Origin: an uncultured Oscillospiraceae bacterium | GTDB lineage: Bacteria > Bacillota > Clostridia > Oscillospirales > Oscillospiraceae | Length of the DNA: 35,248 bases | NCBI GenBank assembly: GCA_947625845.1 | Contig: CANQQB010000016.1 | Coordinates: 1-35,248 of the forward strand | Reading direction: 5' to 3' | Shown here: piece after piece, positions 1 to 35,248 of the stretch | Position numbering within the stretch: the stretch's first letter is position 1 | How the letters are laid out: each line of letters begins with the position of its first letter | The notes under the pieces: model-generated | Told to the model about the DNA's origin: nothing | What the model saw: the letters and a program-made list of their open reading frames with translations, nothing else | Database searches by the model: none | Made by a program: the position numbers and the translations under genes

Positions 1-663
1 GAAGGCCATGGCGAAGTTCTCCGCGTTCAGCTGGCCGGAGACGGTCAGGTTGGTGGGCTTGCCGAAGAAGTCCTTGGAATAGTCCACGGAGCCGTCCTCG
101 TTCCTTGGCGGGTCGCTGATGTCCAACGTGGTGACCTGGAACATCTCCCCGGCGCCCTCGCAGTCGGAGCCGGTGATGATGGGGGTGTGCACGTAGACAA
201 AACCCCGGCCCTGGAAAAACTCATGCACCGCCTGTGCCGCCACGGACCGGACCCGAAACGCCGCGGAGAACAGGTTCGTCCGGGGACGCAGGTGCTGTAT
301 CGTCCGCAGATATTCCACCGTGTGGCGCTTTTTTTGCAGGGGATAGTCCGGCGCGGACACACCCTCCACCTGAATGGACGCCGCCTTGATCTCAAAGGGC
401 TGCTTGGCCTGTGGCGTGAGCACCAGCGTGCCCGTCACGATCAGGGCCGCGCCCACGTTGAGCTTGGCGATGGCGTCATAATTATCTAAATTGGCCCGCT
501 CGAACACGACCTGCACCCCCTTGAAGGAGCTGCCGTCGTTCAGGTCAATGAAGCCGAAATTTTTCTGGTCCCGGATGGTCCGCGCCCAGCCGCATACGGT
601 GAGGTTCTGCTCCGTATAGGCGGAAGGGTCACGCCATAGCTGGGAAATCTTGGTTCTGGTCAT
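1..663 (-). CDS. asnS: Asparaginyl-tRNA synthetase, N-terminal part (cut by window edge)
   Basis: This is the first 221 codons of a class IIb aminoacyl-tRNA synthetase, which charges tRNA-Asn with asparagine in the cytoplasm. The start ATG (663-661) has an AGGAGG ribosome binding site 9 bases upstream. Residues about 18-110 form the OB-fold anticodon-binding domain ([20 protein letters not shown], then GVQVVFE). The catalytic domain begins around residue 130 with [15 protein letters not shown], and the class II motif 1 region [19 protein letters not shown] follows. The insert after this motif, ending [16 protein letters not shown], favours AsnRS over AspRS, and the family is recognised from memory of these signatures. 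The gene runs off the left edge, so roughly the last half is unseen. It lies 58 bases downstream of the NlpC/P60 gene on the same strand and has its own promoter. Confidence 0.93.
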
Positions 664-696
664 GGTCTGCTGCCTCCTGTGGTTCAATATGCAGCC

Positions 697-725
697 ATTA
701 TATACGCAAGCTTTTGATTTTTCAA
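697..725 (-). promoter_or_regulatory. Sigma-A promoter of asnS
   Basis: Read on the minus strand, TTGAAA (725-720), a 17-base spacer and a perfect TATAAT (702-697) lie about 33 bases before the asnS start. The -35 box overlaps the stop codon region of the upstream gene, so asnS can be transcribed independently. No T-box leader fits in the short gap. Confidence 0.75.
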
Positions 726-1498
726 TATTGGATATACGGGCACTGGAGCCAGTGGGTCCAGGGCCGGTCCGCCACGCGGGTCTTGACAACGCCGCCGGCG
801 TGGGAGATGGCCTCAATGGCCCAGCCGTCGCCGATGTACACACCGATATGGCCCTTGGTGGAGTAGACAAGCAGACCCGGCTTGTCCGGCATGGTGTCAA
901 TGGGACCCTTGTCGGGAGCGGCGTCATAAAAGCCGTCGGTGCCCATGTCCCGCATGTCGCCGTAGCCGTAGGATATGACGCCCTCGTCCGGGTCATACCA
1001 ACCGTAGCTCTTGATGAGCCCGGCGCAATCCACCACCCGGCGGCCCATCCACTTCTCCCGGATGATGGGCTCGTATTCCTCCACGTCCTCGCCGTACTGG
1101 TCCAGCTTGAACTGCAAAAGGTCCTCGGTCAGCACGTCGCCGAACGTGCCCCATACGTAGCCCCACTGGTTCTCCCAGGCCATCTGTACCCAGGCCACCA
1201 GGTCCGCGGCGTTTTTTGTTTCCGGGTCCTTCAGACAGCCGGCGTCGATGGTGTTGCTCTCGGACGGGCCGTATTCCACGTGCACGTATTCACCCTCCCG
1301 CCACTCGAACATATCCGGCGGGATGGGCGAGGGTGAGGGCTCGGCGGAGGGCGCGTCCGTCGGCGGGGGGGTGGCCTCCGCCGTCTGCTTCGACCGGCCG
1401 GCGCGCCACAGCAGCACCGTCACCAGCGCCAGTATCAGCAGACACAGCGCGCAAAGCACCGCCTTGAACCTGCCGGGGATATTTGTCGTCTTTTTCAT
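722..1498 (-). CDS. Membrane-anchored NlpC/P60-like cell wall hydrolase
   Basis: The protein has 258 residues. The start at 1498 is preferred because AAAGGAG lies just upstream; an in-frame ATG at 1537 lacks such a site. Residues about 10-32 are a hydrophobic signal anchor ([20 protein letters not shown]), followed by a Pro/Ser/Thr-rich linker to about residue 65 that probably spans the wall. The C-terminal half carries the NlpC/P60 signature: the presumed nucleophile Cys in [11 protein letters not shown], and the presumed catalytic His in [15 protein letters not shown]. Family members cleave peptide bonds in peptidoglycan stems. The order (Cys, then GHIGVYIG) fits the papain-like fold. The third polar catalytic residue cannot be assigned by eye. 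The substrate and any role in sporulation or division are unknown. Confidence 0.82.
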
Positions 1499-1532
1499 GC
1501 AAAGCGCTCCTTTGTCGTCTCGGTCTGCTGGT

Positions 1533-1541
1533 ATCATAACA
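1533..1541 (-). promoter_or_regulatory. Possible extended -10 promoter of the NlpC/P60 gene
   Basis: On the minus strand TGT directly precedes TATGAT (1538-1533), an extended -10 element about 35 bases before the start codon. No good -35 box stands at the right distance, so this is tentative. Confidence 0.35.
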
Positions 1542-1637
1542 CGAAACGAGCCGTTTGTGGAGAAGAAAACGGCGGCATTGTTTTAAGATTTTCTTAATTC
1601 GTTCCCTTTCGCAATACTTGCCAATTTTCGGCGGTTT

Positions 1638-1666
1638 GTATAGGTTTGGGACTTTTGCGGATAATA
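1638..1666 (+). promoter_or_regulatory. Candidate sigma-G promoter of spoVT
   Basis: GTATA (1638-1642) matches the forespore sigma-F/sigma-G -35 pattern GHATR. After a 17-base spacer, GATAATA (1660-1666) matches six of seven positions of the sigma-G -10 pattern CATWHTA. It lies about 43 bases before the spoVT start. In Bacillus subtilis spoVT is under sigma-G, so site and gene identity agree. A sigma-A reading is weaker because the -35 box is poor. Confidence 0.5.
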
Positions 1667-1708
1667 AATCCTGTCCGACAAAAAGATGACAGGAGGATAA
1701 AGATAAAG

Positions 1709-2251
1709 ATGAAAGCAACAGGGATCGTGCGGCGCATCGACGACCTTGGCCGGGTGGTCATTCCCAAGGAGATCCGCCGCACCATGCGCATCCGCGAGGG
1801 AGACCCGCTGGAGATCTATACGGAGAAGGACGGGGAGGTAATTTTTAAGAAATACTCCCCCATGGGCGAGATGAGCGCCTTTGCCGAGCAGATATGCGAG
1901 TCCATGCACAAGACGGCGGAATACGCCGCCGCCGTGTGCGACAGGGACAGCGTGATCGCCGCCGCCGGCCAGGGCCGCAAGGAGATACTGGACCGGCATA
2001 TCAGTCCCGCGCTGGAGGAGATCATGGAGGGCCGCAAGGCCTACCGGGCCGATCCCGGCGGGCGGAAGGTGCCCGTCACGGACGCGGAGAACTCCCCCGC
2101 GGCGGCCGTGGCCGTGCCCATCCTCTCCGAGGGGGATGTGCTGGGCTGCGTGGTGTTTCTGGAGCGGGGCGACGGCGTGCGCGCCGGGGACGTGGAACTG
2201 AAGCTGGCCACCACCGTCAGCGGCTTTCTCGGCAAACAGATGGAAAGTTGA
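1709..2251 (+). CDS. spoVT: Stage V sporulation regulator SpoVT (AbrB-type DNA-binding plus GAF-like domain)
   Basis: The protein has 180 residues, matching the usual SpoVT length of about 178. The start at 1709 follows AGGAGG at 1691-1696 and gives the characteristic N-terminus MKATGIVRRIDDLGRVVIPK. Residues 1-50 are the swapped-hairpin AbrB/SpoVT DNA-binding domain with the VIPKEIRR strand. Residues about 55-178 form the GAF-like regulatory domain, ending in VAVPILSEGDVLGCVVFLE and a helical tail. SpoVT modulates forespore gene expression late in sporulation and affects germination. The gene stands alone: a candidate sigma-G promoter lies upstream and a hairpin terminator follows the stop codon. 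Nothing looks damaged, and this is the clearest sign that the organism comes from a spore-forming lineage. Confidence 0.93.
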   Translation: MKATGIVRRIDDLGRVVIPKEIRRTMRIREGDPLEIYTEKDGEVIFKKYSPMGEMSAFAEQICESMHKTAEYAAAVCDRDSVIAAAGQGRKEILDRHISPALEEIMEGRKAYRADPGGRKVPVTDAENSPAAAVAVPILSEGDVLGCVVFLERGDGVRAGDVELKLATTVSGFLGKQMES

Positions 2252-2255
2252 AAAT

Positions 2256-2290
2256 GTGCCTGCCGGAATCGCGGCAGGCACTTACTGTTT
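2256..2290 (+). terminator. Intrinsic terminator after spoVT
   Basis: Perfect 10-bp arms GTGCCTGCCG (2256-2265) and CGGCAGGCAC (2272-2281) enclose a 6-base loop and are followed by a T-rich stretch. The hairpin starts 5 bases after the spoVT stop. The preceding bases and left arm match the terminator at 4495. Confidence 0.75.
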
Positions 2291-2296
2291 TGAACG

Positions 2297-2350
2297 CCTC
2301 CCCTGTGCAAGGGGAGGGGGACCGCGCGAAGCGCGGTGGAAGGGTTGTCT
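2297..2350 (-). repeat. Intergenic palindromic repeat, inverted copy
   Basis: Two adjacent hairpins are visible: CTCCCC...GGGGAG with loop TGTGCAA, and ACCGCGC...GCGCGGT with loop GAA. They are followed by the flank GGAAGGGTTGTC, whose complement is the GACAACCCT-type flank of the direct copies downstream. This copy therefore faces the opposite way to those at 2366-2494. Confidence 0.7.
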
Positions 2351-2365
2351 GTTATCCGACGTTAC

Positions 2366-2416
2366 AATCCCCCAGTCATGCTGACGCATGACAGCCCCCT
2401 TTCACAAGGGGGCCTT
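2366..2416 (+). repeat. Intergenic palindromic repeat, direct copy 1
   Basis: Hairpin GTCATGC/GCATGAC (2375-2381 and 2386-2392) is followed at once by a second hairpin, GCCCCCTT/AAGGGGGC, ending in CCTT. The same two-hairpin layout recurs at 2441, 14656, 14721 and 14796. Confidence 0.8.
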
Positions 2417-2440
2417 TTGATAAGGAAGAGATTTAAATTG

Positions 2441-2494
2441 ACAACCCTCCAGTCACGCTGACGCATGACAGCCCCCCTTACACAGGGGGGCCTT
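2441..2494 (+). repeat. Intergenic palindromic repeat, direct copy 2
   Basis: ACAACCCTCCAGTCACGC opens the unit. The first hairpin (GTCACGC/GCATGAC) uses one wobble pair, and the second is CCCCCC/GGGGGG with loop TTACACA, ending in CCTT. It is joined to copy 1 by an AT-rich linker (2420-2439) that also joins copies at 14776-14795. It lies between the convergent spoVT and MATE genes. Confidence 0.8.
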
Positions 2495-2521
2495 CCATAA
2501 TGTGCGGCTGCGCCGCATTTC

Positions 2522-3859
2522 CTATTTGATCTGCCATCCTCTTCCGAACACGGCGGCGTAGAGGGCCAGGGCCAGGATGGCGCTGAGAAGGTCGGCCACG
2601 GCCTGCGCGGCCAGTACGCCGTCATAGCCCGCCAGCGCGGCGGCGAGGGCCAGCACGGCCAGGAACACAGCCCCCTGACGGCTCACGGACAGCGCCAGCG
2701 CCGGAAGGGCTTTGCCCGTGGCCTGGAACAGGCAGGTGAACAGCAGCACCACCGCCGCGAATACGTTCCCCGCCGCCTGCCAGCGGAGCATGACGGAGCC
2801 GTCCGCGACGATGCTTGCCTCGTCGATGAAAAACCGCATGAATCCCGGCGCGGCCAGCATCAGCACGGCGCTGAGGCATGCCGCCACTGCGCACAGAAAC
2901 CGCAGACAGAAGCCTGTGAGTTTCTGAAGCCGCGGCCGGTCGTCCGCGCCGTAAAGATACCCGAACAGGGGCACGCCGCCGAAGGAGAAGCCGACCAATA
3001 TGAGCTGGCCGATCATGTTGATGCGCAGCGCGATGCCCATGGCGGCCACCTTGGCGCTGCCGTAGGCCGCCAGGTACTTATTCATGACCACCAGACACAG
3101 GCTGGAGGCCAGGTTGGTGATCGCCGCTGTCAGGCCTACGGCCAAAATTTGCCGCAGCTCGTCCCGGTCCACGCGGGCCTTTTTGGGGGAGACGGACAGG
3201 TACCGGCTCCTGCGCCGCAGGACGATGAGCAGCACGGTGTCGCTGAACAGGTACCCCAGCACCGTGGCGATGGCCGCGCCACGTGCTCCCCAGCCGAGAG
3301 ACGAGATCATGATGGGGTCCAGGATGATGTTCAGCACGGTCCCGCCGATGGTGCCGGCCACGGCGATGGAGGCCAGACCCTCGCAGCGCAGCAGGTTGGA
3401 GTGGATGAAGCTCAGAAGCACGATGGGCGCGCAGCCGGCCAGGACGGTGAAGTACTCCCATGCGTAGGGCAGCGTATCCGCGTCCGCGCCGATGAGGGCC
3501 AGCAGGGGACCGCGGAACGCAAGCGACAGCGCCGCGAGCACCACGCCGGTGGCGATGGCCAGGTAAAAGCAGAAGGAGCTGACCCGGCGGATGCCGTCCC
3601 GGTCATCCTTGCCCAGCATGCGGGAGATGAGGGAGCTGCCGCCCTGGCCGTAGATGTTGCCAAAGGCCATCAGGGCCGTGAACACCGGGCTGCACAGGCT
3701 CACCCCCGCTACCAGGTCCGTCACGCCGGTGCGGGCGATGAAATACGTGTCCGCCAGGTTGTACACCAGCGTCACCATCATGTTCAGTACCACCGGCAAC
3801 GCCAGCTTGAAATACGTCCGGGGCAGATGGTCCAGGTCGAAAACAGTCTCCCGCTCCAT
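2522..3859 (-). CDS. MATE family multidrug/Na+ antiporter
   Basis: This integral membrane protein has 445 residues, the usual MATE length, with about twelve hydrophobic segments in two related halves. It should export cationic drugs or metabolites in exchange for Na+ or H+. Family signatures near the N-terminus include LPVVLNMMVTLVYNLADTYF and GNIYGQGGSSLISRMLGKDD; the second half repeats the pattern with AAYGSAKVAAMGIALRINMI and GFSFGGVPLFGYLYGA. It most resembles the MepA/NorM-like bacterial branch; the substrate cannot be predicted. The start at 3859 has GGAGGA upstream. A good sigma-A promoter precedes it, so it is transcribed alone. A short TGCGGC/GCCGCA hairpin (2503-2517) just after the stop codon may end the transcript. 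No adjacent drug-responsive regulator is on the same strand; the nearest regulator is the XRE gene at 4245. Confidence 0.92.
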   Translation of the reverse strand: MERETVFDLDHLPRTYFKLALPVVLNMMVTLVYNLADTYFIARTGVTDLVAGVSLCSPVFTALMAFGNIYGQGGSSLISRMLGKDDRDGIRRVSSFCFYLAIATGVVLAALSLAFRGPLLALIGADADTLPYAWEYFTVLAGCAPIVLLSFIHSNLLRCEGLASIAVAGTIGGTVLNIILDPIMISSLGWGARGAAIATVLGYLFSDTVLLIVLRRRSRYLSVSPKKARVDRDELRQILAVGLTAAITNLASSLCLVVMNKYLAAYGSAKVAAMGIALRINMIGQLILVGFSFGGVPLFGYLYGADDRPRLQKLTGFCLRFLCAVAACLSAVLMLAAPGFMRFFIDEASIVADGSVMLRWQAAGNVFAAVVLLFTCLFQATGKALPALALSVSRQGAVFLAVLALAAALAGYDGVLAAQAVADLLSAILALALYAAVFGRGWQIK

Positions 3860-3894
3860 AAGATGTCCTCCTTCAAACGCGCGGTAACATTAGC

Positions 3895-3923
3895 ATCATA
3901 GAGATATGGACCGTGTTTGTCAA
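3895..3923 (-). promoter_or_regulatory. Sigma-A promoter of the MATE gene
   Basis: On the minus strand a perfect TTGACA (3923-3918), a 17-base spacer and TATGAT (3900-3895) end 35 bases before the start codon. This is one of the best promoter matches in the window. Confidence 0.82.
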
Positions 3924-3937
3924 GCCGTCGTATAAGA

Positions 3938-3973
3938 AGGAAAAGAAGCGGTCAGCAGGCCGCTTCTTTTCCT
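3938..3973 (-). terminator. Terminator between the 55-residue gene and MATE
   Basis: Perfect 14-bp arms (AGGAAAAGAAGCGG at 3938-3951 and its complement at 3960-3973) enclose an 8-base loop. On the minus strand the right arm ends in a pyrimidine-rich run. The stem begins inside the TAG stop codon of the small gene, separating that gene from the MATE promoter just downstream. Confidence 0.75.
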
Positions 3974-4139
3974 ATGTCTCGCCGGGGTCCGTCTGGGCTA
4001 TATACAGTTCCTCCGCCTGATACAGCGCCGTCTGCAAAAGGAGCCGTCCCTCGGCGTTCTCCGCTGTGTCCGGCAGCGCGTCCAGCGCCTCCGACGCCGC
4101 CGCGCAAAGGATCGCGTACAGCTTTTCGTAATGGACCAT
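3972..4139 (-). CDS. Small conserved-looking protein, 55 residues, function unknown
   Basis: The protein reads MVHYEKLYAILCAAASEALD and continues through LLLQTALYQAEELYI to a short acidic tail. It looks like an all-helical cytosolic protein. I chose the ATG at 4139 because GGGGAGGTGA stands 6 bases upstream and the promoter places the transcript start downstream of the longer alternative start (4205). Small proteins of this look (an EKLY start and a QxALxxAEE end) seem common beside XRE regulators in Clostridia, but I cannot name a function. It diverges from the XRE gene at 4245 with a shared operator region. It could be a partner or accessory of that regulator; there is no sequence evidence that it is a toxin. 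Confidence 0.7.
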   Translation of the reverse strand: MVHYEKLYAILCAAASEALDALPDTAENAEGRLLLQTALYQAEELYIAQTDPGET

Positions 4140-4166
4140 ATGCTTCACCTCCCCTAAATTTGTCGT

Positions 4167-4201
4167 TGCCAAATTTATTATATTTGGCATTACCAAATAT
4201 A
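4167..4201. promoter_or_regulatory. Overlapping palindromic operator between divergent genes
   Basis: Three half-sites of the form CCAAAT/ATTTGG form two overlapping palindromes. The first has arms TGCCAAAT (4167-4174) and ATTTGGCA (4182-4189) with a 7-base spacer. The second has perfect 9-bp arms TATATTTGG (4179-4187) and CCAAATATA (4193-4201) with a 5-base spacer. They cover the -10 and spacer of the small gene's promoter, and the XRE protein encoded next door is the obvious candidate ligand. Confidence 0.65.
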
Positions 4202-4205
4202 TCAA
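4177..4205 (-). promoter_or_regulatory. Promoter of the 55-residue gene, buried in the operator
   Basis: On the minus strand TTGATA (4205-4200), a 17-base spacer and a perfect TATAAT (4182-4177) precede the start codon by 37 bases. The operator arms overlap both boxes, so repressor binding would block polymerase directly. Confidence 0.75.
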
Positions 4206-4244
4206 CCCCCTGTTGCCATATAATTTAAAAAAGTGGGGGTGATG

Positions 4245-4493
4245 ATGTTGAAAACGCGAAAACTGGCGCTTGGGAACAAAAACATCATCGGCGCCCGCGT
4301 GACCCAGGCGAGACTGGCCTTGGGAATGAAGCAGGTGGAGCTTTTGGCGAAGCTCCAGACGGCGGGCGTGGATATGAGCGTGCCGGCCCTGTCTCTGTTG
4401 GAGGGGCAGAAGCGTCCGGTCTATGATATGGAATTGAATGCGTTAGCCGATATCCTGCATGTGTCCTCGGACTGGCTGTTGGGCCGGGAATAA
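4245..4493 (+). CDS. XRE-family helix-turn-helix regulator
   Basis: This cytosolic DNA-binding protein has about 82 residues, almost entirely one Cro/C1-type HTH domain. Seen in order: IIGARVTQARLALGMKQVEL (helices 1-2), LAKLQTAGVDMSVPALSLLE (recognition region), EGQKRPVYDMELNALADIL and a closing SSDWLLG. The exact start is uncertain. GTG 4233, ATG 4242, ATG 4245 and TTG 4248 are all in frame behind GGGGGTG; ATG 4245 gives the most reasonable spacing. A TATAAT at 4219-4224 has no good -35 box, and it would give a very short leader. The gene is divergent from the 55-residue gene and probably controls both through the CCAAAT palindromes. A T-rich hairpin terminator follows directly, so it is monocistronic. 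Confidence 0.85.
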   Translation: MLKTRKLALGNKNIIGARVTQARLALGMKQVELLAKLQTAGVDMSVPALSLLEGQKRPVYDMELNALADILHVSSDWLLGRE

Positions 4494-4494
4494 C

Positions 4495-4531
4495 AAAATG
4501 TGCCTGCCGGCGGGGCAGGCATTTTCATTTT
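4495..4531 (+). terminator. Intrinsic terminator after the XRE gene
   Basis: Arms TGCCTGCC (4501-4508) and GGCAGGCA (4514-4521) are followed by TTTTCATTTT. The first 16 bases of the unit, AAAATGTGCCTGCCGG, are identical to those at 2251-2266 after spoVT. Confidence 0.8.
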
Positions 4532-4575
4532 AATGTAAGTTTAATCAAGAGATACTTTTCCTTTTTCCGTTCATG

Positions 4576-4584
4576 TGGTAAAAT
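4576..4584 (+). promoter_or_regulatory. Extended -10 promoter of the XpaC-like gene
   Basis: TGG directly followed by TAAAAT (4579-4584) resembles an extended -10 element. The -35 region is pyrimidine-rich and poor. The expected transcript start falls within about 4 bases of the ATG at 4594. Confidence 0.4.
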
Positions 4585-4593
4585 ATCGTCACT

Positions 4594-5796
4594 ATGAGTG
4601 ATTATAATTATGGCTTTAATAACTCCCCCGGGCCGGGTCCCGGCGCACCGGGGCCGAGGCCGCCGCGAGGCGGCTCCGACTGGGAGGCGGTCAGCTGGGT
4701 GCTGGGCGTGGCGCTCATCTTCGCCACGGGGCCGCTGGGACTGTTTTTGACATTTGCCCACGCGGCGGGGCATGACCTGATCGGGAACGTCTTGCAGGGC
4801 ATCTTCGGCTCCCGGAGGAAGACGGCACGGCCGACGGCCTCCGCCTCCAGGCCCGGCGCGCATGGGAACGCAGGGCAGGAAGAGGGACGGTTCCAGGGCG
4901 TGCGCCGCGCGGACGCAGGGGCCAAGGCCAAGACCGTGTTCGGCTGGATACTGGCGGCCTTCGGCCTGTTCATGACCATGGGGTCCATCTTCGACGGCGT
5001 GGGGCTGTGGAAGATCATCAGCGCTGTGGCCATCGCGCTGGGCGGCGGCGCGCTGGTCTGGTCCGGGTTCATGGGCCGGAAAAAAGAGGCCAAATTCCGC
5101 CAGTGCATCTCCATCACCGGCCAGCAGGGCGTGGTTGACATCAGGAAGCTGGCCAGGACCATGGGCGTGAAGCCGGCCGAGGCGGACAGGCTGCTCACGG
5201 AGATGGTGGACCGGGGCTATTACGGCGAGCGGGCATACATCGACCATGAGCGGCAGCTTCTGGTCATCGACGTGGAGGACATGCGGGACGTGTACCGCCG
5301 GGAGGACGAGCAGCGGGCCAAACAGCAGGCCGACGAGAAGGCGCAGGAAAAGGATAAAATGAGCGAGTACGAGCGGTATGTGGAGCGCATACGCCAGGCG
5401 GACGTGGACATCGAGGACGAGGCCATGAGCGAGAAGATACGGCGCATGCAGAGCCTGACCGCCGCCATCTTCGCCGAGGTGGAGGCGCACCCGGAAAAAC
5501 GGCCTCAGATCGACCGGTTCATGAACTATTACCTGCCCACCACTTTGAAACTGCTGGAGTCCTACGCCCGCATCGAGGCGCAGGGGGTCAGCGGGGAGAA
5601 TATGGCCAAGGCCAAGGCGGATATCGAGGGCATCGCGGACACGCTGGTGGCCGGGTACGAAAAGCAGCTGGACAAGCTGTATCGGGCGGAGGCCATGGAT
5701 ATCGCCGGGGACGTGGGCGTGATCGAGAACATGCTCCGGCGGGACGGCCTGGCCGATCAGGACGACTTTGGACAAACTGTCGCAGGAGGACATTGA
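4594..5796 (+). CDS. XpaC-like membrane protein (5-bromo-4-chloroindolyl phosphate hydrolysis family)
   Basis: The protein has 400 residues. Residues 1-27 are a disordered Gly/Pro-rich leader (NNSPGPGPGAPGPRPP). Hydrophobic segments follow at about 32-55 and, as a hairpin, at about 113-155 (FGWILAAFGLFMTMGSIF and ISAVAIALGGGALVWSGF). Then come a small winged-helix-like stretch (VDIRKLARTMGVKPAEADRL), a charged coiled coil at about 240-265, and a C-terminal helical domain. FMNYYLPTTLKLLESYARIE and the ending DIAGDVGVIENMLRRDGL are typical of the XpaC family. The biochemical role of that family is unclear; in Bacillus xpaC sits with a TelA-type gene, absent here. No Shine-Dalgarno is visible before the start. 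The next gene begins one base after the stop, so they are cotranscribed. Confidence 0.75.
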   Translation: MSDYNYGFNNSPGPGPGAPGPRPPRGGSDWEAVSWVLGVALIFATGPLGLFLTFAHAAGHDLIGNVLQGIFGSRRKTARPTASASRPGAHGNAGQEEGRFQGVRRADAGAKAKTVFGWILAAFGLFMTMGSIFDGVGLWKIISAVAIALGGGALVWSGFMGRKKEAKFRQCISITGQQGVVDIRKLARTMGVKPAEADRLLTEMVDRGYYGERAYIDHERQLLVIDVEDMRDVYRREDEQRAKQQADEKAQEKDKMSEYERYVERIRQADVDIEDEAMSEKIRRMQSLTAAIFAEVEAHPEKRPQIDRFMNYYLPTTLKLLESYARIEAQGVSGENMAKAKADIEGIADTLVAGYEKQLDKLYRAEAMDIAGDVGVIENMLRRDGLADQDDFGQTVAGGH

Positions 5797-5797
5797 C

Positions 5798-6628
5798 GTG
5801 GAAAATTATTACGAAAAACTCATCCGCTGCCGGGACGCGGTCCGGGCAAAGACCGACTTCCAGCCCCGTATCGGCCTTATCTTGGGCTCCGGGCTGGGTC
5901 CCGTGGCCGAGACCATGGACATCCAGGCCGCCGTGGACTACAAGGACATACCGGGCTTTCCCGTGTCCACCGTGCCGGGCCACGCGGGCCGGTACCTGTT
6001 CGGGCACATCGGAGGCGTGCCGGTGGTGTGCATGCAGGGAAGGGTGCACTACTACGAGGGGTTCGACGTACACGATGTGGTGCTGCCCGTGCGGGTGATG
6101 GGCCTTTTAGGCATCAAGACCCTGTTTCTCACCAACGCCGCCGGTGGCCTGGACCCGAAGATGCAGACGCCCACGCTGATGGTCATACGGGACCAGATGA
6201 TGTTCAACTTTCCCAACCCGCTCATCGGGCCGAACCTGGACGAGCTGGGCCCCCGGTTCCCGGACATGAGCCAGATCTATGACCCGGCCCTGCGTAAGGT
6301 CCTGCACGACACGGCGGGGAAGCTGGGCCAGAAGCTGGAGGAGGGCGTGTACATCCAGCTCACCGGTCCCAGCTTTGAGACGCCTTTCGAGGTCCGCTAC
6401 TACGGCTCCATCGGCGGCGGCGCGGTGGGCATGTCCACCGCCTGCGAGGCCGTGGCCGCGAGGCACATGGGCCTGCGGGTGTGCGGCATAAGCTGCATCA
6501 CCAACAAGGGCGCGGGCTTGTCCGCACAGCCCCTGAGCCATCAGGAGGTCATCGAGGCGGGCCAGCAGATCGCGCAGCGCTTCTCCGCTCTGGTCACCGC
6601 CGCCATCCCGGCCATCGACAAAGCATGA
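5798..6628 (+). CDS. punA: Purine nucleoside phosphorylase (trimeric, inosine/guanosine type)
   Basis: The enzyme splits purine (deoxy)ribonucleosides with phosphate into base and pentose-1-phosphate in the cytosol. It has 276 residues, typical of trimeric PNPs. I chose GTG 5798 because AGGAGG (5784-5789) lies 8 bases upstream; an ATG at 5768 would extend into the previous gene. Visible motifs are the phosphate-binding GSGLG at 30-34, GHAGRYLFG, MQGRVHYYEGF, FLTNAAGGL, GPSFETPFEVR and ITNKGAG near the end. The Asn in ITNK is the residue that favours 6-oxopurines; MTA phosphorylases usually have Asp there, so this is probably not mtnP. It overlaps the isomerase gene downstream by four bases (ATGA), implying translational coupling. 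Confidence 0.93.
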   Translation: MENYYEKLIRCRDAVRAKTDFQPRIGLILGSGLGPVAETMDIQAAVDYKDIPGFPVSTVPGHAGRYLFGHIGGVPVVCMQGRVHYYEGFDVHDVVLPVRVMGLLGIKTLFLTNAAGGLDPKMQTPTLMVIRDQMMFNFPNPLIGPNLDELGPRFPDMSQIYDPALRKVLHDTAGKLGQKLEEGVYIQLTGPSFETPFEVRYYGSIGGGAVGMSTACEAVAARHMGLRVCGISCITNKGAGLSAQPLSHQEVIEAGQQIAQRFSALVTAAIPAIDKA

Positions 6629-7671
6629 CAAAGGAAAAGGTACAAAACATCGCGCTCTCGCCTGACGGGAGCGCGGTGCATATTCTGGACCAGACCCGTC
6701 TGCCGGGGGAAGTGGTTTACATAAACCTCCGGGATAGGGAGGCTATGTACGAGGCCGTCAAGGCGCTGCGGGTCCGGGGCGCGCCGGCCATCGGCATCTT
6801 CGCGGCGTACTGCGTGTGCGTGCTGGCCAAAGGCTATGGGGAAGGGGAGTTCTTCAAACGGCTGGACATCGATTGTGACCACCTCATATCCTGCCGGCCC
6901 ACGGCGGTGAACCTGGCCAGGCAGGTGGAGCGTATGCGGGGCCTGGCTCACGGCATGGAGGGGAAGCCGGCAGCGGACATCGTGGCGGCGCTGGGCCGGG
7001 AGGCGCGGGCCATCCACGACGAGGATATCGCCATGTGCCGGGCCATCGCGGAATACGGGTTGAGCCTGCTGCATCCCGGCGACACGGTGCTGACCCACTG
7101 TAACGCCGGGCCGCTGGCTACCAGCGAGTACGGCACGGGGCTGGGGCCGCTGCTGCTGGCCGCGGAGCGGGGCGTGGAGATAAAAGCCTATGTGGACGAG
7201 ACGCGGCCGCTTCTCCAGGGGGCGCGGCTCACGGCCTGGGAGCTTCTAAATGCCGGGGTGGACTGCACGCTCATATGCGACAATATGGCGGCGCTGGCGA
7301 TGCGCGAGGGCAGGATACAGGCGGTGCTGGCCGGGTGCGACCGGATGGCCGCCAACGGGGACGCTGCCAATAAGATAGGCACCTCCGGCGCGGCCATCAT
7401 TGCAAAGCACTACGGCGTGCCGGTGTATATCCTGCTGCCGTCCAGCACCATCGACCTTGCCTGTCAAACCGGGGCGGATATCCCCATCGAGATACGGGAC
7501 GGGGAGGAGATACGCTCCCTGTGGTACGAAAAACCCATGGCGCCGGCGGGGGTGAAGTGCTGGGACCCGGCGTTCGACGTGACGGACCATGAGCTCATCA
7601 CCGCCATCGTCACGGAAAAGGGCGTGGTGCGGCCGCCGTATGACGTGAACCTGCAAAAGCTGTTTGGATAA
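6625..7671 (+). CDS. mtnA: MtnA-type S-methyl-5-thioribose-1-phosphate isomerase
   Basis: The protein has 348 residues, the standard length, starting at an ATG that overlaps the stop codon of punA. The family converts the aldose 5-methylthioribose-1-phosphate into the ketose 5-methylthioribulose-1-phosphate. Seen in the sequence are RGAPAIG near residue 50, THCNAGPLAT with the catalytic Cys near residue 160, YVDETRPLLQGARLTAWEL, and GCDRMAANGDAANKIGT with the catalytic Asp near residue 240, then LPSSTID. Neighbouring methionine salvage genes (mtnK, mtnB, mtnD) are absent. Coupling to a nucleoside phosphorylase suggests it may isomerise a pentose-1-phosphate or 5-deoxyribose-1-phosphate made there; that part is inference. 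Confidence 0.88.
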   Translation: MTKEKVQNIALSPDGSAVHILDQTRLPGEVVYINLRDREAMYEAVKALRVRGAPAIGIFAAYCVCVLAKGYGEGEFFKRLDIDCDHLISCRPTAVNLARQVERMRGLAHGMEGKPAADIVAALGREARAIHDEDIAMCRAIAEYGLSLLHPGDTVLTHCNAGPLATSEYGTGLGPLLLAAERGVEIKAYVDETRPLLQGARLTAWELLNAGVDCTLICDNMAALAMREGRIQAVLAGCDRMAANGDAANKIGTSGAAIIAKHYGVPVYILLPSSTIDLACQTGADIPIEIRDGEEIRSLWYEKPMAPAGVKCWDPAFDVTDHELITAIVTEKGVVRPPYDVNLQKLFG

Positions 7672-7687
7672 AAAAGGAGGGTTTGAA

Positions 7688-8221
7688 ATGAAATGGCTGA
7701 TCGCGTCCGACCTGCACGGGTCGGCGGAGTGCTGCGAGGCGCTGCTGAAGGCGTACGAAAGGGAGGGGGCCGACAGGCTCCTGCTGCTGGGGGATATCCT
7801 CTATAAGAAGCTGGGGACAAAGCGGAACAAACAGACCGTGGCGGAGATGCTGAACCCCATGGCGGACCGGATCGTGTGCGTCCGGGGCAACTGCGACAGC
7901 GACGAGGACATCTCCATGCTGGTCTTTCCCGTGGAGCCGAATTATCTGCGCATCCCCATAGGGCATGTGGCCATGTTCGCTACCCACGGGCATATGTACA
8001 ACGACACCAACCTGCCTCCCAACATGGACGAGGGGGATATCCTGCTCCACGGGCACACCCACGTGCCCAGAACGGAGAATCGGGGGCATTACCTGTGCTT
8101 CAACCCCGGCTCCGTGTCCAGTCCCCTGTGGGGCAGCGAGCGGGGGTATATGACGGCGGAGGACGGGTCGTTCCGGTGGCTGACCCTGGAGGGGGAGGAG
8201 TACCGGCGATATGAGCTGTAA
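7688..8221 (+). CDS. yfcE: YfcE-type metallophosphodiesterase
   Basis: This calcineurin-like phosphoesterase has 177 residues, the usual YfcE/MJ0936 length. The start at 7688 has a strong AAAGGAGG eight bases upstream; the longer in-frame start at 7664 overlaps mtnA and lacks a site. The metal-binding motifs appear in the expected order: SDLHG at 7-11, LLLGDIL, VRGNCDSD, ATHGH and LLHGHTHVPR. Related enzymes hydrolyse phosphodiesters with Mn2+ in vitro, and the physiological substrate is generally unknown. It follows mtnA after 16 bases and precedes the secreted beta-helix gene by 25 bases. It may belong to the same transcript, although a functional link with the secreted proteins is not evident. 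Confidence 0.88.
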   Translation: MKWLIASDLHGSAECCEALLKAYEREGADRLLLLGDILYKKLGTKRNKQTVAEMLNPMADRIVCVRGNCDSDEDISMLVFPVEPNYLRIPIGHVAMFATHGHMYNDTNLPPNMDEGDILLHGHTHVPRTENRGHYLCFNPGSVSSPLWGSERGYMTAEDGSFRWLTLEGEEYRRYEL

Positions 8222-8246
8222 ATCATCTACTGTGGAGGCAAGTACA

Positions 8247-11156
8247 ATGAAAAAGCGCGTAGTATGTTTGTTTTTGGCGGCGATCGGCCTGTTTTCCCTG
8301 GCCGTCCCGGCGTTCGCAGAGGAAGAGCCGGTGGTAACGGAAGAGCCGGTGGTGACGGAAGAGGCGGCGGTAACGGAAGAGCAGGTGGTAACGGAAGAGC
8401 CGGTGGTAACGGAAGAGCCGGTGGTAACGGAAGAGCCGGTGGTAACGGAAGAGCCGGTGGTAACGGAAGAGCCGGTTGTAACGGAAGAACCGGCGGAGAC
8501 GGAAGAGCCGGTGGTGACGGAAGAGCCGGTTGTAACGGAAGAGCCGGTGGTGACGGAGGAACCGGTCGAGGAAGCGGCGGAAGAGGAGGAGGCGGAGCCG
8601 GAGACGGTCGCTGCCGGGGATACCATCAACGTGTCCGCGGCGGATATCGCCAGCCTGGGGGCCGTAAAGGCCATCCAGAACGCGCTGGACGCCGCCGCCG
8701 TCGGCACGCCGGAAGCGCCTTGCACCGTCCAGGTGGAGGCGGGCACGTATACGCTGGAAAGCGGGTCCCTGTCCGTGGGCAGCAACACCATTTTTGATTT
8801 GACGGGCGTGACGCTGAAAAGGACCGGCGCGTCCTCTTTGGGCGTTTTCTATAACATGGTCTTTCTGGGCATGCCGGAGGACCGGGCCAATGCCGTGGGC
8901 TATGCCTTTCAAAATATCACCATTCGGGGCGGCACGCTGGACGGCAGCGGCGGGGATACGACCGTGCTGAAAATGTGCCACGCGGCGAACGTCACCGTCA
9001 GCGGGGTGACGCTGACCAACGTGAGGAACGCACACCTGACGGAGGTGGCCGGCGTGAGCGGCCTTACCATCAGCGGCTGCGCTTTTTCCAACCAGCTTTT
9101 GGATGTGGGCGCGGCCACGGGCACCTTTGAGGCCGTCCAGATAGACGTGCTCAAGGCGGCGCATATCACGGGCTACCGGGAGGAAGATCTGGCCACCGGC
9201 GGCGTGACCGTGACCGGCTGCACGTTCAACAACGTGCCCCGCGGCGTGGGCGGACACACGAATATTATCGGCTGCCCCATCAGCGGCGTCACCGTGAGCG
9301 GGTGCGTCTTCGCCAATATCAAAAGCGCGGCCGTCTTCTCCTTCGGCTGGACCGGCTGCAATTTCTCCAACAATACCATCACGGCGCCGCGCGGCATCGT
9401 GGTCAGCTCCGTGAGCGACGAGGGCGGCGAGGTCTATGCACCGGCCGGCTACACGGCGCCGGCCGCCGACCAGACCATCACCGTCAGCGGCAATACCGTC
9501 GCCGTCGCCGGGACCGACCCGTACAGCAACGCCGAACCGTGCGGCATCATGGTGCGGGGCTATGCGCTGGGCGGGGTCGACTATTTCATCGGCGGCGCGT
9601 CCGTCACCGGCAACACGATCACCGGCAGCGGCGTCAGCCACGGCATCAGCCTGCTGGACGCGCGCGATTCGTCCGTCACCGGCAACAGCGTGGAGAACGT
9701 GGGCAAAAACGGCGTGCTGGTGATGGACAGCGCCGGCGTGACCGTGGCCGATAACACGCTCAGCAAGGCAGGCGCTCACGGCGTCTGGGTATCCGGGTCC
9801 ACCGTGACAGTCCGGCGGAACACCGTCACAGAAGCCGCCGGCAACGGCATCGGCGGGGAGAACGCCACGCTCACGGTCGAGGACAACACCATCGAGACGC
9901 CGGGCAGCAACGGTCTGCTGGGGCAAAACGGCACCACGCTGACCGCTACGGGCAACAGGATAACGGCGGCCGGGGGCAACGGCATCTATGCGGCGGGGGG
10001 CAGCACCCTGAACGCCAGCGGCAATACGGTCACCGGTCCCGCCGGGCAGGCCATCGGCGCGGAAAACGCCGCCGTGACGGCCACGGATAACACGCTGGAC
10101 AACGCGGGCAAAAGCGGTATCATCGTGTCCGCCGGTTCCACGCTGACCGCCACCGGCAACAGGATAACGGCTCCCAAGGCACACGGCATCTATGTGTACA
10201 ACTGCCTGGCGCAGAGCAAGGCGAGCGTTGTGGACGCCAACACGGTCACGGACGCGGGCAATTACGGCATCGCGGTCTCCAATTCCCAGGTGAAGGCCGT
10301 CACCGGCAATACGGTCACCGGTCCCGCGAGCAGCGGCATCTTCGTATACAGCAAGGCGGCGGCCGACAGCATCCGGGACAACACCGTCACCTCGCCTGCC
10401 CGCTACGGCATCCATATCGCGGAGGGCTCCAGGACCACGACGGTCAGCGGCAACGTTGTCGCCGGCGCGGGGGAGTACGGCATCGTGGTGAGCGGCAAGT
10501 CCGGCGGCGGCACGATCGCGAACAATACGGTGAGCGGCGCCGGGAAGGGCACCGTTTTGGTGGCCGCCGACAGCACGGGGAAGGTCTCCAACACCTACCT
10601 GGCAGAAGCGCCGACGGTGAAGATCGCGAAGGTCTCCACGGGTATCAAGGTGACGTGGAACAAGATCACGGGGTCGCCGAGGTATATGGTGTACTATAAA
10701 GAAGGGAATGGCGGGTGGAAGAAAATCGGGACCACCACCGCGACAAGTTACACCAGGGCGGCGAAGTACCTCAAGAATGGGGTGACGTACGCGTTCACGG
10801 TGCGGTGCTGCGCGAACGATAAGAAGACCATGCTGGGGCCGTACAAGGCGAGTAACAGCGTCACGTATAGCACGGGCCAGCTCGCGGCGCCGACGGTGAA
10901 GATCGTGAAGGTGGCTACGGGTATCAAGGTGACGTGGAATAAGTTGGACGGAGCGCCGCGGTACATGGTGTATTATAGGGAAGGCAACGGCGGGTGGAAG
11001 AAGATCGGGACCACCACCAGCACCACGTACACGCGAGCGGCGAAGTATTTGAAGAACGGGGTCACGTATACGTTTACGGTAAGGTGCTGCGCGAACGATA
11101 AGAAAACCCTGCTGGGGCCGTATAAAGCGAGCAATAGTGTGAAGTACACAAAATAG
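8247..11156 (+). CDS. Secreted parallel beta-helix protein with acidic repeat and two FN3-like modules
   Basis: The protein has 969 residues. The start at 8247 has GGAGG upstream, and residues 1-24 are a Sec signal peptide cut after AVPAFA. Residues 26-107 are about 13 copies of EEPVVT, probably an extended acidic stalk. Residues about 130-780 form a right-handed parallel beta-helix: an N-terminal pectate-lyase-like start (AIQNALDAAAVGTPEAPCTV), then many coils of the form VTGNTIT/ADNTLSKAG, with Asn and, in early coils, Cys stacked (SGCAFSN, TGCTFNN, SGCVFAN). Residues 788-875 and 881-968 are two near-identical FN3-like modules, each with RCCAND. No LPXTG, SLH, dockerin or choline-binding anchor is visible. 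Polysaccharide binding or cleavage is plausible from the fold; no catalytic residues can be assigned. A paralogue follows at 11197. Confidence 0.85.
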   Translation: MKKRVVCLFLAAIGLFSLAVPAFAEEEPVVTEEPVVTEEAAVTEEQVVTEEPVVTEEPVVTEEPVVTEEPVVTEEPVVTEEPAETEEPVVTEEPVVTEEPVVTEEPVEEAAEEEEAEPETVAAGDTINVSAADIASLGAVKAIQNALDAAAVGTPEAPCTVQVEAGTYTLESGSLSVGSNTIFDLTGVTLKRTGASSLGVFYNMVFLGMPEDRANAVGYAFQNITIRGGTLDGSGGDTTVLKMCHAANVTVSGVTLTNVRNAHLTEVAGVSGLTISGCAFSNQLLDVGAATGTFEAVQIDVLKAAHITGYREEDLATGGVTVTGCTFNNVPRGVGGHTNIIGCPISGVTVSGCVFANIKSAAVFSFGWTGCNFSNNTITAPRGIVVSSVSDEGGEVYAPAGYTAPAADQTITVSGNTVAVAGTDPYSNAEPCGIMVRGYALGGVDYFIGGASVTGNTITGSGVSHGISLLDARDSSVTGNSVENVGKNGVLVMDSAGVTVADNTLSKAGAHGVWVSGSTVTVRRNTVTEAAGNGIGGENATLTVEDNTIETPGSNGLLGQNGTTLTATGNRITAAGGNGIYAAGGSTLNASGNTVTGPAGQAIGAENAAVTATDNTLDNAGKSGIIVSAGSTLTATGNRITAPKAHGIYVYNCLAQSKASVVDANTVTDAGNYGIAVSNSQVKAVTGNTVTGPASSGIFVYSKAAADSIRDNTVTSPARYGIHIAEGSRTTTVSGNVVAGAGEYGIVVSGKSGGGTIANNTVSGAGKGTVLVAADSTGKVSNTYLAEAPTVKIAKVSTGIKVTWNKITGSPRYMVYYKEGNGGWKKIGTTTATSYTRAAKYLKNGVTYAFTVRCCANDKKTMLGPYKASNSVTYSTGQLAAPTVKIVKVATGIKVTWNKLDGAPRYMVYYREGNGGWKKIGTTTSTTYTRAAKYLKNGVTYTFTVRCCANDKKTLLGPYKASNSVKYTK
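8322..8567 (+). repeat. 18-bp coding tandem repeat (EEPVVT hexapeptide)
   Basis: About thirteen 18-bp units of the form GAAGAGCCGGTGGTAACG run in frame, with two adjacent variant units (EEAAVT, EEQVVT) and one EEPAET. Five consecutive units are almost identical at DNA level, so length changes by slippage are likely and would keep the reading frame. Confidence 0.9.
10608..11150 (+). repeat. Two tandem FN3-like coding modules (279-bp period)
   Basis: The modules start at 10608 and 10887. Each reads from APTVKI through YMVYY, YTRAAKYLKNGV and TVRCCANDKKT to YKASNSV. They are nearly identical at DNA level to three modules in the next gene, which implies recent duplication or gene conversion. Confidence 0.88.
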
Positions 11157-11196
11157 GATACAGGACGCAATTAAGTGAAAAGGAAGGTGTGACACT

Positions 11197-14100
11197 ATGG
11201 CAAAGCGCGGTCTATGTCTGCTCCTGGCGGTGGCGACGGTGTTCTCCCTGGCCGCTCCGGCGTTCGCCGAGGAAGAAGGCGTCGTCACGGAGGAACCGGT
11301 GGTGACGGAGGAACCGGTGGTGACGGAGGAACCGGTGGTAACGGAGGAACCGGTGGAGGTCACGGAGGAACCGGTGGAGGTCACGGAAGAGCCGGTGGCG
11401 ACGGAAGAGCCGGTGGTGACGGAGGAGCCGGTGGTCACGGAGGAACCGGTGGTAACGGAGGAACCGGTGGCAACGGAGGAACCGGCGGCAACGGAGGAAC
11501 CGGAAGAGCCGGAGGCTGTCGCCGACGCGCCCACGTCCGGGACCTGCGGAGAGAGCGTCACTTGGTCCTTCGCCGACGGTACGCTGACCATCTCCGGCGC
11601 GGGACCCATGAGCGATTATAAATCGGGCAACGCGCCGTGGTACAGCCTCAGAAGTTCCATCCAAAACGTGGTCATCGAAAACGGCGTGACCAGCATCGGG
11701 AGCAACGCGTTCCTGTATTGCCAAAGCTTGACCAGCGTGACCCTCCCCAGCGGCTTGACCAGCATCGGGGACGGCGCGTTTTCCAACTGCACGAGTCTGG
11801 CCAGCGTGACCATCCCCAGCAGCGTGACCAGCATCGGGGGCAGCGCGTTTTATAACTGCACAAGCCTGACGCAGGTGACCATCCCCAACACCGTCACCGA
11901 GCTGGGACAGTATGCCTTTTACAAGAGCGGGCTGACGAGCGTGACCATCCCGGGCAGCGTGGGGGAGATCCCGGATTTTGCCTTTGAGTATTGCCCAGAC
12001 CTGGCCAGCGTCAAGATCGGCAACGGTGTGACCAGCATAGGGGGGTATGCGTTTTACGACTGCGAAAAACTGACAGAGATCGACATCCCCGCCAGTGTGA
12101 CCAGCACCAGTTCAAGCGCCTTTTCCGGCACGCCCTGGCAGGAGGCCCAGAAGGACTTTGTGGTGGCCAACGGTATACTTGTAAAATACAAGGGCAGCGC
12201 CGCTGACGTGACCGTCCCCCAGAACGTGACCGTCATTGGGACCGATGCGTTTATGGACTGCACGGATGTGAAGATCGTGACGCTCCCCAAAAGCGTGACC
12301 GCCATCGGAGCTGGGGCGTTTGCCCGGTCGGGGCTGGAGAAGATCACGATCCCGGACAGCGTGACCACCATCGGGGGCAGCGCGTTCAGGGAATGCAGAG
12401 GCCTGACCGCCGTGACCATCCCCAACAGCGTGACCAGCATCGGTGATACTGCTTTTTATCAGTCGGCGCTCAAGTCGATCACCATCCCGGCCAGCGTGAC
12501 GGAGATCGGGAAGAACTGCTTTGGCAATTGCAATTTGCTGACGGCCATCCAGGTGGCCAAGGGCAATAAGGTCTACGCCTCAGTGGACGGGGTACTGCTG
12601 AATGCCGCCAAGACGGAGATCATCCTTTGCCCGCAAAAGTGGAGCGGCGCGTTCACCGTTCCCAACACAGTGCGCACGATCAGCGCGGAAGTGTTTTATA
12701 ACTGCGACGGTCTGACCGCCGTGAACATCCCCAACAGCGTGACCCTCATCGGAGAATCTGCTTTCGGCAATTGCGACGGCCTGACCGCCGTGACCATCCC
12801 CGGCAGCGTGACCCTCATCGGAGCCGAAGCGTTTTCCTACTGCGACAAGCTGAGCGTGGTGACCATACAGGAGGGCGTGCAGCGGATAGGCGCCTGGGCT
12901 TTCAGAAACTGCGGGAGCCTGAGCACCATAGTCGGTCCGCATACGCTGACGGCTGTGGGCTACCAGGCGTTTGACGGCACCCCCTGGAAGAACGGGCAGG
13001 CCGGCCCCCTCGTCCTGGGCAACTGCCTGGTGGACTCGCGCGGCTTTTCGTCCATCCCGCAGGGCGTGACCCTCATCGGGTACCACGCGTTTTACAATTA
13101 CTACGGCGTGACCCATGTGACGGTCCCGGAAGGGGTCGAGATCATCCAGGACGACGCGTTTTATATGTGCTGGGACCTGGAATACATCAAGCTCCCCTCT
13201 ACCTTGAAGTACATCGGAGAGGACGTATTCAGTTGGACCAAGCTGAGGACGGTGGAGGGCCTGGGCAGCGGCGTTATCGTCCATAGCGCGTTCGGTTCGT
13301 GGAAGCCGGAGCAGAAATACGAGAATTTCGAGATCGTCGGCGGCTCGTTGTGGAATTATACCGGCCAGGGCCAGGCAACGGTCACGGTCCCCGACGGCAT
13401 CGTGGCGCTCGGCAGCGGCGCGTTCAGCAACCATACGGAGGTCACCGGCATAAAGCTCCCCGAGAGCCTGACCGAGATCGGTACGTACGCGTTCAATAAT
13501 TGCACGGGCCTGCAGAGCATGGAGATACCCGCCGCCGTCACGAGCATTGGGAGCAGCGCGTTCGAGAAGTGCACGGCGCTGGCCAGCGTGACGGTCGAAA
13601 ACGCCTCCTGCTCCATCGCCTCCGGCGAGACTACCCTGGGCGTAGCCGGGACCACGGTCATCCGTGGCTATACCGGGTCCACGGCGGAGGCGTACGCCAA
13701 ACAGTACGGCTATAAATTTGAGGCGCTGGACGGGGCTCCCAAGCCTACGGCGGCGCCTACCCTGGCGGCTCCCACGGTGAGCATCAGCCAGACGGCAGAC
13801 GGTATCAAGGTCACGTGGAACAAGATAACCGGCGCGCCGAGGTACATGGTCTACTACAGGGAGAACAGCGGCGGGTGGAAACAGATCGGGACCACCACCA
13901 GCACCACGTACACGCGGGCCGCGAAGTATCTCAAGAACGGCGTGAAATACACGTTCACCGTGCGGTGCTGCGCGAACGATAAGAAGACCATGCTGGGGCC
14001 GTATAAGGCGAGCAACAGCGTGACGTATAGCACCACACAGGTCAAGCCTACGCCAGTGCCCAAGCTCGCGGCGCCGACGGTGAAGATCGCGAAGGTCTCT

Positions 14101-14619
14101 ACGGGCATTAAGGTGACGTGGAACAAGGTGAGCGGAGCGCCGCGGTACATGGTGTATTATAAAGAAGGGAATGGCGGGTGGAAGAAAATCGGGACCACGA
14201 CCAGCACCAGCTATACCAGGGCTGCGAAGTATCTCAAGAACGGCGTGAAATACACGTTCACCGTGCGGTGCTGCGCGAACGATAAGAAGACGCTGCTGGG
14301 GCCGTATAAGGCGAGCAACAGCGTGACGTATAGCACGGGACAGCTCGCGGCGCCGACGGTGAAGATCGAGAAGGTGGCTACGGGTATTAAGGTGACGTGG
14401 AACAAGATCACGGGGTCGCCGAGGTATATGGTGTATTACAAGGAAGGGAATGGCGGGTGGAAGAAAATCGGGACCACGACTGCGACAAGTTACACACGGG
14501 CGGCGAAGTATTTGAAGAACGGGGTCACGTATACGTTTACGGTAAGGTGTTGTGCGAACGATAAGAAGACGTTGTTAGGGTCGTATAAGGCGAGCAATAG
14601 TTTGAAGTACACAAAATAA
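11197..14619 (+). CDS. Secreted BspA-type leucine-rich repeat protein with acidic repeat and three FN3-like modules
   Basis: The protein has 1140 residues. GGAAGGTG precedes the ATG. Residues 1-24 form a signal peptide ending AAPAFA, very like that of the upstream paralogue. Residues 26-99 hold 12 EEPVVT-type units, two expanded to EEPVEVT. Residues about 110-840 are BspA/LRR_5 repeats of about 23 residues, with the recurring pattern LTSVTIPxSVTSIGxxAFxxC. Such domains in other bacteria bind host or bacterial surface proteins. Three FN3-like modules start at residues 858, 959 and 1052, each with the RCCAND motif; the first two are separated by a Pro/Thr linker (VKPTPVPK). The ending SNSLKYTK matches the paralogue's SNSVKYTK. 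No wall-anchoring signal is seen. It lies 40 bases after the beta-helix gene with no terminator between, so the two are probably coexpressed. Confidence 0.88.
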   Translation: MAKRGLCLLLAVATVFSLAAPAFAEEEGVVTEEPVVTEEPVVTEEPVVTEEPVEVTEEPVEVTEEPVATEEPVVTEEPVVTEEPVVTEEPVATEEPAATEEPEEPEAVADAPTSGTCGESVTWSFADGTLTISGAGPMSDYKSGNAPWYSLRSSIQNVVIENGVTSIGSNAFLYCQSLTSVTLPSGLTSIGDGAFSNCTSLASVTIPSSVTSIGGSAFYNCTSLTQVTIPNTVTELGQYAFYKSGLTSVTIPGSVGEIPDFAFEYCPDLASVKIGNGVTSIGGYAFYDCEKLTEIDIPASVTSTSSSAFSGTPWQEAQKDFVVANGILVKYKGSAADVTVPQNVTVIGTDAFMDCTDVKIVTLPKSVTAIGAGAFARSGLEKITIPDSVTTIGGSAFRECRGLTAVTIPNSVTSIGDTAFYQSALKSITIPASVTEIGKNCFGNCNLLTAIQVAKGNKVYASVDGVLLNAAKTEIILCPQKWSGAFTVPNTVRTISAEVFYNCDGLTAVNIPNSVTLIGESAFGNCDGLTAVTIPGSVTLIGAEAFSYCDKLSVVTIQEGVQRIGAWAFRNCGSLSTIVGPHTLTAVGYQAFDGTPWKNGQAGPLVLGNCLVDSRGFSSIPQGVTLIGYHAFYNYYGVTHVTVPEGVEIIQDDAFYMCWDLEYIKLPSTLKYIGEDVFSWTKLRTVEGLGSGVIVHSAFGSWKPEQKYENFEIVGGSLWNYTGQGQATVTVPDGIVALGSGAFSNHTEVTGIKLPESLTEIGTYAFNNCTGLQSMEIPAAVTSIGSSAFEKCTALASVTVENASCSIASGETTLGVAGTTVIRGYTGSTAEAYAKQYGYKFEALDGAPKPTAAPTLAAPTVSISQTADGIKVTWNKITGAPRYMVYYRENSGGWKQIGTTTSTTYTRAAKYLKNGVKYTFTVRCCANDKKTMLGPYKASNSVTYSTTQVKPTPVPKLAAPTVKIAKVSTGIKVTWNKVSGAPRYMVYYKEGNGGWKKIGTTTSTSYTRAAKYLKNGVKYTFTVRCCANDKKTLLGPYKASNSVTYSTGQLAAPTVKIEKVATGIKVTWNKITGSPRYMVYYKEGNGGWKKIGTTTATSYTRAAKYLKNGVTYTFTVRCCANDKKTLLGSYKASNSLKYTK
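11272..11493 (+). repeat. 18/21-bp coding tandem repeat (EEPVVT, EEPVEVT)
   Basis: There are twelve in-frame units: ten of 18 bp and two of 21 bp, the latter inserting one residue. The codon choice (GAGGAACCGGTGGT) differs slightly from the array at 8322, so the two arrays have been amplified separately. Confidence 0.88.
13768..14613 (+). repeat. Three FN3-like coding modules
   Basis: Modules begin at 13768, 14071 and 14350. The last two are closest to those at 10608 and 10887; the first is more diverged (VSISQTADGIKV). All five carry YTRAAKYLKNGV and RCCANDKKT. Confidence 0.88.
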
Positions 14620-14626
14620 AATTTAT

Positions 14627-14655
14627 GGGCGCGGCCGATGGCCGCGCCCTTTCTC
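14627..14655 (+). terminator. Terminator ending the secreted-protein block
   Basis: Perfect 10-bp GC arms GGGCGCGGCC (14627-14636) and GGCCGCGCCC (14640-14649) enclose a 3-base loop and are followed by TTTCTC. It lies 8 bases after the stop codon and insulates the dcw promoter from upstream transcription. Confidence 0.85.
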
Positions 14656-14720
14656 TCCCTCAGTCATGCTGACGCATGACAGCCCCCTCGTCAGAGGGGG
14701 CCGCGCTGCGGCGCGAGGGA
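14656..14720 (+). repeat. Intergenic palindromic repeat, copy with variant second hairpins
   Basis: GTCATGC/GCATGAC is followed by CCCCCT/AGGGGG with loop CGTC, and then a further CGCGC-type stem. The first hairpin is identical to that at 2375-2392. The long gene-free stretch 14620-15056 is filled by this and the next two copies, then an A-rich tract with nothing recognisable, then the mraZ promoter. Confidence 0.75.
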
Positions 14721-14774
14721 CAACCCTCCAGTCACGCTTGCGCGTGACAGCCCCCCTTACACAGGGGGGCCTTA
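14721..14774 (+). repeat. Intergenic palindromic repeat, second copy at this locus
   Basis: It opens with CAACCCTCCAGTCACGC, as at 2442. The first hairpin is GTCACGC/GCGTGAC and the second is CCCCCC/GGGGGG with loop TTACACA, then CCTT. The linker at 14776-14795 resembles the linker at 2420-2439. Confidence 0.8.
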
Positions 14775-14795
14775 CATAAGGAAAGATTTGAAATT

Positions 14796-14845
14796 CTCCC
14801 CCCAGTCTCGCTGACGCATGACAGCCCCCCTTACACAGGGGGGCC
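14796..14845 (+). repeat. Intergenic palindromic repeat, third copy at this locus
   Basis: This is the same unit with CAGTCTCGCTGACGCATGAC as first hairpin and the identical C6/G6 second hairpin with loop TTACACA. It ends about 120 bases before the -35 box of the dcw promoter. Confidence 0.8.
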
Positions 14846-14965
14846 GTTCCATATGGAATGGACGTGGATTTTTTGCTGATGCAAGATGTTGTGGCGCGTA
14901 AAAATGCCGCCCACAATTGGAAAAAATTGGCAGCGGAAATGTGGAAAAAAACCGCTTTCGCCCCC

Positions 14966-14994
14966 TTGCAATTTGGAAAACCGGCCTCTATAAT
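14966..14994 (+). promoter_or_regulatory. Sigma-A promoter of the dcw cluster
   Basis: TTGCAA (14966-14971), a 17-base spacer and a perfect TATAAT (14989-14994) put the transcript start near 15001. This matches the usual position of the dcw promoter just before mraZ. Confidence 0.88.
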
Positions 14995-15002
14995 AGGGTC
15001 AT

Positions 15003-15029
15003 GTGGGGAGAAGTGGGGGAAAGTGTTTC
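15003..15029 (+). promoter_or_regulatory. MraZ boxes (operator of the dcw cluster)
   Basis: Direct repeats GTGGGGA (15003), GTGGGGG (15013) and a degenerate GTGTTTC (15023) have an exact 10-base period, that is TGGGN blocks with 5-base spacers. This is the arrangement bound by MraZ in Escherichia coli. The boxes start right at the predicted transcript start. GGGAAAG (15017-15023) and CTTTCCC (15031-15037) can also pair as an RNA hairpin before the ribosome binding site. Confidence 0.75.
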
Positions 15030-15056
15030 GCTTTCCCACGGAGAGGGGTGAACAGC

Positions 15057-15473
15057 ATGACAGGCGAATATCAACATTCCCTGGACGCCAAAGGGCGGCT
15101 GTTCATTCCCGCGCGCCTGCGGGACGAGCTGGGTCCCGCGTTTTACGTCACGCTGAGCATGGACCACTGTCTGTGCGCCTACAGCGCGGAACAGTGGCAG
15201 ATATTCTCCGATAAGGTCAACGCAATGCCCTACGTGCGGCAGCGGGCCATGCGCCCGCTGTACGCTTTCGCGTGCAAGTGCGAGCTGGACGCGCAGGGGC
15301 GTATTTTGCTGCCCCAAAACCTGCGGGAGCGGGCGGGGCTGGTGAAGAACGTGACCGTGCTGGGCTCCAACAACCACGCGGAGTTCTGGGACAGCGACGA
15401 GTGGGCCGCGCTGCGTGACAGCGAGGCCTCGCCGGAGAACATCGCGGCCGTCATGCAGGAGTTCGACTTCTGA
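15057..15473 (+). CDS. mraZ: MraZ, transcriptional repressor of the dcw cluster
   Basis: The protein has 138 residues, close to the usual 143-152. The start at 15057 (GAGAGGGG upstream) gives the conserved MTGEYQHSLDAKGRLFIPAR; the longer in-frame start at 15003 lies in the operator. Two tandem SpoVT/AbrB-like half-domains are visible, each with its signature: DAKGRLFIPARLRDEL near residue 10 and DAQGRILLPQNLRERAGL near residue 80. MraZ forms ring oligomers that bind the TGGGN repeats in its own promoter and repress the cluster. Its stop codon overlaps the rsmH start (TGATG), so the two are translationally coupled. Confidence 0.95.
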   Translation: MTGEYQHSLDAKGRLFIPARLRDELGPAFYVTLSMDHCLCAYSAEQWQIFSDKVNAMPYVRQRAMRPLYAFACKCELDAQGRILLPQNLRERAGLVKNVTVLGSNNHAEFWDSDEWAALRDSEASPENIAAVMQEFDF

Positions 15474-16402
15474 TGGAGCACAAGAGCGTGTTGCTCCGGG
15501 AGTGCGTGCGCTATCTGGAGATAGACCCGGACGGGACCTACGTGGACGGGACGCTGGGTCTGGGCGGCCATTCGGAGGCCATATTGGGCCAGCTCACCGG
15601 CAGAGGAAGGCTGGTGGGCATCGACAGGGACGAGCGGGCGTTGGCCTACGCCGGCAAGCGCCTGGCGCGGTTCGGGGATAAGGCGAGGCTGGTCAAGGGC
15701 AATTTCGGCGACCTGGGGGCCATACTGGACGGCCTGGGGATAGAAAAGGTCGACGGGATGGTGTTCGACCTGGGCGTGTCCTCGCCGCAACTGGACGACG
15801 CAGAGCGGGGCTTTTCCTATATGCACGACGCGCCGCTGGACATGCGCATGGACGAGCGGGCCGGCCTGACGGCGCGGGAGGTGTTGAACACCTGGTCGGA
15901 GGCGGAGCTGCGCAGTATCTTCTGGCGCTACGGCGAGGAACGGTACGCCGGGCGTATCGCCGCGGCGGTGGTGGCCGCGCGGGAGAGGGAGCCGGTGGAG
16001 ACCACGGGCCAGTTCGTGCAGATCATCCGCCAGACCATGCCGGCGGCGGCGCTGCGGGAGAAGCAGCATCCGGCCAAGCGGTGCTTCCAGGCGGTGCGCA
16101 TCGCGGTCAACGACGAGCTGGACGCGCTGGAACGGATGCTGGACACCGCTCCGGACAGACTGAATAAAGGCGGAAGGCTGCTGGTCATCAGCTTCCAGTC
16201 GTTGGAGGACCGGCTGGTGAAGGAGGCCATCCGGAAACGGGAAAACGGTTGTACGTGCCCGCCGGACTTTCCGGTGTGCACCTGCGGGTTCGTGCAGACG
16301 CTGAAAAGCGTCACGCGCAAGCCGGTGATACCCGGCGCGGAAGAGTTGGAGGATAATCCAAGGGCCAGAAGCGCAAGGCTCAGGATCGCGGAAAGGGTGT
16401 GA
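15473..16402 (+). CDS. rsmH: 16S rRNA (cytosine-1402-N4)-methyltransferase RsmH
   Basis: The enzyme has 309 residues, the standard length, and transfers a methyl group from S-adenosylmethionine to N4 of C1402 in the 30S decoding centre. The SAM-binding motif I appears as VDGTLGLGGHS at about residues 24-34, preceded by the family start MEHKSVLLRE. VFDLGVSSPQLDDAERGFSY and the following PLDMRMD are the diagnostic RsmH blocks. The C-terminal part has QAVRIAVNDEL, the Cys-rich CTCPPDFPVCTCG and NPRARSARLRIAERV. It overlaps mraZ by three bases and ftsL by a few, as is common in this cluster. No anomaly is seen. Confidence 0.96.
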   Translation: MEHKSVLLRECVRYLEIDPDGTYVDGTLGLGGHSEAILGQLTGRGRLVGIDRDERALAYAGKRLARFGDKARLVKGNFGDLGAILDGLGIEKVDGMVFDLGVSSPQLDDAERGFSYMHDAPLDMRMDERAGLTAREVLNTWSEAELRSIFWRYGEERYAGRIAAAVVAAREREPVETTGQFVQIIRQTMPAAALREKQHPAKRCFQAVRIAVNDELDALERMLDTAPDRLNKGGRLLVISFQSLEDRLVKEAIRKRENGCTCPPDFPVCTCGFVQTLKSVTRKPVIPGAEELEDNPRARSARLRIAERV

Positions 16403-16407
16403 AGACC

Positions 16408-17001
16408 ATGGCGGACATCAAAAAATTCAACAGCTACAACTTCGTCACCGGCGCGGTGGACGGAACGCTGGCCTATGACTTCAGCAACCCGGAGATATAC
16501 CAGCCGGAGGAGGAGACCGTCCGGGAGGAGCCGAAACGGCGGTCCAGGCGCCGCGAAAAACTCCAGCCCAGAGAGTGGGTGCGGGAGGACGTGCGGCCCG
16601 ACCGGAAGGAAGAGGCCGCCGCGAAAAACCGGCAGGGCCTGTCCCTGGTGTCCCTGATGGGCGTGGCTGCGGCGGTGGTGCTGCTGACCATGATGCTGCT
16701 GGCGCAGATACGCCTGACCGATATATCCGACACGGCCGCCAAGCTGGAGCGGCAGATCACCGAGCTGGAGACCCAGCGCAATAAGCTCACCGTGGAATAC
16801 GAGAGCATCTTCAACCTGGAGGACGTGGAAGAGCGGGCCGTGAACGTGCTGGGCATGCAGGAGCCGGACAACGAGCAGATCTATTACCTGACCGGCGTGG
16901 CCTCCGCCGACAGGGCCGAAGTGGTGATAAAACAGGACGCGGACATGTTCTCCCTGGGGCTTGCGGACATCCTGTCGTCGATCAAGGCATATTTCAGTTG
17001 A
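16408..17001 (+). CDS. ftsL: FtsL-like septum assembly protein
   Basis: The protein has 197 residues, longer than Bacillus FtsL (about 117). A disordered, charged cytoplasmic part covers residues 1-75, rich in Arg/Glu/Lys (REEPKRRSRRREK). One transmembrane segment (LSLVSLMGVAAAVVLLTMML) spans about 78-100. An extracytoplasmic coiled coil follows (KLERQITELETQRNKLTVEY), then a short tail. FtsL pairs with DivIC and FtsQ/DivIB to activate the FtsW-PBP synthase at the septum. Identification rests on topology and position between rsmH and the PBP gene, since FtsL sequences are weakly conserved. ATG 16408 is preferred with GAAAGG 11 bases upstream; GTG 16399 overlapping the rsmH stop is possible. 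Confidence 0.82.
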   Translation: MADIKKFNSYNFVTGAVDGTLAYDFSNPEIYQPEEETVREEPKRRSRRREKLQPREWVREDVRPDRKEEAAAKNRQGLSLVSLMGVAAAVVLLTMMLLAQIRLTDISDTAAKLERQITELETQRNKLTVEYESIFNLEDVEERAVNVLGMQEPDNEQIYYLTGVASADRAEVVIKQDADMFSLGLADILSSIKAYFS

Positions 17002-17060
17002 CAGGGGTATTATACTGGTAATGACAGGAGCCGTAAGCACATTTCCAAAGGAGATCCCAT

Positions 17061-19409
17061 ATGTTTAAGAAACGCCGGGAGAAGAAGTCTCTCACGTCGC
17101 CAAACCGCATGATGCTTCGCCGCACACTGTTCCTCATGGTAGTGTGCGGCATAGTTGCATTTATCGCGCTGGGCGCGCGGCTGTTCAAACTGCAGATCCT
17201 GGACCACGACACCTACGAATCCGCGGCGGTGGAACAGCAGCTCCGCCAGACCACCGTGTCCGCGCACCGGGGCACGCTGTACGACAGGAACATGAACATA
17301 CTGGCCATGAGCGCCTCCGTGAGCAATATCTACATCAGTCCCGCCGAGATCCAGATGAACGGGGAGAACGCCGCCTATATCGCGCAGGGGCTGGCCGATA
17401 TCCTGGGGCTGGACTACAACGAGGTCTATCAGAAGACGCTCAACACCGACTCCTGGTACGCCACCGTGGCCAGGAAGGTGGAGGACGACGTGACCGAGCA
17501 GGTCCGAAAGTTTAAGGAAAACGAGGGCCGCAACGCCCAGGGCGAGCCGGTGACGGACGAGAAGGACCACGTCTCCCTCACGGGCGTGAAGATCGAGGAA
17601 GCCAGCAAGCGGTATTACCCCTACGGCAGCCTTGCCTGCCACGTGATCGGCTTCGTAGGCTCCGACGACCACGGCCTTTCCGGCCTGGAGCTTTACTACG
17701 ACAAGGCGCTGTCCGGTACGGACGGGCGTATCGTCCGGGCCACCAACGCCTACGGCACGGACATGATGTTCACGGACTTCGAGGACTATTACGACGCCGT
17801 GGACGGCCAGAGCCTGGTGCTGACACTGGACCAGACCGTCCAGTTCTACCTGGAAAAGCATTTGGAGACGGCGGTGGAGACGTACGACCTGCAGGACGGC
17901 GCGGCGGGCATCGTCATGGACGTGAACACCGCCGGCATCCTGGGCATGGCGTCCCTGGGGAACTTTGACCTGAACGACTATCTGACCCTGAGTCCCGAGG
18001 CGCAGGAGCGGGTGGACAGAGCGGACGTGCACACGGAGGAGGAGCGCAACACCCTTCTGGAGGAGGAGCGGCAGCTCCAGTGGCGCAACAAGGCCATGTC
18101 CGACACCTATGAGCCCGGCTCCGTCTTCAAGATCATCACGCTGGCCACCGGGCTTGAGTGCGGCGCGGTGGACCCGGCGACCTCCGCGTTCTACTGCGGC
18201 GGCAGCATCAACGTGCTGGGCCGTACGGACCCCTTGAACTGCGCCAATATCTACGGCCACGGGGACATCAACCTGGCCGAGGCGGCCAAGTACTCCTGCA
18301 ACGTGGCCTTCGTGACCATCGGCCAGATGATCGGCGCGGAGACGTTCTATAAGTACATCCGGGCCTTCGGCCTGTTCGATCGGACCGGCGTGGACCTGGC
18401 CGGCGAGTCCGACAGTCTGTGGTGGTCCGACGATGTGTTCTTCGACAAGACCAACCTTTCTCAGCTGGCGGCGGCATCCTTCGGCCAGACCTTCACCATC
18501 ACTCCCATGCAGCTCATCACCGCGGTCAGCGCCGTGGCCAACGGGGGCTATCTCATGGAGCCCTATTTCGTCAGTGAGTTTTTGAACGCCGACGGCACCG
18601 TGGCCAGTCAGCGGGAGCCAAAGGTGATACGCCAGGTGGTCAGCGAGCAGACAAGCAAGACCTGCTGCGAGATCCTGGAGGGCGTGGTCAACGAGCCGGA
18701 CGGCACCGGCTCCAACGCCTATGTGCCCGGCTATCGGGTGGCGGGCAAGACCGGTACGTCCGAGGACGTGGTGTATGAGGCCGTGCACGGCACGAAAAAA
18801 TATATCTGCTCCTTCCTGGGCTTCGCGCCGGCGGACGATCCCCAGGTGGCGGTGCTGGTGCTGCTGGAAAATCCCGGACCGGAGAATAAATACAGCATCG
18901 GCGGCGGCACCATGGCCGCGCCTGTGGTGGGGGCCGTGTTGCAGGACATTCTGCCCTACCTGGGGGTAAAGCCGGAGTACGCCGAGGGCGAGGAAGCGCT
19001 GGTGGACCAGCGGGTGCCCCGGCTGGTGGGCAAGACTCCCGAAGAGGCGCAGGCCATTCTGGAAGAGGCCGGGTTCACCCTCAAGCAGACCGTGGGCGGC
19101 GGCGCGGCCGTCACGGCTCAAATGCCTGCGGCCAACGCCAAGGTGGCAGCCGGCAGCGAGATCGTGCTGTACTGCGGCGAGGAACCGACTATGGAGCCGG
19201 TGGAGATGCCGGACCTGCGGGGCCTGAGCTACGAGGTGGCGCGGATACGGGCCGGATGGGTCGGACTGTACGTGCGCGGCACGGGCACCATGATGAAGAG
19301 CAACTACGTGCTCACGGTGAGCCAGAGCATCGAGCCCGGTATGATGGTGGATCCCGGTACCATCGTGACGGTCACGCTGAACGACGGGACAAAGGCGGGG
19401 ATATTCTGA
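17061..19409 (+). CDS. Class B penicillin-binding protein with two PASTA domains (PBP2B/SpoVD type)
   Basis: This septal transpeptidase has 782 residues. The start at 17061 has AAAGGAG upstream. One transmembrane segment lies at about 21-42, followed by the pedestal domain (SAHRGTLYDRNMNILAMSAS). The catalytic motifs are complete: the acylated Ser354 in EPGSVFK, SCN at 412-414 and KTG at 563-565. Two PASTA domains close the protein (VPRLVGKTPEEAQAILEEAG, then VEMPDLRGLSYEVARIR). Bacillus has two such genes here, pbpB for vegetative division and spoVD for the spore cortex; only one is present. Two PASTA domains favour the PBP2B type, but one enzyme may serve both roles, so I give no firm symbol. 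The gap of 59 bases before it holds no convincing promoter. Confidence 0.9.
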   Translation: MFKKRREKKSLTSPNRMMLRRTLFLMVVCGIVAFIALGARLFKLQILDHDTYESAAVEQQLRQTTVSAHRGTLYDRNMNILAMSASVSNIYISPAEIQMNGENAAYIAQGLADILGLDYNEVYQKTLNTDSWYATVARKVEDDVTEQVRKFKENEGRNAQGEPVTDEKDHVSLTGVKIEEASKRYYPYGSLACHVIGFVGSDDHGLSGLELYYDKALSGTDGRIVRATNAYGTDMMFTDFEDYYDAVDGQSLVLTLDQTVQFYLEKHLETAVETYDLQDGAAGIVMDVNTAGILGMASLGNFDLNDYLTLSPEAQERVDRADVHTEEERNTLLEEERQLQWRNKAMSDTYEPGSVFKIITLATGLECGAVDPATSAFYCGGSINVLGRTDPLNCANIYGHGDINLAEAAKYSCNVAFVTIGQMIGAETFYKYIRAFGLFDRTGVDLAGESDSLWWSDDVFFDKTNLSQLAAASFGQTFTITPMQLITAVSAVANGGYLMEPYFVSEFLNADGTVASQREPKVIRQVVSEQTSKTCCEILEGVVNEPDGTGSNAYVPGYRVAGKTGTSEDVVYEAVHGTKKYICSFLGFAPADDPQVAVLVLLENPGPENKYSIGGGTMAAPVVGAVLQDILPYLGVKPEYAEGEEALVDQRVPRLVGKTPEEAQAILEEAGFTLKQTVGGGAAVTAQMPAANAKVAAGSEIVLYCGEEPTMEPVEMPDLRGLSYEVARIRAGWVGLYVRGTGTMMKSNYVLTVSQSIEPGMMVDPGTIVTVTLNDGTKAGIF

Positions 19410-19410
19410 C

Positions 19411-20865
19411 ATGAAACTGAGAGAACTGCTCACGGAGCTTTCCGTGATCGAGTGCACGGCGGACTTGGGATCGGACATCCGGGATATCCGCTACGATTCC
19501 CGCACCGTCCAGCCGGGGGACCTGTTCGTGGCGGTGCCCGGCATGCAGAGCGACGGGCATACGTTCATCCCCATGGCGGCGGAAAAGGGCGCGGCGGCGG
19601 TGATTTGCCAGCGCGCGCCGGAGGCAAATGTGCCCTATATTCTGGCGGCCGACAGCCGTCTGGCTCTGGCGCGGGTGTCCTGCGCCTGGTTCGGGTACCC
19701 GGCCGAGAAGATGACCATGATCGGCGTCACCGGCACCAACGGCAAGACCACCTCCACCGTGCTGATAAAACACATGCTGGAGGACGTGACCGGGGAAAAG
19801 GTGGGGCTGGTGGGCACCATATCCAACTGGATAGGCGACGAGGAATTTCCCACGGAGCGGACCACGCCGGAGTCCTACGACCTGCAAAAGCTGTTCGCAC
19901 GGATGGCGGACGCCGGGTGTACCTACGCGGTCATGGAGGTCAGCTCCCACGCGCTGGCGCTGGACAGGACGGCGGGGGTCCGGTTCCGGGCGGGGCTTTT
20001 TACCAACCTCACGCAGGACCATCTGGACTTTCACGGGACCATGGAGGAATACGCCAAAGCCAAGGCGCTGCTGTTCGCTCAGTGCGGCAAGGCCGCCGTC
20101 AACATCGACGACGAGTGGGCAGGGTTCATGATCGCCAGGGCTCAGTGCCCGGTGAGCACCTTCTCCGCGCAGGGAGATCTGACGGCGGACCTGCGGGCGG
20201 CGGACGTGCGTCTGGCCGCCGACCACGTAAGCTTCACGGCGTGCGCGAAAAATGAGCGGGCCGACGTGCGGCTGGGCATCCCCGGCGCGTTTTCCGTGGA
20301 AAACGGCCTGACGGCGCTGGCGGCGGGCAGGCTGCTGGGTCTGGACCTGGCCGACTGCGCCGCGTCCCTGGACAGGGCCGCCGGCGTGAAGGGCAGGGTG
20401 GAGGTGGTGCCCACGGGCTCCGACTTCACCATCGTCATTGACTATGCCCACACCCCGGACGCGCTGGAAAAGGTGCTGCGGACCATGAAGGAGGTGTCCC
20501 GCGGCCGGGTGGTGGCGCTGTTCGGCTGCGGCGGCGACAGGGACAGGACCAAACGGCCTAAAATGGGCGCCATCGGGGCCAGGGAGGCGGACTTCTGCGT
20601 GGTCACCAGCGACAATCCCCGCACCGAGGACCCTCAGGCCATCATCGACGAGATCCTGGCCGGTATGCCCGCCGACGCGCCGAAAGAGGTCATTTGCGAC
20701 AGGCCTCAGGCCATCCGCTGGGCCATCGACCATCACCAGCCGGGGGACGTGATCGTCCTGGCCGGCAAGGGCCACGAGACATACCAGGAGGTCGACCATG
20801 TGAAGCGCCACATGGACGAGCGGGAGATCGTGGCGGAACATCTGAAGAAAACGAGGAACGACTGA
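19411..20865 (+). CDS. murE: UDP-MurNAc-L-Ala-D-Glu:meso-diaminopimelate ligase
   Basis: This cytosolic ligase has 484 residues. It uses ATP to add the third amino acid to the peptidoglycan stem. The N-terminal UMP-binding domain contains DIRYDSRTVQPGDLFVA. The ATP-binding loop TGTNGKTTST starts near residue 107, and the central domain shows EVSSHALALDR and NLTQDHLDFHG, with the Lys in YAKAKALLF that is carbamylated in the family. DNPRTEDP (residues 401-408) is the motif that specifies meso-diaminopimelate instead of lysine. The start lies one base after the PBP stop codon and the stop lies one base before mraY. murF, which usually follows murE in many bacteria, is not here. Confidence 0.96.
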   Translation: MKLRELLTELSVIECTADLGSDIRDIRYDSRTVQPGDLFVAVPGMQSDGHTFIPMAAEKGAAAVICQRAPEANVPYILAADSRLALARVSCAWFGYPAEKMTMIGVTGTNGKTTSTVLIKHMLEDVTGEKVGLVGTISNWIGDEEFPTERTTPESYDLQKLFARMADAGCTYAVMEVSSHALALDRTAGVRFRAGLFTNLTQDHLDFHGTMEEYAKAKALLFAQCGKAAVNIDDEWAGFMIARAQCPVSTFSAQGDLTADLRAADVRLAADHVSFTACAKNERADVRLGIPGAFSVENGLTALAAGRLLGLDLADCAASLDRAAGVKGRVEVVPTGSDFTIVIDYAHTPDALEKVLRTMKEVSRGRVVALFGCGGDRDRTKRPKMGAIGAREADFCVVTSDNPRTEDPQAIIDEILAGMPADAPKEVICDRPQAIRWAIDHHQPGDVIVLAGKGHETYQEVDHVKRHMDEREIVAEHLKKTRND

Positions 20866-20866
20866 C

Positions 20867-21877
20867 ATGACGCTGCGATTGATCGAGAGCCTTCTGACCG
20901 GTTTTGCGGTGGCGGCCCTGCTGGGCACGGCATACGTGCCCTGGCTGCGGAAGATCAAGGCGGGCCAGGAGATCAAGGAGATCGGACCCAACTGGCACAA
21001 GACAAAGGCCGGGACCCCTACCATGGGCGGGGTGATGTTCATCACGGGCGTGGCGGCGGCGGTGTTCACCTTCGGCTTCACCTTCATCCGGGGCGGGGAG
21101 CTGGGGGCGCTGTTCGTGCTGGTGTTCTCCCTGTTTTTCGGGGCGATCGGGTTTCTGGACGATTACGAAAAGCTCAAGAAAAAGCAGAATCTGGGCCTGT
21201 CCGCCAAGGCCAAGTTCATCTTGCAGCTGGCGGTGGCGGTGGCGCTGCTGTACCTGCTGCGGCTGGAGGGGTATCTGACCCCGGCGCTGTATGTGCCGTT
21301 CTGGAACATTACCATCCACATGCCCGAGTGGCTGTATTTCGCGCTGTGCGCGTTCGTGGTGGTGGGCACGGTCAACTCCGTGAACCTGACCGACGGCATC
21401 GACGGGCTGGCCGCCAGCGTGAGCGTGCCGGTGTTCCTCTTTTACACCGCCGTGACCTTCTTCTGGGGCGGACGGTACGGGGCGCTGGGCGTGTTCTCCG
21501 CCGGGCTCACCGGCGGGCTGTTCGGGTTTCTGCTCTATAACCACCACCCGGCCAGGTGCTTCATGGGCGACACGGGGAGCCTGTTTCTGGGCGGGGCCGT
21601 GTGCGGGATGGCCTTCGCGCTGGATATGCCGCTGATACTGGTGCCGCTGTGCCTGGTGTTCATTCTGGAGACGCTGTCCGACATCATCCAGGTGGGGTAT
21701 TTCAAGCTGACCCACGGTAAGCGGTTTTTCAAAATGGCCCCCTTCCACCACCATTTGGAGATGGGCGGCTGGCTGGGCCACAAGTGGACCGAAAACCAGA
21801 TCGTGGGGCTGTTCACGGCCATATCGCTGGTGTGCGCCGTGGTGTCGTTTTTCGCGTGCATGGGCCGCTATGCCTGA
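20867..21877 (+). CDS. mraY: Phospho-MurNAc-pentapeptide transferase (lipid I synthase)
   Basis: This integral membrane enzyme has 336 residues and about ten transmembrane segments. It joins UDP-MurNAc-pentapeptide to undecaprenyl phosphate. Diagnostic sequences are HKTKAGTPTMGGVMF near residue 44, the Mg-binding FLDDYEKLKKK near residue 97, VNSVNLTDGIDGLAA near residue 168, FMGDTGSLFLGG near residue 230 and the His cluster PFHHHLEMGGW near residue 290. Length and motif order are normal. It is followed by a 30-base gap to ftsW; in Bacillus and most other dcw clusters murD stands between these two genes, and here it does not. Confidence 0.96.
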   Translation: MTLRLIESLLTGFAVAALLGTAYVPWLRKIKAGQEIKEIGPNWHKTKAGTPTMGGVMFITGVAAAVFTFGFTFIRGGELGALFVLVFSLFFGAIGFLDDYEKLKKKQNLGLSAKAKFILQLAVAVALLYLLRLEGYLTPALYVPFWNITIHMPEWLYFALCAFVVVGTVNSVNLTDGIDGLAASVSVPVFLFYTAVTFFWGGRYGALGVFSAGLTGGLFGFLLYNHHPARCFMGDTGSLFLGGAVCGMAFALDMPLILVPLCLVFILETLSDIIQVGYFKLTHGKRFFKMAPFHHHLEMGGWLGHKWTENQIVGLFTAISLVCAVVSFFACMGRYA

Positions 21878-21907
21878 GGCGGCAACAGGGAAGGAGAGTG
21901 AAGACAG

Positions 21908-23092
21908 GTGGCGGCAAGGGAAAACACAGTGACATATGAGAACACCCGTCTTGCGGACTATACGTACGACAATTCCATCGAGCGGGGCAGCATCGACCTG
22001 CCCTTCGCGCTGTTGACGCTGCTGCTGCTGACGGTGGGGGTCATCATGGTCCTGTCCGCCAGCTTCGCGCGGGCCTACTATGACCCGTCCGGCACAACCC
22101 ATGGCAACGCCACGTATTACTTCGTGCGCCAGGCGCTGTTTGCCCTGTGCGGCGTGGGCGTCATGTTTGTGTGCTCCCGGTTCCCCATGGGCTTTTACCG
22201 GCATATCTCCGGCATCGTGATGATGGCGTCGCTGGCCCTGCTGGTGCTGGTGCTGATCCCCGGCATCGGTGAGAAGGCCAACAACGCGCGCCGGTGGATC
22301 AACCTGGGCTTCACCACGTTCCAGCCGTCCGAGATCACCAAGATCGCCGTCATTTTGTTCTTCTCCGTGCTCATATGCTCCTTCAAGGAGAAAATGAAGA
22401 CGTTCCGGTACGGCATTTTGCCTTTCGTGGCCATATTGGGCGTCATATGCTTTCTGCTGGTGCTGGAGCCGCATATGTCGGCCATCATCATCATTCTGGC
22501 TATCGGCATGGTGATGCTGTTTCTGGGCGGGCTGCCGCTTTACTGGTTCATCGGCGGCGGGCTGGGCGCCGCTGCCCTGCTGGGGATAGGGTACGCGCTG
22601 TTCCCCTACGTGCGGGAACGGTTCACCGCCTGGCTCAATCCATTCGCGGACGCGTCCGGCGACGGCTATCAGATCGTGCAGAGCCTTTACTCCATCGGCT
22701 CCGGCGGGCTGCTGGGCCTGGGGCTGGGCAATTCCCGGCAGAAATATCTCTACCTGCCCGAGGAACACAACGACTTCATCTTCTCCGTCATATGCGAGGA
22801 GCTGGGCTTCATCGGCGCGATGCTGATCCTGACATTGTTCGCGCTGCTCATCATCCGGGGGTTCTGGCTTTCCATGCACGCCAGGGACAGGTACAGCGCG
22901 CTGGTGGGCGCGGGCATCACAACACACCTGGCCATGCAGGTCATCTTGAACGTGGCCGTGTGCACCAACTCCATCCCCTGCACGGGCATATCATTGCCCC
23001 TGTTCAGCTACGGGGGCACGGCGCTGCTGCTGCAAATGGCGGAGCTGGGCATCGTCCTGTCCATATCCCGGGACGTGGCGGAAAAACGATAG
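21908..23092 (+). CDS. ftsW: SEDS-family peptidoglycan glycosyltransferase FtsW/SpoVE
   Basis: This polytopic membrane protein has 394 residues. It polymerises lipid II into glycan strands with its partner class B PBP. A GTG start at 21908 follows AAGGAG at 21891-21896. About 30 hydrophilic residues precede ten transmembrane segments. Signature regions are FQPSEITKIAVIL near residue 138, the large loop with the catalytic Asp region GDGYQIVQSLYSIGSGGLLG, LPEEHNDFIFSVICEELGF, and GISLPLFSYGGTALL near the end. SEDS proteins divide into FtsW, RodA and SpoVE by context; the position between mraY and murG supports FtsW/SpoVE. The single PBP gene upstream is the likely partner. Confidence 0.94.
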   Translation: MAARENTVTYENTRLADYTYDNSIERGSIDLPFALLTLLLLTVGVIMVLSASFARAYYDPSGTTHGNATYYFVRQALFALCGVGVMFVCSRFPMGFYRHISGIVMMASLALLVLVLIPGIGEKANNARRWINLGFTTFQPSEITKIAVILFFSVLICSFKEKMKTFRYGILPFVAILGVICFLLVLEPHMSAIIIILAIGMVMLFLGGLPLYWFIGGGLGAAALLGIGYALFPYVRERFTAWLNPFADASGDGYQIVQSLYSIGSGGLLGLGLGNSRQKYLYLPEEHNDFIFSVICEELGFIGAMLILTLFALLIIRGFWLSMHARDRYSALVGAGITTHLAMQVILNVAVCTNSIPCTGISLPLFSYGGTALLLQMAELGIVLSISRDVAEKR

Positions 23093-23102
23093 GGGAACGT
23101 AT

Positions 23103-24236
23103 ATGAGCATGAGAGTGTTGTTTACATGCGGCGGCACCGCCGGACATATTAACCCGGCTCTGGGCGTGGCGGGCCGCGTCAGGGAGCTTATCCCCGACGC
23201 GGAATTTCTGTTCGTGGGGGCCGAGGGACATATGGAGACGGAGCTGGTGCCGCGGGAGGGGTACGCCTTGAAGACCGTGCGTATCTCCGGGTTCCAGCGA
23301 AGTCTCTCGCCGAAGATGATCGTGGCCAATATCCGGGGCGTGGGCAGGGTCGTGTCCAGCCAGCGGCTGGCAAGGCGGTACATAAAGGAATTCAAGCCCG
23401 ACGTGGCCGTGGGCACGGGAGGGTATGTGTGCTACCCGGCGCTGAAGGCGGCGGCGGCCATGGGCGTGCCCACGGCGGTGCACGAGTCCAACGCCGTGCC
23501 GGGGCTCACCACAAGGATGCTGGAAAAGACCGTGGACCGGATCATGGTGGGGTTCGAGGAAAGCCGCCAGTATTATAAGGACCCGGACAAGGTGCAGGTC
23601 ACCGGTACGCCGGTGCGGGTGGACTTCCGGGGCCTGGATAAGGCAAAGGCCAGGCGGGAGCTGGGTCTGGACCCGGCGAGGCCGGTGGTGCTGGCGGTGT
23701 TTGGCTCCCTGGGCGCGGACTATATGAACAACGCTATGCAGGGCTTCATCCGCCGCATGGGCAACGGGGACGGGCTGCATCTTATCTACGCCACCGGCAA
23801 GCGGTATTACGACGGCGTGCGGGAAAAGCTGGACGCCGCCGGGCTGCGCAATCCCTGCGTCGACGTGCGGGAGTATATCTACGACATGCCCAAGGTGATG
23901 ACCGCGGCGGACCTCATCATATGCCGGGGCGGGGCGTCCACCATCAGCGAGCTCACCTATCTGGGCAAGCCCACCGTGATGGTCCCAAGCCCCAACGTGG
24001 TCAACCACCAGCAGGAGAAAAATGCCCGGGTGCTGGAAAAGGCCGGGGCCGTGAAGACGCTCCTGGAGGGGCAGTTCGACGGCGACAAGCTCTATGACAC
24101 CGTGACCGGGCTGCTGGCCGATAAGGCGGCGCTGGAGGCGATGCACTTATCGTCTTTGAAAATGGGCGTGGCCGACGCCACGGACCGTATCGCCTCCATC
24201 GTGCTGGGGCTTGCGCAAAAGGGCAAAACAGAGTAA
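23103..24236 (+). CDS. murG: UDP-GlcNAc:lipid I N-acetylglucosaminyltransferase
   Basis: The enzyme has 377 residues and makes lipid II on the inner face of the membrane. It is a GT-B glycosyltransferase. The glycine-rich loop CGGTAGHINPAL begins at about residue 9, GVGRV and TGGYVCYPALKAA follow in the N-terminal domain, HESNAVPGLTTRML forms the acceptor site, and the C-terminal UDP-GlcNAc site shows CRGGASTISELTYLGKPTV and NHQQEKNARVLEKAGA. A second in-frame ATG lies at 23109; the first is kept since GGGGA stands nearby. It follows ftsW after 10 bases. A possible promoter for murA overlaps its last codons. Confidence 0.96.
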   Translation: MSMRVLFTCGGTAGHINPALGVAGRVRELIPDAEFLFVGAEGHMETELVPREGYALKTVRISGFQRSLSPKMIVANIRGVGRVVSSQRLARRYIKEFKPDVAVGTGGYVCYPALKAAAAMGVPTAVHESNAVPGLTTRMLEKTVDRIMVGFEESRQYYKDPDKVQVTGTPVRVDFRGLDKAKARRELGLDPARPVVLAVFGSLGADYMNNAMQGFIRRMGNGDGLHLIYATGKRYYDGVREKLDAAGLRNPCVDVREYIYDMPKVMTAADLIICRGGASTISELTYLGKPTVMVPSPNVVNHQQEKNARVLEKAGAVKTLLEGQFDGDKLYDTVTGLLADKAALEAMHLSSLKMGVADATDRIASIVLGLAQKGKTE

Positions 24237-24239
24237 AAT
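24211..24239 (+). promoter_or_regulatory. Possible internal promoter of murA
   Basis: TTGCGC (24211-24216), a 17-base spacer and TAAAAT (24234-24239) lie across the murG stop codon. murA follows after an 88-base gap, unusually wide for this cluster, which is consistent with a separate start of transcription. Confidence 0.4.
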
Positions 24240-24324
24240 CAATAGTATGGCCGCCGCACATTTTCCGGCCTGCCGCATAGTATGTTTTGATGTTGAGTCC
24301 ACACATACCGGCGGAGGGCGGAAC

Positions 24325-25578
24325 ATGAGCATATGGCGGGTACAGGGCGGATATCCCCTGGACGGGAGCTTGACCATCCAGGGCGCCAAGAACGCGGTGC
24401 TGCCGGTGCTGGCGGCGGCCATCTTAACGGGCAGCGAGGTGGAACTGACCAATGTTCCCCGGCTGCGGGACGTGGAGGCGTCGCTGAACATCCTGCGGCA
24501 CCTGGGCTGCGCCGTCGGGCGGCAGGACGATGTTGTCCGCGTGGACAGCCGGAGCATGACCGGCTGCGCCATCGGCCGGGTCTTGACGGGGCAGATGCGC
24601 TCGTCGGTCATCTTTCTGGGGGCCATCCTGGCCCGGTGCGGCCAGGCGCGTATCGCTATGCCGGGCGGGTGCGAGCTGGGTCCAAGACCTATCGACCTGC
24701 ACCTGGCGGCGGTAAAGGCACTTGGCGCGAAGGTGGATATAGAGGAAGGGGAGATCGTCTGCCGGGCCGACGGATTGATCGGCGGGACCATTGACCTGGC
24801 GCTGCCCAGCGTGGGCGCCACGGAAAACGCCATGATCGCCGCCTGCGGGGCTAAAGGCGCCACCGTGATAACCGGCGCGGCGAGAGAACCGGAGATCGTG
24901 GAACTGCAAGGGTTTTTGCGGGCTCTGGGCGCGGATATCACCGGCGCGGGCACGGACACCATCGCCGTGAGAGGCTTTGCCACCGTGCGGCGGGTGGGCT
25001 GGCGGGTCATGCCGGACCGTATCGCCGCGGCCACCATGCTGTGCGCCTGCGCATGCGCGGGCGGGGACGTGGAGCTGCGGGGCGTGGACCCGGAGCATGT
25101 GCGAAGCGTCAGCGACGTGCTGGGGCGCATGGGCGCGGACATACATACCGGCTCCCGGCGCGTCCGCATAAAATGTACGGGCCGGTTAAAAAGCGGCGGG
25201 AAAGTGGTCACGGAGCCGTACCCCGGCTTTCCCACGGACGCACAGCCGCTTCTGATGGCGGCCAGCCTGAAGGCGGACGGGGTCACGGTCTTTGAGGAAA
25301 ACATATTCTCCGACCGGTACCGCCAGGGGCGGGAGATGGTCCGCATGGGGGCGAAGATCGAGATCGCCGGCCGGCGGGCGGTGGTCACCGGCGTGGAGCG
25401 CCTCACCGGCGCAACGCTGACGGCGGAGGACCTGCGGGGCGGGGCGTCGCTCATTATCGCCGGCCTGGGGGCCGGGGGTGAGACCGCCGTTTATGACAGC
25501 GGCCACGTGGCAAGAGGCTACGAGGGACTGGACAGGGCGCTTAGTACATTGGGTGCACATATCGAATTTACAGAATGA
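24325..25578 (+). CDS. murA: UDP-GlcNAc 1-carboxyvinyltransferase
   Basis: The enzyme has 417 residues and performs the first committed step of peptidoglycan synthesis, moving enolpyruvate from PEP to UDP-GlcNAc. I chose ATG 24325 because GGAGGG lies 6 bases upstream and the product starts right before the conserved fold; the longer reading to 24211 adds an unrelated leader. The catalytic Lys-Asn pair is in QGAKNAVLPVLAAAIL near residue 20. The reactive Cys, target of fosfomycin, is Cys116 in PGGCELGPRP, so sensitivity would be expected. FPTDAQPLLMA and the ending VYDSGHVARGYEGLD are typical. In Bacillus the murB gene occupies this region; here MurA stands between murG and ftsQ. Confidence 0.95.
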   Translation: MSIWRVQGGYPLDGSLTIQGAKNAVLPVLAAAILTGSEVELTNVPRLRDVEASLNILRHLGCAVGRQDDVVRVDSRSMTGCAIGRVLTGQMRSSVIFLGAILARCGQARIAMPGGCELGPRPIDLHLAAVKALGAKVDIEEGEIVCRADGLIGGTIDLALPSVGATENAMIAACGAKGATVITGAAREPEIVELQGFLRALGADITGAGTDTIAVRGFATVRRVGWRVMPDRIAAATMLCACACAGGDVELRGVDPEHVRSVSDVLGRMGADIHTGSRRVRIKCTGRLKSGGKVVTEPYPGFPTDAQPLLMAASLKADGVTVFEENIFSDRYRQGREMVRMGAKIEIAGRRAVVTGVERLTGATLTAEDLRGGASLIIAGLGAGGETAVYDSGHVARGYEGLDRALSTLGAHIEFTE

Positions 25579-25589
25579 GGTAGATCGCT

Positions 25590-26348
25590 TTGGCAAGACG
25601 AGACAGATACGGCGCGGCGAGAAAGAAAAAGAGCAGAAGCGCGTTTTTCGCGCCGCTGTCATTCCTGCTGGTGTGCGTGGCCGTGGTATTCGGCATGGGC
25701 GTGTTCTTCCGGGTGCAGACCATCGACGTGGAGGGCGTGGAGGGGTATACGCCGGAGGAGATCATCGAGGCCTCCGGCATCGACATCGGGGATAACCTGT
25801 TCTTCATCAACCGGGCCGCCGCCTCCACGCGCATCTATTCCCGGCTGCCAAGGGTGGAGACGGCCGACGTGGAGCCGCACCTGCCCAACCGGCTCACCAT
25901 ACACGTGAAGGAGAGCTATGCCCTGGCGTACGTGGAATGCCAGGGGGTGTACTGGGTGGTCACCGGCAACTGCAAGCTGCTCCAGTCCGCTACGCCGGAC
26001 GAGGTGGCCGGGCTTATCCACGTGCTGAACCTGTCCCCCCAGGACCCGGAGAGCGGCAAGGCCATGACCGTGGCGGAGGCGGACAGTTTGAAGCTGGCCT
26101 ATTTGCAGCAGCTTCTGGGCGCTTTCGAGGAGCTGAATATGGCGGCGGACGTGGACCAGCTGGATATGTCCAACCCGGCCAACCCCACGTTCCAGTACCT
26201 GGGCCGGTTCACCGTCCGCATGGGCTCCAACGACAACACGGACTATAAGCTGCGCATGCTCCTGAGCGGCGTGCCACAGCTGGACGCGGAGGAGATCGGC
26301 ACCATCAATCTGTCCGACGGCGTGACCGTTCGCTTTACCCCCAGCTAA
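25590..26348 (+). CDS. ftsQ: Division protein FtsQ/DivIB with POTRA domain
   Basis: This bitopic membrane protein has 252 residues. A TTG start at 25590 is used, with GAGG 9 bases upstream. The short basic cytoplasmic tail (RRDRYGAARKKKSRSAF) leads into one transmembrane segment at about 21-42. A POTRA domain follows with its typical opening FFRVQTIDVEGVEGYTPEEI and the strand LPNRLTIHVKESYALAYVEC. The rest matches the FtsQ beta domain. The protein links FtsL and DivIC to the septal synthase. Identification is strong from architecture and position before ftsZ. ftsA, which often stands between ftsQ and ftsZ, is absent. Confidence 0.9.
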   Translation: MARRDRYGAARKKKSRSAFFAPLSFLLVCVAVVFGMGVFFRVQTIDVEGVEGYTPEEIIEASGIDIGDNLFFINRAAASTRIYSRLPRVETADVEPHLPNRLTIHVKESYALAYVECQGVYWVVTGNCKLLQSATPDEVAGLIHVLNLSPQDPESGKAMTVAEADSLKLAYLQQLLGAFEELNMAADVDQLDMSNPANPTFQYLGRFTVRMGSNDNTDYKLRMLLSGVPQLDAEEIGTINLSDGVTVRFTPS

Positions 26349-26406
26349 AAAATGGAGAAATCAGAAAAAATTTCCTCCGTTTGACATAATATTTTCAAAT
26401 AAACTA

Positions 26407-26435
26407 TTGACCTCCACGGTAATTCGTAATAAAAT
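26407..26435 (+). promoter_or_regulatory. Sigma-A promoter of ftsZ
   Basis: TTGACC (26407-26412), a 17-base spacer and TAAAAT (26430-26435) lie in the 165-base gap after ftsQ. Another TTGACA at 26381 has no matching -10. ftsZ can therefore be expressed separately from the dcw operon. Confidence 0.72.
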
Positions 26436-26436
26436 G

Positions 26437-26448
26437 TTACATATGTAA
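26437..26448. promoter_or_regulatory. Palindrome at the ftsZ transcript start
   Basis: TTACATATGTAA is a perfect 12-bp palindrome starting two bases after the -10 box and covering the expected transcript start. The position suits a repressor site; no binding protein is known to me from the sequence. Confidence 0.4.
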
Positions 26449-26513
26449 TTTGGGTAGGCGGCACCGTGACGATCGCGGCGCCCTCATATTTGGAATACGG
26501 GAGGCAAACAAAG

Positions 26514-27656
26514 ATGGCAGCACATGCAGTCGAGTCCGGTCCTGAAAACGTTGTGACCCTGAAGGTCGTCGGCATCGGCGGCGCCGGCGGCAACGTCGTG
26601 AACAGGATGGTCGGCGCGGGCACCAGCGGCGTGGAATTTATCGCCGTCAATACGGACAAGCAGGCACTGGCCATGTCCACGGCGGACACCAAGATCCAAA
26701 TCGGCGAGAAGCTGACCCACGGCCAGGGCGCCGGCAGCGACCCCGAGGTGGGCGAAAAAGCCGCGGAGGAAAGCCGCAACGAGGTGGCCAAAGCCCTGGA
26801 GGGCACGGATATGGTGTTCATCACCGCCGGCATGGGCGGCGGCACCGGCACCGGCGCGGGTCCCGTGGTGGCGGATATCGCACGGGAGGCCGGCGTGCTC
26901 ACGGTGGGCGTGGTCACAAAGCCCTTCGGCTTTGAGGGCAAAAAGCGCATGACCCAGGCCATGAACGGCATCGACTCCCTGCTGGGGAAGGTGGACAGCC
27001 TGCTGGTCATCCCCAACGACAGGCTGAAATATGCCACCGACCAGAAGGTCACCTTTGCCAACGCCTTTGAGATCGCCGACGAGGTGCTGCATGAGGCCGT
27101 GACCAGCATCTCCGGGCTCATTAAAAACACCGGGTTCATCAACCTGGACTTCGCGGACGTGTGCACCATCATGCGCGGCGCGGGCTTTGCCCACATGGGC
27201 GTGGGCCACGCCGTCGGCAAGGGCAAGGCGGAGGACGCCGCACAGATGGCCATTTCCAGCCCTCTGATGGAGACATCCATCAATGGCGCGCACGGCGTGC
27301 TCATCAACATCACCGGCTCCGAGGACATGGGCCTGGACGATGTGGAGACGGCCGCCAATCTGGTCCAGTCCGCGGCCCATCCCGACGCCAACATCATCTT
27401 TGGCGCGTCCTTCGACAATTCCATGGACGACGAGATCCGCGTGATCGTCATCGCCACCGGCTTTGACGAGAGCACCCAGACCGCCAAGGCGGTGGCCACC
27501 AACGCCGTCGGCGCCGGCGGCTCCCAGAGCGCCGCCGAGCAGCTTTTCACCAGCGCCGAGCAGTCCGCCGAGCCCAAGCCCGCAGCGCCGGCCGCGGCCG
27601 CGCCGGAGGAAGAGGACCCCTTCGACAGTATCTTCCGTATCTTCAATTCCAAATAA
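26514..27656 (+). CDS. ftsZ: Cell division GTPase FtsZ
   Basis: The protein has 380 residues and polymerises into the Z-ring. ATG 26514 (GGGAGG 9 bases upstream) gives a normal N-terminus; an ATG-less extension to 26466 is unlikely. The GTP-binding domain shows KVVGIGGAGGNVVNRM near residue 17 and the tubulin signature GGGTGTG at 108-114. The T7 loop region is NLDFADVCTIMRGAG. The C-terminal domain is intact to about residue 340, followed by a short Ala/Pro-rich linker. The tail ends EEEDPFDSIFRIFNSK and lacks the usual D-I-P-x-F-L-R peptide that binds FtsA, SepF and ZapA/EzrA-type partners. The gene has its own promoter and a terminator. Confidence 0.97.
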   Translation: MAAHAVESGPENVVTLKVVGIGGAGGNVVNRMVGAGTSGVEFIAVNTDKQALAMSTADTKIQIGEKLTHGQGAGSDPEVGEKAAEESRNEVAKALEGTDMVFITAGMGGGTGTGAGPVVADIAREAGVLTVGVVTKPFGFEGKKRMTQAMNGIDSLLGKVDSLLVIPNDRLKYATDQKVTFANAFEIADEVLHEAVTSISGLIKNTGFINLDFADVCTIMRGAGFAHMGVGHAVGKGKAEDAAQMAISSPLMETSINGAHGVLINITGSEDMGLDDVETAANLVQSAAHPDANIIFGASFDNSMDDEIRVIVIATGFDESTQTAKAVATNAVGAGGSQSAAEQLFTSAEQSAEPKPAAPAAAAPEEEDPFDSIFRIFNSK

Positions 27657-27677
27657 AATACGCCTGCAAATGACCAG

Positions 27678-27706
27678 CTCCCTGCCCGTGCGGACAGGGA
27701 GTTTTT
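27678..27706 (+). terminator. Intrinsic terminator after ftsZ
   Basis: Arms CTCCCTG and CAGGGAG (27678-27684, 27695-27701, with additional inner CCG/CGG pairing) are followed by TTTTT at 27702-27706. It lies 21 bases after the ftsZ stop and between convergent genes. Confidence 0.85.
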
Positions 27707-27723
27707 ATATTTTACAACGGCTG

Positions 27724-28677
27724 TTAAAGGTCCTTTTCCAGCTTTTTCGCCAGGGCCTCCAGCCGCCGGACGGCGGCGCTGTCCCCCTCCAGGGACAGGG
27801 CGCTCTGGTCCGCCACGGGGGCCAGGTGGGCCTTGCCGTGGGAAAAATTCACGGTCAGACCGTCGGAAAAATCCGCGCCAAATTCCGCCAGCGCCTCGCT
27901 CATGGCCCGCATGAGCCTTGCCCGGTCCCGGCAGGGCAGCACCCGGCGCGGCGGCTCCTGACCGCCGGGCAGGTGGTAAAGGCCGTTCAGCGCGTCCAGA
28001 TTGCACTGGTAATAGGCCTGGGGCGTGCCGATGTCGCACCAGTAGCCGTCCATGACACGTCCCCGCATGGGCTCTCCCCGCTCCAGCAGTCTGGGGAACA
28101 GGTCCCTGGCGAAATCGTAGGGCGTGTTTGGGGGGATATACGATAAAACGTCGGGGCTGAGGGCGTAGATGCCGGTGCTGACCCGGTCCGTCACCACCCG
28201 CTCCCAGGCGGGCTTTTCCAGAAATCCGGTGATGCGGCCGGACTTGTCCGTGATCACCAGGCCGTAGGGCAGAGGCTCCGCCTGGGCCGCCAGGGCCACG
28301 GTGACGCCTTTATCGTGGCCGGCCATCAATTCGGCCAGGTCAAAGTCGCAGGCGCTGTCGCCGCTCATGACCAGGAAATTCTCGTCCCCGATGAAGTCCG
28401 CGCAGTTCAAAACAGCCCCCGCCGTTCCCAGGGGGGTGCGTTCCTCCCGGTACTCGATGCGCACGCCGAACCGGCTCCCGTCCCGGAAGTGGTCCCGGAT
28501 GACCTGGGGCTGGTAGTGGAGCGTCAGACACAGCCTGTCAAAGCCGTTTTCCCGCAGCAGCGCCACGGTCCGCTCCAAAAGCGGCGTGCCCAGAAGGGGC
28601 ATCATGGGCTTGGGAAGCCCGGCGGATATGGCCCGCAGACGCGTGCCCTCGCCGCCGGTGAGTATGACCGCTTTCAT
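27724..28677 (-). CDS. Sugar-phosphate nucleotidyltransferase with a mutase-like C-terminal tail
   Basis: The protein has 317 residues. The start at 28677 has GAGGTGAAAGG upstream and gives MKAVILTGGEGTRLRAISAG, the nucleotide-binding loop of the NTP transferase family. KPMMPLLGTPLLERTV, TPLGTAGAVLN, VMSGDSACDFDL (metal-binding Asp), EKPAWE and GYWCDIGTPQAYYQCN complete the domain by about residue 232. It resembles the N-terminal part of clostridial mannose-1-phosphate guanylyltransferase/phosphomannomutase fusions. Instead of a left-handed beta-helix and the mutase domains I-III, the remaining 80 residues (from CRDRARLMRAMSEAL through SDGLTVNF to LEGDSAAVRRLEAL) resemble only the last mutase domain. 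The sugar and nucleotide are not determinable. It is convergent with ftsZ and divergent from gdpP. Confidence 0.8.
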   Translation of the reverse strand: MKAVILTGGEGTRLRAISAGLPKPMMPLLGTPLLERTVALLRENGFDRLCLTLHYQPQVIRDHFRDGSRFGVRIEYREERTPLGTAGAVLNCADFIGDENFLVMSGDSACDFDLAELMAGHDKGVTVALAAQAEPLPYGLVITDKSGRITGFLEKPAWERVVTDRVSTGIYALSPDVLSYIPPNTPYDFARDLFPRLLERGEPMRGRVMDGYWCDIGTPQAYYQCNLDALNGLYHLPGGQEPPRRVLPCRDRARLMRAMSEALAEFGADFSDGLTVNFSHGKAHLAPVADQSALSLEGDSAAVRRLEALAKKLEKDL

Positions 28678-28725
28678 CCTTTCACCTCGGTCATAGTATG
28701 TGGACGGGACGGGGGAAAAATGTAA

Positions 28726-28754
28726 TTGTAATATCATGCCATTTCTGCTATAAT
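28726..28754 (+). promoter_or_regulatory. Sigma-A promoter of the gdpP operon
   Basis: TTGTAA (28726-28731), a 17-base spacer and a perfect TATAAT (28749-28754) preceded by TGC form an extended -10 promoter. The transcript would start near 28761, 28 bases before gdpP. Confidence 0.78.
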
Positions 28755-28788
28755 AACCTAGTATATTTTATCTTGGAGCAGTAGGCCA

Positions 28789-30786
28789 ATGAACAAGATC
28801 ACGAAAAATCTTGGCGAGCCGGGTTCCCGGTTTTATATCCTCTGCCTGTTACTTTTCGCGGCGGTCACGGCGGTGTTCTTCCACGAGCCATATCTGGCGC
28901 TGGGAGAGGCCGCGGCGTCGCTGGCGCTGCTGTTCGTCAACATGTATCTCGTCCGCAAGCGGCAAAAGGAGCTTTTGGCCTATATCCAGTCCGTCACCTA
29001 TGACTCCGAGGCGGCGCGGGACAACGCGATGATGAACTTCCCGCTGCCCATGGCGGCCTATTTCGTGGACTCGGAGCGGGTGGTGTGGGCCAACCAGGTG
29101 TTTTTCTCCATATGCGGGCGCAAATCCCCCAGCGTGGACGTGTCCATCAAGGAGCTTGTGCCAGCGTTTCAGGGCAAGTGGCTCATGGAGGGCAAGAGCC
29201 GGTGTCCAGGCCTGGTGGAGCTGGACGGCCGGCGGTATCAGGTCCACGGCAACCTGGTCCAGGGCAAGAGCGGCGAGCGGGTCAGCGGGACCATGGGCGT
29301 GACCTACTGGGTGGACGTGACGGATTACGACGATATCCGCCGGGAATATGCCGCGTCCAGGCCGGTGGTGCTGCTCATCATGATCGACAACTACGACGAG
29401 CTTGTGCGCAACCTGCCGGAGCGGGCCAGGACCGACCTGCGAAACGAGCTGGAGGATATCTTCGTCCAGTGGATCGAGGGCACCGGCGGCTTTCTGCGCC
29501 GGTACGACAGGGACCAGTATATCTTCCTGTGCGAGCGGCGGCACTTTGACACGCTGGCGGCGGAGAAATTCACGCTGCTGGACCAGGTGCACAAGGTGGT
29601 CAATAATTCCGGCATCCACGCCACGGTGAGCCTGGGCGCGGGGCTGGACGGGGCCAGTCTGGAGGAGGACTTCAACTTCGCCTCCATGAGCGTGGAGATG
29701 GCCCTGAGCCGGGGCGGCGACCAGGCGGTGGTGCGCAACCGGATAAACTTCGAGTTCTACGGCGGCCGGGCCGCCGAGGTGGAGACAAGGACCAAGGTGA
29801 AAAGCCGGGTGGTTGCAAACGCGCTGCTGTCCTTCATCAAGGACGCCTCCACCACCTATATCATGGGCCATCGGTTCGCGGACATGGACGCCGTGGGCGC
29901 GGCGGTGGGCATCTGCTGCATCGCCAGAAGCTGCGGCAAGCAGGCCAGGATCGTGCTGGGCGGCGGTCCCAACGCCTGCGCCGTGCTGCTGGAGGAGCTG
30001 AAACGGCACAAGGAATACGAGGACGTGTTCATTACCCCCAAGGAGGCCATGCTCCAGGCCAACTCCCGGAGCCTGCTGGTGGTGGTGGACACCAACCGGC
30101 CGGAACAGGTGGAGGACAGCGCGCTGCTGCAATCCATCAGCCGCCTGGTCATCATCGACCACCACAGACGGGCCGCCAGCTATATCGACAACGCGGCGCT
30201 GACCTTCCACGAGCCATACGCGTCCTCCGCGTCGGAGCTGGTGACAGAGCTTTTGCAGGAGGTGGTGGACCCCGGCGGCATCAGCCGCGTGGAGGCGGAA
30301 TCGCTGCTGGCGGGGCTGGTCACGGACACCAAAAACTTCACCATGCGTACCGGCGAGCGGACATTCGAGGCGGCGGCGTTTCTGCGCCGTATGGGCGCGG
30401 ACACCATCTCCGTCAAACGCATGCTCCAAAACGACATGCAGCACACCGTCATACGCTACGCCATTCTGGAGCGGGCCAGGATATACCGGAACAACATTTG
30501 TCTGGCGGTCATGGACCATGAGGTGGACCGGGTGGCGGCGGCTCAGGCGGCGGACGAGATGCTGAGCATCACCGAGGTGGAGGCGTCCGTGGTGCTGTTC
30601 CCCACCGCCGACGGACAGGTCATTTTGTCCGCTCGGAGCATGGGCACCACGAACGTGCAGGTGATACTGGAAAAGCTGGGCGGCGGCGGCAACCAGTCCG
30701 CCGCGGGCGCGCAGTTGAAGGACGTCACCATCGCCGAGGCGGAGGCACAATTAAAAGCCGCGATAGACGAATATATAGATACGTAA
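28789..30786 (+). CDS. gdpP: GdpP-type cyclic-di-AMP phosphodiesterase
   Basis: The membrane protein has 665 residues, the GdpP/YybT length. Two transmembrane segments occupy residues about 14-56. A PAS-like domain follows (FPLPMAAYFVDSERVVWANQ), then a degenerate GGDEF domain at about 180-310, where the signature reads YDRDQYIFLC rather than GGDEF. The DHH/DHHA1 phosphodiesterase part starts near residue 340: GHRFADMDAVGAA at about 360, VVDTNRPEQ, IIDHHR, VTDTKNFTMRT and the closing GGGGNQSAAGAQ. It hydrolyses c-di-AMP to pApA and so affects wall stress and K+ homeostasis. It heads the run with rplI and dnaB, as in Bacillus. All metal-binding motifs look intact. Confidence 0.94.
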   Translation: MNKITKNLGEPGSRFYILCLLLFAAVTAVFFHEPYLALGEAAASLALLFVNMYLVRKRQKELLAYIQSVTYDSEAARDNAMMNFPLPMAAYFVDSERVVWANQVFFSICGRKSPSVDVSIKELVPAFQGKWLMEGKSRCPGLVELDGRRYQVHGNLVQGKSGERVSGTMGVTYWVDVTDYDDIRREYAASRPVVLLIMIDNYDELVRNLPERARTDLRNELEDIFVQWIEGTGGFLRRYDRDQYIFLCERRHFDTLAAEKFTLLDQVHKVVNNSGIHATVSLGAGLDGASLEEDFNFASMSVEMALSRGGDQAVVRNRINFEFYGGRAAEVETRTKVKSRVVANALLSFIKDASTTYIMGHRFADMDAVGAAVGICCIARSCGKQARIVLGGGPNACAVLLEELKRHKEYEDVFITPKEAMLQANSRSLLVVVDTNRPEQVEDSALLQSISRLVIIDHHRRAASYIDNAALTFHEPYASSASELVTELLQEVVDPGGISRVEAESLLAGLVTDTKNFTMRTGERTFEAAAFLRRMGADTISVKRMLQNDMQHTVIRYAILERARIYRNNICLAVMDHEVDRVAAAQAADEMLSITEVEASVVLFPTADGQVILSARSMGTTNVQVILEKLGGGGNQSAAGAQLKDVTIAEAEAQLKAAIDEYIDT

Positions 30787-30801
30787 AAGGGGGAGACATA
30801 T

Positions 30802-31251
30802 ATGAAAGTGATATTGCAGCAGGATATCAAGGGTCAGGGGAAGAAGGGCCAGCTGAAGGAGGTCTCCGACGGCTACGGGCGCAACTATCTGCTGCCCAGG
30901 GGCCTGGCCATCGAGGCCACGGCGGACAACCTCAACGCCATGCGCCTGAAGGACAAGGCTCGTCAGGCACAGATCGCTCGGGAGCGGGCGCAGGCCGCGG
31001 AATACGCGGAAAAGCTGGGGGCCGTGGTGGTGCACGTGAAGGCCAAGGCCGGCGCCGGCGGAAAGCTGTTCGGCTCCGTTACATCCAGCCAGATCGCCGA
31101 GGCGCTGAACGCGCAGCACGGCATCGCCATCGAGAAAAACCAGATCGTGCAGACCGAGCCCATCAAGCAGTTCGGCACGTTCCAGGTCAAGTGTAAGCTG
31201 GGCTATGAGATCACCGGGACCATTCATGTGATGGTGACAGAGGAGAAGTAA
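30802..31251 (+). CDS. rplI: 50S ribosomal protein bL9
   Basis: The protein has 149 residues, the normal length. The N-terminal rRNA-binding domain is clear: [20 protein letters not shown], then [21 protein letters not shown] central helix follows (about 41-75), then the C-terminal domain with [15 protein letters not shown]. bL9 stretches out from the L1 stalk base and helps maintain reading frame. AGGGGGAGA precedes the start. The gene lies 15 bases after gdpP and 6 bases before dnaB, the conserved Firmicutes order. Confidence 0.97.
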
Positions 31252-31257
31252 GCCGCT

Positions 31258-32604
31258 ATGGACGAGATCCTCGGCCGCAGGGTCCCCTACTCGGGCGAGG
31301 CCGAACAGGCCATCCTGGGGTCCATGCTCATCGACCCCGCCTGTATCCCCGACGTGGTGAACAACGTCCGGGGATCGGAATTTTATATCGACGTCAACCG
31401 GGACATCTTCGAGACCATGTTCGCCATGTTCGCCATGGGCGCGAAGATAGACCCGGTCACCGTGCTGGACGAGATGCGCACCAGAAAGTGCTGGCGGGAA
31501 AACTCCCAACAGTACCTGCTGGAGCTGATGGACGTGACGCCTACGGCGGCGAACGTATTGCAATACTGCGCCATCGTCCGGGACAGGGCGCTGCTGCGGG
31601 AGCTGGGCGCGGCCGCGTCGGAGATATCGGAGCAGGTGTACCAGGAGGCGGGCCAGGGCCAGCAGGTGTTGGAGCTGGCGGAGCGCAAGGTCTACGCTCT
31701 GCGCAAGGAGAGCACCACCGGCGGGCTGGTGCCCATGACCCAGGTCTTGCAGGACGTGCTGAGCCAGGTGTCCCAGGCGGCGGCCGGCGGCAGCCAGCTC
31801 CCCGGTATCTCCACCGGTCTGGCCGACATCGACGAGTGCTTGCAGGGTCTGGGACAGGGGGACTTTGTGCTCATCGCCTCCCGGCCGGGCATGGGCAAGA
31901 CCAGTATCGCTCTGAACATCGCCGTGAACGCCGCCAAATCCTCCGGCAGGACCGTGGCCATCTTTTCCCTGGAAATGAGCCGCCAGCAGCTTGTACAGAG
32001 GATGCTGTCGTCGGAGAGCCATATCGACCTTTACCAGATCAACCAGGGACGGCTGAACGCCGAGGAGTGGACCCGGCTGGCCGAGGCCGCCGGGGCGCTG
32101 TCCAAGATCGACATCCGCATGGACGACAACCCCACCATGACCGTGGCGGATATGGCTGCCCAGTGCCGCCGGGTGGAGAACCTGGGGCTGGTGGTGGTGG
32201 ACTATTTACAATTGATGCAGTCCGCTGGGTCCGGCAATTCCTGGGCCAACGAGAGCCGTACCCAGGCCGTCAGCGATATAAGCCGCATGATGAAGGTCAC
32301 GGCCAAGGAGCTGGGCGTGCCATTGGTGTGCATGAGCCAGCTCAGCCGCGCCAACGAGGCACGGCAGAACAAGCGGCCTATGCTCTCCGATCTGCGGGAG
32401 TCCGGCTCCATCGAGCAGGACGCGGACGCGGTCATCGGCCTGTACCGGGAGGGGTACTACGACAGGGAGTGCGAGGACCCCAACTCCGCCGAGGCCATCA
32501 TCCTCAAAAACCGGCACGGCCGGGTGGGCACGGTGTATCTGCGGTGGATACCGGAGTACACTACCTATGTGAACGATTCCAAGCGTCAGGACGATGAATA
32601 CTGA
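31258..32604 (+). CDS. dnaB: Replicative DNA helicase
   Basis: The protein has 448 residues and is called DnaC in Bacillus nomenclature. It forms the hexameric helicase that unwinds DNA at the fork. The N-terminal domain starts with GRRVPYSGEAEQAILGSMLI and ends near residue 150; a linker leads to the RecA-like domain. GISTGLADIDECLQGLGQGD precedes Walker A SRPGMGKTS at 208-216. Walker B is LVVVDYLQLM, and SQLSRANEARQNKRPMLSDL with LRESGSIEQDADAV forms the conserved DNA-binding and sensor blocks. No intein or insertion is present. Its last 11 bases overlap tilS, so the two are translationally coupled. Confidence 0.96.
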   Translation: MDEILGRRVPYSGEAEQAILGSMLIDPACIPDVVNNVRGSEFYIDVNRDIFETMFAMFAMGAKIDPVTVLDEMRTRKCWRENSQQYLLELMDVTPTAANVLQYCAIVRDRALLRELGAAASEISEQVYQEAGQGQQVLELAERKVYALRKESTTGGLVPMTQVLQDVLSQVSQAAAGGSQLPGISTGLADIDECLQGLGQGDFVLIASRPGMGKTSIALNIAVNAAKSSGRTVAIFSLEMSRQQLVQRMLSSESHIDLYQINQGRLNAEEWTRLAEAAGALSKIDIRMDDNPTMTVADMAAQCRRVENLGLVVVDYLQLMQSAGSGNSWANESRTQAVSDISRMMKVTAKELGVPLVCMSQLSRANEARQNKRPMLSDLRESGSIEQDADAVIGLYREGYYDRECEDPNSAEAIILKNRHGRVGTVYLRWIPEYTTYVNDSKRQDDEY

Positions 32605-33898
32605 CCTTCTGCCCAGGGACGGCCTTGTCTTATGCGCCGTGTCCGGCGGGGCGGATTCCATGTATCTGCTGTGCCGGCTTCGGGAGCTGGGATATCCCGT
32701 GGCGGCGGCGCACTATAACCACGGCCTGCGGGGTCCGGAGGCGGACCGGGACCAGGCGTTCGTGCGGGATCTCTGCGCGAAATGGGACATCCCATTCCGC
32801 TCGGAAAAAGGCGACGCGGCCGCTTACGCGGTCCGTGCGCATATGGGCCTGGAACAGGCCGGGCGGGAGCTGCGGTACGCTTTTCTGGAGCGGGCGGCGG
32901 ACGCGTTGGGCGCGGCCGTCATCGCCACGGCTCACACGGCCGACGACAACGCCGAGACGGTGCTGCTGCATTTGGCGCGGGGCGCGGGGCTCAAGGGCCT
33001 GGGGGGCATACCGCCTGTCCGGGGCCGGGTGGTCCGGCCTATGCTGGATGTGACACGCCAGGAGGTCGAGCGCTATCTGCGGGATAAGGGCATCCCCCAC
33101 GTGGAGGACGCTTCCAACCTTGAGGATGATTTTGCCCGGAACCGGGTGCGCCACGGGGCGGTGCCGGCTTTGGAGACGGTGAACCCGGCGTTCGTATGCG
33201 CCGTGGGAAGGTCGGCGCGGCTGCTGCGGGCGGACGAGGCGTTTTTGGAAAAGCTGGCGCGGGACTTTCTCGCGGTCCACGCCGACGAAAAATCCGCGGA
33301 CGCCAGGGCGCTGGCGGAGGCACCATGGCCGGTGGCGTCCAGGGCGGTGCGGCTGCTGGCGGGCCGGGAGCTGGGCCTATCTCATGTGGAGGCTGTTTTG
33401 CAGGCGGCCAGAGATGGGGGCGCGGCGGACGTGCCGGGGCTGCGGGCGGCCTGTCACAAGGGGCGGCTGGTGTTCGGGGCGGAGAGCGGGCCGAGGCTTC
33501 CCGAACGGGTCCTGACCGTGCCGGGCGTGACCGATATCCCCGAGGCGGGCTTGCGGGTGTGTGTGACGCAATTCACAGACTGGCCCGAAGATGTTCACAA
33601 ATCGTACAACATTTTTTTCTTTCAATGTGAGAATATATGTGGTAGTATAACTGTCGCCGGCCGTCGGCCGGGGGACAGGTTCCGTCCGGCGGGGCGGGGC
33701 TGCACGAAAACGCTCAAGCAGCTTTTTCTGGAGGCGGGCATACCGTCCTGGGAGCGGGACGGGGTACCCGTGCTGCGGGACGAGCGGGGCGTTTTGGGCG
33801 CGTACGGCCTGGGGGCGGACGAGAGGGTCTGCGCCGGGCCGGGAGATAAAAACATATTGCGGATAGTATTCCGGCCAATGCCGGGTGAGAGAGGATAA
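32594..33898 (+). CDS. tilS: tRNA(Ile)-lysidine synthase
   Basis: The protein has 434 residues. It modifies C34 of the CAU-anticodon tRNA-Ile to lysidine so that AUA is read as isoleucine. The PP-loop ATP-binding motif SGGADS is at residues 17-22, followed by HYNHGLRGPEADRDQAFV, the family insert, and TAHTADDNAETVLLHLARG. ASNLEDDFARNRVRH is typical of TilS. The C-terminal domain ends with GDRFRPAGRGCTKTLKQLF and an IPSWERDGVPVL block. An AT-rich stretch at 33588-33655 (coding VHKSYNIFFFQCENICGSIT) stands out from the GC-rich context. The start overlaps dnaB, with AGGA as weak ribosome binding site. Confidence 0.93.
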   Translation: MNTDLLPRDGLVLCAVSGGADSMYLLCRLRELGYPVAAAHYNHGLRGPEADRDQAFVRDLCAKWDIPFRSEKGDAAAYAVRAHMGLEQAGRELRYAFLERAADALGAAVIATAHTADDNAETVLLHLARGAGLKGLGGIPPVRGRVVRPMLDVTRQEVERYLRDKGIPHVEDASNLEDDFARNRVRHGAVPALETVNPAFVCAVGRSARLLRADEAFLEKLARDFLAVHADEKSADARALAEAPWPVASRAVRLLAGRELGLSHVEAVLQAARDGGAADVPGLRAACHKGRLVFGAESGPRLPERVLTVPGVTDIPEAGLRVCVTQFTDWPEDVHKSYNIFFFQCENICGSITVAGRRPGDRFRPAGRGCTKTLKQLFLEAGIPSWERDGVPVLRDERGVLGAYGLGADERVCAGPGDKNILRIVFRPMPGERG

Positions 33899-33902
33899 AG
33901 AT

Positions 33903-34439
33903 ATGCACAACGACATCGAGCGCTATATCGCCACCGAGGAAGAGCTGAAGAGCATCGTGGCCCGGCTGGGCCGGCAGATCTCCGCGGACTACAAGGGCAA
34001 GAATCCCCTGTTCGTGGGCGTGCTGCGGGGCTGCTTCATCTTCATGGCGGACCTGGTGCGGGCCTGCGATATCCCCTGCACCATAGACTTCATGGTGGTG
34101 TCCAGCTACGGCAAGGGCACCACGTCCACCGGCGCGGTGAAGATCATCAAGGACCTGACCGAGAACATCGAGGGCCGGGACGTGATCATCGTGGAGGATA
34201 TACTGGACAGCGGCAATACCCTCAGCTATCTGAAAAACTATATGATGGCCAGAAAGCCCAGCTCCATCCGTATCGTGACGCTGCTGGACAAGCCGGACAG
34301 GCGCGTCGCGCCTATCAAGGCGGATTACGCGGGCTTCACCATCCCGGACGCGTTCGTGGTGGGCTACGGCCTGGATTTCGACGAAAAATACCGCAATCTC
34401 CCCTATATCGGCCTTTTGAAGCCGGAAATTTATTCATGA
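33903..34439 (+). CDS. hpt: Hypoxanthine phosphoribosyltransferase
   Basis: The enzyme has 178 residues and converts hypoxanthine or guanine plus PRPP to IMP or GMP. ATG 33903 has GAGAGG upstream; the in-frame GTG at 33885 lies inside tilS and is less likely. The PRPP-binding motif VIIVEDILDSGNT covers residues 94-106. FVGVLRGCFIFMADLVRACD and the flexible-loop SSYGKGTTSTG come before it, and PDAFVVGYGLDFDEKYRNLP closes the family pattern. It lies between tilS and ftsH, as in Bacillus, where HprT also binds FtsH-region regulators. It supplements the nucleoside phosphorylase at 5798: the base released there is its substrate. Confidence 0.95.
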   Translation: MHNDIERYIATEEELKSIVARLGRQISADYKGKNPLFVGVLRGCFIFMADLVRACDIPCTIDFMVVSSYGKGTTSTGAVKIIKDLTENIEGRDVIIVEDILDSGNTLSYLKNYMMARKPSSIRIVTLLDKPDRRVAPIKADYAGFTIPDAFVVGYGLDFDEKYRNLPYIGLLKPEIYS

Positions 34440-34448
34440 GGTAAGCAC

Positions 34449-35248
<800 letters not shown>

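Follow-up and report, generated by a model that had tools for sequence, protein, structure and literature searches.

Variable surface proteins of the Msp2/P44 type have constant flanks around a varying middle, and partial pseudogene cassettes donate these middles to one expression site. For Ruminococcus albus, PMC4081043 describes a module, CBM37, that is found, at times repeated, across many exported proteins with unlike cores. The module is confined to this one species, where three strains have 77, 51 and 102 copies, and it reportedly attaches enzymes to the surface of the cell. For the babA and babB genes of Helicobacter pylori, PMC3960876, which also treats homA/homB, describes 5' and middle regions that are alike between strains and 3' ends that are alike within a strain, a pattern of concerted evolution by gene conversion.

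Here we compare these systems with two genes, A and B, that lie in tandem with 40 nt between them in the window, by which we mean the whole stretch of 35,248 nt that was analysed. The source genome (G000) is a draft, 78.5% complete and in 134 contigs. The pair is flanked by a yfcE-like gene and mraZ; A starts 25 nt downstream of yfcE, and a promoter scan of this 25-nt gap gave no match. The features of the locus, all on the + strand, are listed below.

7664..8221 (+), yfcE-like metallophosphoesterase gene (Pfam Metallophos_2), left edge of the slot
8247..11156 (+), gene A, open reading frame of 969 aa
8247..8318 (+), signal peptide of A, 24 aa, assigned by eye from the translation
8321..8566 (+), EEPVVT stalk of A, 13.7 copies of 18 nt (TRF, codons)
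8607..10607 (+), beta-helix core of A (PF13229), vertical by windowed dS against the sister species G011
10608..10880 and 10881..11150 (+), tail of A, FN3 modules; the protein ends in YTK; non-orthologous to the tail of A in G011
11197..14619 (+), gene B, 1140 aa, missing from the same slot of G011
11197..11268 (+), signal peptide of B, 24 aa, assigned by eye, of the family's usual MAKRGLCLLLA type
11287..11503 (+), EEPVVT stalk of B, 11.7 copies of 18 nt (TRF)
11527..13761 (+), core of B, BspA-type leucine-rich repeats (PF13306; LRR_5 matches at 11653-13617)
13762..14040, 14065..14343 and 14344..14613 (+), tail of B, FN3 modules; the protein ends in YTK
14627..14649 (+), intrinsic-terminator-like hairpin 3' of B, 10 pairs (terminator scan)
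14966..14994 (+), sigma-70-like promoter match 5' of mraZ (promoter scan), right edge of the slot
15003..15473 (+), mraZ, first gene of the dcw cluster (Pfam MraZ)

The initial annotation described A and B as a pair with shared ends and swapped cores, and much of this anatomy was borne out. Both genes carry the EEPVVT tandem stalk, both have FN3-like C-termini (two modules in A, three in B), and the final 549 bp of the two share 87.6% DNA identity. The cores are unrelated, as described: that of A carries the right-handed beta-helix repeat (Pfam Beta_helix, PF13229, E 3e-57) and that of B is of the LRR_5/BspA type (Pfam PF13306, E 3e-155; 509 bits against a cut-off of 27.7). The signal peptides, which were said to be near-identical, agree at only 18 of 27 residues (15 of 24 leaving out EEE), and this part of the description was rejected. 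The signal peptide of A is nearer that of its own ortholog in G011, with 19 of 24 residues identical. The stalks resemble each other in protein and differ in their prevailing EE codons (GAAGAG 13 and GAGGAA 3 in A; GAGGAA 10 and GAAGAG 3 in B), which suggests that they expanded separately.

The tail of B was predicted by AlphaFold2 as three beta-sandwich beads (pLDDT 91.5, pTM 0.44), and its top Foldseek matches in the PDB were FN3 tandems (E 2e-11, whole-chain TM 0.26-0.39). The low whole-chain TM probably comes from flexing between the modelled beads. Among four homologs, His, Glu and Asp residues of the A core are invariant, which would fit a carbohydrate-active site, and no sequence relative of this core was found in the PDB at E 0.001. 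When named genomes were searched with the core of A, eight loci were returned. Three of these belong to MAGs of uncultured Oscillospiraceae whose isolate names contain 'Lapin', which we take to mean rabbit gut (80, 44 and 40% identity; one MAG accounts for two of these loci), and five are in Eubacterium or Lachnospiraceae MAGs (27-31% identity). Membership of A in the NosD subfamily was considered and rejected (39 bits against a cut-off of 300).

The ends shared by A and B proved to be common in the genome and not special to the pair, an outcome that the initial annotation had named as refuting it. The FN3 query found 104 places in G000 at E <= 0.01, and 37 open frames carry at least one such module. 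In 27 of these, two of them contig-cut, no more than 3 residues separate an FN3 module from the end; 24 of the 37 match the family leader peptide, and in 10 the protein continues for at least 15 residues beyond the FN3 run, once with choline-binding repeats. The short frames at contig ends of G000 are contig cuts. We scanned 30 of the 37 frames with Pfam, excluding two giant frames and five that are short or cut. LRR_5 was found in 17 frames, transglutaminase in two and FN3-type models alone in four; beta-helix, flavodoxin, carboxypeptidase-regulatory-like domain, Listeria-Bacteroides repeat, LRR_4, choline-binding repeat and amidase_2 were each found in one frame. Among the scanned frames that end in FN3 there are six core types (LRR_5, beta-helix, transglutaminase, flavodoxin, carboxypeptidase-regulatory-like and Listeria-Bacteroides repeat), and homologues are therefore not limited to one type of core; the other outcome named as refuting, a single core type throughout, did not occur.

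Of the 35 genus genomes, 10 (G000 among them) contain the tail at E <= 1e-20; of 244 further genomes sampled across the order, 2 do so at E <= 1e-25. Unlike cores with a common tail were seen at L083 (LRR) and L089 (transglutaminase), where the tails are 93.1% identical over 634 bp, and for 69 of the 88 tail-type modules of G000 and G011 the nearest module is in the same genome. A and B are best read as members of a genus-specific modular exported family. The proposal of constant flanks with varied cores holds as anatomy and fails as the property of a pair, since it applies to a genome-wide family of 37 frames. Literature searches returned no title or abstract opening that describes this FN3 family.

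To follow the history of A, we used the syntenic locus of G011, where the flanking genes on both sides match those of the window and the 202 bp 5' of mraZ are 85.6% identical. Over 742 codons that take in part of the stalk, the core of A differs from its G011 ortholog by a pS of 0.262 and a dS of 0.32, with windows ranging over dS 0.16-0.56. Five of six neighbouring genes gave dS 0.29-0.36, and mraZ gave 0.61. At the border between the core and the tail of A, dS jumps. It is also raised in the first 100 codons, which hold the leader and stalk (0.71 and 1.43), where the repeats may be misaligned. In the tail, all six module pairs between the two A genes have pS values of 0.64-0.81 with few protein changes, and 600 random pairs of tail modules from G000 and G011 gave a baseline of 0.61 +- 0.11. 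The A tails are no closer than random pairs and are therefore without trace of orthology. Calling this divergence 'saturated' by the usual limit of 0.75 was rejected; codon bias sets the baseline here at 0.61, and the claim was accordingly restated as a likeness no closer than that between random tail modules. The core of A was vertically inherited and its tail is non-orthologous. We infer that the tail was replaced while the core was kept, with recombination as the probable cause. The suggestion that a core had been exchanged between the flanks is contradicted for A, in which core dS tracks the species and tail dS does not.

Base composition changes at the same border. In G000 the share of G at fourfold third positions rises from 0.39 in the core of A to 0.70 in its tail and is 0.71 in the last two modules of B; in the A gene of G011 it goes from 0.33 in the core to 0.26 in the tail. 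The last two modules of A and B rank 1, 2, 3 and 5 of 145 in third-position G. Neighbouring genes also have G-rich third positions (YfcE 0.64, MraW 0.62), indicating that the A tail is not foreign. The modules nearest to those of A at the DNA level are those of B (0.877 and 0.863). However, the dS between the A and B tails is about 0.53, above the 0.32 of the species' core, so B need not be the donor, and B as a proven donor was rejected. The genome G044 was discarded as a judge of which lineage changed because the modules of G011 A rank 40-156 of 218 in likeness to those of G044; assigning the change to either lineage would be conjectural.

Tail replacement does not appear to be general, as other ortholog pairs kept their tails. 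Nine reciprocal-best core pairs were found between G000 and G011, and in four of these the core is long, with pS reaching 0.44 at most; the pairs other than A were matched by core, with synteny not part of the criterion. The three long-core pairs besides A have core pS of 0.341, 0.283 and 0.438 and best tail modules at 0.348, 0.344 and 0.413, although the final module of one of them is of greater age (0.482). FN3 modules were also kept (0.25) in a fifth pair, whose core has 88 codons.

We compared the region 5' of mraZ in 16 genomes, namely that of the window, G011 and 14 of the 34 genus genomes with an mraZ match. In eight of the 16, yfcE is followed directly by mraZ with nothing between; in five a family gene lies directly 5' of mraZ; and in three no yfcE was seen. 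These counts confirm the accessory nature and the position before the dcw cluster that the initial annotation had given the pair, and we read the interval from yfcE to mraZ as one accessory slot into which such genes have come. Its occupants are A and B in G000 and A alone, without B, in the sister species G011. In G044 the slot holds an A-like core (72% over 480 aa) whose tail is of another FN3 subtype, about 49% identical in amino acids to the tail of B. The occupant in G046 is an LRR protein with many FN3 modules, and G007 has an FN3 protein whose core is off the contig. No yfcE was seen upstream of the slot in G044 or G007. The G046 gene is preceded by its own leader RNA, its FN3 modules are more divergent and it has a C-terminal extension, and for these reasons it looks like the arrival of a whole gene.

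The absence of an anchor motif, noted for the pair, extends to the family: none of the 37 frames (two of them contig-cut) has an LPXTG-like motif, and none has a hydrophobic stretch in the last 60 residues. Sortase matches were found in G000, G011 and G017, so another type of anchoring exists in these genomes. Four genomes have 59 closed frames whose end lies no more than 8 residues from an FN3 module; lysine is the terminal residue in 56 of them, and in G000 it is last in all 25 closed frames ending in FN3. Among the internal modules that the pattern could place, 5 of 121 have lysine at the equivalent position. The terminal motif is mostly S-N-S-L-x-Y-[TK]-K. Shared descent of the last modules may account in part for the terminal lysine. 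The FN3 tail could attach or space the varied cores at the cell surface, and we prefer a role in attachment such as the one reported for CBM37 in R. albus. By sequence the tail modules do not belong to CBM37 itself: no model of that family was among their listed matches at E 1e-5, whereas fn3-type Pfam models do match them and the predicted fold is that of FN3.

A structured, conserved and non-coding leader RNA stands 5' of 13 of the 37 family genes; A and B are not among them, and the leader model found no copy in the window. In 27 copies from three species the RNA starts 265-301 nt before the ATG, behind a sigma-70-like promoter that was read by eye. The alignment of these copies preserves 48 pairs in 97.7% of cells, and its covariation score of 0.198 is higher than that of any of 500 shuffles (mean 0.136) or of any slid version. 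Ten pairs are changed on both sides, a count reached by 35 of the 500 shuffles, and the number of pair types was reached by 463; neither is special. A model of the 5' 101 positions detected the RNA in 25 of the 35 genomes of the genus (E <= 0.001), with 15 copies in G000, and in 18 of 295 genomes of the order (G000 included) from 13 of 149 genera.

We then aligned 41 hand-chosen copies, 15 from the genus and 26 from other genera (40 distinct rows). In this alignment, which was fitted to the model and so leans towards its structure, 19 of 23 pairs have both-side changes (reached by 0 of 500 shuffles), the score is 0.383 against 0.125 +- 0.010 in shuffles, and the pair types were reached by 23 of 500. 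A script, run without a shuffled control, placed a terminator-like hairpin before a T-rich stretch 140-181 nt into 39 of the 41 copies, and the two copies lacking it are contig ends. By a crude rule and reading, the start that follows has an exported or membrane-type N-terminus in 37 of 39 copies with downstream sequence, the exceptions being L173 (ligase-like) and L220. The leader RNA probably acts by attenuating transcription of genes for exported proteins. An invariant loop GCAGG could also pair with CCTGC of the terminator as a possible antiterminator, for which co-variation support is mixed.

Rfam gave no match on the element at 6 loci at E up to 1 or at 13 loci at 0.1. The few matches obtained fall outside it and, but for one tRNA, are below gathering scores; those to mir-3116 on L088 were set aside as sub-threshold and not meaningful. 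On the window Rfam gave no match at 0.5. No description of the leader RNA turned up in literature searches, nor any mention in few-term look-ups in the parts consulted of PMC8040213, PMC8632094 and PMC11109978; supplements were outside the scope of both, and the element may stand there unnamed.

Our favored explanation, to which we assign a probability of roughly 0.6, is that A and B belong to a modular exported family in which recombination between paralogs can replace the FN3 tails while the cores stay, and in which the tail holds or spaces the cores. Each protein combines a signal peptide and one of several cores with an FN3 run that is mostly C-terminal, and an acidic Glu/Pro/Thr stalk is often present as well. 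The cores would do the work, with the beta-helix of A possibly carbohydrate-active and the BspA-type LRR solenoid of B adhesin-like. The FN3 run, usually ending in Y-x-K-COOH, would most likely hold or space the cores at the surface. Because the tails are alike at the DNA level, paralogs could recombine there and leave the cores at their loci. An exchange of cores between constant ends at a fixed locus would also explain why the slot before mraZ holds a beta-helix with an LRR gene, a beta-helix, an LRR protein with many FN3 modules or an FN3 protein. It is improbable nonetheless: in A it is the core that is vertical and the tail that is not, and the G046 occupant looks like a whole gene that arrived and not like a swapped core. 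On the evidence of A, the locus is not a core-exchange cassette. We consider equally unlikely a tandem duplication followed by divergence, or the gain of B as a whole paralog, with purifying selection and no exchange keeping the ends alike. The lack of B in G011 and the about equal ages of core and tail in the three other ortholog pairs would fit such a history, but the tail of A is non-orthologous although its core is vertical, and third positions show a step at the core-tail border.

Because the draft genome is in 134 contigs, and contigs C6, C33, C28, C96 and C47 end inside FN3 modules, like copies could have led to a mis-joined tail of A. An assembly artefact of this kind is very improbable: a single contig spans A, B and into the dcw cluster, and no collected module is closer than 87.7% to those of A, which are thus not collapsed repeats. 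Numerous bacterial enzymes have FN3 arrays as spacers, and the main rival to attachment, because FN3 is internal in 10 of the 37 frames, is that the FN3 run and stalk are mere spacers in proteins that are held otherwise or released. The failure to find a known anchor in the 37 frames is compatible with this alternative, which is possible and the likeliest of those considered here. Against it, the protein terminates in FN3 in 27 of 37 frames and lysine is last in 25 of 25 closed ones, and a free spacer would not obviously need a lysine. An extension of the family reading is more doubtful than the spacer alternative. It supposes that the FN3 run ending in Y-x-K-COOH is an attachment or sorting signal acting through its free terminal lysine, that recombination moves it between unrelated exported cores, and that about one third of the family is switched together by the leader RNA with its conserved terminator. 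If this were true, one signal would reset which surface proteins get made.

With a sister species as the yardstick, the history of A indicates that the constant end of an exported protein of a gut commensal can be replaced while its core stays, and it is a warning that shared ends are no proof of core swapping. The pair itself is moderately interesting, and the end signal of the family and the leader RNA add to this. The near-invariant terminal lysine makes the attachment hypothesis directly testable, and the leader RNA offers a handle on the control of exported proteins in bacteria of this order.

The locus resembles several described systems in part. B is like the BspA-type LRR surface proteins, with LRR_5 matches over about 650 aa; its identification as a HupY/LrrG adhesin was rejected, the match to NCBIfam adhesin_HupY/LrrG being partial (220 bits against a cut-off of 1250). 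Unlike in Msp2/P44, the core of A does not move. The family is like the CBM37 proteins in that the same module ends many exported proteins with unlike cores (27 of 37 frames), and unlike them in that the module is an FN3 domain with a putative surface role and the cores are mostly BspA-type LRR. The babA/babB genes encode outer membrane proteins with related middles, whereas the cores here are unrelated folds, and a comparable effect is seen in one of four long ortholog pairs, that of A. In this gene the pattern is like that of babA/babB, with the 3' end closer within the genome and the middle closer between genomes.

The leader RNA, a conserved non-coding element 5' of 13 of the 37 family genes, was located as follows:

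L081-L104, L125-L150, L161-L199 and L215-L231; for example L093:3071-3354, plus strand: leader RNA copies

Covarying hairpins together with a terminator-like hairpin mark it as a structured element, and 3' of it lies, nearly always, a gene for an exported protein. It is distributed across several families within the order, had no match in Rfam and is absent from the window.

One family gene appears to be split, by either a frameshift or an assembly error:

L090:2348-7110, minus strand: apparently split family gene

Its signal-peptide frame (185 aa) lies behind a leader RNA and overlaps the LRR frame in a different reading frame. Because contigs of the draft genome end inside FN3 modules (C6, C33, C28, C96 and C47), its family count is probably a lower bound.

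Opposite gene A we noted a long open frame, probably a by-product of that gene's codon bias and repeats:

window 8223-11609, minus strand: open frame of 1128 codons mirroring gene A

Between gene B and the mraZ promoter, at window 14660-14858, a palindrome reading roughly CAGTC-CGCTGACGCATGACAGCCCCCTTACACAGGGGGGCC is repeated three times, as judged by eye, and similar pieces occur on the upstream side of other family genes. At locus L131 of the sister species, the gap from yfcE to the ortholog of A is about 285 bp, compared with 25 nt in the draft genome, and holds duplicated promoter-like and hairpin sequence.

Proteins that end in an FN3 run mostly share their last residue. The window holds two family protein C-termini:

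window 11151-11153 and 14614-14616: family protein C-termini

Across four genomes, lysine is last in 56 of the 59 closed frames ending in such a run; internal FN3 modules seldom carry lysine at the equivalent position.
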